A stretch of DNA of 64,000 nt from Siphonodentalium dalli (Eukaryota; Mollusca; Scaphopoda; Gadilida; Siphonodentaliidae), in NCBI GenBank assembly GCA_032622095.1, contig CP136067.1:248001-312000 (forward strand), in the 5' to 3' direction. The notes under the pieces are model-generated. The model ran no database searches. It was not told the origin of the DNA and saw nothing but the letters and a program-made list of their open reading frames with translations. The position numbers were made by a program, and so were the translations under genes. Shown one piece after another: positions 1 to 64,000 of this stretch. Each line of letters starts with the position of its first letter. Within the stretch, counting starts at the first letter, position 1.

Positions 1-1218
1 CGGCAAACATTCATACTGCATCCCTTAAACTGATTTGCCATGCCTCATAATGTACTGGGACAACCAGAATATGACATTTAGTTATCAGTTGATTAAGTAG
101 CATGTTTAATAACCAAGTGAGTCACAATTTGCAACCTTTTCGGAACAGCTTGTAATAATGTTCGGAATAAATATGACAAATTAACTTTTTACCATATTTG
201 GTTGCCATTTTGCAAGCCATCTTGAGTAATTTTGTCTAACACACCTCAGTGTCACACATTTAAGACAGATCAAAAATGAAAATCACATTTGATACCAAAG
301 ATAGTTCCATTTTACTTGAAAAAATGGTGCAAACTTGAACAGTTATTATTTTCCCGATTTTGATGCCAAGTTTGTGATAACAAAAAATCCCATAATTCTG
401 GTAATTTCAGTGGTTAAGATAGTAAAAATAAATAAAGGTGCATCATAAATGTTAGTATTCAATATATATAAGACAGAATAGTCAATTTTATTCATCAACC
501 ACAACTTATAAGCGGTTGCACGGCACGCTGGTACAATATTTACCATTTTTCATATTGTGGCCGCCATTTTGGCAGCCATTGTGAGCCAAAGTGACAATTT
601 TGATACCATTGAGTCGGAATATTCATAACAAATAGAATGCATCACTTACAATTACACATTCCTGTTCATATTTGATGAAATATGACTAGAATCCCAAATT
701 GTGATTGTTTTTTGAAATGTTATACCGCGTTCTGTAAACTCGATTTTTTGAATGATCGGAAGGGGTGGGGACCCAACTTATGGCCTAATTTATTTTCCCA
801 TTGGTCTGTTAACATGCAAGATACAAAATAAAGTCACAATTCTCAAACAGTTCCAAACTGCACAAACTTATCTTAAAGATATCAGTAAAAAACGTAACAT
901 ATTCCTCTTCCGATCACCATTTTGGCTGCCATCTTGGGCGGTGAGTTCCAAATTTGGCATAAAAAGGTGGCGTTATGTCTTAGCTTCACAAAAATGTATA
1001 CTACATGATATTATCACTATAATTGCATCAAATTGCAACAAACTGACTTAACGGAAAATGGCAGCCATATTGGACGCTATCTTGAATTACAAAATAATGC
1101 TCAAAGCGGATTTTGGATATGTTATAAAGGAGATCTTCCTCTTCAAAATGATATATAAACCAATTTAGTCCGAATTTATTCTAGGTTGACCCTAAAATAT
1201 TAGTTTATCGACCAGACT
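1..1218 (+). mobile_element. FB1 foldback arm, copy 1 (left end cut by window)
   Basis: About 1.2 kb that recurs in the same orientation at 52610-53745 and inverted at 49231-50430. Shared landmarks are 'aataaccaagtgagtcacaattt' (near 105, 52630 and, inverted, 50300), several 'ggccgccattttgg' stretches, 'gcggattttggatatgttata' near the right end, and the terminal phrase TTTATCGACCAGACTA ending near 1218. The inverted copy still matches at position 1, so this copy continues left of the window. No protein is encoded; ORFs here are not conserved among the copies. Noncoding foldback-type repeat, family unknown to me. Confidence 0.75.
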
Positions 1219-2024
1219 ATATACCGGCATAGGATCCCCTCAACGGCCCCTTGCCCCGTTCCCCTATCCAAGTTTTCCCCTGTTGAACTGCCAGTTGATT
1301 TTAATTTTTAGGGTCCCATTTCCCCCAGCCCAGATTTCCCCTGCTACCATACCCCAGAACACATAAAAACATATGTGTATAAAAGTATAGTGTATAAAAC
1401 TTCTTCATTTTGTTGAAATATCAATAAGGAATTTTAGAGAACACCGTTATTTGATATCTTTGCAAGAATACAGACACTGAACGAAAGTGCATACCAGAAC
1501 CGACATGGTGGTGGCATCACTAGAATACATCCCTTTGTAGTTTTATGTCGCAAAATACTTTCCACTTTATATTTTTGCACAGGTTCTACCATAATTTAGG
1601 TTTAAATTCAGATCTCAGGGTGGGTTACCGGTATGTTAAAATGAAGGCATTATTCACGGTCTTTGCAACTGTTATTCTGAAATTTCTTGTTGTCACACAA
1701 CGGTAAATAATTTCTGGTCGTTTAAATGGCTACATATATGTCTATGGATTATTTATTTATAGACTCCATTGTATTTTTTTACGATCACAATAAATTTATA
1801 TTTCTTGTGAAATTAGAGGGTTTGATAGCTTGACAACATTGGTAGAAAATATATGCAGGAGGTAAAACGATCTGCCAATTACAATATCTTACACTTCCAG
1901 ATTATAGACCTATATGGCGAAAGCACATGTAGATAAATCGGGGTTCCTACAATGAAATTATTTACTGGATTTTCCCCTTAGCAGCTACTGGCCCCATTCC
2001 CCCGACCCCTAGCAGAAACCCTGC
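1219..2024. other. Unannotated spacer
   Basis: AT-rich sequence with C-rich stretches near 1235-1350 and 1970-2030. I see no ORF with coding character, no splice-flanked exon, and no clear repeat boundary. Confidence 0.5.
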
Positions 2025-2173
2025 CATAGGGCGCCTTGTATATATAAGAGAATGCATTGGCCTAACAATATTTGCCTTGATCTTGTAAGCCAGTGGATTT
2101 TGTTATATAAGAGAATGCATGGCACAGGGTCTTCTATGTTGCACCAGCACAGCTCCCGTCATGAAAAGGTTAA
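2025..2173 (+). mobile_element. TA1 TTAA-MITE, 5'-truncated copy
   Basis: Contains the family phrases 'agagaatgcattggcctaa', 'ccttgatcttgtaagcc' and 'ggcacaggg', and ends with 'catgaaaaggTTAA' (TTAA at 2170-2173). It aligns with the right part of the copy at 29239-29475. The left end is missing. Confidence 0.65.
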
Positions 2174-2498
2174 TACACGTCATAGGTATTCAGAAATTGA
2201 AAAGTATGCAAGTAGGATGACCGCCCAGTTCTTTCCTGTGGAGTATAATGGAAAACGTCTGTGATGTCACTGAAGAAGGCCTCATCAAAGGATCTTATTT
2301 TTTAATTTTTACTGGAATATTAAATTACGAATCTAAATTGACATAATTTTAAAATTGAATATATCTCCGTGACTGTTTAAAAATTTAAGAAGTAACTCAT
2401 GTTTCGATAAATAAAGTTGGTCTATATCTTACATGAAATATAAATAGATATGAAACGAAGACACCTGTCAGGAAAAGTATTTATCAGTTAATAAAATT

Positions 2499-2914
2499 GT
2501 GGATGTGGTAGCCCAGTGGGTAGAGTGTCGGACTTGTAATGGTGTTAATGCACCGGCGTGATTTCGCGCCTCGCTCGGTGGACTATTGTGTCCACAACAG
2601 TGGCTTGGCCGAATTGAGCGGTGTGTGTGCTATATATAGCCACAAGCTGTTTCAAATCTCGCGCCAGGTTGTGACCCTTGGGCAAGGTCACTTGTACTGT
2701 GCGCGCTTCGTCGTACCTAGACACGAAATAGGTACCTGGTTGTTGGGTATCCGTAAGCCGCTCTAGTGAAGCGCCTGTAAAATGGCAGCAGGCACAAGAC
2801 TCGGCATTACTCATAAAAAACAGCTGGGGTAATAATGTAAGCGCTTAGAGCTACACCAGGGATTAAGCGCTATATAAATGATATGCATTATTATTATTAT
2901 TATTATTATTATTA
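2499..2914 (+). mobile_element. tRNA-derived SINE
   Basis: The head resembles a tRNA gene: box A-like 'tggtagcccagtgggtagag' at 2506-2525 and box B-like 'gtgatttcgcgcc' at 2558-2570, the right spacing for an RNA polymerase III internal promoter. A body follows with 'cccttgggcaaggtcactt' (about 2678-2696), a phrase common in conserved central domains of animal SINEs. The 3' end 'aagcgctatataaat' runs into an (ATT)n tail at 2887-2914. The length (about 415 bp) fits a full-length long SINE. The ORFs on both strands are incidental. It lies just upstream of the pseudogene exons. I did not identify a target duplication. Confidence 0.85.
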
Positions 2915-3652
2915 ATTAGAATTTCTTATCACATCACCGGGACAATTTTTAGGGGCTATTTTTAGAACAGAAATCACACATCAATCTTTGGAGCATACCA
3001 AGAAGGAGAACGTGTTGTCACTCTCAATCAAGAGAAAATTTAATTTAGATTTCACCATGATATTTAATTACGATCAAAATAAACCACTTTAAATGCCTTT
3101 ATAGGCAAATATTTACATAGCCCGTCTGTGTTACACTAAATCCTGTTTGGTGATTGGTCAACTGCCAATTGGGTCACCCGTTTCATAACCCAATAACACA
3201 GACCGTAACACGAACATGACATCACAAATTGTTGACCTAATCTGGCCTAAATCACTAAAATAATAATTTGTTGTGCTTTTAAAAGTTCAGCTGAATTGCA
3301 TCTGAAGCCAGTTATTTATATCGATTAGTTTCTAAGTGCTTGGAAATCATATATTGGGCTGAATTAATGTGCTGTGTAGGCTAGTCTCATATTCTTGGCA
3401 TATTTTGTGATAATAAATTAGAATACATTCGTATTTGTTATGGGAATAAATCATCAAAAAGAAATGAATGTAGTGGGTGTTATTGGATACAGCGCTGTAG
3501 CGTTGGCAAACAAATTTAGTGAAAACTGCTTTGCTATTCACACAATGTGCCCCAGCAAACACAATAAAAAGTAAAATAGGTTTCGTAAAAATTGGTCTGG
3601 AACCCTGAATACATCTTTAATTAATTAATTAATGTTAACCTTCTGATTACAG
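2915..3652. other. Unannotated spacer upstream of first exon
   Basis: Contains a short inverted pair, GTCTGTGTTA (about 3124) with TAACACAGAC (about 3192), and the polypyrimidine/AG acceptor 'ttctgattacag' at 3641-3652. Nothing else recognised. Confidence 0.5.
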
Positions 3653-4856
3653 TTTACCAGAATCCAGCCAATGGTTCCTGACGTCTCAGTAATAATGAAT
3701 GACACAAACCCAAGTCCTCAAAGGAGTCAGAAAAAATCTGGTCCGTCAGCTCAGAACACTGCTCCGAAAACCATGAAATGCAGTGGATTTGTGTGACCAA
3801 GTGTTCCAAGTACAAACTGACCTGCTACAATCTCTGCACAGCATCAGAATATGAGGCCCACGCAACCTGGAATGACTGGTTCTCAGTCCCAACATGGAAC
3901 TACTGGTTCCCAGGGGTATCCACAGTATCCGTATAATAATGTGAATCCAGTGTCTTCTCAAGGATACCTGGTTAATAGCCAGACGCCATCTTCAACTGAT
4001 GTTCACAGACAGATTGTTCTGTTAATGCAGCAAAACTGTGTGCCAAATGGCTATAATCAAACTAATAATCCTCGGACTATGTTCAATCAATCTCAACATC
4101 ATCTAATCAACATATGGGCGTGGCTTCACAGCAGAATCACCCTATGAGGGTGACTGGCCAACATATGGGCATGGCGCACAACAGATGGCTATGGCTGCTT
4201 AACAAAATCAGATGATTAGCGGCGCTTCACAAATGATTGACGGTTCTATGCCCGGGGGTGACACTCTTCTTCGTACCTTTGTGATAAATCAACCAATCGG
4301 TTCACAAAGATCGACTGGACCTCAGCTTCGTATCCCATGAATCCGCAGCAAACTCAAGGATATCGTCGAGGTGTTCCTTCTCAAAATGCACCTGTACCTC
4401 AAGCAATCTCGCACCAAATACCTCAATTCACATCTCAACCATCAACATCGCAGCAAAACCTGATTCAGGATGGATATCCACAGCAAATGATGCATCAACC
4501 GATGACACAACCAAGATTCAACCCATGAGTCAAGCTGTTGCAACTCGCCAATACCAAATCCAGCAACAAATGTTGCCGAACTAAATCTGCCACTCATCCA
4601 GGACATCAACCAGCTCTTACTCAAACTAATATGGGACAGATGTTTCCAGTTCCGACGTCTGTGACGCAGAAACCCGGGCTTTCCTATATATCTGAGGAGC
4701 TATCCATGCGGTTTGATGGCCCTGACATACAGGAAAATAGGTCAATGTCGAGTGAGGATAGTTGGCTGAACCCTAAGCGACCGACTCCCAGTCCTAATAT
4801 ATTGAATGCTAACAACTCTGAATCGTCTGTGCCGAATCTGACTGCCAGTTCAGCAG
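3653..4856 (+). pseudogene. Gln/Ser/Pro-rich exon of unidentified protein, disrupted
   Basis: Begins after a good acceptor (ttctgattacag) and ends at donor CAG|GTTAGT with phase 1. Across frames it reads as a low-complexity regulatory-type protein rich in Gln, Ser, Pro, Asn and Met (for example 'GTTGSQGYPQYPYNNVNP' from about 3890 and 'QAISHQIPQFTSQPSTSQQ' from about 4400). The last part, 'KPGLSYISEELSMRF' (about 4670-4715) and 'SSEDSWLNPKRPTPSPN', looks ordered and conserved. The reading is broken: in-frame TGA codons near 3797 and 3820, frame changes near 4100, a TAA near 4200, a TGA near 4526 and another frame change near 4550. C-to-T changes explain some of the stops. Composition suggests a nuclear coactivator-like protein, but I do not recognise the family. 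Assembly errors could mimic part of the damage. Confidence 0.6.
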
Positions 4857-5038
4857 GTTAGTATATAACATCTCTGAATCATATGTGCCGAATCTGACTG
4901 CTAGTTGAGCAAGGCAGTATATAACATCTGAATCGTCCGTGCCGAATTAGGCCACTAATTTAGCAGGTTAGTATATAATATCTCTGAATCATCTGTGCCG
5001 AATTTGGCCACTAGTTCAGCAGGGCAGTATATAACATG
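4816..5038 (+). repeat. Tandem duplication of an exon 3' end with its splice donor
   Basis: Four copies of a ~56-bp unit: the last coding bases of the preceding exon ('ctgaatcgtctgtgccgaat'), the exon end 'agttcagcag', and the donor with 'tatataacat'. Copies 1 and 3 keep gGTTAGT; copies 2 and 4 have gGCAGT, so only two of the four retain GT. Copies 2-4 are intronic if the first donor is used. Confidence 0.85.
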
Positions 5039-5134
5039 TCTTAATCAGAATGATATATTAAGACGGACATAGTCTATTTGAACCTTCAGAATTGTATTCA
5101 ATTAAATTTCAATGTATCAGAATGCATTTATTGA

Positions 5135-5548
5135 AATAGTGTGTCTGACATTTGCAGAATGAGGTCCCCAGAGGGGTAATTTAGTCATGCTATCCCACAT
5201 GGTGGACTAGCATCACCAAATTCACCCTCTGCAGACCTCATCAGTCAACTGATATAGGAGACCAGGATCAGAATGAAGTTCCCAGTTTGAGGTTGCTGAT
5301 TTTCACCCATTAGTCACCTTGATTAAGCAATTTATCTTCTGCAAATTAGGGGAAATAGAAACTGAATAGAAGGGAAAAAGTAACTAAAAACAATATTAAT
5401 TTGAGAATAGAGATACTTTCCTGTAGATGATCCCAAAACAGAATGAGGTCCCTATAGGGTGAATTTAGTGATGCTAGGCCACTGTGCGGGGTAGCATCAC
5501 TAAATTCACCCTCTGGGTACATCATTCTGCAAATGTCAGGCACTATTT
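5135..5548. mobile_element. H1 MITE, copy 1
   Basis: Long terminal inverted repeats. The left end reads AGTGTGTCTGACATTTGCAG then 'aatgaggtccccagaggg', and the right end is its reverse complement, ending 'tgcaaatgtcaggcact'. Inner repeats 'gtgaatttagtgatgctagg' and 'gcatcactaaattcaccctc' form further stems around 5455-5515. No coding capacity. Other copies: 34982-35400, 43468-43712, 48285-48512. It sits in the intron between the first two exon blocks. Confidence 0.8.
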
Positions 5549-5593
5549 GCCCAGATCACCATGAGGTTACTCACACATCCATTACACTTTCAG

Positions 5594-5770
5594 ACAAATA
5601 TAAAGGAACTATTGACAGCACCGATGGTTACATCCAGCCCCGGCTCATCAGGATTCATCACAACCACAAACTCCACCCACAGAACAGCTGGCCCATGATA
5701 TCTCTTCTGAATTACCGACACCCGGAAAAGAAACAGCTAATCTTCTCGATAATATCCACTCATTTATCAA
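5594..5770 (+). pseudogene. Second exon block of the + strand gene, one frameshift
   Basis: The acceptor 'ccattacactttcag' precedes 5594. With phase 1 from the previous exon the reading starts D-K-Y-K-G-T-I-D-S-T-D-G-Y, then needs a net one-base shift near 5640 to continue as 'HQDSSQPQTPPTEQLAHD', 'SSELPTPGKETANLL', 'DNIHSFIK'. The exon ends at ATCAA|GTGATT in phase 2, which joins exactly to the next block (Lys then Tyr-Asp-Asn-Pro). A related sequence, 'tatttatcaaGTGAGT', follows at 5868-5884, another partial echo of an exon end. The phase agreement with the next exon supports a real exon; the frameshift suggests decay or a sequencing error. Confidence 0.6.
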
Positions 5771-7839
5771 GTGATTTCATGTGTTAGTAACCCACAGGGA
5801 GCCTCACACAAATAGAAGCATGCACTACAGAGTGTTGTCTGCTCCAATCTATATGTTGCTCTCTATGGGTAGATATTTATCAAGTGAGTTTCGTTTGTAA
5901 TAATTCCTACTTACAAACAATATTTTCTCAACAATCATTCAATTTCTACTAAATAAAATATCTACTAATATAATATTTAGAAGATCATTCGATAATATTT
6001 AGCCCAAGTTTTGAATGCAATAATAAATTGATAAAGTCAAGGAATCGTAATAGCTTTTAATTTTAACAAATTTGATGTAAGTTTTTTATCATTTGGCAAT
6101 GCATAAATTTGATATAGGAAGGTACCTGTATATTTGATATAGGAAGGTACCTGTAAATTTTGCATTGAAAACATCCGGTTAAATCCTCATTTACATAAAT
6201 ATTTTAGACACCAATTTTATTCTGGCCAATCCATAATCCTGGTCGAGCCATACGTAAATGAGGTCACAAATGAGAGCGCAAAAAAAATAAAAAAAATTCA
6301 GAATTACTCTCTAATTTAGTTATAAAATAGATAATGATGAATTGTTGATCGTTATGCATAGATAAATTATCAGCCGACAAGTCAGCATTGAGCATAAGAT
6401 GTTTTAGTTGATTGTTTATCGATTTTTAATAAGTTGGATAGATTTTCGAAAAAATAGGATGGCAACATTGTTTGAGCAGAATCAACCTGGATATTTGACG
6501 TCTTGGGAGACAATATTCAGTGGTCAAAAGTTTATTAAATGCTATGGATAGAAATGTAATTATGGTGGATTTATTAATTCAAAGTGGAATCGTTGGCCGA
6601 CACACCCGTGGCAACATCCATGCCATTATACGAATAAATGGGCTAAATTTGTCAGATTTCCAAATGATTGTAAATCGGGGGAATTCTATTGTTCCCCTTG
6701 TCTCTAGTAGACTATCACTGACGTAAATGGTCTAACCGAGAACCCGAGGTGGTTCCTCATTCGTCCACGGTATATATGACCGCAGTTGATTGCATGAATG
6801 CAGTTGAGTATTGAGGTAACACCGGTGGTCTACCTTGTTAAGGAGGGTTGATTAATTAGAGCATAGCTGACTACAAGCTTGTTTATATAAATAGGCTGCC
6901 AGCTTCTGGCCTCAGTGACATTTGTCACTTGATTTCTTATAAAAATTTATTTATCAGTGATATCGTCGGGGCATGTTGGGAATGTCTGCATAAGACGTTC
7001 ATGTACTACAGCATTCTCGTTCCAAATCAGCATGTAAGCGTAGTATCGTCTCGTGGTTTACTAATAAAACATTCAAACGTACATCATCAATATACAAGAT
7101 TCGATTATGAGACTTAATTTTGAGGATAGTGTTCTCGGAGTAAGATATAATGAATATGAAGGGAGGAGAAACTTCGGTAAATAAATGAAACAGTAGCAAA
7201 TGCAGTCAACGTCAAAGCATTTTAATTTTTTCACATGCATGCACAGTGTCTGTTCTACAACTTAATCGGGTTAAAGTGACAGTATATTATATCTAACATT
7301 GTCACAAAACATTCAAGACAACATTCACAAATCAACCCATCCAGGCTATTTATGTATCTGATTAAAGGCTGCCATGTGTTCTGAGTATGTTATACGGGTG
7401 ATAGGAGTGGTATTTGAACTTGACATAAGACACGCTTTCAAATGACAATCACATGTGATTTATCATGAACGCCTGAAATTGAAGACTATGATTGTCGTTA
7501 TTTAGTCTGTAGGAGGTTGGTTATAACAGTATCATTGGAGAAAAGTGCTGGGGAATTCTTTGGAGAAGGGAGCTGTGTTTCGGTTGGCTGTCAATTTGAT
7601 AAGAGGACTGTATATGTTCTTAAACTTGTGGAACTAAAAGGTTGTTTCAAACTAGTTCGATGTGATCCCCATGTGCATGCAACTAACTGGTCGATATTGA
7701 ATGAACGCTTGATTATGCTTTATGTAAATGTTTAGATATACACATTTGAAATAAGGATGCCATTCTTTGGCTGAGATTTTAAATTGATTTTATGCTTGAT
7801 TATTAGAATGAATTGTAATTTTTTTAATCCTATCTGTGA
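5771..7839. other. Intron sequence without recognised features
   Basis: AT-rich. A 24-bp unit 'tttgatataggaaggtacct' is repeated twice at about 6112-6158. Several ORFs of 60-70 codons show no splice context, domain or biased composition, and I leave them out. Confidence 0.5.
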
Positions 7840-8105
7840 TGTCTGAAATTTTGTACACATAACTGTTCCTGTATTTGTGGGTTCTGTAAATCCATGTATG
7901 TAATTACCGGTATGTCCGAAAATTTATACACTAACTGTTCCTGTATTCGCATGGTCTTATAAATCCATGTACGTAATTGTGTCTGAAAGTTTATACACGT
8001 TACTGTTCCTGTATTCAAAGGTTCATGTAAATCCATCTAAGTAATTATATCCGAAAATTGATACACATAACTGATTCCTGTATTCGCAGGTTCTTATAAA
8101 TCCAT
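7840..8105 (+). repeat. Tandem array, ~70-bp unit, four diverged copies
   Basis: The phrase 'actgttcctgtatt' recurs at about 7862, 7933, 8002 and 8070 (last copy 'actgattcctgtatt'), each followed by '..ttctgtaaatccatgta' and the next 'aattttgtacac'. Copies have diverged by substitution and small indels. The array lies immediately left of the TA1 MITE. Confidence 0.85.
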
Positions 8106-8143
8106 GCTATTAGAATGTTTCATTATTGAATGTTATATATTCA

Positions 8144-8543
8144 TTAACCCTTTACCCAACAAAACGGCCAAAACCGGCCAAATAAAGCTTCAACAGCCTA
8201 AAATATCTTCGGTCTATCTCAATAGAACCATACAAATATGGATATCATTGGAACCGGCTCCTTGACCACATTGTGATAGTAACAGTTATGCCCTGTGCCA
8301 ATGTATTCTCTTATATATGCGAGTCGACCATAGGTCGCCTCGCATATATAAGAGAATGCATTGGCATAAAAGAAATCTTTTTTTAACACTTTTTACCATT
8401 TTTTCTTACATTTTTTAACAATTTAATAATTTTTAATGTGTTAAGCCAATGCATTCTCTTATATATGCGAGGCGACCTATGGTCGACTCGCATATATAAG
8501 AGAATGCATTGGCACAGGGCCCTTCTGTTGGGTAAAGGGTTAA
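8144..8543. mobile_element. TA1 MITE, complete copy with TTAA target duplication
   Basis: TTAACCCTTTACCCAACA at 8144-8161 is exactly reverse-complemented at 8526-8543, so the element is TTAA-CCC...GGG-TTAA. A TTAA duplication next to termini beginning CCC is typical of the piggyBac superfamily (established knowledge). Inside, two near-perfect palindromes of about 65 bp (8299-8365 and 8450-8513) are themselves in inverted orientation; each joins 'gccaatgcattctcttatat' to its complement around a 'gcgacctatggtcg'-type centre. No transposase, so nonautonomous. Its right TTAA is shared with the next element. Confidence 0.88.
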
Positions 8544-9048
8544 AGGCCCACTTAATTTTCGGATTACCAGATTACATTATATACAATCTAAACGATATTA
8601 TGTACCAGTTGAAAGAGGAAGCTCCAAAACATTGTATTGTCGAATAAACTGTGAACATGTTGTTTTTGTTAAGATACTGACGTGTGTTCTGTGCTTAATT
8701 TTGATCTGGTATGTACTACCAGTTTATTATTTTCTATGGAAGGGGAATGTTCTTCATCCTCTAATTGAAGACATTGAGAGCAAGTTCTTTGAGATAATAT
8801 TGGTTTTGTGCTTTCTGTCTGTCCTTTTCTATCCCTAATGTTAAATAAGTTTGAGTTTTTAAATCCTTGTGAATAGGTCTGAAGTTTTTTTATCTACGTC
8901 CGCCTTGTAAGAATATAATATAGAGTCCTCCAAGTTGTCTGCATTCAGTTTCTAAGTTTATGTTAATATAATAAGTTTATGTTCATATAATATGGAATAT
9001 GTTGTGTATAATGTGATCTGGGCAATCGAAATTTAAGTGGGCCTTTAA
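8540..9048. mobile_element. TA2 element, TTAA-flanked, ~500 bp
   Basis: AGGCCCACTTAA follows TTAA at 8540-8543, and its complement TTAAGTGGGCCT precedes TTAA at 9045-9048; the inverted match continues about 6 bp further inward with one indel. The two ORFs inside (8438-8838) are short and unlike known proteins. The left terminus alone recurs at about 39614-39640 inside a hAT element. Boundaries are good; superfamily unknown (the TTAA duplication suggests piggyBac-like). Confidence 0.7.
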
Positions 9049-9513
9049 ATATTGCAGTTTATCTGGGACTGCATGAACTCATAAATAGACAAAATAGACA
9101 GAATCATGTCTATTTATGAAGATGGCTCTATTCCTATCTACATGACGACCACTCTGCTCAGTCTCCTGGGTTCCTCGAGTGAAGTGATTCCGGCACAGAC
9201 ATATCTCTGAGTTTTGTACACTGGAATGGATTGTCTGAGAATGTACTGTGGATGCTTTTCTCAAGGTTGGTAAGGGTACTTCAAATCTTACTTCAACATG
9301 AATCATGTGTGTCTCTTTTAAATCTCAGAGTATGCCTTCACAGTCAGTCAGGGGGACCCTGCTGAGATGCAAATGCTGTTGATGTACGGAAATATAGTAT
9401 CTTTGTTTATTTATCTTATCATTACCCATTACCCTATAAAGGAGCCATGTTTAGCATGTTAGATCATTACCTATATATGACCCATGTTTAACATTTCTGT
9501 CCTAATTTTATAG
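9049..9513. other. Intron end and acceptor
   Basis: No repeat or gene recognised up to the acceptor 'tttctgtcctaattttatag' at 9494-9513, which has a clear polypyrimidine tract. Confidence 0.5.
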
Positions 9514-9732
9514 GTATGACAATCCATTGATGAATTCCACCGTAATTCCAAACAACAATTACAACTCTGTTATGTTCGACTCGGACACAGACTCGTCCAT
9601 GGAGATAAAATGCCATGGCGATGAAATATCTATAGGACGAAGATCTGACTCGAGTGATGACGCTACAGAGCTGCTCCATATACAAAAAAGCGAAACGGGA
9701 ACAGAAGAGCACTCTAATAATGCAGCTACTAG
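9514..9732 (+). pseudogene. Third exon block, intact 73-codon-length exon
   Basis: Bounded by a strong acceptor and the donor CTACTAG|GTAATT. The open frame reads Y-D-N-P-L-M-N-S-T-V-I-P-N-N-N and then an acidic Ser/Asp-rich stretch ('DSDTDSSMEIKCHGDEISI', 'SDSSDDATELLHIQKSE'), like a phospho-regulated disordered region. It enters with one base (completing the Lys codon of the previous block) and leaves with two (AG), which with T of the next block makes Ser. The exon itself has no lesion; it is called pseudogene only because its neighbours are broken. No family recognised. Confidence 0.6.
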
Positions 9733-10284
9733 GTAATTAGTTAGTAACCCACATGGATCCTACAGAGTTATGTAGTGATAAAGAGTGAAAATGTTTAATT
9801 TTGAATGAATATTCTTGAAATAAAATGATGGAATTATCACACATTGCATTTCAGTCCAAATTTTGCAACTCAACCACTTTAAAAATTTGTTAAATGTTGA
9901 AATGAATAAAATTAAAAGTGATAATGTTGCATTAATTTTACTTGAATTTTCAAGTTGCAATCGGTTATGTTACATTTTGTCAGGGTTAACCATTTCTATA
10001 CAAAATACTCATTGATGAGTAGTTATCCCTTTGGAAATGTTCAAACAATAAGTTCAATAAACGACCATAACTTATTATCTAAACATTTCCCTCCAATAAA
10101 TAGGATTCCTTCTGCACTTTTATTATAAGTTGTCTGCTTATGTTTCCTGAACACCCCTCCAGATGAAGAATAGACCATTCCAATGTAGACTTTTATAAAT
10201 GATGGAAGAATCCATTTTGTAAGGAAAGGGTTAAAGTCTCGGGTGGAAGTAATAGTTTTAATGACTTAAAGATTTTCACTCTTT

Positions 10285-10800
10285 TCAGAACTCCAGGTAA
10301 CATGATCTGGGTCCCATCTGTCTGACATCTTGTTGACGTCACATCCGCATGGGCAAACTGGTTCCTCAGAAATAATGGCCAGATCTCACTGAATTTTTTT
10401 ACGGGTGTGTATTTCGGCCCTACGGGTGACATGGGATGGGTACTGACTCGCCCGACATCGCCTTTTAACATTATTACGTCATATCAGCATGGTCAAAACA
10501 GTTTCTTGGGAATTACTGGCCCGATCGCACTGAAATTTGATACGACCATGTATTTTGGCTCTTCGGGTAGCATGAGCTTTGTCCGTACTCCACCTGACAT
10601 CACGTTTTGATGTTATGACAATTTATGACATTATATCCGCACTGAAATTTGGTTCTGAATCCCAACCTTGCTATTTGATGTTAATGTCCGCACAGGCATC
10701 GCGGTTCTAAGAATCTACTGGGTGTATCTCACTTAAATTTGGTGCGGTCTGTATTTCTGCCCTCCGGGTAACATGGACTGAGTCTCGACATCACCTTTAT
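10285..10800 (+). repeat. Diverged tandem array within the intron
   Basis: Three related units: 'gtgtatttcggccctacggg' (about 10408), 'catgtattttggctcttcgg' (10547), 'ctgtatttctgccctccggg' (10749), each followed by 'gta/gacatgg' and preceded by 'tggccagatctcactgaatt'-type sequence. Spacing is about 140 and 200 bp, so copies carry indels. The ORFs on both strands here are repeat readings. Confidence 0.65.
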
Positions 10801-11598
10801 TTTCTACCTTATCAGAACAAAGTACATCCGCTAGTATATATTTATTTCCAGGCATAATCGGGGGTATAATATCAGTCCAGAAATGCTTCTATCCATTAAT
10901 ATTTATTTTATATCCATATTTTATTATATAATGCGATAATTAATGGGGCATATTCTGTTACCATTTTTAGAATTTTAGAAGAGTTATCAGTCCTTCCAAC
11001 AAGGAAAACATGTCGAGAACACTTATTTGCTCTCGCAATTCACAAGACAGGTGTGATTGCGCCTATAATATAATCGTGAGTTGGGCTTTTCTCAAACAAA
11101 ATGTCATTGTGTGATCGACCTATGTCCAGTTACACTTTCACATGGCCATAATTTTACTAAGATGGGAAAGGTTCTAAATATACCTTCAAATAGCTCAAAA
11201 TATTGAATCAACAGTGACCAGAAATATTTTGAAAAGAGGGACTAGTGCTAATTTTAGATCCCATGAATTAAAAAGAATTAAAAATACGGGTGTGAAAGCA
11301 ATCGCTCCTGTCTCCTGGTAAGGATTGAGTTATCACGCATGGTACACTCATAACAAACGCGAGCCATAATTGTCCCAAATTGATTATATGTCTATTTTAT
11401 ACCAAAAATTCAAAATAAAATCAATATTAATTGATGGAGTCATTTCCTGACAATGGACCTCGATTCATACATGTATGTGTTATTTTATACCCAGGAAACT
11501 ACATAAAACTTGTTATATAAAGAGATAGACCATCTTTAAAGTTTCCTTGGAGTAATAAACTATGAATTAACTCACATGTTCATCTTATTTCTAGGTAG
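10801..11598. other. Intron without recognised features
   Basis: AT-rich sequence ending in the acceptor 'cttatttctaggtag' before 11599. Of two adjacent AGs, only the second (11597-11598) keeps the reading frame open. Confidence 0.5.
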
Positions 11599-12411
11599 TG
11601 ATAAGGAGAGTACGCCAAATGTGACTACATTTGGGATGTCACCAAATAACCTGACTATGGGAACGAACCAGTATATGGAGCGTCATGGACTTCTAAGTGA
11701 AAACAGTAACAACAACAATGCTAATGAGACATTATTTCCATTAGACAAGACGATACAGCTGAAAGTAGATTATAGTGTTAATATTCCTGATATACCTATG
11801 AATGGGATGATAGCTAGTGATTCGATTCAGTAGATGAGGATAGATTTGCCACATCATCATACAAATGGGCTGGCGAGTGATTCGATTCAAATGATGAGGA
11901 TAGCTTTGTCGCGTCATCATGATTATCGTTATGGTAACCAGACGTCTCCTGTGAATAATTGTGTTTTTTCACCATGGTTAAAACAATTTCAGCCACGTGT
12001 TCCTCCTCAGCTGTTGATAAGAACCAATACTTGTCGCCACTGATGAACCGTGCTGGTGACAGATTTAATAACAGTGATGGCAGGTGGCAGATACCTGTGC
12101 AGCATGAAGATGATTCTCAATTTCAAGATCGTCGCTATGGCGATCAGCCACACCAAGGAAACAATACGCCATACCAACCTCATCGCTATGGTAATCAAAC
12201 TAAGTGGAGACCTGCTCCAGTGAGAAACGAGAATATCTATCCTGCCACAGATTCAAGTCCAGTCAGTGGTTGCTATGGCAACCAGGCTTATACAGCAACC
12301 ATTCCAATGAAGCATATTGGAAACATTAATCTGGTTCAGGAGGAGTACTACATGTTCAATGCTAGTCAAGAAGAGGACAATATCTTAGATATACCAAAAC
12401 TCAGTTACTAA
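11599..12411 (+). pseudogene. Terminal exon block with in-frame stop and frameshift
   Basis: Joined in phase from 9732 (Ser-Asp-Lys-Glu-Ser...). The first 78 codons are open and Asn-rich, then TAG at 11831-11833. The same frame reopens at once: the 20-residue unit containing 'ASDSIQ' is repeated in tandem (60-bp repeat at about 11813-11932), so the TAG replaces a sense codon present in the second unit. A frame change lies between about 11940 and 12000. From there to the TAA at 12409-12411 the protein has four 'YGNQ/YGDQ' motifs (from about 11927, 12135, 12185 and 12270) and ends '...MFNASQEEDNILDIPKLSY'. The conserved tail with a natural stop marks the true C terminus. A Gln/Asn-rich regulatory protein of unknown family. 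Confidence 0.6.
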
Positions 12412-12759
12412 AATTATTATAACTAACGTAGTAAATAGATCAAATATAACATGTATTTCAAGATGTATTCAGGGTTCCAGGCTAATTTTTTATGCCCGTT
12501 TTTTAAAAAACGAGACATATTATGTTATTGATCTTGCCGTCCATCCGTCCGTTTGCTTTGTTATCCGGATGATAACTTTAGATAGTCTCAACTGAATGGA
12601 ATGTAATTTGGTATGTGGGTTTATTAGCACAAAATACAGATGGACCAGGTAGTGTTCAATGCAAGCTATTGTGATATGTTGTGAGTGCGATAAATTATTT
12701 AATAATTTGGCCAATAAATGCATTAGAAAGTTAGCACAGTAGTACATAGCATCTGGGGA
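12412..12759. other. Sequence downstream of the terminal exon
   Basis: Probable former 3' UTR followed at about 12488-12620 by a short hairpin-tandem-like piece: 'cccgttttttaaaaaacgag', then 'ccgtccatccgtccgtttgc', then a 'gtatgtgggtttattagcac' unit resembling HT1. No convincing AATAAA site assigned. Confidence 0.4.
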
Positions 12760-13003
12760 TAGTGCTGGGCGGTATTTCGGTATACCGATTATAATCGGTA
12801 AGATTTTCAATACTGTTACCGCCATTTTTTTCCGTAATCGGTAAACCTTGAAGATGGTATTATCAGGGTTACAGCTCATACCGGCCCGTTACCGGGTACT
12901 TTGTGGTTCACCTTTATTGGAATACAAAGAAACTACTTGGTTTCTTTGCACCATAGTTATCATTCAGTTGAAAGAAACTGTTCATTCTTATGTCACTTTT
13001 TAT

Positions 13004-13690
13004 GTTTACCCATACCATAGTATGGTAAACATAGTGTCAACGTCCGGATTGACCACTCGTCGTTAGTCCGTCCGTCTGTCGTCTGTCCGTAGACACTTTA
13101 CGCATGGTGCGATAACTCAAACATTTTCTATCCGACCGGAACCAAATTGTGTATATGGGTTTCTCAGCCCAAAATACAGATCAAGTTCGAATATGGGTTT
13201 GATCCGAGGTTTTTATACGGAGTTATGGCCCTTTTTCGACTTCCAATTCATGCATGCTGTCATAACTCAAATTATTTTTATCTGATCGGAACCAAATTTG
13301 GTATGCGAGTTTCTCAGCCCAAAATACAGATCGAGTTCGAATATGGGTTTGATCTGAGTTTTTTATACGGAGTTATGGCCCTTTTTCGACTTCCAATTCA
13401 TGCATGCTGTCATAACTCAAACAATTTTTATCTGATCGGAACCAAATTTGGTATGCGAGTTTCTCAGCCCAAAATACAGATCGAGTTCGAATATGGGTTT
13501 GATCCGAGTTTTTTATACAGAGTTATGGCCCTCTGACATAGAATTCATGCATGCTTCGATAAATCAACAATTTTTCAATTTATAGGAATCAAATTTGGTA
13601 TGTGAGTTTCTCAACTCAAAATACAGATCGAGTTTGAATATGGGTTAGATCTGACATTTTATACCAGAGTTATGGCCCTTTTTCAACTAA
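13004..13690 (+). repeat. HT1 hairpin-tandem element, copy 1
   Basis: Starts with the hairpin GTTTACCCATACCATAGTATGGTAAAC arms at 13004-13030, followed by a 'gtccgtccgtctgtcgtctg' microsatellite-like stretch (13064-13087) and then four copies of a 150-bp unit starting 'gataactcaaa' at 13111, 13261, 13411 and 13558. Each unit ends in 'gagttatggccct'. Units 2 and 3 are nearly identical; the last is shifted and eroded. The 129-codon ORF here is a reading of the array (150 is divisible by 3). Confidence 0.85.
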
Positions 13691-14075
13691 GAATTGAACA
13701 GATAACCATAGCAGTCTACAACTAATTGATTACCAGTGGTATCACTTTAGCTCTGTGAGAGACAAACAGTACATCTGTATTATTGATAATTAGAGTTATT
13801 TTTAGCCATCAGTGTGAGGCTTAACCAGATATACTTTTTTGAGAGATAGGACACTGGCATATAGGCTGCAGCTCTATTTAATTAATTTTCAGTTTTTTTT
13901 TCACTCTTAGTCTGGGTTTCTGAGGTCTCTATGCCAGGAAAGATGGGAATAAATTGTGTTTTATCACATATTTTGTCATGTTTGTCCAGTGTTTCACAGA
14001 CAAAAAAATCAAATGCATGCCCATGCTAGTGGAGATGGGGAAATTGATACTTACCCACAAATGACTATTTTTTAT

Positions 14076-14265
14076 GTTTACCCATACCATAGTATGGTTA
14101 ACATAGTGTCAACGACCGGATTGACCACTCATCGTTAGTCAGTCTGTCTGTCTGTAGACACTTTATGCATGGTAAGATAACTCAAACATTTTCTATCTGA
14201 TCGGAACCAAATTTTGTATATGAATTTCTCAGCACAAAAGACAGATCGAGTTCGAATATGGGTAC
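14076..14265 (+). repeat. HT1 element, copy 2, truncated
   Basis: Same hairpin (14076-14102), same 'acatagtgtcaacgaccgg' and 'gtctgtctgtctgtagacac' stretch, and the start of one unit ('gataactcaaacattttcta'), ending after about 90 bp of it. Confidence 0.8.
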
Positions 14266-14390
14266 TAATGGGTCAGCAGTGAGGTGTTTATCTTGATGGC
14301 TGTTGTGGGTAGAATTTGATACATTATTATTGTAAACTTAAATTGGAATCTCTTGACCAAGTATTCCATGTCCAGGTCACCTTTTCACAT

Positions 14391-14471
14391 TTAACCCAAG
14401 GCTGTGGTGGTGCATCATTACAGATCCTGTTCCAGTGCATTCTCTTATATAAATGTGAGTGACCCATAAAT
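14391..14471 (+). mobile_element. TA1 fragment (left end)
   Basis: TTAACCC at 14391-14397, then 'cagatcctgttccagtgcat' and 'tctcttatata', as at the left end of the 27537 copy. The rest is missing. Confidence 0.55.
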
Positions 14472-14571
14472 TCCAATAATTTGTGTTATGAACATTGTCT
14501 ACAATAGTACATAACAGTATACTCTATAGTTCAACATCAAAACTCTCATTTATGATTCCGATAAGAGTAAT

Positions 14572-14628
14572 TTACTATCGCCAAGGGATGGGTTAACATC
14601 TGCCGATCGTGATCAGCCTCTCGTTTCC
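14572..14628 (+). repeat. Short dispersed repeat with GCCGATCGTGATCGGC core
   Basis: About 55 bp ('tatcgccaagggatgggtta', 'acatctgccgatcgtgatc', 'gcctctcgttt') that recurs in the same orientation at 19178-19232 with few changes. The core is a near palindrome. Nature unknown; possibly a shared terminus of two insertions. Confidence 0.6.
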
Positions 14629-15599
14629 TGATTTCATTTGCCAAAAAACGCATTCCTTCGCTACCGGGGACAAAATCCAGACTTGTTAAAGATGAATTCA
14701 TGGTTCCAAACCTCAACAACAACAGCATACACCTATTAACCACTTTCGCGTTAATTATGAAGAAGTGTTGTTCCCCAAATGAAATTTCTTATACATTTAG
14801 CGTTCCTCCAGACCATTTGACCTACATGTGCGATATCCAATTACGGCATAATGGTTTTTAATTTATTTTCATTTATTATTATTTTGGGAGGGGTAGTGAT
14901 GCTGTGAGGTCCGTAAATTGATCGAACAATGATCGAATTATAAAGAGCACGGTACCTATTCTGATATATAAGTCACAGGGCAGCGTTTAAAATGACATTG
15001 GAGGGGAAATTATGTCACTATATATTCACCAGTGATTAAATTATTTAACTACATGTATATATGCAGTCTTGGTGCGCATGCATGCAGTTCTGAGAGTGTA
15101 GATCCGTACCACGCATGTGTGAGTCTGTGTTGCATTTCACGAGTAAATACGCTGTAACACAGCTCAACACCAGTTCCTCTCTACCATGCAGGGCAGTTAC
15201 TTATACTTAGACACTTATAATACGTATGTTACCTTCCATAACCAGAAGGTATCAACCGAAACCCAATAAAAGAAACAATCAGCCCAATCTGATAAAAGTG
15301 TCGCAACTCTGTTAAACGTGAACGGCCGGTTTCAATATTGAAGTTGACCTGCATTTTGTGGTATTGAACCTACATACCATATTTCATTCCATTTAGTTCA
15401 GTAAAGTTATCATCTGTAAATGGCATATGAATAGAGATCATGCAGACGGGCTCATTATGTATACGGCGCATTATGTATACGGTTTGATCAAAAATGTAAT
15501 AAAGATGCTTTGAGGGTACCAGGCTATATTTTAAGAAATAATTAAATTTTTTATTTAGGTTCAAGTGTATACAAGTAATATGTTAATAACAATACCATC
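14629..15599. other. Unannotated stretch
   Basis: AT-rich; no ORF with coding character. The 64-codon - strand ORF near 15370-15564 has no supporting context. Confidence 0.45.
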
Positions 15600-15965
15600 T
15601 TATTAGATATTTTTAGGTTTACTTTATATACATGTAATATTTTGTATATTTCAACATTTTTTTCAACAGAACGAAGCAGCTAGAAAACTGTGGTAAATCA
15701 CATTTGTTTCATGTTGTTGTTGTAACTGGAGGTCTGGCATCTTGAATACATTGTTTAATTGGGCGCATAAAATTAGATATGTTTAGGTTTAGTTTATAAG
15801 TAATATTTCGTTTCCAACTTTTTTTTTCTTCACTATACAAAGCATGCAGAAGAAAACGGCGTTAAACCACATTGTTTATGTTGTTGTTGTAACTGGAGGT
15901 CTGGAACCCTATACATTGTTTAAATGGGCGCATATAATGAGATTGCATCATGCGCATTGCGAATA
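15600..15965 (+). repeat. Tandem duplication, 167-bp unit
   Basis: 'ttagatatttttaggttta...gttgttgtaactggaggtct' occurs at 15603-15735 and again at 15772-15902 with about 167-bp spacing. Both copies end near 'cattgttt..atgggcgcat'. Confidence 0.7.
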
Positions 15966-18900
15966 AAAGGCTCACACTAATGTTATTGATGCCTGATTCA
16001 TACTTAATAGAATTCCACACCTCAATTGCGAAATTACCACATGATCTTCATGAATTTATATACTAATAAGAGTCAGTCCTTTTGTGGATTATCTAATCTG
16101 TGTATTATAAAGTTAAGCTTTTGGATTGACGTGGTACTTCACTGATTTATTTTGCTCAAACGAAATATCACAAGGACGTGTTGGTGTCGCTGCTTCAGAT
16201 ACATGTGTATGATTGCTAGATCTGCCTTCCATAGAAAGTCACGTGTGTAATCTTCGTGACAACGATCAACCTCGTGTTCTAAAAATGTCGACCCCCGAAA
16301 CCACGTGTTTGGTACTATTTGTTAGAGATATGATGATCATACCTCACTAATATGAGACTTTTATTCGATTATGTTGATATAATCGGATACACACATTATA
16401 TTTAACACAATTTTATATAATTAAAACTTTAGAATCGGTATAGTATAAAAACTGTAAGTTTGGAGAAATTGTCCTAAAACTCTATTCAGATGCTGAAATA
16501 AGTAGAATGGTCTTGTCCTATGATATCTATCTAATATATTTAACCCATTTGGGTCGGTAAAATAGTCAATAATGTATTATGAAGACTTTGAATATATGAA
16601 TATATAGGTGTGAATTACATAATTTACCGAAATCAACCCTTAAATAGAATTCATCCAAGCTGTGTTGACTTAAATAGAATTCATCTGATCAGCACCAAAT
16701 TTGGTACATATGGTCCTGACCCCAAAATAGAGATCAAGTTCGAATTTGCTATATTTTAACAGAGTTATGGCCATTTATAATTCAAGTAACTGATAATGTA
16801 ATTAATGCCTGTGAAGAGAACTCATCACACAGATCCTGTCTTATTGGTTTTGTTCCCCTGGACACTAGATACAGTGTACATAGATAGCATGCATGTGGCT
16901 AGCAGAGTCTGTTGATAAAATCTTCAAAACTGTGATTGATGACTCTGGTCCAGTTCTGTTTTCTGTGCAATATTAAGTTAACCCCTTTTGTTGAAACAGG
17001 TTCATGACATTAGTTAATTTACTGTCTATAAGACGCATATATATTCTAAAATAATAAATTGGAATAGTCCATTGTTAATTTGTAGGAAAGTTTTACAGAC
17101 ATTGTTGTTTACAGACACTGTTGTCTTATCTTAGAAACAAATTAATCCACACATTCATGATGTCATTGAAAATGATTAACCCTCACAACACATCATATGG
17201 TTTTGATGCTTTCATTGATCATTCTCCTATTCTATGTCCAGATTGATGGTAATCCACTTTCGATTTGTATGGATTTGGGATTAAAATTAAACCATTTCAT
17301 AGACACATATTATGTGATAGACAGATATAATATTATCCCTTTCACTTTTAGCCAGGTTTATTAAGGGTTTCAATAAATTAGCAATTGAATATTCATCATT
17401 AGAGGAAATGTCTTATTTTGAAATTCCCTCAATTGCATTTGGGCTCCAGGATAATATTAAATGTGCTGGTATTCTTATTGTATGGGTTTCTAAATCCAAT
17501 GACATGCTTTTTTATAGACTTTTTGTGTTCATCAGTTCAATATTTTGGGTAAGATTAACCCCATTCTATCCGATTTCATAACTCAAATATTTCCATTGAT
17601 TATGTTTATAGTTCTTGGCATAGTTTATGATAACACACCCCTAACCTGCATAGTGAGGGTCATTTAGTTTATTTGCTTAAAAATATTAACATCCTCCACC
17701 AATCCTGTTGACACAATGTGATAACTAAATATTTTTCACATGATCACTATATAAATAATTGCATCCATGTTAATGATGACACATTCTTCACCTGTATAGA
17801 TTTTGGTATCGATTGAATGGTTTTGAAAATATTAACCATAACTTTAATTATATTTCCACTGTTTACATACATTATATCTTTCCAATGATCAGCTTAGAAG
17901 AAAATTAACCCACCCCATTCCATAGTCATACAGTATGCTATCCAATGTAATAACGAACCAAAGCCGGACGCTTTGGGTCGTAGATAGACTATATCTGATT
18001 TTGTGACGTCACCAATTATTATCTAATACGATGCTATTGTTTTGAATTTCGGGGAGCGCGAATGTCGCACAGTAGATCGGTGGGCTTAAAGCATTAATGT
18101 CATAATCGGCTGTCAAGAGGCCAACCCAAATCAGTCGACGTGCAACATTCTCCTATTTATATAAACGTCATAAAATCATTTATTTGTTTTTATTTATACG
18201 CGAAAGTAGGTCCATAATGAATTTCTAACGGGTCTACTCAGGCGCTCTACTGGATCAAGTCATCGGACCCTAGGAAATTTTAATATTTTTAAAAATAAAC
18301 TAAAAGCACCACAACTCAACATGATCACTGTGGAGACTATACCGTGCGAAAGGAAATAAGATAATATTTAATATGGATTTGATTGTTGTCATAAGTCTGC
18401 ATACTTACATGCATCTGATAATCCATATATATCCTATTTTCTTGAATAGAATGAAAACGCATACTTAATTATAAACAAAGCAGAAGATACATTCAGTTCC
18501 ACGCGAATTCGGTCAATGGTGAAAGTTACACGATGACGTCGTTTGTCGACTATCGTTGAAATCGACATGATGGCATGTTAAATTACGCTTGCGTATGATC
18601 ATATTAAATCTAATATTTTCAATCTGACCAATCTCATATCCTACCTCTAGCTATCTGAAAATTATATCCAATCATTATCAATCATTTTATACCCAGGTCT
18701 ATACATCCCTCACTTGTAAAGTTGTTCAGGTATTGATTGGTTTTTGAATGGGAAATAGTAACCCTTTTCTCCCATCTAAATGATCCCATGAATTTTTAAT
18801 ATGCAGCTAACACAAAACATAATAACAAAAAATAACAAAAAAAAAACATAATATGTCTCACATTCCAATGTAATAAGCAAATAAATGGAGTGCTATGATG

Positions 18901-19177
18901 TTTATCTACTTAACTATTTTGTCTTTAACTGCTATGGTGCTTCTCTCTGACTATGGATTGAGCTTAATTAGCTTTATCACTCTATAAGACATATCTCTGT
19001 TGGAGTCACCTAATAGGTTGAAATCGAATGCCACAACCGTGTTCCTATTGTGTTTATGTGAGCAAGCTGTCCAATAAGTCTGATTCCACTTGTGACCTTA
19101 ATAGTAAGGTGTGAATTGTTGAAACTTTTGCACTCATGAAAAGGTTGGTATAAGAATTTATTAAAATAGCTAATCGG
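15966..19177. other. AT-rich stretch with only old repeats
   Basis: No gene seen. One HT-like unit lies at 16680-16780 ('catctgatcagcaccaaatt ... agagttatggcc'). From about 17160 to 17950 there are weak, irregular echoes of 'gattaaccc...cat' suggesting an old decayed array. The rest is unassigned. Confidence 0.45.
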
Positions 19178-19349
19178 TATCGCCAAGGTATGGGTTAAAC
19201 ATCTGCCGATCGTGATCGGCCTCTCGTTTTAAGTTTGATCATGCAGTTTACTATTTTACGATAATGATCCCACAAGTGTCCGATCATTGCTACCTAGCGC
19301 ATTTAAATAGTTTCTGCCATTTAGTTGGCAAGCAGAGTCTCCTAATTTT

Positions 19350-22300
19350 TGAGTGTTCAAACCGAATGATTGGCGATTACCACAATACAACAGGGGAACA
19401 CCCCGACATTTCTACTCATATTCCTAGTTTTTTGTACCTCCCGTGCCTGGCCTAAGTTTCACTGGAAAATGGCTAATTTTAATAAGCGACCTGCCAATCT
19501 CGACCGGAAGCGCCGCCATTTTGATATGACGTATTTGTCCCCGCATGTTTTTCCAGCATTGCTATCTATTTTCGATTCGCAATGCCTGTTTTTCTGCTAT
19601 ATCTTATTTGTCCCTGTGAGAACAATGGTCCCTGCGTGTTGACAATAATTTGGTGATTATTTTAAAATTGCATCTATAGTACAAGGGGGGGGGGTAGACA
19701 GGAACATAATAATAATAATATAATAATAACTAATTAAGTTGAGATGCCTTTGTATTTCAAGTCTATATACGGTAGTAAAATGTATGATTGTCTGTTTCCA
19801 AAGCATGTGCTGAATATATTTCTCTCTCATAGAATATAGGAATGGTCGACCACTATTAGTCCATGTCAATAATTTCTACTCTGGCTACGCACGTAGAGAT
19901 TATATTCCACCCTTTAAAATGTGTGAACTGTGTTTAATGTTCTGATGGGGAACTTCATAGCATTCAACAAACAAAGCAGGGAATATATTTCTTTGTTAAT
20001 GTACATGTTCCTTAATCATCTATTTCACAGTAGGGGCCATGGTACCCGGAAGAAATTCCATGACTGTAAGGGATCCATATACATACATAATCAGAGTAGA
20101 CATTCATGACATGCATTTTACCAGACACAATGTGGGGGGGTGTGAATATGGGTGTGTCAGGCCGGGAAAATGGGTAATGAATTTTTTTTCCTACACTGAA
20201 ATTTACTGACGTTGTCCTTTATTAATCTTATATATAGACTCATATATATCATTTAGAACACATTTAACTCCATGTGGGCCGGGGTCTATATATGGTCTGA
20301 GGTTCCAATAGCGGTATAAATGCAAGCATTCTGGCAAACATTACTCGATGTTGCCAAGTTTGTGCTTGCTATATCACTTGATAAAGTGCGTTTGCCTATA
20401 CATACATGTTTGTGTTATTTCGTTGGTGTACTAGCTGCCACTGTTAAGAACGTGGGCTAACCGTTATACATGACTAAAGCAATATTATGTCGGCATTATC
20501 ATGTCTATGTATGTTGTTGTCAGTCATTGGAATCAATGATTACACAAAAAAATAATTATATATTATACCCCACTTATAATAGTAAGATTACAGTTAGGTC
20601 ATGTACGGTGCTCATGACAATGTGTCAAACCTGTTTCGGTGTTAATTGGAGATTTTACCTCATTAATAAAACTCGATATCGTGGTCAACATTCATGGGAA
20701 GATTGTTGGGCAGATCGAAAATTCAAACATGAGTCAGAATGAGTGAAGGTTTTATTGAGTAATTTATACGTGGCGGTGAAAGATGGGTCGAATTGATACC
20801 TTTATATTCAATAGATATCTAGGTTACCTAACTTGTTCTTATATATTTTTAACAGGCGATATAATTTTTTTAAATTAATAATAAAGGCATGGCCTGACTC
20901 AGTTATAATTGTCATGGAACCTCATTGGCATAATATGGCTGAAGGGGTAACTCTCACAAAAAAAAGTGCTGAAGGGTACACAGGATTTGAAATTGTGCTG
21001 AAGAGTACACATGTTTTTCTAAATGACGTTTAGTTTTCGTGACTGTCATGAGTTCTGTAATTAATTGTTACATTCCAATGAACATTAAAATCAATTGAAA
21101 ACAAATATGATGGCCGCCAGACTTTCAGAAACACACTTTAATGAACGGTGTTAGTGCAGACCAGAAACCCTGTGTACCCGTGTGTGCCCTTCAGCACATC
21201 TACAAACCATGTGTACCCTTCGGCACCTTTTTTGGTGAGAGTGATCCCTTCAGTCATAATATGGCTTTAGCCCCATAAAACTATTAGGCCCGTGTGAGCG
21301 ACAGGCGTACTACAGACACACGGAGTAATTATAATTATAATGCAAAATGTAAACATGGGGTTTAATCCATGTAGTACCAACTCGTCCTTCCAGACATCAA
21401 ACCCTAGTTTCTAGCCGCATACAGTACTGACAGGCCCCGGACCTCCAATCAGTCACCACATTGCTACACAATACACACCTACAATATTATTTCACACCCA
21501 AGGAATGGATCTGATGTTAATTCCAGTGGCAATTTCGAGTTATATTTGCCAGAATGCTTGCATTTGTACCGCTATTAGATCCTCAGACCATATATAGACC
21601 TCCAACATGCAGTTAAATATGCTCTAAATGATAAATATTCATGTATATAAGAGTCTATATACCATTAATAAAGGACAGCATGAGTAAATTTCAGCGTAGG
21701 AACCTTGAAAATTGCACTACTCACCTTTTCCGGCCCGACACACCCACCCACCCACCCGCCTTGTGTCTGGAAACAAAATGTGAAGACCCCCCCCCCCCCC
21801 CCACTTGCCAGGGAGGTTATATATTTGGCTAGTTCATTGCATGTCATGAATCTCTACTCTGACTACGTCCGTATAGAGCTCATAATTCACCAGTTCAAAT
21901 CATGTTCATGTTCTCACAGGGAAGTTTAAACATTGATAAAAACATTGCAGATAATATATAATGCGTAGGTAATAACTGTTCCTCCATAATAATAATGTAC
22001 CGGTATTCCACAGTAAGTGTAGGTCCCAGCTCGAGATTGCATGTCTGATGAGCCAAGTCTGATTTGCACCCATTACAGTTGTGGAATTTCTTCCGGGTAA
22101 TCAATGCATGTGTATTGCGATATCGACTCACAAACGTGGCAAAAAAATCATGCAATTTGGAATTGGTACCATGGCCCCGACTGTGAAATAGATTATTAAG
22201 GAACAAAAATATATTCCCTGCTTTGTGTGTTGAAATGCTATGAATTAGTTCGCCGTCAGAACATAACAAAGTTCCCATATTTTAAACGGGTGGAATATAA

Positions 22301-23450
22301 TATATACGAGCGTAGCCAGGGTAGATATTAACGACCATTCCTATAGTCTATAAGAGAGAGAAATATATTCACCACATACATGCTTTGGAAACAGACAATC
22401 ATACATTTTACTACCATATGTAGGCTAATTTATTATATTATTATTATGTTCCTGTCTAAACCCCCCCCCCCCCCCCTTGTACTATAGATGCAATTTTAAA
22501 ATAACCACCAAATTATTGTCAACACGCAGGGACCATTGTTCTCACAGGGACAAATAAGATATAAATAATGTTTTGCCAAATTAAAAAAATATTTGCCAAA
22601 TTTAATTGCACGTATAATTGGGAAATTATCGTGTTTTTATCTTTGTTAAAAACTAACCACAGACACGGGTAAAATTAGCTAATAGAAAAGCAAGTTAGTG
22701 TTATTAATAAATATCAAAGTAGCAATAAATATATAAGCGACACCTGCCTGCAAACTACATTTAATGTTGCTACACAGACATCGAGCATACATATTATTTG
22801 GCCTTGTACTACTGCTGAAATCAACGAGCCATAAATTAATCTGTCATTTACAATCGGCTGATTAACATATTGTCTTATACTCGCTGGTAATATAACGCTG
22901 ACATCATGAATATGTGCCATATAATGCATTGTTACAATAACTACACCCGTCCATAATCCAAATGAACAAAGGGAGGGTTAATTTTCAAATCAAATTAATA
23001 ATTACCTTTTTGCGGTATCTACATTGAGATCATGTTACAAAGTACTTATAACAGCCTCAATGAAAAATTAGCTGTTTGATGAAAGTTTGATTATGACAGA
23101 AAGATGAGATTACCATTTTGTGAAAACTAAAGAAGATTACATATAACTGTCGACATAACACTGCTACATGTAAATTTATAGATTTCTTGTTTTGGTTTCC
23201 CATTGTGTTGTCTGTAATTCGGCACACGTAACGATTAACCCACGTTCAATGTTTTATGACCAGATAGTTCACATCCTCTAATTAAAAACTCACTTGCCAA
23301 ATTTTTTACCAAATGAAAATATTTTTTGCCATTGGCAAATTTGGCAAGCAGCAGTGCGAACCCTGGTACGTTATACTTGTAATAGTTATGTTACGCACAT
23401 GCTGTTCTCCTGGCGTATTGCAATAATCGCCAACCAAACCGAATGACATT
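19350..23450. repeat. 4 kb imperfect palindrome (inverted duplication)
   Basis: The left arm (about 19355-20345) and right arm (about 21535-23450) are inverted copies: 'aaccgaatgattggcgatta' (19359) vs 'taatcgccaaccaaaccgaa' (23427); 'gtgttgacaataatttggtg' (19637) vs its complement near 22510; a poly-G/poly-C tract at about 19685 vs 22460; 'tgcaagcattctggcaaa' (20321) vs 'tttgccagaatgcttgca' (21545). The central 1.2 kb contains a shorter inverted pair, 'cataatatggctgaagggg' (20929) vs 21245-21263. The right arm carries about 0.8 kb absent from the left (about 22565-23370). No coding capacity found. Confidence 0.8.
22565..23372 (-). mobile_element. Possible insertion in the right arm of the palindrome
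   Basis: This stretch is missing from the otherwise matching left arm. It starts near 'tttgccaaattaaaaaaata' and ends 'ggcaagcagcagtgcgaaccctgg'; read on the - strand that end begins CCAGGGTTCGCACTG, resembling hAT-type or other DNA transposon termini. 'tgccaaat' motifs recur near both ends. I could not find a matching inverted terminus or target duplication. Confidence 0.3.
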
Positions 23451-24244
23451 TTTATTGATGATAAACAAGTTCTGATAGAAATGTCTTTGCTAAAAAATTT
23501 ATTGAAATAAATGCATGTATCATGAAGACATGATGTTACTTGTAACTAATAACACTCTGCATAAGATTGTCGTAAATTGTAATATCTGAGACCAATTTCC
23601 AAAATTTGTGGCTAATTAATATTGCGACAACATCAGACAGAGACATTTTGCGAGAATTCACACCAATGTCACCCAGTGTTCCAGGTTAGCTAACCCATAT
23701 GTTACCAGAATAGTTACTCAAACTGTTATAATCACTATTACCATTAACTGCTAATGGGCAACTCATTGAAAGTTTATAATTTTGAGTATCTCATTTTGGG
23801 ACTTGATTAAGCAATAATTAAGAATCAGTGATATCGAGACCAACATCAGTACATGTAAAGAAACCATTGGTGCAATCTGTTTTTCGTTTGCGGTATTTTT
23901 ATTCTACATGTAGTTAACCTCATGCGAACTGAACGGTAATTTGCCTCAAATTTTCAGACCTGGACTGTTCGCTATATAATATTAATAGGCCTACATAATG
24001 AATGTCTTCTCATTGACTATGTCAAACAGTAATACAGTTATACTACATGTAGTAGTCGACACGTCCCGATGATTCTTTTGGTATACTACTCCTGCGTAGC
24101 CAATGATAAGCCTGGCATGCATTATTAATATATTATAATATATATGTAAGGCTGGTTGAAAGCTGTGATGATAAATGTTTGTGCACAGTGAAGAAATAAA
24201 AACAGTTGGGTGCACTATCATGTAACTGAATTTCATCGGAGATT

Positions 24245-24946
24245 ATTAGCTCAACTTTACTTTGTAAAGTTTGAGCTATTGCCATGGCTTTGTCGTCCGT
24301 GTGCGTGTGCGTGATGCATCAACAATTTCCTTTAGATGGGAACGAGTCATTTTGGGTTCATTCAGGGAAAAAACATGGCCATCTTGGATTTCAATATTCA
24401 ATCCATTAGTACGGGCTACAGGTCGTACTGTTCATCTGATCATCATGAAATTTGTCATGGATGTTAATAATGACATGTAGAAGGGAACGAGTAATTTTGG
24501 GGTCATTCGGCCAAAAAACATGGCCGCCAGCAGCCATCTTAGATTTACTCTTTGCATGACTAAATTCTTTGGCACGGCCTACAGGTCGTACCTTTGGTCG
24601 GATCATCATAAAATGTGTCATGGATGTTAACAATGACATGTTAACGAGTCATTTTGGGGTCATTCGGCAAAAAAACATGGCCGCCATTTTGGATTTTACT
24701 CTTTGTATGACTAAATCCTTTAGCACGGGCTACAGGTCGTAGCTTTAGTCTGATCATCATGAAATTTGTCATGGTTGTTTAAATTGGAATGTAGATGGGA
24801 ACGAGTCATTTTGGGGTCATTCGGACAAAAAACATGGCTGCTGTGGCCATCTTGGATTTCAATATTCAATTCTATATCTTTCCATTCATTGCTCATCACA
24901 CAAATTTAACTTCTTCCCAAAGTTGAGCTACAGTGTCATTGACACT
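24245..24946 (+). repeat. HT2 hairpin-tandem element
   Basis: Opens with the hairpin AGCTCAACTTTAC...GTAAAGTTTGAGCT (24247-24276), then 'gtccgtgtgcgtgtgcgtg', then four units of about 145-158 bp with 'gagtcattttggggtcattc' at about 24344, 24488, 24646 and 24801 ('acatggccgcca', 'acaggtcgta', 'gatcatcatgaaatttgtca'). It closes with AAAGTTGAGCT (complement of the opening) and a stem-loop AGTGTCATTGACACT (24932-24946). Noncoding. Confidence 0.8.
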
Positions 24947-25721
24947 TTCATTTATTTGTAAGTATTGCTTTCGGATATTATTGCATATATTATTTTCTCT
25001 ATTTCTGATGTCTGACTTCATAACTGCTCAGTGTTCAGTTGTCAGTTAACTTTTGAAAAATAAAATGAAAAAATAAAATAAAATGCAAAATTGCCCACAT
25101 GCCCCAATATATATAGAACCGTTACCAGAGACACACATTCATGTTAGTTTGGCCTCTCGTTCAATAAACGTGGATTTATATGTATGATTTATAATAATTC
25201 AACCGGGAAGTGAATAATAGTTCTGTATTACCGTAAGTTAAATACTTTGAAAATAATACACTTTATTTCCCAGCATTTAATAAAAGCATTATACTTATTC
25301 ACACTCGGCGGAACATTCCAATACCCAACTTTAATAACTCTGTGCGAGTCAACAGGGATTATTTCAAAGCTCTTGGATGTATCCGCTGAATGATGGTTCC
25401 ATAACTCGCAATTATTACATGTATTTGAGATCAGCGTACCTTGTCATTAATCCATGCATGATGCTTGCAGACAAATGTTACATCGCCACAGTTTGTTAAT
25501 CCATAATTGCATAAAATGGAGCGTTGGGTGTGTGTGTTTCTTTATTTATTGTTAGCTGTGTAGCTATTCGATTTCCTCCAAAGACAGTTGACTTGTGTAC
25601 CAAACGATTACTACTCAATGGGGGTTTTAAGGGATTGGTTGAAATAATCGGTAATACAGTATACCGTGGTATGGTTTTAGGATTACTGCGGTATTTTTAT
25701 GCTTAAATACCGCTCAGCACT
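24947..25721. other. Unannotated stretch at the right end of the 13 kb segment
   Basis: No gene. The last 80 bp carry the subterminal 'taatcggtaatacagtatac' and 'ctgcggtatttttatg' motifs of the hAT-like end. Confidence 0.45.
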
Positions 25722-25780
25722 ATCTAGGGATATAATGTTATAGTCCAAGTCTGCTCATATGTAAGCTAAGATTTTGGGAC

Positions 25781-26527
25781 AGCGAGATGTTAATTTATGT
25801 TCGAGAAAGCCTTAATACCCATTCTATAGCAGGCTTTACGCCCAGACCTGGTGACGCGAATTGTCTATTTTACCCAATTTTTAAAATCTTATGGTCATAA
25901 TATAAATGTATAGTAATCTTAAGTTTCATGTTAAATTATGCATAGAATATTCCGGTTTATTAGGATTAACATCAATTTGTTTACATTTAAACTGAAAGCA
26001 GAAGTGTAATCGACAATGTTCGGCTTCTATGCCAACAACTGAGTACACCCAGAGTCACCCATAAACAATCAAACACACCAGATTTAGGATTGTGCTGTTA
26101 ATTTATTCCAACATACCATCACTATTATGTGTTTATATTTATTGTAAGTGTCATTTATATTACTTATTAGTTAAACATTTCTTACACGGAACATCTCTCA
26201 ATATATATGTAATTTTCAATTTACAAATTACCAGGGAAACATGATAGAATTATTTTAATTTACAACCACGTGGTGTTGTTTATGTTTACCTTATGAGTGA
26301 TATGATGGAAAAAGCCGTCTTAATTCAAGAGGTCAAATGCATTCATACTTTTTAGTTGTGGAGTTCAGAAAAAATAACATGTTTTCTATGGAATAAACCA
26401 GTTGATTGTCACAATTGTGATATTTGTTTACATTTATTGGTGGTTTTATGTGAGCTTGTCACTAACGTGTAAAGCCTGTTATAGAATGTGTATTCATGCT
26501 CTCTCGGATGTAAACTAGCATCTCGCT
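25781..26527. mobile_element. ~750-bp inverted-repeat element
   Basis: Terminal inverted repeats of about 65 bp: left 'agcgagatgttaatttatgt', 'cgagaaagc', 'cattctatagcaggctttac' (25781-25850); right, inverted, 'gtaaagcctgttatagaatg', 'gctctctcggatgtaaac', 'agcatctcgct' (26468-26527). No ORF of note between them. A MITE-like structure of unknown superfamily; target duplication not resolved. Confidence 0.65.
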
Positions 26528-26689
26528 AGTAGCGCTATAGATAGATCAAAAGAGCTCGAAATGCAAATTTTACAACAAAAGTGCCAACAAAAAAGCCTGA
26601 CCCTGATATCACAAGCTGAAAATGTTCATTGTTTGGAGTGCAGTAGTGTCTACCAATTTTATGATTAACTCACTTAATGCCAAGTTGCC

Positions 26690-27430
26690 AACTTTTTGGG
26701 GATTTCTGATAACCGTTTACCCCCGTGCATGACTGAACCCTTCGGCACAAGCTACAGGCCACATTGATCATCCGATCGTCACCAAACTTCATATGGGATC
26801 CTCGAGGTGACCTCTAGATGGAAGCCATCAATATTTTGTTACTTGTCGAAATTCTTCAAAAAACACTAGCAGCCATTGTGGATTTAAAATTTGAACCCAT
26901 TGGGACACCCTGCAGCCAGCATTTATTGGAGAATTGTTTTGAAAATTTATATTCATGTTTAGAATCACCTCTGGATGGTAGCTATCGAATATGAAAATTT
27001 TTCTATCAAATACATGGTCGCTGGCGGATATCTTTGATTTTACTCTTTGCATGACAAAATCCTTTAGCACACCCTACAAACCACTTCCCTGATCCGATCG
27101 TCACCAAACTTCAGATGGATCGTTTTCCAGGGTGAGCATTTTTACAAATTTCTTTACAAATCCGGCCACCGTGAATTTCAAATTTGAAACCATCTGCATT
27201 CAACGTTTATCGGAGAAATGTTTTGAAAATTTACAGACATATTCAGGTTCAATTCTAGATAGTAGTTATCGAATTTGAATGATTTTCGATCAAAAACATA
27301 GCTGACGGACTACCAATGGATTTTACTTTTTCCATCACTAAATATTTTGCCATGTCCTACAGCCAACATTTTTTAGCCAACTGATCCCCACCTTATGGCT
27401 GACCTCTGGTATTATTTAGACATTTAAACT
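26690..27430 (+). repeat. Degenerate HT2-related array
   Basis: Repeats 'catgactgaacccttcggca', 'gatcatccgatcgtcaccaa', 'acttcatatggga' at about 26730, 27050 and 27300, with 'ggccaccgtgaattt' elements, echoing HT2 units ('gcatgactaaattctttggc'). Unit spacing is about 300 bp. No closing hairpin recognised. Confidence 0.6.
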
Positions 27431-27536
27431 TTCCGCATTCTTTATCACTCCATATTTGGAATTATCCCCTCTCTGCAGTGTCCTTGATACTTTTAACGAT
27501 GTCGTTATACATGTAACTGGAACCATGAACACATCT

Positions 27537-28448
27537 TTAACCCATTCATGACAGGATTAAAGATCCTGTGCCAGAGCATTCTCGTATATATGTGAGTCTC
27601 CCATTGGGAGCCTTGCATATATTAGAGAATGTTCTGGCTTACAAGATCAATGTAAATATTGTTGGCCAATGCATTCTCTGATATATGCGAGGCTCCCTAT
27701 CTGTCAGATTGAGCCGATACTTAGTATATATGCCATCTCATCTAGCTACGTATTTACTGAAATTTAGAACAGCCAATCACAGACTACCGGTAGAGCAATG
27801 CAGATGGAATAAAAGTACATGTAAAGACACGAAATGCCCGTTATGTGGCGAAAATGTATGTGATGAATACCATTTTGTTATTTTGTGTACTGAACTCAAC
27901 GATCTGCGAGAAACCTATATACCGAAGTATTACTGGGAAAACCCTAACAGAAATAAATTCTACAGACTGCTGTCACTGCTTAACATAAGTATATTGAAAA
28001 GAGTGAGCATTTTCTTAAAATTAGCGTTTATAAAGATACCATGAAGCAAGTATTACATTATATTATATGTAATGTAAATATTATATGAATTAAATCATTT
28101 CAGAAAACATATTCCCAAATGTATTAGCATTATTTGTATTTATTATCAATATCATATGATATAATATGATGAACTCATTTATTGATGTATATGTATGTTG
28201 TGTATTGTTTGTATAATGTTGTGTAAATAAGTTGTATGGCATGTTGCAACTTAGATGTTGACTTTGCTAATAAACAATTCAATTCAGAGAATGTATAGGC
28301 ATTGGCCTAACAATATTCACCTTGACATTGTAAGACAATGCATTCTCGATATATGCGAGGCTCCCTATGGGTGACTCTCATATATAATAGATGCACTGGC
28401 ACAGAGTTTCACAAATTTCTGGTAGCTCCAGTCATGAGAAAGTGTTAA
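27537..28448. mobile_element. TA1 MITE split by a LINE insertion
   Basis: The left part 27537-27699 starts TTAACCCATTCATGAC and has one full palindrome, the 'ggcttacaagatcaatgtaaa' spacer and half of a second palindrome. The right part 28286-28448 resumes in the palindrome ('agagaatgtataggcattgg') and ends 'gtcatgagaaagtgTTAA' at 28445-28448. Removing the middle restores a TTAA-bounded element of about 320 bp. Confidence 0.75.
27697..28285 (+). mobile_element. LINE 3' fragment: reverse transcriptase C-terminal tail and 3' UTR
   Basis: An open stretch to the TAA/TGA near 28044 reads 'LLKFRTANHRLPVEQCRW', then 'CPLCGENVCDEYHFVILC', 'YIPKYYWENPNRNKFYRLL'. The pattern 'L.K.R..NH.LP.E..RW', a Cys-rich CxxC...DEYHF...C cluster, then 'R..YIP.YY...PN..KF..LL', is the usual C-terminal end of the reverse transcriptase ORF of non-LTR elements common in molluscs and other marine invertebrates. 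It lacks the polymerase domain, so it is 5'-truncated and dead. The 3' UTR ends 'taataaacaattcaattca' at 28267-28285, a typical short-repeat LINE tail. It is inserted in a TA1 MITE. Confidence 0.85.
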
Positions 28449-28669
28449 ATAGAGGATTTATTACTGAGCTGTCCTTTGCGTTAACGAGTCACATGACCTG
28501 AATAGTGTAAGAGCAAACATTTGCTATACAGGTTGCTATTTTCTATGGCTTTTGTGATGTTGATCTATCTGAATGTCAGTGAATGGAGAATCTTGTAATT
28601 AGATCTATTATTTGTGGTGAAATGTACTTTCCGGCTTGACAGTCTTTCCATCTGTATGAATGTCAGTGA

Positions 28670-28745
28670 ATGCAATCTAGTTGAGGCGGAGTATTCATTC
28701 AATGCAAGTCAAGAGGAGGACAATATCTTAGATATACCAAAAATG
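28670..28745 (+). pseudogene. Duplicated fragment of the terminal exon tail
   Basis: Reads N-L-V-E-A-E-Y-S then FNASQEEDNILDIPK, matching the 12330-12402 C-terminal tail (N-L-V-Q-E-E-Y-Y-M then FNASQEEDNILDIPK). Nucleotides match over about 75 bp with scattered, mostly synonymous differences. 'aatctag' precedes the match and could be an acceptor. Unlike the other copy it runs on past the Lys for 20 codons. It is either an alternative or duplicated last exon, or a relic of a tandem gene copy. Confidence 0.6.
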
Positions 28746-28931
28746 AGAGTTACCAAATGTTTTGTAGCTAGCTTAAGATGCAACATGTATGCGAATGAAA
28801 AACTTTTATATTAGGGATATTTTTGGTTTCCTAATGTAATATCACAGTTTATAGAGATTATGTTGAACCACAAACTTATAAATTACATTTTATAAACAAT
28901 TTGCGATTCAGCACGATTCTTTGTAATTATA

Positions 28932-29074
28932 TTAACCCATTCAGTGCCAAGTCCGATTTGAGCTCTTAGAGCTCTTTCCATCAATGTATCACATTATTAT
29001 AATCAATAAATTTGAATAATGATCAAGGAAATATGGGTTGATACAAAAATCGGACTTGGCACTGAAAGGGTTAA
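28932..29074. mobile_element. TA3 TTAA-MITE, 143 bp
   Basis: TTAA (28932-28935), CCCATTCAGTGCCAAGTCCG, then an AT-rich middle with 'gagctcttagagctc'; the right end 'cggacttggcactgaaaggg' is followed by TTAA (29071-29074). About 24 bp of inverted terminus with one mismatch. Too short for a gene. Confidence 0.88.
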
Positions 29075-29238
29075 GAAACCAAAGTTAATACTTATAATGA
29101 CATCGAGTGAAAAATATCAACCTGTAAATTCATTTTCATTTGGAAATATCATCATATATTGTGAACTTTGTCATGACGTTGCCATGATGTTGTGATGAGA
29201 TTCTTACGTTCACTTACGCCCCAATGTAATTATCATAT

Positions 29239-29475
29239 TTAACCATGACTGGAGCTTCCTGAAATTTTGCGAAAACCCTTGTGCCAATGCATTTTCTTAT
29301 ACTGGTATATGCATAGGGAGCCGCACATATATAAGAGGAAGCATTGGCCTAACAATATTTACCTTGATCTTGTAAGCCAGTGCATTCTCTTATATATGCA
29401 AGTCTCCTTATGGGAATGCACTAGCACAGGATCTTTAATGCTTCACCAGCGCTACTCCCATTATGGAAGGGTTAA
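29239..29475. mobile_element. TA1 MITE, 237 bp
   Basis: TTAACCATGACTGGAGC at 29239-29255, an imperfect palindrome (29280-29352), the spacer 'taacaatatttaccttgatc', a second palindrome (29365-29430), and an end 'cattatggaagggTTAA' with TTAA at 29472-29475. This is the best reference for the short form of TA1. Confidence 0.8.
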
Positions 29476-29599
29476 ACACATTAGCATTTTGGAAACCAAC
29501 GGAAAAAAGTTATAGAAGAAAAAGTGGATGTAATTATTATATAACCAAAGCAGTCCAGATGTCCATGTGTCCGGATGTCAGTAACCGCAGTGGGGGGGG

Positions 29600-30420
29600 G
29601 GGGGGGGATCCGCCTATCCATGTATCCTGGGTGGAATCTCTGTCCATGTGTCCTGGGGGGAATCCGTCTATCAAAGTGTCGTGGGGGAATCCGTCTGGCC
29701 ATGTGTACTGGGGCAATCTGTCTGTCCATGTGTCCTGGGGGGAATCTGTCTGTCCATGCGTCCTGGGGGGAATCTGTCTGTCCATGTGTCCTGGGGGGAA
29801 TCTGTCTGTCCATGTGTCCTGGGGGGGAATCTGTCTGTCCATGTGTCCTGGGGGGAATCTGTCTGTCCATGCGTCCTGGGGGGAATCTGTCTGTCCATGT
29901 GTCCTGGGGGGAATCTGTCTGTCCACGTGTCCTGGGGGGAATCTGTCTGTCCATGTGTCCTGGGGGAATCTGTCTGTCCATGTGTCCTGGGGGGAATCTG
30001 TCTATCCATGTGTCCTGGGGGGAATCTGTCTGTCCATGTGTCCTGGTGGATTCCTTCTACCCGTTGTGGCTTGGGGTGATCTGTCTGTCCATGTGGCATG
30101 GGGGAATCTGTCTATCCATGTGTCCTGGGGGTATTCATCTGTCCAGTGAAAAATCTGTCTATCCATGCGTCCTGGTGGGAATCTGTCTGTCCATGTGTCC
30201 TGGTGGAATCCTTCTATCCATTGTGGCTTGGGGTGATCTGTCTGTCCATGTGCCATGGGGGAATCTGTCTATCCATGCGTCCTGGGGGGGATCTGTCTAT
30301 CCATGTGTCCTGGGGGTATTCATCTGTCCAGTGAGAAATCTGTCTATCCATGTGTCCTGGGTGGAATCTGTCTATCCAAGTATCCTGGGGGAAATCTGCC
30401 TGTCCATGTGGACTGATGTC
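29600..30420 (+). repeat. 28-bp minisatellite, about 28 units, with a higher-order repeat
   Basis: The unit is 'aatctgtctgtccatgtgtc' plus 'ctgggggg' (28 bp). Because 28 is not a multiple of 3, each frame cycles through the same three peptides every 84 bp, and no unit contains a stop in any of the three + frames or in the - frames. This explains the overlapping ORFs of up to 290 codons. From about 30041 a ~157-bp higher-order unit (variant with 'ttgtggcttggggtgatctg') is repeated. A poly-G run lies just left (29593-29607). Not a gene. Confidence 0.93.
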
Positions 30421-30453
30421 AGTGAACGTGAATTTACATTTGCCTGAGCTTAA

Positions 30454-33400
30454 CCCTTACCGAAATCACAAGCCCTCGGTAAGCATTCAGGAAGGATTCG
30501 AATGCTTACAAATGAAGACTTAAATGAATCCTTATCTCAATCAATGCAATGGGCCAGTTACAGGCAAAATAAGCACTCGAAACAGAATTTAGCCCTCAAT
30601 AGGGCCGACTTATTTAAATGAGCTAAGTACTCCCATAAGCACTCGAAGGCTTATTAAGCCTTCGAGGGTTTAGCTCATTTAAATAAGTCGGCCCTATAGA
30701 AGGCTTGTTGGTTCCCGTAAGCACTCGAAGGCTAAATAAGACTTCATAATTTGCATATAAGGCTTCGAAGGCTTATATTTAAGGCTTCGAAGCCTTATAT
30801 GCAAATGATGAAGTCTTAAATGAAGCCTTACGAACCATGTCTCGAATCCTTAAATTGGTCCCCGAATGCTAAAGATTATGGTGAAATGATGGCCTGTTTG
30901 CATAGAGTTACCTATACTGCATGGATATGAGGGATAACTCTATGCAGGATGCATGGGAATATGGGTGGTGTCATCAAAATTGGATATCCATTCTGGAGAT
31001 GCTAGAAATAACAAAACAATTATGAAGTGATAACAATTTTATATTTGTGAAATGAACAATTTTGAGTATATATGTATATCAAGAATTTATGTTAGCTGTC
31101 ACTATCATGTCCATGTTTAATGCAATTTGATTTCTGTACTCTCAGGCTCCGTGTAGGTCGCCCCTTAAGCTAATAAATTGTTTAGGATATATGTCAATTC
31201 CACTGGCGATGCATGTAGTCTCAGACTTCTTTTCTGGGAGTCGTTTTCAAATTCTGAAATGAGAAATAGTAAACAAATTTTAAATTATGTTTACATCAGA
31301 AATAACTGAAATGATATTATTTGTTTCAGAAAATGAGTTATGTGAATGATGCAGTTGTTTGTAAATACATCAAAATTGTATTGGACTGAATATTAATATT
31401 TTTAGCTAGCATTGAACTATTAAAATGCCCAAAAAATGATATTGGTGATGTTTTTTGTGGATTTAACATCTGATAAACCAACCTTTGAGTGATACTCAGT
31501 TTATGATATCAAAATGCAGGCATATCCAAAATTGAGATTAGATAGCTGATTAGATATTCTAAATGTGTGCATTAACTGGAAGGAAATGTTTCAAATAATA
31601 AGAAAATAAGATATCCAATTTATAATATAATGCTAGTTTTACAATGCTAATAACTTACTTTTTGCATTAATGCCCTTTGCTGTCATTTTCTTGTTAAATA
31701 GGAAATCATTGGACCATGCAGCGATATGGTCTCATATAGGTTCCTATATCAATATTGCTCCTATAGGATATACATCCAACATGGCGGCGCGTCCCGTATC
31801 CAATCACGTGATTAAGAACGCTCTATATTACTAGTTTTGGAACCCATTGGCTCCCCTGCATTTAAATTACCATAGGTTCAAACAAGACGTGTATAATGTA
31901 CTTGTTCAATATGCCAACATTATCTTCCTCTGAAATTGATGTTACCATGCATATACTACTAATTAATTTATTATGAATAATAAATAGATTATGTACACTG
32001 AAAATTCATAAAACACCAGAAGTCCATGCACACAACCTTTTTAGTATTTACCCAAATATCAATTCATGCAGTTAATTGTCAACAGATGGAGATTGTCAGT
32101 TTAAAAATCAATGCACAAAATTGAGCAGTTATTTTAAAGAAAAATTATGATACCATGCATCTATTTAATGCTGAATTTTTAAAATAACAGTTAAATAGAT
32201 GGTATAATTATTTTCTTTGCTGACCCCAACATTATTTTTGTAACTCCATGCAAATTGTAATGCTGACAATTAATTGACCTGTATCTGTCAGGCAACCTCA
32301 GCAAAATTTCATATTTTTTGGAGACCTGTCAATTTAAAATGTTATTAACTATAAATTAAATTGCCAGTGATTTATAATACTTAAATTACGAATAAAGTAT
32401 AAATATAAACATCATCCTATATGTTATAATTTGATAAAATAAATGCAAAGTATTTTCTCACCTGAATTTAAACTATAAGTAAATAATCCTGCATGTGACA
32501 TAAAGAAAACCAATACAAACCATGACTTCCCATTGTGAGCCATCCACAGTTTGTGAAATTTGAGAAAATTCCATCTGGTCTCAATTTGCATTGAGGGAAA
32601 GTCAGGGTGATTACATAACGGGTACTCATAGACACAGAGTGAAGCAGTTGTCCCAATTAAATAGTAGGATTGATTACAATGTTAAAGTGATTTATTACTG
32701 GCAATGAGATGAATCAGACTTATACAGGGATGTGGCTAGAGGGTCTACATTGGTACCTTGGATGATATAGACTAGCTGTTTTGAATTATCAGTGGGCCAA
32801 CACATCTTGAGAAAAATATAGAGATCTTGAGAAAATTGCAAAATCTCCTATAAAATTATTTATTGCTTTAGGTTGTCTCAAAATGTTCTTATCCATGGCA
32901 ATTTTCCTATAGGAAATACGGTCCTATAATTTTCCTAATGTGAATCGTCATTTCCAATATGAATTTCCTATAGGTTCCTATATGACATTTCCATATGGGG
33001 TCCTACAAGTTGAAAAATTATTAATTGTATTAATTATTTAATTAATTTTAATTTATTAAAATTCGGATTAAACCACAATATTTACACCATGTGAAACTTG
33101 ACAAATTCTGAATATTTTCAAATGTATATTGCCAAACAAATTGTTAAAACTACAAATTTGCCATATAATTATTAATTTTTCCATATATTTCTCCATGTTG
33201 GACTTGGTTAATTTGCAGATTCAGATTCAGAACAGTTTTGTATTGAAATATTCTAAGTCGAGCATGGAGGGCTAAGAGGCCAACAATATATTGAAGCCTT
33301 AATTTGAATGCTGATTTTAGAGTCATATGTCTGGCTGAAGTCTAAATTTTATTAGTTAACAGAAAATGTTAGCCTTCGCCACAAGCCCTCATTTTCCAGA

Positions 33401-33629
33401 GTGCTTATGTGGGAGACCTAAGGATTCGATTCCTTATCGAGTGCTTATACCTGCACTGCATCTTAATCACTCGAGTCCTAAGCGATGCATTCGAGTCCTA
33501 AGCGAGTGCTTACTGTGATCGATATAAGCACTCGAGTCCTAAGCGAGTGCTTACTGTGATTGACATAAGCACTCGAATCCTTGGCGAATCCTTGTTGAAG
33601 GCTTATTAAGCCTTCATGCTCGGTAAGGG
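30454..33629. mobile_element. Possible 3.2 kb DNA transposon with CCCTTACCGA termini
   Basis: CCCTTACCGA at 30454-30463 is reverse-complemented at 33620-33629. Both subterminal regions (30480-30850 and 33370-33620) are packed with 'gcactcgaaggctta', 'cactcgagtcctaagc' and 'cgaatgctta' motifs in both orientations, as in transposons with subterminal binding-site arrays. The 2.3 kb middle is AT-rich without a transposase ORF. No convincing target duplication was seen, so the boundaries are tentative. Confidence 0.45.
30601..30820. repeat. Three nested palindromes
   Basis: A perfect 26-bp inverted repeat (30601-30626 and 30670-30695, starting AGGGCCGACTTATTTAAATG) encloses a 25-bp palindrome, CTCGAAGGCTTA and complement (30643-30667). 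A second palindrome with about 35-bp arms follows at 30745-30815, centred on 'ggcttatatttaaggcttc'. All contain 'ggcttcgaagg'-type motifs. Confidence 0.88.
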
Positions 33630-33639
33630 AATAGCCCCA

Positions 33640-34400
33640 GAACATTTATGCAAAATACATCTTACCCTTATCAATATCATACCAGCCTTGTTGTGATTTA
33701 CTATGATTATAAATGTATCTAACTTGGATTGCCATCGCATCTGGAGAACCACGGTGTCCTCTTGGTGTGCGTTGTATGGGAATGAATGCATCTTACCTTT
33801 ATCAATATCATATCATATCAGCCTCTTTGTGATTTAGTACGAGTATAAATGTATCTGACTTGTCCGGGCATCACATCTGCAGAACCATGGCAGCCTCTTG
33901 TTGTGATTTAGTATGAGTATAAATGTATCTAACTTGTTTGGGCATCACATCTGCTGAACCACGGCGGCCTCTTGTTGTGCATTGTCTGAGAATGAATGCA
34001 TCTTACCTTTATGAATATCATATCAGTCTCTTGTGATTTAGTATGAGTACAAATGTATCTAACTTGTTTGGGCATCACATCTGCTGAACCACGGCGGCCT
34101 CTTGTTGTGCATTGTCTGAGAATGAATGCATCTTACCTTTATGAATATCATATCAGTCTCTTGTTGTGATTTGGTATGAGTATAAATGTATCTAACTGGT
34201 ATGGGCATCACATCTATGGAACCGCTGTGGCCTCTTTTTATTATTTAGTATATCTATGAATGTATCTTACATCTGAGCATCAAATATTGAACCACAGTTG
34301 CCTCTTGTTATGACTTTAGTATGAATATGTCAAACCCATATAGGCATCACATCTACAGAACCACGGCGGCCTCTTGTTGTACTTTTAGTACGAGTATGAA
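33640..34400 (+). repeat. Tandem array, ~130-bp unit
   Basis: 'catcacatctgctgaaccac', 'ggcggcctcttgttgtgcat', 'tgtctgagaatgaatgcatc', 'tta..tttatgaatatcat' recurs about five to six times; two units near 33951 and 34081 are almost identical at 130-bp spacing. Outer units are eroded. Confidence 0.8.
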
Positions 34401-34439
34401 TGTAACAACCTGTATGTTATGTAGATAGGATTTATTTAT

Positions 34440-34985
34440 TTATTAAACTTGTCGAACACATTTTCTATCTATAAATATTGTCATTCCCTCAAAGCCCCAC
34501 ACCAAATATGACCCCATTCAGTTCTGGAGAAGACGTTTTAAGAATGGAAACAGTTGTCGCTGGTTACGCATATTTCATGGTGGCCCTTTTTGAACAAATC
34601 TGTATCCCTAAAAATGACCCCATTTGAACAAATTTGAACCTGGTCACCCATAGCCCATCCATACCAATTATAAGCTAACATAGGCTTAATGGTTCTTGAG
34701 AAGAAATTATTTTAAGATTTACTATGGAGGGAAAGAGTTATGGCCCTAGCTTTCCACCTATTTGATCTGATGAACTTATTTGAACAAATCTGATTGTGAG
34801 TCACCTAGGGTACATGCACACTGAAATATATAAACATATTTGGTCGTTAATATGGAGAAGAAAACAAATGTTGATATACGGACGGATAGACATCCCAACA
34901 GACAAACGGATGGAAGGACTGCCTGACAGACAGAAGACAAATTCAATCCAATATACCTCCCCCCAATGTTTCTTGGTCTGTATTT
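34440..34985 (+). repeat. HT4 array fragment
   Basis: Units with 'caaatatgaccccattcagt', 'tggagaagacgttttaagaa' and 'gagttatggccctagctttc', as in the HT4 copies at 36815-37171 and 41421-41960. Near the right end 'gacggatagacatcccaaca' and 'gacaaacggatggaaggac' replace the usual hairpin terminus. Confidence 0.65.
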
Positions 34986-35400
34986 AGTGTATCTGACATT
35001 GCAGAATGAGGTCCCCAGAAGGTGAATTTAATGACAATATTCTGCAAGGCGGGCTAGCATCACCAGATTCATCCTCAGTCTGATTAGGCCTCACCAGCCA
35101 TGGGTAACCTTGAAATAGATTGAAGTTCTACAGTTGAAGTTTGTAATGCACACCCATTGAGCACCTCAATTATGCATTTTATCTTCTGCAAACAAGGGGG
35201 ACATAGAAACTGAACAGAAGGGAACAAGTCAAATATTAACTAAAACAAAACAATACTTAAGATACTTCCAAGAAGATGATGCCTAAGCAGAATTAGGTCC
35301 ATGGAGGGTGTATTTGGTTATGCTAGCCTGCAGTACATGGTAGCAACACTAAATTCACCCTTTGGGGACCTCATTCTGCAAATGTCAGACACACTAAATT
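34982..35400. mobile_element. H1 MITE, copy 2
   Basis: The left end 'agtgtatctgacattgcaga' and right end 'tctgcaaatgtcagacacac' are inverted. The internal layout is as in copy 1 ('gcaccctcaattatgcattt'-like middle, 'gaaactgaacagaagggaac'). Confidence 0.8.
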
Positions 35401-35697
35401 CAGGGAGTTTGTTTAAAATTGCTAGCAGTTACAATGTTTACACAAGTTTACACATAGATGACATATTATTCTAATCTAGATTAATAACCTGTTTCTCTCT
35501 CCATCTATCCACAAAGATATATCTGCAACTTTAATACAACAGGTATTAAAGTTGGAAGCTGGAAATGATATCCGTTGGAAGGGATGTTGGTTGGGTGCAG
35601 GGTGGGGGTGGGGTGGGTCTGGGCCATGTGGGAGGGGGGATGGGTAATGGAATATTTCTGTAATTTCATTAAAGATTAAAGTTTCATCACTTTTTAG
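35401..35697. other. Spacer with G-rich stretch
   Basis: G-rich tract 'gggtgggggtggggtggg' at about 35600-35640; nothing else recognised. Confidence 0.4.
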
Positions 35698-36805
35698 TCG
35701 AGTTTTTTTCCAAAACTCGACTTATAGTTTGATGAGGGACGGCGGCGTGTTTTGCTTATAACTCAACCGTTTATTGACGGATTAAAATTTGGTGTGTGAG
35801 TACATATCCATGCACGTAAGCTGCAGACCAAAAATCGGGTTCGTCCGCACATTTATTACAGAGTTATGGCCCTTTGCCGTTTTTCACTGATTTTAGGCTC
35901 GTTAGCGCAACAACTTCAACAAACGTTATCTGATTCGATTGAAATTTGGGATATAGGTGTCTCCCAAGAATATCTCAGACGAGTTCGAAAACCGGCCTGG
36001 TCCGATAAAATTTGATAGAGTTATGGCCCTTAATTAGTCATTTTTCACGAATTTTCAGCTCATTGGCGTGATAATTTAACAAACATCATCCTATTTGATT
36101 GAAATTTTGATATATAGGTGTCTCCCAAGAATACCTCGGACGAGTTAGAAAACCGGCCCGGTCCGATAAAATTTGATAGAGTTATTGTCCTTAAGTAGTC
36201 ATTTTGTACAAATTTTGAGCTCGTTAGCGCGATAACTTCAACAAACGTCATCCGATTCAACTAAAATTTGGTATATAAGTGTCTTCCAATAATATCCTGG
36301 ACGAGTTCGAAAACCAGCCTGGCCCAATAAAATTTGATAGAGTTATGGCCCTTAATTAGTCATTTTTCGTGAATTTTTAGCTCGTTAGCGCGATAACTTC
36401 AACAAACGTCCTCCGATTTGTTTAAAATTTGGATTAGACATACTTGCCAAGAATATTTCGGACGAGTTCGAAAACCAGCCTGACCCGATAAAATTTGATA
36501 GAGTTATGGCCCTTAATTAGTCATTTTTCGTGAATTTTTAGCTCGTCAGCGCAATAACTTCAACAAACGTCATCTGATTCAACTAAAATTTGGTATATAG
36601 GTGTCTTCCAATAATATCCTGGACGAGTTCGAAAACCAGCCTGGCCCGATAAAATTTGATAGAGTTATGGCCCTTAATTAGTCATTTTGCGATAACTTGA
36701 ACAAATATTAACCGATTTTACCTACTAGTCTACCGATACTGATGCACACCAATTGGCGGTAAGCCACCGAAAACGAGACACAGCATTTCTGATGCCACCT
36801 CTTGT
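35698..36805 (+). repeat. HT3 hairpin-tandem element, copy 1
   Basis: Opens with the hairpin TCGAGTTTTTTTCCAAAACTCGA (arms at 35698-35704 and 35714-35720), then 'gatgagggacggcggcgtgt', then about six units of 161-162 bp ('gctcgttagcgcgataactt', 'caacaaacgtcatccgattc', 'gacgagttcgaaaacc', 'gataaaatttgatagagtta', 'tggcccttaattagtcattt'). It ends with 'gagacacagcatttctgatgccacctcttgt', a small stem-loop of the GCATC/GATGC type. A nearly identical copy is at 54664-55780. Confidence 0.88.
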
Positions 36806-36814
36806 TTCAAATTT

Positions 36815-37171
36815 TTAGTTATGTTACTGGCTCGGCCCACATTCGACCCAGTGACCTCATTTGAACAATTCTGAATAACAGTCCCCCAAGGACCCTTTGT
36901 AACAAATATGAACCCTTTCGGCCCAATGAAATTTGAGAAGAAGTCGTAAGAATTACTATGGTGGGAAAGAGTTATGGCCCTGACTTCGCAAATATTTGAC
37001 CCAGTGACCTCATTTGAACAAATCTGAATGAGTCACCTAGGGAACATCCACACCAAATATGAATCCATTCGGTCCAATGGAATCCGAGGAGATGTTCAAA
37101 GAATTGTTGATGGACGGGCGGACGAGGAGTGATGACTATAGCTCCACCGGAGACTTTGTCTCAGGTGAGCT
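36815..37171 (+). repeat. HT4 hairpin-tandem element, left copy
   Basis: About two 145-bp units ('cattcgacccagtgacctca', 'tttgaacaa.tctgaa', 'gagaagaagtcgtaagaatt', 'agagttatggccctgacttc'), then 'gatggacgggcggacgagg' and a terminal hairpin at 37140-37171, 'agctccaccggagac'-ttt-'gtctcaggtgagct'. Its inverted partner begins at 41421. Confidence 0.8.
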
Positions 37172-38130
37172 AAAAACCGATAACCGCACCCCAAAATGGC
37201 AATCATAGATGATTTAATATCTAATAGCCAATTTTGACCAAATAAATGACGCGTTAGGGTGGCCCACCCAAAATTAAACTATGAAAACCGCACCGATCTA
37301 GCCATGCGGTTGCCACATGAAGTGGCCAAAATGGCAGCAATATAGCTATTTTGGTATTTATGAACCGATTTTTACCAAATAAACTACGCGGTAGGGTGGC
37401 CCACCCCAAATTGTACAATAAAAACCGAAACCCCCCAGCCCATGCGGTTGACATACGAGGTGGCCAAAATGGCACATAGACGTTATGGTATTTATGAACC
37501 GATGTTGACCAAATACTATACTATACTATAAAAACAAAACAAAAAGCATCCCTCTAGCCCATGCGGTTGCCACAGGAGGGGTAAAAAAGAATGTCAATGG
37601 TTGCCATTTTGGCCGCATCATATGGTAACCGCATGGGCTAGAGGGGGCAGTTTTTTGTTTTTATAGTATAATTTGGGGTGGGCCACTCACAACGTGTCGT
37701 TTATTTGGTCAAAATCGGTTCATAGATACCAAATCGACTATGGCTGCCATTTTGGCCACCTCATATGGAAACCGCATGGGCTAGAGGGGTGCGGTTTTTA
37801 TAGTATAATTTGGGGGTGGGCAACCCTAACACATCGTTTATTTGGTCAAACTCTGTTCAGAAATAGCAGAAAGTCTATGGTTCACATTTTGGCTACCAAC
37901 CACATGGGCTAGATGTTATAGTATAATTTGGGGTGGGCTATCGTCATTTATTTTGTCAAAATCGGTTGATTGATACTAAAACGGCTCTGGTTGCCAGTTT
38001 GGCCACCTCCTGTGACAACCGCGTTGGGCTAGAGAGGTGTGGTTTTCTGTTTTATAGTATACTTTGGGGTGGTCCATCCTACCGCGTCATTTATATTGTC
38101 AAAATCGGTTCATAAATACCACCTCATGTG
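37172..38130. repeat. BT repeat array, left of the hAT insertion
   Basis: Units of about 150 bp with 'gccattttggccacctcat', 'aaccgcatgggctagagggg', 'gcggtttttatagtataatt', 'tggggtgggcca', 'cgtttatttggtcaaaatcg'. The units are on the - strand up to about 37585 and on the + strand from about 37600, so the array contains an inversion centre. No coding capacity. Confidence 0.85.
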
Positions 38131-38599
38131 CAGGCTTGTCAACCGGTACCGGTACCGGTGGTACTTGGCCGTTTCAACGGTACCGGTTCTGATACTCAGT
38201 ACCGACGGTTCTCGGTACTCGCCAAAAACAGTAAATATATCAGTATAGATCGATTAAAATTGAGGGAACTTTGCTCTTTTAAGTGTGCCGCAACTGCCGC
38301 TTGCATTATGGTATGCTACTATGTGTCAGCGGATCAAGCACGCGGCGGCGGATGCCGAGTCTTGAAGCTGGTATCATGTTATTCAACAATGTATATATGT
38401 GTCATTACGCCACCGTAGTGTGGTGTTTCTAGCTTTTGGTTTTTTGATATCGCATGGTCGATCGATAATTCACTGGGTGATTGTACATTCGGCAAACCTC
38501 GTCAGATTCCGTCACCGTTTCATCGTACCGATAATTACGAGAGTACAACTAAGATTGGCACATGTGTTTACGTCACCGGTGTAATTGTGGGGACATGCT

Positions 38600-39390
38600 T
38601 CTATTATGAAGGTTTGCTATCCCGAAGGTCCGCTATTCCGAAGGTTCTCTATTCCGAAGGTTTTTGTTATTTTTAGGTTAATTCTATATTTTAAAGTATT
38701 GAGACTAATTTGAGAGGGTTCATTTTCACAAAGATTCTTTATATGGAGTGTGCGCTCACATCCGAACTGATCATGCGCGCACACCAATACAGATACAGGA
38801 GGAAATAACTTAACTTAGAACATTAAATGTGATTTTGTTTTGTTTTCGCTGGTTTTCTTGAGATTTTATGTCATTACGTGGGCCCATACCTTTGAATTCT
38901 TGGCATATACTATGAATGTTGTGGTATATATGGACCCTCCCGCATTGGGACATGACATAGGTTCAGTTGACTTAAGTGGTGTTCTGTGTGTGCTCCAATT
39001 TGGAGTTCAATATTTTAAGGGCCAAGTTTAGAATTTTATGGGTCCATACCTTTGAACTCTGGGCATATAATATGAATATTGGGGGGCATGTCTCTATTCC
39101 GAAGGTTCACTATCCCGAAGGTCCACTATTCCGAAATTTCTCTGAATGTTCGCTATTCCGAAGGTTCACCAATCCGAAGGTTCGTTATTCCGAAGGTTCT
39201 GTGTTCCAAAGATTTTTTTTATTTTAAGGTTAATTCTATATTCTAAAGTAACGAGAGGGTTCATTATCACGAAGATTCTTTTTATGAAGGAAATAACGTA
39301 AAACATTAAATGTGATTTTGTTTTGTTTTCGAGGGTTTTCTTGAGTTTAATGTCATTACGTATGACCTATTTCTCATTACATATTCACGC
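38600..39390 (+). repeat. Internal direct duplication inside the hAT element
   Basis: 'ctattccgaaggtt' runs followed by 'ttaggttaattctatatt', 'gagagggttcattttcac', 'aagattctttat' and 'tgtgattttgttttgttttc' occur at 38615-38880 and again, about 480 bp on, at 39095-39365. Between them 'gggcccatacctttgaattc' is also repeated (38879 and 39040). Confidence 0.75.
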
Positions 39391-39849
39391 CAAGGAGCCC
39401 ACACAATTGCTATGTTACGATGCGATTTAATGTGATTATGTGTGACCTAATATCTCAATAATCTGAGGCAAGAGTACGCCTGCTAAAGGCGAATTATAAC
39501 AGTTAGGGGTATAACGCTCAATAAATACTGGAGGCTATAACAAACTGCGCAGTAGAATATCGCTGAATGGACGAGTATGAGATGAGCCTAAATGCAATTG
39601 TGACTTTGTTTAAAGGCCCACTTAATTTTCGAGAATTTTTTATAGTATATACGGTTTTAATAACAATTTATGCCATAAAATTTGAATAAACTACTATAAT
39701 TCATCACCATTTGAAAGGCAGAATACTTCTATCTCCTAGTTTGAAACACCTTCAAAATACCGCGTCGTATATCTAGCAATTAGCAACCAACATGTCCTCC
39801 TCGGCTTTCCATAGAATTCAACGTAATTTGATACTTATGGGTATTTGTG

Positions 39850-40340
39850 TCCGGGAAGTGTTTTGAACGGGTCAAATCGTGACCCCGACCTGACCTTGAC
39901 CATTAAAACTGTCAATGCAAGGTCAATTTGGGTAAAACGGTCAAATTTCGGCGAAATTTGATACCTAGGGATACTTTGGTCCGAGGAGAGTTTTGAACGG
40001 GTCAAATCGTGACCTCGGCCTGACCTTGACCTTCAATATGGCCAATCAAAGGTCAACTCGGATAAAACGGATAGATTTCGACGAAATTTGATACATATGG
40101 GTACTTTTGTCGGGGGGGGGTGTTTTGGACGGGTCAAATCATGACTCTGACCTTACCTTGACCTTCAAAATTGTTAATTAAAGGTCAAGTTGGGTAAAAC
40201 GGACGGATTTCGACGAAATTTGATACCTATGGGTAGTTTTCTACGGGTGGGGGTGTTTTGGACTGGACAAATCATGACCCTGACCTGACCTTGACTTTCG
40301 AAATAGTCAATTGAAGGTCAAATCGCACCTTTCACCGGAA
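39850..40340 (+). repeat. Tandem array, ~131-bp unit, inside the hAT element
   Basis: 'ttttgaacgggtcaaatcgt' and its variants recur at 39861, 39991, 40122 and about 40254, each followed by 'gacctgaccttgacctt' and 'aaggtcaa.t.gggtaaaac'. The fourth copy runs to about 40325. Confidence 0.85.
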
Positions 40341-41088
40341 AGCAGATGGGAAACAGCCCGGGTGAAGTCGGGCCTATCAGCTTGTGTAATAAAGAAGACA
40401 GTTTGATGAAAGTAATGTATGCCACGAGAAACGGGAAAACTTGAAATATGGAAGTACGCAAATTTCCCGCATAAAATTTGAAAGCTAGTTTATAGAATAA
40501 TTGTATTATTATTTATATTTATGGCTAATAATACGATCTTGGTGGCGTTACCATTTCTGACTATGGTTTTCTTGTTGACTCAATGTGTGTTACATTATAA
40601 CTTACATCTGAGGATTGCAGCCTTGCAGGAACATAAAATTTATTTCAGTTTAAATTGTCATTCACCATATATATATATATATACCCATCTTTCCGATTTA
40701 TGTATTTGAGCGCCTGAAGCCCTAAACATAAAAGTTCTAACACCTATCAGGCTGCCTAAATGTTGTGGGTGATAAATCCAACTATTGCAGACTATACTAA
40801 TGCATGTATGTCACAAATTTATGTGTGGCTGCTGTGGCATACGTGCATTAGGATAGTCTGACATGGTTGTATTTGTCATCCACAATAATCTCCAAAATCT
40901 GGCACAAAGTGCCATACATTACCAGTAATTACCACATTATAATATACTCTTTTAAATGTGTGATATGTAGTGGAATAAACAATACAACACCAGTACCGAT
41001 ACCGGTACCGTTATCGGTACCGCGGTTCCAACGCAGTACCGGTACCGGTACAGACTACCTTGGTACCGGCGGTACTTTGACAAGCCTG

Positions 41089-41420
41089 CTCATGTGGCAA
41101 CCAGATGGGCTAGAGGGGGTGGTTTTGTTTTTTAAGTTAAATTTTGGTGGACCACCCTACTACGTCATTTATTTAGTCAAAATCGGTTCATAAATACCAA
41201 AATGGCTATCGTTGCCATTTTGGCCACCTCATGTGGCAACAGCACGGGCTATAGGGGTGCGATTTTCAGTTTTTATAGTTAAATTTGGGTTGGGCCACCT
41301 TACCGCGTCGTTTATTTGGTCAAAATCAGTTCATAAATGCCAAAACAGCCATGCAACGTTGCCATTTTGGTCACCTCCTGTGGCAACCGACCGGCTAGAG
41401 GGATGCTGTTCTTGGATTTT
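41089..41420 (+). repeat. BT repeat array, right of the hAT insertion
   Basis: Continues the + strand units: 'ggcaaccagatgggctagag', 'gttaaattttggtggaccac', 'tcatttatttagtcaaaatc', 'tggccacctcatgtggcaac'. About two units, ending at the HT4 hairpin. Confidence 0.85.
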
Positions 41421-41960
41421 AGCTCACCTGAGACGAAGTCTCCGGTGGAGCTATATAGTCATCATTCCTCGTCCATCCGTCAACAATTCTTTGAACATCT
41501 TCTCCTCTGATTCCATTGGACGGAATGGGTTCATATTTGGTGTGGATGTTCCCTAGGTGACTCCCATTCAGATTTGTGCAAATGAGGTAACTGGGTCAAA
41601 TAGTTGCGAAGCCGGGGCCATAACTCTTTCCCTCCATAGTATTTCTTATAACAACTTCTTGTCTAGAACCATTGGTCCGATTTAGCTTATATTTGGTATG
41701 AAGGGTTCTTGAATGACTAGGGTTCAGATTTGTTCAAATGAGGTCACCAGGTTGATTAGTTGAGAAACCAGGGCCATAACTCTATTCCTCATAGTAATTC
41801 TTAGAATGACATCTTCGCAAGAAAGATTGGGCCGATTTAGCTTATATTTGGTACGGAGGGACCAAATGGGTGACTGGAGTTCAGATTTTTTTCTTCAAAT
41901 TGGGTCACTGGGTCAAATAGGGGCAGAGCCAGGGACATAACTCTAAATACAAAAAATTAC
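41421..41960 (-). repeat. HT4 hairpin-tandem element, inverted right copy
   Basis: Starts with the same hairpin in reverse (41421-41452), then 'cctcgtccatccgtcaacaa' and about three units with 'gggccataactct' at 41617, 41752 and 41932 and 'gatttagcttatatttggta'. With the left copy it brackets the BT array and hAT element symmetrically. Confidence 0.8.
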
Positions 41961-42298
41961 ATTTTTGCATTTTGATCTTTGATTTTTTTTTTAGACACAT
42001 CACAGCTACCCACTCCCACCCCACCTCCTGTCCCTGCCACACCATGCTGTACCATACCATATTATCTCTGCCTACTTCACCCCATTAAAATCCTTGTTTT
42101 GATCACAGCTGTAGGAGTAACACAATACATTGGTATTGCACTGCAAAATGTTTGTGCCATCATTAATTATCTCCATGTCAACAGGTCTCCAGGACATACT
42201 GGTATATGATAGTGGCTTTATGAATGGAATTTTATCCCATGTTTATCTCAGATACAAATTACCTGTTTGACAGATAAAGTTTATTTTTACTATTAATA
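41961..42298. other. Unannotated spacer
   Basis: Pyrimidine-rich stretch near 42000-42050; no gene or repeat boundary recognised. Confidence 0.4.
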
Positions 42299-42402
42299 TT
42301 AACCATTTCATGACCAGAGTTGTGCTGGTGAGAGCAATGAAGACCCTGTGCTTGTGCATTCTCTTATATATGCTCCCATGGGGAGCCTCCCATATAATAG
42401 AC
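42299..42402 (+). mobile_element. TA1 fragment (left half)
   Basis: TTAACCATTTCATGACCAG at 42299-42317, then 'gaccctgtgcttgtgcattc' and 'tcttatatatgctcccatgg', ending in the first palindrome. Confidence 0.6.
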
Positions 42403-42473
42403 AAAATATTCCAAATCGCATCGATTCGATTCGCAGGGTCCTACATTAAACTTTATATATATCACCTCGGTTA

Positions 42474-42561
42474 TTAACCCTTTAAAGAGCCCCACATAGA
42501 CTGTAGCAGACGACACCCTGCAGTGCATGCTTCCATCTGTGTGAGGCTCCCTGTGGGTTAA
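42474..42561. mobile_element. TA4 TTAA-MITE, 88 bp
   Basis: TTAACCC at the left and GGGTTAA at the right (42555-42561), with an internal stem 'agagccccacatag' / 'ctgtgtgaggctc'. Related pieces at 47617-47645 and 48160-48226 show the same 'cttccatctgtgtgaggctc' right end. Confidence 0.7.
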
Positions 42562-43467
42562 ACTTGAAACTGTTTGGCCCAATGAAATTTTCTTTGACCA
42601 TTTTCCAAAATAAATGGCCGCCGACAGCAAGAACCCTGTTTCCATGTGAATATATTTCACATATAATTTATCAATCTATTTTTATCAAGGCTCAAAATAA
42701 GTGGCCAGTCACGGTCATTGTCTGACGAAAAAAAGCTTATGTCCAGTGCACTTCTGTATCTGTCGGACATTTGGTCCAATGCAAAGTTTTAAACAATCTA
42801 TCTGTTTGAGTACATCCAAGGAGCCATTACTGGCCAAATCGGACATTGAAAATAAAAAATAGTTCTTTTTTAATTTCAGATTAATTCCGAGTTAGTGCAA
42901 TTATCACGTCGTTTGTGAAGTGCATTTATATGTATAAATCAACGGAAAGTTTTTGAACTTTTGAAAACTAAAATAACTTGGGTTTTTCCTGGGTGGTGAT
43001 TGGACGCTCACTAACTCACTCATTGACGATTAATAAGTTGATTGGAAATTTAAATATGGTCTCACCATCCATTTGGTGCCTGTCATTTTGACAGTCAGTA
43101 GAGAATTTTTTTATTTTGAGCCTTGATTTTGATACCAGGAACCGGGCAGAAATTTGACAAATGTGAAAGTAACAAGACGTACAGAGATCAACAGAAACTT
43201 CTATATTTCTCAATATATATAAAATATCTGTTAAATATTATAAACTGAACATATGAATAATCAGAATTTGTCCATCTTTTAAGTGGATATAACTTTCAAT
43301 CACAGTTGTTGGAAATTCTTATCACAATCGGCCAGTAAATAAATTCACATACCATTACTTTAAAAATAATATAGGCAAGTATGGAAAGCTTCTGTGTGAG
43401 ATTGACGTGTCGCCATCTGAGATTGCGACGTCATAACCATAGTATTGCTTGTTATTAGTATAGGATT
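42562..43467. other. Unannotated stretch
   Basis: AT-rich; short ORFs only, with no domain or splice context recognised. Confidence 0.4.
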
Positions 43468-43712
43468 GACCAAGCCTGAGGTTAGTGTGCCTGTCATTTG
43501 CAGAATGAGGTCCCCAGAGGGTGAATTTAGTGATGCTGGCCCGCTATACCTCATTCTGCATGGCCTCATCTGCTATGGGAGACATAGACTCAGATTGAAG
43601 TTCCCAAATGGTGAATATTGTGATATGCACCCATTGGGAACCTCAATTATGTGGGATAGCATCACTAAATTCACCTTCAGCAAATGACAGACGCACTAAA
43701 CTCAGGCTTGGT
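43468..43712. mobile_element. H1 MITE, copy 3 (short form)
   Basis: The left terminus 'accaagcctgaggttagtgt' and right terminus 'actaaactcaggcttggt' extend the inverted repeats of the family outward by about 12 bp. The usual 'gcagaatgaggtccccagag' and 'gcatcactaaattcacc' lie inside, with a ~170-bp internal deletion relative to copies 1 and 2. Confidence 0.78.
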
Positions 43713-44051
43713 TATGACTCAGATGGTGATGGTGATAGCTATTCGAATAAAACAGTGACTGAAAGGAAGAAATGGTTTTATAAATGGAACATTTTTTATG
43801 CAGAAATAGGGTTGGACACTAGCAGTTGTCATATAAAACAGCGTCGGGCCACAGACGTGCTAACTCTTGGCCGTTGTAAATATGCATTGAAGGCAATTGT
43901 ACAGTACTACGGGGACATGCATGTATCGACTGACAAAGGACGTTTCGCGAATGTTGGGAATAAATATATTGCAGAGATATACATGTATATATTCGAAGGC
44001 TCAAGGGAAATGAATGACAAGATCCCAAATTTGAAACCAACGGAAGCGTAA
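43713..44051 (+). other. Open reading stretch of unknown meaning
   Basis: A frame opening inside the H1 MITE continues to the TAA at 44049-44051. The part outside the MITE (about 113 codons) starts Asp/Gly/Ser-rich and then has Trp, Tyr, Cys and charged residues in non-repetitive order ('KWFYKWNIFYAEIG', 'RCKYALKAIVQYYG'). I recognise no family, no start outside the MITE, and no splice-site support. It could be a fragment of an exon or transposon protein, or chance. Confidence 0.2.
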
Positions 44052-44325
44052 ATTATGAGATTCATGCATAGAGGGCCAGTTTATAGTGCATTGTCAGAGG
44101 ACACTATGAATATAGCAGACGGCATTTTGTATCAGAAATGCTAAAATTGTTCAAAATATACAATTACAGCACGTGCCAGCTGGCTCGACGTATAAATCAA
44201 ACAAACGTAACACGAGCCAGAGACGCGCCAATGTCGAGCCAGGGGAAGATAGCGCGACCCGTGTTTGGCGCGACGTATAAAACGGGCCTCAAGTGGCCAG
44301 CTTTACATTCCTGTCTATATTATTA

Positions 44326-44914
44326 TTAAAGGGACGGGCGGCCTTCGTTTTAAGTTATAATTTAGAAATAACATTATCAAATTATGATAATTTCCTCAAG
44401 AATATACTAATACATAGCATAGCATAATGATGATATGAATGCGATATTATTCATGTTTTGTGTCCGAGAAAATACAAATCGACTGTTGTTTATATTTTCT
44501 CGCAAAAAGCGCAGTGGATTGTTTATAAGATGAGTCACGATATTGCACCATTTCCTTATTTAGATTCGTGTGCTTTACGTCAGTTGTAAACTCCAAATTT
44601 GGTGCACTTACAACTTACAACTCATAATACGACTCATCATAATATTCTTTATTTGGTATGTATTATCATATATATGTTAGGAGAAAATACTTACTGGATT
44701 GAAAAATATTCATCTCTTTGCGAGAACAATTATATTATGTAGACGTTTTCTGTCTGATCATTTCCTAATCATCGTTAAGGGAGTTTTAGTGGATGTGACT
44801 ATTTTAAAACCTATATCCACAGGGAAGGCCGCCCGCATCCACAGGGAAGGCCGCCCGTATCCACAGGGAAGGCCGCCCGTATCCACAGGGAGGGAAGGCC
44901 GCCCGTAACTTTAA
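44326..44914. mobile_element. TA5 TTAA-flanked element with minisatellite end
   Basis: TTAA (44326-44329), then AGGGACGGGCGGCCTTC; the right end is GAAGGCCGCCCGTAACT, then TTAA (44911-44914). Termini match at 15 of 17 positions. The right end is expanded into a minisatellite. The rest is AT-rich without coding capacity. Confidence 0.7.
44815..44905 (+). repeat. 24-bp minisatellite, four units
   Basis: 'atccacagggaaggccgccc' plus 'gcat/gtat' repeated four times; the last has an extra 'ggga'. Each unit repeats the inner part of the TA5 terminus (GGAAGGCCGCCCG). Confidence 0.9.
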
Positions 44915-45399
44915 TGATGATCTATCTCTTCCCAGAAAGTTTAATACAGATTCCGTGGTATAAAATAATAGATATCAATCGAGGAGTTCTAACAATTAAT
45001 ATATATTTTATATAGTCACTAGTCAGTTTTCGGAGTAGGCTGGTCGTCAGAGGGTTAGACCCGGAAACAAATATGTAATGAAGTCATAAATTCATAAAAA
45101 CTACCATACACTTTGTGGCAAAACATTACTTCACATGTTGCATGCACGAAATTATTATGTTTGGACGCATTCTAAAACCAGAACTTTAAAGACTTAAATC
45201 ATGTGGTTTAATCCCACCCATCAGATGGATTTGTTTTAATGATATGTGTACCTTTAATGATATTTAACAATACTTTTTTCATTTCTAGTTGGTTTTCCAA
45301 TATGTTGCTTTCGTCATAGCATGGCTTGGAGTGACGGCCAATATTTCATGGCCAAAATTGCATTAGTTTCTGTCCTTGTCACTCTATTCACCCCTGTAT
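44915..45399. other. Unannotated stretch
   Basis: No feature recognised. Confidence 0.4.
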
Positions 45400-45660
45400 T
45401 CTAATTTCACACAAACTGCATATATATCGATTGGAGGAGTAAGGCTTTCTGTAGATGCCAAAGAGGATATTGTTGAAAAACCAACTTGCCAAGGCTGAAA
45501 AATGGGTATTTTTAAAATTGCTGTAAAAATGCTCAATGTGTATTTTAGCGGATTTTGGATATGTTATATATAGAGGAGATATTCCTGCTTCAAATGACAC
45601 CAAAATACCTTCATTACAAATTTATCACGGGTAGGCACCTAGTTTTGGGTTTGACGACCA
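45400..45660 (+). repeat. FB1 relic
   Basis: 'gcggattttggatatgttat', 'agaggagatattcctgcttc' and 'ttgacgaccagccta' follow the order of the right end of FB1 copies 1 and 2, with many changes. Confidence 0.5.
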
Positions 45661-45756
45661 GCCTAGAGCTATTTAAATAATCTTCACAAAAATGTTCAGT
45701 GCATACCAAAAGCATAACAAGAAGGACAACTCTATCTTGTTAACAGCATCCATCAA

Positions 45757-46207
45757 GGTTACACTGGTGTAAATATTTCCCATAGGCTTCAATGTTAACG
45801 TTTGTTGATCTGCATCAGAGGTCAAATGGAAACTGTTCAAACTGCCTTCGGATTATGTGAGCTTGACATCTGTGGAAACTTTCCCAATAAAAAAATCAAC
45901 ACCGTCTAGCAGGGAATCCACTTCAAATTTTCGTTTTTTCATGACTAGGGTCAGTTCCGCACTAAAAAAATATTGTCATTTTTTCAATCACACTTAAAAT
46001 TTCTAAACAGCCACAACAGACTTCACCTTTAATGAATGGGCCTCTTGGCAAATGAAGTTTGTGGGAGAATGATTCCTTGAATTTTTGTCAACAGTTTACA
46101 TTTAATTCATGCAACCAATCACAGCCCAGAGTGTTTTAACTGTGAAACTCTATACTCCTCCCGCAACCGCAGGGGGAGCTGCCTATAGTATTTACACCAG
46201 TGTAACC
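45757..46207. mobile_element. 451-bp inverted-repeat element
   Basis: GGTTACACTGGTGTAAATA at 45757-45775 is exactly complemented at 46189-46207; the match extends weakly on both sides ('cctaTAGGC' inside, 'TTGA' outside). No coding capacity; superfamily unknown. Confidence 0.75.
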
Positions 46208-46558
46208 TCAAGGCAAATTGTATTTCAACTATGGATCTACCATGATCTTACGATTTCATCTGTATTTTATTCACGATATAATTGTTTGTATTCTTGAAAT
46301 TGGGATTGTTGTTGTTGTTGTAATTGTGCCCCAGAAGAGATAGACCATCTATAAAGTGATATTTATTGGTGGATTTTGATAATAAAATTTCCAACAACTG
46401 TTCCAATGGTCATGTCAGTTGATTTCAATGTTTTATGATTATCAGTCGGTTAATGCAGTGCTCAAACCAACATTGCATGATTATTTCGAAACTGCTAGTG
46501 TTGTGAAACTGCTAAAAGCATCAATGGATTTAAAGATGCATAATCCGAATTACAGTAA

Positions 46559-46710
46559 TGCCCTAAATAATCGACTCCTTAACCACAGCAGAATTATGGG
46601 TAATTTTTCAGGATTTAGTTGGAAATATGGCTTGTTGCCATTCAGTGGAAAGCACTCACTCTCAATTACCCATAAATCTGCTGTGATTAAGGAGTCGATT
46701 ATTTAGGGCA
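46559..46710. mobile_element. Palindromic MITE, 152 bp
   Basis: TGCCCTAAATAATCGACTCC at the left and its exact complement at the right (46691-46710), extending through 'ttaa.cacagcag' to about 33 bp. The interior 'gggtaatttttcaggatttagt' and 'ggaaatatggcttgttgcca' is shared with the palindrome at 60901-61084. Confidence 0.85.
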
Positions 46711-47705
46711 ATTCTGTAACAATTACTATTTCTTTGGCTTCGGGGGTAAAAGATATTTGATTCGAGGGGAGGAAACCACCCATCAAAGTGTGATCAGATA
46801 CCGAGTTTTGAAATCTATTTCTTTTCACCACCAGTACTTTTTAGTGGCCTGGTAAAAAGTCGACGAGAAGACAGTCTCGAACCAAGTTGCAGATGAAGAT
46901 GGATAACTCTAAAATCAAGTTAGATATTTCATTTCATTTCGTTGAACAAAATGTTGATAAATAACTTGACTGGTCCCCGGACTATAAACCTTGCCATCGC
47001 TCTGCTTTTATAGACCTGTACGGACTATCACCATTTTGTGGATCTCCGGTCAGAATTCTGACCGGGATTAAAATAGAACAGTGCAAGCTGATTGGCTGAA
47101 GTGATTTGTGTGTTGTGTTCAAAGACCCACATTTGACTAGATTCTGCCAATCTCTGGTGGGAAAAAAATATCAAAACATATTATTTTGATATCCTACTTA
47201 GTATTTATGAATGGATATTTATAAATATGTAAACTATTTTCGAAGAACACTCGAGGCAGTGTTGCTGTAGTGTCTCTCCGTCGTTATGTTTGGATCGATG
47301 ACGCAAATGATGGCATCTACTTAAAGATGGCGATAGTCCGCACCGGTCTCTTATGGGAGGGCATGTCACAGAGCGATGGCGGCGTAGTGTTTCCTTTTTG
47401 GGCCAGGGACGAGTCTAATAAATAACAGGTTTTGGGAAATTTTATACTATATTTAATTGTGGTTAGCATTATTTTTGGGCAATCTATCCATTCTGATAAC
47501 TGAAGCGGCATTTCAAAAACCTTTTGTTGTTGCTGGAATCTGATGATATGGGGACCATCCAATCGGATTGAGTACCTTTAAGGAGTTGTTCCTAACAATC
47601 GATCATCGCAATTACTTCCATCTGTGTGAGTTCCCTGTGGGTTAAAGGTACTCAACCCGTAAAGAGGGTCCCCATCTCAACAGATTCCAACAACAACAAT
47701 CCGAT

Positions 47706-48095
47706 CAGAGGGTCCTATATTACTATTTCTTTGGCTTTGGGGGTAAAAAATATTTGATTCGAGTCGAGGAACCCATCAAACAAAGCTCAGAGTTATTAGA
47801 TATTGATTTTTCAAATTTGTTATGTTCTCGAGATGAGTACCAATAACTGCCGTAATCTGCTCTGGATGTGTACTCCAAATCTATTCAAACAGACAAGGAT
47901 GAATAACTCTAAAATCAAGTGGTAATTTTAACGCAATTTTGATTGAGTACTGGGCCAGATAGTATTCCCGATAATGAAAAATAATAGATTTCTAAAATCG
48001 ATATCTAACAAATCTGAGCTTTGATGGGTGACTTCCTCGACTCGAATCAAATATTTTTGACCCCCGAAGCCATTGAAATAGTAATTGAGAGGAGT
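47706..48095. mobile_element. ~390-bp MITE with ~85-bp inverted termini
   Basis: Left 'attactatttctttggcttt', 'gggggtaaaaaatatttgat', 'tcgagtcgaggaacccatca'; right arm inverted at about 48005-48092 ('cgactcgaatcaaatatttt', 'gacccccgaagccattgaaa'). A half copy of the left arm lies at 46725-46800 with 'gataactctaaaatcaagt' near 46905 and 47900. Confidence 0.75.
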
Positions 48096-48129
48096 TTTAT
48101 CGGGTTGAGTACCTTTAAACATTAAAATT

Positions 48130-48226
48130 TATATATTGCCTCTGTTCATAGAGAGCCCCACATAGGCTGGAGCAGACGACACTCAAGTGTATTCTTCCAT
48201 CTGTGTGAGGCTCCCTGTGGGTTACA
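48130..48226. repeat. TA4-related fragment
   Basis: 'agagccccacataggctgga' ... 'ccatctgtgtgaggctccct' with right end 'gtgggttaca'; the left TTAA is not preserved. Confidence 0.55.
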
Positions 48227-48284
48227 TATACAATATTCATGAGTCATTTCACTTATCGGAGTGGGTGCAAGTCTGGATAATGGT

Positions 48285-48512
48285 ATGTCTGTCATTTGCA
48301 GAATGAGGTCTCCAGAGGGTGAATTTAGTGAAACTGCCGCACATTGTGAGCTAGCATCACCAAATTCACCTCTGGGAACCTCATTCTCCGTATCTTCTGC
48401 CTAAGCAGAATGAGGGCCACAGAGGGTGAATTTAGTGATACTAGCCCATCTTGTGGGATAGCGTCACTAAATTCACCTTCTGGGGACCTCATTCTGCAAA
48501 CAAAACAGACAC
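48285..48512. mobile_element. H1 MITE, copy 4 (short form)
   Basis: 'gtctgtcatttgcagaatga' at the left; 'ctcattctgcaaacaaaac' then 'agacacac' at the right; four 'gaatttagtgat/atcactaaattc' stems inside, so it looks like two half elements joined. Confidence 0.75.
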
Positions 48513-48779
48513 ACAATTATGTCCCCTGGGACTGTTGTGGTTCTCTCTCAATAAGTTTGTCGAAATCGAACTTTAGACCGATTCTACACATGGTTTCCAT
48601 ACAAGGACAGTCTTTTGACCAATATTTGTTAGAGATATGGATGCAAGTTAGTCCAAACGTTTAATGCGTGCAACTCGAAAAGTGTTCCACACAAAATGTC
48701 AGACAAACTTGATACATACTCCATGGAATGCAAATAAATCAACATCCAGTTCTTAAGTGACAATCCTGACTGGGTCCAG

Positions 48780-49200
48780 CTGTCCACAGAAACTCCATGT
48801 AACGACCGGTCTGCATACTGATTATAGTGTGGTCCATTTCCATTTTCCATGAAGATAACGAATCATAAATTGACCTACGCACATGATAGCATTGTAAAAT
48901 CTTGCCTGGTTAAGACATCAGGCACTCACATCTGTCCACATAAACTCCACTGTAAGCAATCTGTATGCTGATTATAGTGTGATCCATTTCCATGGAGACG
49001 TGGAATCATATGTTGACTAGAACATAGAGTTATTCACCAGGTACGTTTCCACATGCACACTCTGCTATAACCAATCGGCCTATACACTAATACTGATTAT
49101 AATGTGATCCGTTTCCATCGAGATACAAATCACTTTATATTGTGATCAGTTTCCAATGAGACCCAAGTCATTTTGTAGAGTGCTACGTTTCCATGGAGAT
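48780..49200. repeat. Diverged tandem units, ~125-150 bp
   Basis: 'tgattatagtgtggtccatttccat' and variants at about 48819, 48970 and 49095, with 'aaactccatgtaacgaccgg'-type sequence ahead of each. They lie just downstream (- strand) of the CRYZ-like stop codon, so they may be in its 3' UTR. Confidence 0.6.
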
Positions 49201-49206
49201 GGCAGA

Positions 49207-49242
49207 TCATACTTTGGGGACCATCTTGCCTGAAGCAGTAGT
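49207..49242 (-). CDS. Zeta-crystallin-like quinone oxidoreductase, last codons and stop
   Basis: Read on the - strand from 49242: Thr-Thr-Ala-Ser-Gly-Lys-Met-Val-Pro-Lys-Val-stop (TGA at 49209-49207). A 'GKM/GKV + hydrophobic' end is the normal C terminus of CRYZ-type NADPH:quinone reductases (human ends ...ATGKMILLL; established knowledge). It continues the exon at 53876-53745 in frame if 53744-49243 is removed. The possible acceptor is ..TCGACCAG|ACT (AG at 49244-49243). It lies at the outer edge of the FB1 terminus; a start of the C-terminal piece inside the element's inverted repeat is unusual. If the element is not spliced, the gene copy is disrupted and this is a pseudogene remnant. 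Confidence 0.6.
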   Translation of the reverse strand, partial: TTASGKMVPKV

Positions 49243-50559
49243 CTGGTCGATAAAAGGTTTGACCTAGAAAAAATTTGGACTAAGTTGGTTTATATACCGT
49301 TTTGAAGAGGAGTGTATCCTCTATAACATATCCAAAATCCGCTAAAATCCGCTTTGAGCATTTTTTGTAATTCAAGATGGCGTCCAAGATGGCTGCCATT
49401 TTCCGTTAAGTCAGTTTGATGCAAGTATAGTGATAAAATATTGTCATATGTGTACACATGTTTACATTTTTGTGAAGCTAAGAAATAACGCCACCTTGCA
49501 ATGCCTAAACTGGAACTCCCAGTCCAAGATGGCCGCTAAAATGGCGACCGGAAGTGGAACATTTTACGTTTTTTACTAATATCTTTAAGATCAGTTTCTG
49601 CTATTTGGAACTGTTTCAGAAATGTGACTTTATTTTGGATTTAGAATGTTAAGTAATCTTTGAAGCAATGACATATGCCATTCATGATGTCCCCACCCTT
49701 TTCGATTACTCAAAAATTAGATTTTATAGAATGCGGTATAATAATTCATTTCACAAAAATATCATTGGGATTCTTGTAATATATCATCAAGAAATGGGAG
49801 GAACTGTGCAATGTAAGTGGTGCATTCTATTTTTTATGGATATTCCAACTCAATGGTACCAAAATTGTCACTTTGGCTCAAAATGGCTGCCAAAATGGCG
49901 GTCAATATATGGAAAATGGTAGTTATTGTCTCAGCATGCCATGCAACCGCTTACAAGTTGAGGTTGATGAACACAATTGACTACTCTGTCTTATATACAT
50001 TGACTATACTGACAATGCTGATGCACCTTGGTTAATTGCTACTATTTTAACCACTGAAATTACCTGAATTATTCCCATTTTTCTGTAAAAACTTGACAAC
50101 AAAATCGGCAAAAAATCACTTATCAGGTTTCAGCCAATTTTTAAAGTAAAATGGAACAATCTCTGGTTCAAATGTGATTATTTGTTTTGATATGTGCTAA
50201 ATATGTCACACTGAGGTATTTTAGTTAAAATTATTCAAGATGTCTTTCAAAAAGTTGATTTGTCACATATTTTCCAAACATTATGCTCTGCAAATTGTGA
50301 CTCACTTGGTTATTAAACATACTACATTAAGTTAATTTTCTAGTATGGGTGTCCCAGTACCTTATGGTGCATGGCAAGTTCATTTTAAGGGATGCAGTAT
50401 GGATTTTGCAGAAAACTGTTGAGATTCTGTCAATGTTTTTTAGTACTGAAATTGGCAGAACGTTGAAATGGAACAGAGTAATCGGACTACTCTGTCCAAT
50501 TAGCATCACCATTGATCAACGTAATAAAGTGTGAATGTATGTTGAATGTATGGTTATAG

Positions 50560-52560
50560 GTGAGATGTGTGGGTATATAGGGAGTTGCTGTATTCGTGAA
50601 TGCAGTGAATAATTAAACAATATGTGGATATATGGTCATGAATGTGGTGTCCACGGTGATATGTATATGTATACAAGAAGTAGCTGTAAGGTCATGTGTG
50701 AGGTGAGTATGTATACAGGGAGTGTCCGTCTGGTCACTGACGTGGTGTATGGGTATAACGAGAGTAGCTACATTGTCCATGTGTGTGTTGTTTATATGTA
50801 TGCATGTATGAAGTGACTATGCGATCATGGGTGGGATGTGTATGTGTACATTTGGTGGCTGTATAGTTATGGATGGGTGTATATGTGTACATGTGTTGGC
50901 TGCATGGTAATGGATGGGGTGTATGAATATATATGGAGTGGTTGTATGATTTTGGGCAATGTGTATAGGTTTACATGGAATGACTATACCGTCATTGTGA
51001 TGAAGTGTATATACATACATGGATTACAGTTTGGTGGTCATTTGCGGGCTTGTTTTGGAGAGTGCCCCTGTGGTCATGGGTGGGATGTATATGTATATAT
51101 GTTGTAGCTGTATTGTCATTGGTGTGGATATACATGTACAAAGTGAATAGCTGAATGCTCATGGATGGGGTGTATATGTGTACAGCGAGTGGCTGAATTG
51201 TCATGGCTGAGCTGTATATGTAAGTCTGGAGTGTACGAATGGTCGTGTGTATTGGTATATCTAGAAGGGTTGTATGGTCATTGATGAGGTATACATACAT
51301 ATACGCATGGAGTGACTCGATGGTCTGGGTGAGGTATATATGTAGTGGCTACATGGCCATGACATGGCCAATATGTATGCAGGGAGTGACATTATGACAT
51401 AATTAATGGCGAGGAGAATTGTTATACACGGAGTGATTGTATGATCACAAATATGGTTTATGAGTATACAGCGAGTGGCTGAATTGACATGTGTGAGTTT
51501 ATATGAAAGTCTGGAGTGTATAAATAGCCTTGTGCGCAGTTCAGGACATTGGTACATGTATATATATAACTAGCCGATGAGCCCGACGTTGTCCGGGCTA
51601 TTCAAAAACCAAATTTCAAGTCGATAGCTCCACCCGTTTCCGAGATCTGGTCTGCGCATGCGCGAAGCTGGCGTCGCACGGGCTCGGCGACCCGATAAAA
51701 TTCGTATCCGGGGCAAGATACATTCACATACCAAATTTCAAGTCGATGGCTCCACCCGTTTCCGAGATCTCGTCTGCGCATGCGCGAAGCTGGCGTCGCA
51801 CGGGCTCGGCGACCCGATAAAATTCGTATCCGGGGCAAGATGCATTCACATAGCAAATTTCAAGTCGATAGCTCCACCCGTTTCCGAGATCTCGTCTGCG
51901 CATGCTCGCCAATACGACAACGTCCACCGCCTGGTCAAACTACACACACGTACCAAGTTTCGTCCCGATCGGTCGAGAATCGTAGATTTGTATTAATGAC
52001 AGACAAACATACAGACATACAAACAGAGGTCTTCAAAATATATATGAGATGGCTGCTTGAGTGGCTATATGGCCATTGGTATCACAAATAGATATACAGG
52101 GAGTGACAGTATGACCACTGGTGAGGCGAATAGGTATACACGAAATGATGTATGATCATGATATGATTGTGGCGAATATAGGGGTGACTGTATGGTCATG
52201 GGTGGGGTGTATATGTACATTTTGAGTGACAATATGGTCATGCGTTCGGCAACTATATATATACATATTGTGACTGTATGGCCAACGGTGATGCGAATAG
52301 CTATACATGATATATGATTATGAATGAAGGGAATATGCATACAGGTCGTGACTATATGGTCATGGGTGAGATGTATGAGTTTACCTGGTGTGTCTGCATG
52401 GTTACTCACGGCTGTATGGTCATGTGTTGGTGAATGGGAATACCCAACTGTGGCTGTATGGTAATGGGTGAGGTGTATGTATTTACAAAGAGTGGCACAT
52501 GGTCATTTATATGGTGTTCATGTATATATGGAGTGACTATGGTCGTGGGTGGGATGTACT
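50560..52560 (+). repeat. Degenerate tandem array in the centre of the foldback
   Basis: Loose units of about 55-70 bp such as 'gtgactgtatggtcatgggt', 'gaggtgtatatgtatacagg', repeated some 25 times on the + strand before (to about 51560) and after (from about 52055) the HEL1 insertion. Long ORFs on both strands here are repeat readings. Confidence 0.75.
51570..52049 (-). mobile_element. HEL1 nonautonomous Helitron, complete 480-bp copy
   Basis: Read on the - strand: A|TCTCATATATATTTTGAAG at the 5' end (TC at 52049-52048), a GTCTGT microsatellite, 'acgattctcgaccgatcggg', then a 122-bp tandem core ('gagctatcgacttgaaattt', 'catgcgcagacgagatctcg') and a 3' hairpin AGCCCGGACAACGTCGGGCT followed by CATCGG-CTAG|T (CTAG at 51573-51570). 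A|TC start, hairpin and CTRR|T end are the Helitron signature. The tandem core plus microsatellite resembles bivalve 'pearl'/HINE elements (inference). It splits the central array of the foldback. Confidence 0.85.
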
Positions 52561-53744
52561 GGTGTAACTTTGGGCCCGTTTCCGCTCAAACCATGGACAG
52601 AATCCCAAAGGATGATTAAGTAGCTTGTTTAATAACCAAGTGAGTCACAATTTGCTACATTCTCGGAACAGCAGAGAATAATGTTCGGAATATAATCGAC
52701 GTATCAACGTTTTACCAAATTCATTTGCCATTTTGCAAACCATCTTGAGTATTCTTGTCTAAAACACCAGTGTTATACATTTAAGACAGATCAAAAATTA
52801 TAAGCACATTTGATACCAAAGATAGTTCCATTTTATTTCAAAAATTGGTCCAAACATGAAAAGTTATTTTTTGCCGATTTTGATGCCAAATTTGTGATAT
52901 AAAAATCCCATAATTCTGGTAATTTCAGTGGTTAAAATAGTAAAACTTATTCAAGGTACATCCGAAATGTTTGTATGCAATACACATAATACAGAATAGT
53001 CAATTTTGCTCATCAACCATAACTTCAAACCGTTTCATGGCATGCTGGTGCATTATTTAACATTTTTCACATTTTGACGCCATTTTGGCAGCCATTTAGA
53101 GCCAAAGTGACAATTTTGGTTACACTGAGTTGGAATATCCATAATAAATAGAATGCACCACTTACTTTGCACAGTTCTTCCCATTTCTTGATGAAATTTG
53201 ACTAGAATCACAATGGTAATTTTTTGTAAAATTCTATACTGCGTTCTGTAAAATCGAATTTTTGAGTGATCAGAAGAGTGGGGACCCCACGAATGGCATA
53301 TTTCATTGCTCCGATTGTGAGTTAAAATGCTAAATCCAAAATAAAGTCACAATTCTCAACCAGTTCCAAACAGCAGAAACTGGTCCTAAACATATCAGTA
53401 AAAAACTTAACATTTTCCACTTCCGGTCGTCATTATGGCGGCCATCTTAGGTGGGGAGTTCCAATTTTGTCATAGAAAGGTGGCGTTATATCTTAGCTTC
53501 ACAACAATGTGTATGTGTATACATATGACAATATATTCTCACTATAATTGCATCAAACTGACTTAACGAAAAATGGCAGCCATATTGGACGCCATCTTGA
53601 ATTACAAAAAATGCTCAAAGCGGATTTTAGCGGATTTTGGATATGTTATAGAGGATATCTTCCTCTTCAAAATGGTATATAAATCAACTTAGTCCAAATT
53701 TTTTCTAGGTTAACCCTAAAATTTGAGTTTATCGACCAGACTAC

Positions 53745-53876
53745 AGCGGCAGTTTGAATGATATCGACATGTGCCTGGGAGGCACTCTCCAGCGCGTACA
53801 CAGGTCCGACATGGGGGCGGAGCCAACCAGCCGTCAATCCGTCCTCGATGTATTTGTTCAATTCTTGGAACTCTTC
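53745..53876 (-). CDS. Zeta-crystallin-like quinone oxidoreductase, penultimate coding exon
   Basis: The acceptor 'attaaattacag' precedes 53876 on the - strand. The 44 codons read E-E-F-Q-E-L-N-K-Y-I-E-D-G, then 'LTAGWLRPHVGPVYALESAS', then Q-A-H-V-D-I-I-Q-T-A-A. This aligns without gaps to the C-terminal part of zeta-crystallin/NADPH:quinone oxidoreductase (medium-chain dehydrogenase/reductase superfamily): EEFQ..., GWLKP.IG..YPLE...AH..II in vertebrate CRYZ. CRYZ reduces quinones with NADPH in the cytosol and binds AU-rich RNA. The catalytic and Rossmann parts should lie upstream on the - strand; I could not find them up to 64000, so the preceding intron exceeds 10 kb. The exon ends at GCT|GTAGTC, a weak donor lying at the foldback terminus. 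Confidence 0.85.
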
Positions 53877-53947
53877 CTGTAATTTAATAAATGTCATTGA
53901 ATGGAGCCTCGTGGAGGTAAATACATGCCTTCATTTCACAAACCAAA

Positions 53948-54132
53948 TTATATAGAGAGTAATAATTGGTCCCGAGAATTACGTTAAATAATTCACGAGA
54001 GGCGAGACACGTCGGTAAGAAATGAGTGTGCATTAACACACGAGTTTCTTACCCAAACATCTCTCGCCTGAGTCGCCTCGAGTGAATTATTGAACGTAAC
54101 TCTCAGAACTAATTGATTACTCTATATATTAC
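53948..54132. mobile_element. Palindromic MITE, ~185 bp
   Basis: 'tatatagagagtaataattg', 'gagaattacgttaaataatt', 'cacgagaggcgag' at the left are complemented at the right by 'gagtgaattattgaacgtaa', 'tctcagaactaattgattac', 'tctatata'; the arms are about 80 bp with 'taagaaatgagtgtgc' / 'acacacgagtttctta' near the centre. It lies in the intron of the CRYZ-like gene. Confidence 0.8.
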
Positions 54133-54663
54133 ACTTCTACATCAATTTTGTTCGCTAAATATGATTAAAACACACAGAATTAATGCATGAAAGTCCCGAT
54201 GTGGAGAAAGATCAACCGTAAAAAATTCAGTCTAGATCAGTAAGCGACGTACCGTCAATGGCGTCACGGGAAATGACATAATAGTGACATTACCATTTTT
54301 ATTTAACAACATAGGAGCGGGGGGGGGGGGGGGGTCGTGAGAAAATTTACACATAGAGGGCCCAATACAAATTTACAGCCCTTTTGCTTATTTTTTTCCG
54401 CCAGATTTTTCTGGACCCACCCCCTAAAATAAGAAAAACATAATTTTAAATCTATTCAAGACAAATCAAACAGAATCAAAGGTAAGTTTTAAATTGGTCC
54501 GTTTCTGGCAGATTCCAAGTGTTCAAACAATTGAAAAACTATCAACGGTTATGATGTTTTCGACATTTAAAAATACATTTTGAAATAAAAAGTGTTTTAT
54601 TCTACAGTAAGCACAGATATTGTGAGGTAATATTTATAGTGCCAATAAGCCAACATTGTGTTA
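54133..54663. other. Intronic spacer with poly-G tract
   Basis: A run of about 16 G at 54319-54334; otherwise AT-rich with nothing recognised. Confidence 0.45.
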
Positions 54664-55780
54664 AATTTTTTCAAAACTCGACTTATAGTTTGATGAGGGA
54701 CGGTGGGCGGGCGGGCGGGCGGTGGACGGGCGGGCGGGCGACGTGTTTTGCTTATAACTCAACCGTTTATTGACGGATTAAATTTTTGTTTGGTGTGTGA
54801 GTACATATCCATGCACGTAAAAAATCGGGTTCGTCCGCACATTTATTACAGAGTTATGGCCCTTTGAATTTTCAGCTCGTTAGCGCGATAACTTCAACAA
54901 ACGTTATCCGATTTGATTGAAATTTGGTACATAGGTGTCTCCCAAGAATATCTCGGATGAGTTCGAAAACCGGCCTGGTCCGATAAAATTTGATAGAGTT
55001 ATGGCCCTTAATTAGTCATTTTTCACGAATTTTCAGCTCGTTAGCGGGATAACTTCAACAAACGTTATCCGATTTGATTGAAATTTTATATATAGGTGTC
55101 TCCCAAGAATATCTCGGTCGAGTTCGAAAACCGGCCAGGTCCGATAAAATTTGATAGAGTTATGGCCCTTAATTAGTAATTTTTTCACAAATTTTGAGCT
55201 CGTTAGCGCGATAATTTAACAAACATCATCCTATTTGATTGAAATTTTGATATATAGGTGTCTCCCAAGAATACCTCGGACGAGTTAGAAAACCGGCCCG
55301 GTCCGATAAAATTTGATAGAGTTATGGTCCTTAAGTAGTCATTTTGTACGAATTTTGAGCTCGTTAGCGCGATAACTTCAACAAACGTCATCCGATTCAA
55401 CTAAAATTTGGTATATAAGTGTCTTCCAATAATATCCTGGACGAGTTCGAAAACCAGCCTGGCCCAATAAAATTTGATAGAGTTATGGCCCTTAATTAGT
55501 CATTTTTCGTGAATTTTTAGCTCGTTAGCGCGATAACTTCAACAAACGTCCTCCGATTTGTTTAAAATTTGGAATAGACATACTTGCCAAGAATATTTCG
55601 GACGAGTTCGAAAACCAGCCTGGCCCGATAAAATTTGATGGAGTTATGGCCCTTAATTAGTAATTTTTCGATTTTACCTATTAATTAGTCTTCCGATACT
55701 GATGCACACCAATTGGCGGTAGCCACCGGCGGTAAGCCATCGAAAACGAGACACAGCATCTCTGATGCCACCTCTTGTTA
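54664..55780 (+). repeat. HT3 hairpin-tandem element, copy 2
   Basis: Nearly identical to 35698-36805 over long stretches (for example 55203-55640 vs 36065-36500). The opening hairpin is damaged on its left side, and the G-rich start is expanded to 'gggcgggcgggcggtggac' (54703-54741). The end 'cagcatctctgatgccacct', 'cttgtt' is kept. Confidence 0.88.
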
Positions 55781-55849
55781 CATAAATAGTCCAGTTACTA
55801 ATTAATTACTTCTTCACTGTTGTTCACAAAAAGGTGCCACCAACCATCA

Positions 55850-56312
55850 TATCAGATAGCTACACCCCGTTTCCGAGATATGGTCTGCGCATGCGCGAAG
55901 CTGGCGTCGCACGGGCTCGCCGACCCGATAAAATTCGTATCCGGGGCAAGATACATTCACATAGCAAATTTCAAGTCGATAGATCCACCCGTTTCCGAGA
56001 TCTCGTCTGCGCATGCGCGAAGCTGGCGCCGCACGGGTTCGGCGACCCGATAAAATTCGCATCCGGGGCAAGATACATTCACATAGCAAATTTCAAGTCG
56101 ATAGCTCCACCCGTTTCCGAGATCTCGTCTGCGCATGCGCGAAGCTGGTGCCGCACGGGCTCGCCAATATGACAACGACGACCGCCTGGCCAAACTACAC
56201 TCACATACCAAGTTTCGTCCCGATCGGTCGAGAATCGTAGATTTGTATTAATGACAGACAAACATACAGACAGACAGACAGACAAACAGGGGTCTTCAAA
56301 ATATATATGAGA
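55850..56312 (-). mobile_element. HEL1 Helitron, copy missing its 3' end
   Basis: The 5' end TCTCATATATATTTTGAAG lies at 56312-56294 on the - strand, preceded by A (56313). The microsatellite and about three core units follow; the sequence stops near 55850 inside a unit, without the hairpin-CTAG end. Confidence 0.8.
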
Positions 56313-56871
56313 TAAGTATCACTCTTTGGAGCCAAATAAACAGGCTGGCATGTTTATTTTTTAATTTGAGGTATTTTGTTAGTCAGCACTCTGCAGCACT
56401 AGTATTATTTGGTCATTAGACATGCCAGAGTGAAAATGCCAGCACTATCAGGCACTATTCAATATTAATTTGAGGTGAAATGCAAACCAGCACTCCTATT
56501 CAGTCATCACTTTTATTTGGCACCAGAGAGTGCTTTATCTTATACCTACATATGTTCTTTCGCTGCCAAACGCGCATAAATGCGAACTTCGTAGACGCTG
56601 CCAATCGCGCATTTTTGCGAATTTGGTATGTAGTCTAATGTATGGGATATAACTCTATTCTTTCCGGCATGTTTGACAGTGTACAATGTATTTATCTGTA
56701 GTACTGTTGCGCGCGAACAATTTAAAGCGACAATGTCCTCAAGGTCATGCTATTTCTGACGTTATGGAGGTACAGTCAGAGTCGGAATATTGCGTCATTG
56801 TTATTAGCACGTTGTTATCAGTCGAAAATGGCTGCTCCCAAAAGACTCAGGACTGAAGAAGTTATTGTTAT
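56313..56871. other. Unannotated spacer
   Basis: A few 'cagcactatcaggcact' phrases repeat near 56380-56540, suggesting a small old repeat. Otherwise nothing recognised. Confidence 0.4.
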
Positions 56872-57230
56872 GACCTCTATACTCTAATGATCGAGGAGCG
56901 CCTGTGGCGCATAAGTTACTTATACCTATTATTTGTGTGGGCAGTAGCCTCTATTATAGGGGCGCCTGTGGCGCATAAGATACTATGGGTGGCGGGATGG
57001 GGTGGTGGGTGGGTTAACTAACCTCTATACTCTAATGGTCGAGGGACGCCTGCGGCGCATAATATACTTATACCTATTATTTATGTGGGCAGTAGCCTCT
57101 ATAGGGGCGCCTGCGGCGCATAAGATACTATGGGTGGCGGGATGGGGTGGTGGGTGTTTAAATAACCTCTATACTCTAATGGTCGAGGGGCGCCTGCGGC
57201 GCACAAGATACTTTACCTATTATTTATAAT
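56872..57230 (+). repeat. Tandem array, ~145-bp unit, 2.5 copies
   Basis: 'acctctatactctaatggtc' starts units at about 56873, 57021 and 57163. Each unit contains two hairpins of the form GCGCCTG(T/C)GGCGC and 'gggtggcgggatggggtggt'. This is the most GC-rich patch in the window. Confidence 0.88.
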
Positions 57231-57466
57231 ACACCTTTACTGGTTTTGAACAACCCTTGTCTATTGTATCGTTGTCCAGTGGTGATAACAGGCAACTAGA
57301 TTAATAATACTGGTGAGTTGACCATGCGTACGCCCGCGTGACCCATATAATTCACATAAATCATCGTAAAACCCAATTTTCCTGAAGATGGCCTTCAAGA
57401 TCACGTGACTTATAAGGGGCGGAGCAGGGTCATATGTCCCCCTGAAGGTATATATACATATGGTTA

Positions 57467-58133
57467 TCTCATATATATTTTGAAGACCTCTGTTTGTTTG
57501 TTTGTCTGTCTGTCTGTCTGTCATTAATACAAATCTACGATTCTCGACCGATCGGGACGAAACTTGGTACGTGAGTGTAGTTTGACCAGGCGGTGAACGT
57601 TGTCGTATTGGCGAGCCCGTGCGGCGCCCGCTTCGCACATGCGCAGACGAGATCTCGGAAACGGGTGGAGCTATCGACTTGAAATTTGGTATGTGAATGT
57701 ATCTTGCCCCGGATACGAATTTTATCGGATCACCGAGCCCGTGCGACGTCAGCTTCGCGCATGCGCAGACGAGATCTCGGAAACGGGTGGAGCTATCGAC
57801 TTGAAATTTGGTATGTGAATGTATCTTGCCCCGGATAATAATTTTATCGGGTCACCGAGCCCGTGCGACGTCAGCTTCGCGCATGCGCAGACGAGATCTC
57901 GGAAACGGGTGGAGCTATCGACTTGAAATTTGGTATGTGAATGTATCTTGCCCCGGATAAGAATTTTATCGGGTCGCCGAGCCCGTGCGACGCCAGCTTC
58001 GCGCATGCGCAGACCAGATCTCGGAAACGGGTGGAGCTATCGACTTGAAATTTGCTATGTCAATGTATCTTGCCCCGGATACAAATTTCGTCGGTTTTTG
58101 AATAGCCTGGACAACGTCGGGCTCATCGGCTAG
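57467..58133 (+). mobile_element. HEL1 Helitron, complete 667-bp copy
   Basis: A|TCTCATATATATTTTGAAG at 57466-57485, '(gtct)n' at 57500-57521, 'acgattctcgaccgatcggg', four to five core units of about 122 bp ending 'gccccggata', then 'aatagcctggacaacgtcgggctc' hairpin and 'atcggCTAG' with CTAG at 58130-58133 followed by T. Best reference copy of the family; no Rep/helicase, so nonautonomous. Confidence 0.9.
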
Positions 58134-59524
58134 TATTATATATATCTATATTTGGAATTGTACCTATCAGGGAATATTCAAGCAACAAAAGCACGACTCA
58201 ACAAAGTGCGCCATTGTATCCCATTTTGCTACAAATAGGTGGCAACTTGCATAAATCCAAGATGGACGCCAATGTCACGTGACCTATTTTATGTCCAAAG
58301 TGGGTTCATATAGGTTACTCCCGTGTACCTTATACTGTTGGACATCGTATAATTGGGTTGAAAATTAGAAAACAAACAACACACCCATTCATACCCACAC
58401 AAACTGTACATATACAGGCAAATAGCCACTAATCCAAGATGGCCGCCAATGTCACGTGACCTTGATGGGCGTGTCCACGGCGACATTCGACAGGGTATAC
58501 CTATGTCTATATACATGTGAAGTTTCAACTAATTATATTAGAAACTGCTTGAAATATAATGTATTACCCATATATACCTGAAATACATGGATATATGTAC
58601 AGGATGCGTGGCACTGGGGGTACGTCTGTGGTGGCGGGTGGCAGCGAAAGAGTTAAGGTCATAATCTATGTTAGAACACATTTATTAGTGAAAACATCGA
58701 TCTATATACAATATACGTCGATGGTGAAAACAACTTAAAACAATGTCCATAAATGTGGGTTGAACAACATTTGCACAAACAATTGTTTTCAGGCCTCTGA
58801 GATGCACCCACCCTGCCCGGTATAGGTACGTTTTTGGAAGATCTCCCCTGTATTACTTATATCTTATACCTACCCTGTTCCTAAGTGTCTGTAAAGGCCA
58901 TAACCTGCATTAGAACACAATTATTTAATGAATATATTTGAAAACAACTTAAAACAAGGGCAAAAATGTGAATAGAACAAAATTTGCACAAACTCATTTT
59001 GTCGGGCCTCTTCGGACCGACCCACCCCGGCCCTGTATGATAAAACGTTTGTGCGACACCCCCCCCCCCCCCCCCCCCCACCCGATAGGAGTGTAATAAA
59101 TTATAATCATCCATCCATGACCTCAATGATACATGAAACCATGGGCAACAGGATGGGGTGGGTCTGATTAGAACACGAGGTTGCATTGGCAGTGATGGCA
59201 TACCCCTGTGGTGCAAATTCAAACGTGGGCATTGCCGATAACTTCAGCTAAAAGTGACCTCCACAATTGTATCCTCCATTCAAAAAATGGTTTTAAAACA
59301 TCAGCAGAAGAGCCGGATACCACAAATCGTGAAAATTTGACAAACTAAGGGCCGTAAATCATGCCAAATAAAAGGCCGCTCGACCACAGTGTCCCCCGAA
59401 CCGGTGGCTTCATTTGGAGCGGAGGCTTTGTAGAAGTATACTATATGGATAAGACACTTGTGCATTGTCTCATTACTGACATGCATACAAATAACCAAAT
59501 CTTAAAAAAAACTCTTAAAGTCAA
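58134..59524. other. Unannotated stretch
   Basis: 'ccaagatgg.cgccaatgtcacgtgacc' occurs twice (58257-58285 and 58434-58462), and 'acaacttaaaacaa' with 'tttgcacaaac' occurs twice (about 58730 and 58945), so old duplications are present. A poly-C run lies at 59059-59079. No gene seen. Confidence 0.45.
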
Positions 59525-59719
59525 AATATAACCTCAAATTGGCACAAAATGAAGAAAATTACAAGAAAAATTTAATTTTCTAAGTCGAAAAATCATCGGA
59601 TCAAACTCAAATTCGAACTTGACCTGTATCTTGATATGACTGATCCACATAAAAACGGTATTTGCAATTAAAGGATCCAAACCTGAGATATCATCCGGAA
59701 ACCGAAAAAGTGAGAAATT
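59525..59719 (+). repeat. 195-bp dispersed repeat, copy 1
   Basis: Almost identical to 61846-62039 ('aatataacctcaaattggca' to 'aaaaagtgagaaatt'), differing by about one base. HEL1 follows directly. Confidence 0.93.
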
Positions 59720-59727
59720 TTCTAAGG

Positions 59728-60103
59728 AGCTATCGACTTGAAATTTGGTATGTGAATGTATCGTGCCCCGGATACGAATTTGATCGGGTCGCCGAGCCCG
59801 TGGATCGGGACGAAACTTGGTACGTGTGTGTAGTTTGACCATGCGATGGACGTTGTCGTATTGGCGAGCCCGTGCGGCGCCCACTTCGCGCATGCGCAGC
59901 TTCGATCTCGGAAACGGGTGGAGCTATCGACTTGAAATTTGCTATGTGAATGTATCTTGCCCCGGATACGAATTTTATCGGGTCACCGAGCCCGTGCGAC
60001 GTAAGCTTCGCGCATGCGCAGACCAGATATCGGAAACGGGTGGAGCTATCGACTTGAAATTTGGTTTTTTAATAGCCCGGACAACGTCGGGCTCATCGGT
60101 TAG
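59728..60103 (+). mobile_element. HEL1 Helitron, 5'-truncated copy
   Basis: Starts inside a core unit, contains a rearranged join ('gagcccgtgg' to 'atcgggacgaaac' near 59798) and ends with the hairpin and 'catcggTTAG' (60100-60103), a C-to-T change of the CTAG end. Confidence 0.8.
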
Positions 60104-60875
60104 TATATATATATATTTTGAAGACCTCTGTTTGTTTGTCTGTTTGTCTGTATGTATGTTTGTATGTGTATCATTTATACAAATCTACGATTCTCGACCG
60201 ATCGGGACGAAACTTGGTACGTGTGTGTAGTTTGACCAGGCGGTGGACGTTGTCGTATTGGCGAGCCCGTGTGGTGCCCGCATGCGCAGACGAGATCTCG
60301 GAAACGGGTGGAGCTATCGCACTTGAAATTTGCTACGTGAATGTATCTTGCTCCGGATACGAATTTTATCGGGTCGCCGAGCCCGTGCGACGCCAGCTTC
60401 GCGCATGCGCAGACGAGATCTCGGAAACGGGTGGAGCTATCGACTTGAAATTTGGTAAGTGAATGTATCTTGCCCCGGATACGAATTTTATCGGGTCCCC
60501 GAGCCCGTGCGACGCCAGCTTCGCGCATGCGCAGACCAGATCTCGGAAACGGGTGGAGCTATCGACTTGAAATTTGGTATGTGAATGTATCTTGCCCCGG
60601 ATACGAATTTTATCGGGTCGCCGAGCCCGTGCGAAGCCAGCTTCGATCTCGGAAACGGGTGGAGCTATCGACTTGAAATTTGGTATGTGAATGTATCTTG
60701 CCCCGGATACGAATGTTATCGGGTCGCCGAGCCCGTGCGACGCCAGCTTCGCGCATGCGCAGACCAGATCTCGAAAACGGGTAGAGCTATCGACTTGAAA
60801 GTTCGGGCTGGGTAGAGCTATCGACTTGAAATTTGGTTTTTTGAATAGCCCGGACAACGTCGGATCATCGGCTAG
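60104..60875 (+). mobile_element. HEL1 Helitron, longest copy, head-to-tail with the previous one
   Basis: Begins at (TA)n-TTTTGAAGACC directly after the 3' end of the previous copy, lacks the TC, has five or more core units, one with a deletion, a partly duplicated 3' region, and ends 'gtcggatcatcggCTAG' at 60872-60875 followed by T. Confidence 0.82.
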
Positions 60876-60900
60876 TATATATATATACACACACATACAG

Positions 60901-61084
60901 TTATTGACCACTTAACAGCAGAATTATGGGAAATTTTTCAGGATTTAGTCGGAAATATGGCTTGTTGCCATTCATCGGAAAGCTCTCACATATGTACAGC
61001 TTGCCAATGGATGGCAATAAGCCATATTTCCGACTAAATCCTGAAAAAATACCCGTAATTCAGCTGTGGTTAAGTGGTCAATTA
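60901..61084. mobile_element. Palindromic MITE, 184 bp
   Basis: 'attgaccacttaac' at the left and 'gttaagtggtcaat' at the right, with inner arms 'ttttcaggatttagtcggaa', 'atatggcttgttgccat' inverted as 'atggcaataagccatatttc', 'cgactaaatcctgaaaa'. It would fold almost end to end. The interior is shared with 46559-46710. Confidence 0.88.
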
Positions 61085-61845
61085 CTTTGGACATTACTGT
61101 ATTATGTATTTTATAATTTATATCTTATTTAGAAGAAAACAATCGTATCACACGTGGACTTTTATATTTCATCCAGTTTAATGTAGTCACGGTAAGTGTC
61201 GAGTTCGCTGCGTTTTCATTCTGGGCGAAATGGCGATTGTGATATGCAACTTTATCGGAAACGCTTCCAATTGTAAAATGATTGGCTACCAGTGCAATAC
61301 AAATTATTTGTCGTGACCTGGTAAAATGGTCTGTCCCATGCTTTATTGCCGGTCAGGTTCACCCATGCAAACAATTTATACCTGACCTATTAAGCAACAA
61401 GAAAACCATAGTCAGAAATGGTAACGCCACCAAGATTATAGTATTACATATAAAAAGAAATTATAAAAAATACATAAAATATTTTGATAACAATTGCGTT
61501 TAAACAAGTAAGCCTTCAAATTATTACTAACAAAGCAAGTAAACGACTGTGGGGTCACTCAACAGATTATAAAGACTTGGACTTAGTATGCTGTAAATAC
61601 TAAAATTTAAATGAAATAATTAAAAGATAAAATTTAGCAAGTAGTAAAAGTTAATTTTCTCATTTTTTTTTTTTGGTTAAATAAAGCAATAATTTAAATG
61701 TAGCATTTGGTTTTTAAAAAATGATTGACCGTGGCTCTTCCAATAATAATATAATTGCGCGACTGACCTGGTCAATTGTTCTTAAGAAGTTTTTTGAGAA
61801 TTACTATGGAGGGAAATAGTTATGGCTGTGGCTTCGCAAGTAATT
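61085..61845. other. Unannotated stretch
   Basis: An ORF of 73 codons at 61282-61503 has no recognised motif. 'gagaattactatggagggaa' near 61796 is a fragment of an HT4 unit. Confidence 0.4.
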
Positions 61846-62039
61846 AATATAACCTCAAATTGGCACAAAATGAAGAAAATTACAAGAAAAATTTAATTTT
61901 CTAAGTCGAAAAATCATCGGATCAAACTCAAATTCGAACTTGACCTGTATCTTGATATGACTGATCCACATAAAACGGTATTTGCAATTAAAGGATCCAA
62001 ACCTGAGATATCATCCGGAAACCGAAAAAGTGAGAAATT
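61846..62039 (+). repeat. 195-bp dispersed repeat, copy 2
   Basis: See the copy at 59525-59719. Here it is followed by 'gagtaaggtacacaaaatct' rather than HEL1. Confidence 0.93.
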
Positions 62040-63002
62040 GAGTAAGGTACACAAAATCTCCAAGAATACATTCGCCCTGTCCACTACACAATATCAAACT
62101 CACAGAAGCTAGAAACACCCCAGGTGGCGTAATAATAGCTTTTGCCAGCGGAGTGCTCTGAATGTGTACTCGCTGAGCGGATTAGTAATTATCACTGGGG
62201 GCGTTACCGATAAAGCAGTCTGTCGCGTCGCCCAATCTTTCGCCCGAGATAACTGCGCTGTGAACTCGACACTTGCCCTGACTGGCTGACGACCTAAAGA
62301 CATAGTATGCCATCCGAATAGTAGCTAAGATGTATTTAGATAGAATTATCAAAAGAATTTGACCGATTCGGGTGTATTTTAAGAGAATCGAGTGGAGAAA
62401 TCTTGGTGATAATTCCAGAAAATAGAGATGGCGGAGAATCACAATGAAACTACCCACAATTCACCAGGGGTTCCCAATGGGTTACACATTATTTTCAGTT
62501 TATCAAATTATTTATATTTTCAACAACAAGTGACTTTAAGTTTACAATTTCAGCCTGTCCTGACTCTATCGATACGATTTATCACATTTTCAAAAACATA
62601 TTATACACCGGTGACGTTAACTTTACAATTTAAGCATCTACGAGATGCTATCGGTACGATTGAGTAAGGTACAAATAAAAATATCCAAGAATACACCAGG
62701 GGCTCCCAATGGGTGATATATTATTTTCAGGCTATCAGATTATTTATATTTTCAACAACATATTATTACACCGTTCACTTTAAGTTTACAATTTCAGCCT
62801 GTCCTGACTCTATCGATACGATTTATCATATTTTCATAAACATATTATACACCGGTGCCGTTAACTTTACAATTTCAGCATATACGTGATTCTATTGGTA
62901 CGATTGAGTAAGGTACAAAAAATCTCCAAGAATACATTCGTCCAGTCGACCACACAATATCAAAATCACCGAAACTAGATACACCACATGTGGCGTAACA
63001 AA
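62040..63002 (+). repeat. Composite direct duplications
   Basis: A ~95-bp block ('gagtaaggtacacaaaatct' to 'ggtggcgtaata') at 62040-62134 recurs at 62906-63002. A ~210-bp block ('accaggggttcccaatgggt' to 'ggtacgattgagtaaggtac') at 62462-62675 recurs at 62695-62917 in tandem. The non-repeated 62140-62450 is less AT-rich; its - strand ORFs are unidentified. Confidence 0.75.
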
Positions 63003-63322
63003 GACTCCGCTGCACTGCCGAATTCTGGCCCCACTTAGTAGTGCGTGGCGTTACAGTTCGTACCTCTCTTATTGAAGAGCTCCTGGAATTTAGCGAACTC
63101 GGGAATCCGCTATTCTTTTGGAGGGCTGTTTATGCAAATGAGCAGACAACAGATAGATGAACATATAATACAAATGCTGAAGGATTACTGTTCAGATAAT
63201 AAGTTCAACTTATCTTTGAACCTTTCCTAAAAGATAACAACTCATCCGTGAGTATTTAGTAACGATGGATTAAAGACATATTATGTACTTGTTCGGGTGC
63301 ATGAAACTGATAAGTTAGTATC

Positions 63323-63680
63323 CAGGTGCGGCTTACAGTCAAGTGATACCCGAGTCAAGTGATTCCATACAAAGTGATACCCAAATCGGTCAACTGATTA
63401 CTGATACCCAAGATGGCCAAGTCATCTGATACCTTTTTGAGTCAAATGGTACCTTTTATCAAAAATTTTGATTTAGATACATTTGACGCAAAAAAGACCT
63501 GAACCAATGACACAGCCATTTTGGGTATCACTTGACCAACAAAAACAAAAACATGTTACTCACAGTTTTCCCGGCTGTCGCAGAACACTCGATCTGCAGT
63601 TCAGGTGAAAAGAAGGTATCACTTGACTTTTTTCCCGAGAGTATCAGTTGGTTTGGGTATCACTTGTCCTGCACCCAATA
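63323..63680. mobile_element. Inverted-repeat element with multiple 'caagtgataccc' motifs
   Basis: The left end 'tccaggtgcggcttacagtc' 'aagtgataccc' faces the right end 'gggtatcacttgtcctgcac' 'cc'. The 12-bp motif CAAGTGATACCC or its complement occurs at least six times in between, in both orientations. No coding capacity recognised. Confidence 0.6.
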
Positions 63681-64000
63681 TGGTGAACCAAATAACACTG
63701 ACAATTCGTTAATTAGTTTAGTTGGTAGTTTACCAGGAAACGTCGACCAAATTACCAAAACTATTTATTAAACAAAAAGCAGCAAACGTTTTTACACTAT
63801 TTTTTATTATACAACTTTGACGCCCGTCATCAATTACTAACTATAAAGTATCACCGATTAGAATCCCGAACGCTGCTTTCTTATAGTTATATTTAGTTAT
63901 AAATAGTTCAAGTGGCTTTTAGAATTCTAACTTTTATGCCAGGCATCAATTACTAAATTAGAGTATCACTTCGTGTGTTTGCTTCAACATCTAATTGTCA

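Follow-up and report, generated by a model that had tools for sequence, protein, structure and literature searches.

Where a repetitive element interrupts a gene-derived exon and both junctions can be read as splice-site dinucleotides, it must be asked whether the element is removed from RNA as an intron or has simply broken the exon. This question is raised by a locus in the scaphopod mollusc Siphonodentalium dalli, within a stretch of 64,000 nucleotides of contig CP136067.1 (positions 248,001 to 312,000), hereafter the window, whose own numbering is used throughout unless a contig handle (C1, C3, C7 or C9) is given. If splicing were true, the locus would represent an unusually large introner-like case in an animal genome. 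A first-pass annotation made from the sequence had proposed either such a mobile intron in a zeta-crystallin (CRYZ) gene or an insertion that killed the C terminus of that gene. The comparisons described here point very strongly to a routine insertion of a non-autonomous foldback transposon into what is left of a duplicated zeta-crystallin-like gene, a fragment truncated at its 5' end of which the last exon was hit.

The interrupted exon and the inserted element

The exon lies on the minus strand and is recognised by translation and by genome matches as the last exon of a zeta-crystallin/quinone-oxidoreductase-like gene. Its first 44 codons occupy positions 53745–53876, and the remainder, which follows the second copy of a CTG triplet and runs up to the stop (...SGKMVPKV-stop), is placed at 49207–49235 (minus strand) by comparison with uninterrupted copies; the exon's last nine codons are thereby split from its first 44. 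When the two parts are joined across the site, a solved relative is human quinone oxidoreductase 1yb5 (E 1.3e-7). The description of the junctions in the first-pass annotation can be read directly in the sequence: on the minus strand the exon (...ATT CAA ACT GCC GCT) passes immediately into GTAGTCTGGTCGATAAA, and the far side of the element reads TTTATCGACCAGACTAC TGCTTCAGGC.... The further proposal that the two ends are the arms of a foldback was confirmed by the inverted repeats and by self-comparison.

The element itself is a non-autonomous foldback DNA transposon of 4,505 bp (49239–53743, minus strand) with termini TAGTCTGG...CCAGACTA, its boundaries being fixed by comparison with three loci where the exon is uninterrupted and with the termini of its family; read on the minus strand, it starts at the T at position 53743. 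Gapped self-comparison and inverted repeats delimit an exon-side arm of 1,128 bp (52616–53743, minus strand) and an opposite arm of 1,092 bp (49239–50330, plus strand), and the two are 80.2 per cent identical over 1,142 columns of the gapped self-comparison, giving inverted termini capable of folding back. The middle part (50543–52560, no strand assigned) consists mostly of diverged tandem units, often spaced at about 42 bp and sorted into repeat families D1–D7, and a different repeat, built of 122-bp units, breaks into it at 51600–51965. Sequence resembling this 122-bp unit was also seen by eye at about 56–60 kb of the window. On either side of the element stands the triplet CTG, at 53744–53746 next to the longer part of the exon and at 49236–49238 as a second copy (both minus strand); given the single CTG at the empty sites, the two are identified as a target-site duplication, and the G of the exon-side copy is the first base of the 'GT' that had been proposed as a splice donor.

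Uninterrupted exons elsewhere in the genome

The source genome (2.23 Gb in nine contigs) was searched with the 53 residues of the exon, its two parts joined at the insertion site. Four matches were obtained, three of them uninterrupted (C1:263424192, C9:843946 and C9:2374383, the last read on the other strand) and the fourth the window copy, which matched over residues 1–45. At the three other loci the exon runs without a break as GCCGCTGCTTCAGG, with one CTG, and all three uninterrupted copies carry GCCGCTGCTTCAGGC where the window has GCCGCTG-element-CTGCTTCAGGC. Homology extends into the host DNA on both sides: relative to the locus at C9:0.84 Mb the upstream flank is 93.4 per cent identical over 580 columns and the downstream flank 93.6 per cent over 1,135 columns, and when the host flanks of the window are joined to one another they show 95.9 per cent identity to C9:0.84, 95.0 per cent to C9:2.37 and 91.8 per cent to the C1 locus. 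Empty homologous sites were thus found at all three paralogous loci, for the window copy of the family only. Given an uninterrupted exon with homologous flanks on both sides, the element inserted within a continuous exon and duplicated CTG. More generally, paralogous empty sites of this kind settle the structure of an insertion.

The same loci decide the fate of an ancient intron, into which, or at the edge of which, the element might later have inserted. Beyond the position of the site inside a gene-derived exon, nothing speaks for such an intron; none was found at the insertion site in any of the three paralogous loci, across which the exon is continuous, and the element has a perfect 3-bp duplication on its two sides. 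The empty sites contradict such an ancient intron, which was rejected, its probability being negligible. The first-pass annotation had itself named an intact copy elsewhere as part of what would speak against splicing, and uninterrupted copies of the exon do exist elsewhere in the genome. Its second proposal, in which the insertion severs the C terminus, holds for the exon.

The events favored here would begin with a member of a high-copy terminal-inverted-repeat family landing within the coding sequence of the last exon. The insertion doubled three target bases, CTG, as can be seen in the sequence. The G of the duplication and the first T of the element together form an apparent GT donor, and the element end CCAGACTA holds the apparent AG acceptor. 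By arithmetic from the sequence, a read-through transcript would gain VVWSINSNFRVNLEKIWTKLIYIPF and then a stop, and the normal C terminus would be lost.

Splice-like dinucleotides at the junctions

Cutting from the GT at 53744 through the AG ending at 49243 does join 53745 to 49242 in frame, as had been claimed, and the joined frame comprises 44 plus 11 codons followed by a stop. The accompanying claim that GT and AG both lie in the termini of the element holds for the AG, which belongs to the element; the G of the donor is that of the host CTG, and only the T is the element's. Among 40 scored family matches, 33 start at query position 3 (the T of TAGTC), 4 at position 2 (the G) and 3 at position 1, the window's own copy being one of these last three, and the base before the terminal T differs between the family copies that were read. 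Since most matches start at the T and the preceding base is variable, the donor G belongs to the host, as the final base of the duplicated CTG.

Under an introner-like reading the element would be spliced out with a 5' site shared by the target duplication and the element and a 3' site of the element's own, adding Thr-Thr to the product. There is published precedent for this arrangement, in that the account of introners describes families whose 5' site comes from the duplication and whose 3' site is carried by the element, as well as others that add codons (PMC9860276). The G that such a donor needs is however found before only 277 of the 2,426 exact family termini (11.4 per cent, genome-wide, both element ends counted), and it is rarer there than expected rather than enriched, the background of 19 per cent being an assumption drawn from window composition. 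The donor was already called weak in the first-pass annotation, and with good reason: against the splice donor consensus MAG|GTRAGT, GCT|GTAGTC agrees at three of nine positions, and of the window's 3,405 GTs on that strand, 94.6 per cent reach the same score or a higher one.

The acceptor side is somewhat more favorable to splicing. Pyrimidines are moderately frequent in the tract that precedes the AG ending at 49243 (11 of 17, the median for all AGs on the strand being 8), and the AG ending at 49264 has 12 of 17 pyrimidines upstream. The junctions can indeed be read as GT and AG with the frame kept; frame-keeping carries little weight because two of the four nearby AGs that were tested keep the frame and two lose it. 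The introner-like reading must also accommodate a length of 4.5 kb, where median lengths of 30–654 nt are given for families in the published account (PMC9860276), and a host locus that matches one of seven protein blocks. With three of three paralogues uninterrupted, a donor that is very weak and takes its G from the host, and a preceding G at so small a share of family termini, this reading is not supported and is considered highly improbable.

A related reading would have the 4.5-kb foldback spliced from the RNA of the fragment, if transcribed, as one instance of a family with thousands of termini that sometimes makes introns where a G precedes the insertion. Little in the sequence would favor occasional splicing of this kind, and it is judged even less probable. 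The outcome is that a striking candidate for intron gain is removed, and that the bases at transposon-target junctions can be seen to mimic splice sites by chance.

A high-copy family with 3-bp target duplications

The insertion of a transposon is further supported by what is found at other copies. The exact 16-base terminus occurs in 2,426 copies genome-wide, while the reversed control occurs in none. In total 28 copies were examined: the window's own, 20 regions chosen among the 39 further scored matches, and seven shorter ones that had been picked for having two exact termini. Duplications were counted in 24 of these, L013, L014, L019 and L022 being left out as they have no intact second end. 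(In L014 the second arm is present with an altered tip.) Of the 24 copies whose two ends were found, 22 show a perfect 3-bp target duplication (all seven short ones and 15 of the 17 long ones, the window's included), L028 and L031 being the two without a clean one. The duplicated bases vary in sequence and include CTA, TAT, CAG, AAA, AAC and CTG, among others. Foldback arms together with a 3-bp duplication mark the family as an ordinary kind of mobile element.

L031 (C1:220469399-220475100) is unusual in that its ends plus host flank are perfect inverted copies over at least 329 bp, as far as the edge of the piece compared, which may be real structure or an assembly artefact, and it encloses an open frame of 200 residues with a zinc-finger-like start.

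Two sizes of element are apparent, one near 2 kb and one near 4.3 kb. The first 100 termini listed, all on C1, form 29 facing pairs, of which 15 measure 1.9–2.8 kb and 14 measure 4.1–4.65 kb. The seven short copies, taken from those 15 pairs, have the same tip and the 3-bp duplications, with only short arms by BLAST. No transposase was recognised by eye in the 17 long copies, where open reading frames of 130 residues or more were inspected, or in the seven short ones, where those of 80 residues or more were, and an autonomous partner sought among these seven shorter members (1.9–2.8 kb) was not found. Mobility would presumably depend on a transposase supplied in trans. An open frame at 47928–48122 of the window resembles, by eye, one within the short member L040, and is probably another repeat.

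The window element is atypical of its family. Over the first 1,000 bases it is mostly 82–89 per cent identical to the other copies compared, with 72.3 per cent to L017 and 59.7 per cent to the rearranged L013, while the other copies have a median pairwise identity of 93.6 per cent among themselves; age or membership of a subfamily may account for the difference. The nearest relative found is L013 on C9, which matches at 98–99 per cent over two stretches, of 343 and 1,146 columns, that do not adjoin one another in L013.

A truncated duplicate as the host locus

How much of a gene the element entered was assessed with a protein of seven exon blocks built from the locus at C9:0.83-0.84 Mb. In the genome all seven blocks were matched at that locus (by construction), at C9:2.37-2.39 Mb and at C1:263.40-263.42 Mb, and three blocks were matched at C3:9.80 Mb; some of the seven-block matches contain a stop, possibly at places where they overrun the end of an exon. 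The window locus, on C7, matched the last block only. When 82 kb of C7 was searched with tblastn, the only clear exon match was the last one, aside from a tandem repeat whose seed is the final 12 residues of one exon; for the other six blocks no convincing match was obtained, the remaining ones having E values of 0.19–0.92 in a search by which weak exons can be missed. Searches with Pfam ADH_N and ADH_zinc_N gave nothing on C7 near the window, the sole match on C7 being at 147.6 Mb. A complete gene in the window was rejected, with one of seven blocks matched and neither domain found nearby. The label 'CRYZ gene' used in the first-pass annotation was thus generous: the last exon is present, and no other exon was found at the window locus.

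The surroundings of the exon are those of a duplicate. By sequence comparison the downstream flank (43207–49238, minus strand) is colinear with the locus at C9:0.84 Mb in five pieces, at 91.6–96.7 per cent identity. The pieces in which C7 and C9 are colinear extend, in window coordinates, from 63.3 to 43.2 kb; the tandem repeat that lies beyond the window, at 65.7–66.8 kb, is placed consistently with this order. One block of seven together with this colinearity identifies the window locus as a 5'-truncated duplicate.

A minisatellite of 44-bp units, in which the final 12 codons of a crystallin-like exon recur many times together with the beginning of the intron that follows, lies at C9:833814-834451 and, in window coordinates, at 65717–66767 beyond the window; in a seven-block locus it multiplies a 5' splice site. 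The C9 locus also holds the ADH_N exon twice (C9:827393-827566 and 830855-831028, with peptides 96.6 per cent identical), and at C9:838168-838488 short partial repeats of the start of another exon, at 838168 and 838280, precede the full one at 838390.

It might be supposed that the insertion inactivated an otherwise complete gene copy and that truncation came afterwards, the last nine codons being after all separated from the rest of the exon. As neither the 82-kb tblastn nor the genome search gave a convincing match to six of the seven blocks on C7 near the window, nothing shows that a complete copy existed when the element arrived, and this order of events is judged very unlikely. The annotated claim that the insertion 'killed' the C terminus of a gene is correct as to the cut in the exon; the locus, with one block of seven matched, is however not an otherwise complete gene.

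The truncated gene fragment is probably dead. Compared by eye with the copy at C9:2.37 Mb, the window exon has six differences, four silent and two changing, and with four of six silent the fragment need not have been dead long; judged from these differences, loss of function of the window exon may be rather recent.

Relation to known systems

Long inverted termini combined with internal tandem repeats, as in the window element, are found in Tetris of Drosophila virilis (PMC4079207) and in Tm1 of root-knot nematodes (PMC3169594). Complete Tetris copies are without a recognised transposase (PMC4079207), like the family copies read by eye here, and some Tm1 members encode a putative one (PMC3169594). 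The tandem units lie in the arms in Tetris and Tm1, whereas they lie in the middle of the window element. The target duplications also differ, being 8–10 bp in Tetris (PMC4079207) and mostly 9 bp in Tm1 (PMC3169594) against 3 bp here, and on these descriptions a Mutator-type classification, as of those foldbacks, does not fit.

A 3-bp duplication is shared with PIF/Harbinger (PMC4482050, PMC10741241), the related PHIS elements (PMC4482050) and CACTA (PMC10741241). The CTG of the window and the CAG of L018 would, taken alone, fit the CWG of the NuwaI group (PMC4482050); across the varied duplications of the window family neither the TTA/TAA of PIF/Harbinger nor CWG nor ANT holds. The terminus is CACTA/CACTG in CACTA (PMC10741241) and TAGTC in the window family, and the usual first base is A or G in PIF/Harbinger and T here. 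Autonomous PIF/Harbinger members typically encode a DDE transposase and a Myb-like protein, and no autonomous member of the window family was found. No superfamily assignment was found to fit.

Introners have terminal inverted repeats and a duplication able to supply part of a splice site (PMC9860276), and the window element has both. Judged by the proposed GT only, the termini of the family do not regularly give splice sites (277 of 2,426 exact termini). Given the published arrangements, an introner-type mechanism as such would not be impossible, though the present evidence does not favor it: unlike the introners described there (PMC9860276), the window element is very long, mostly has no copy of the needed G at the termini of its family, and sits in the remnant of a gene.
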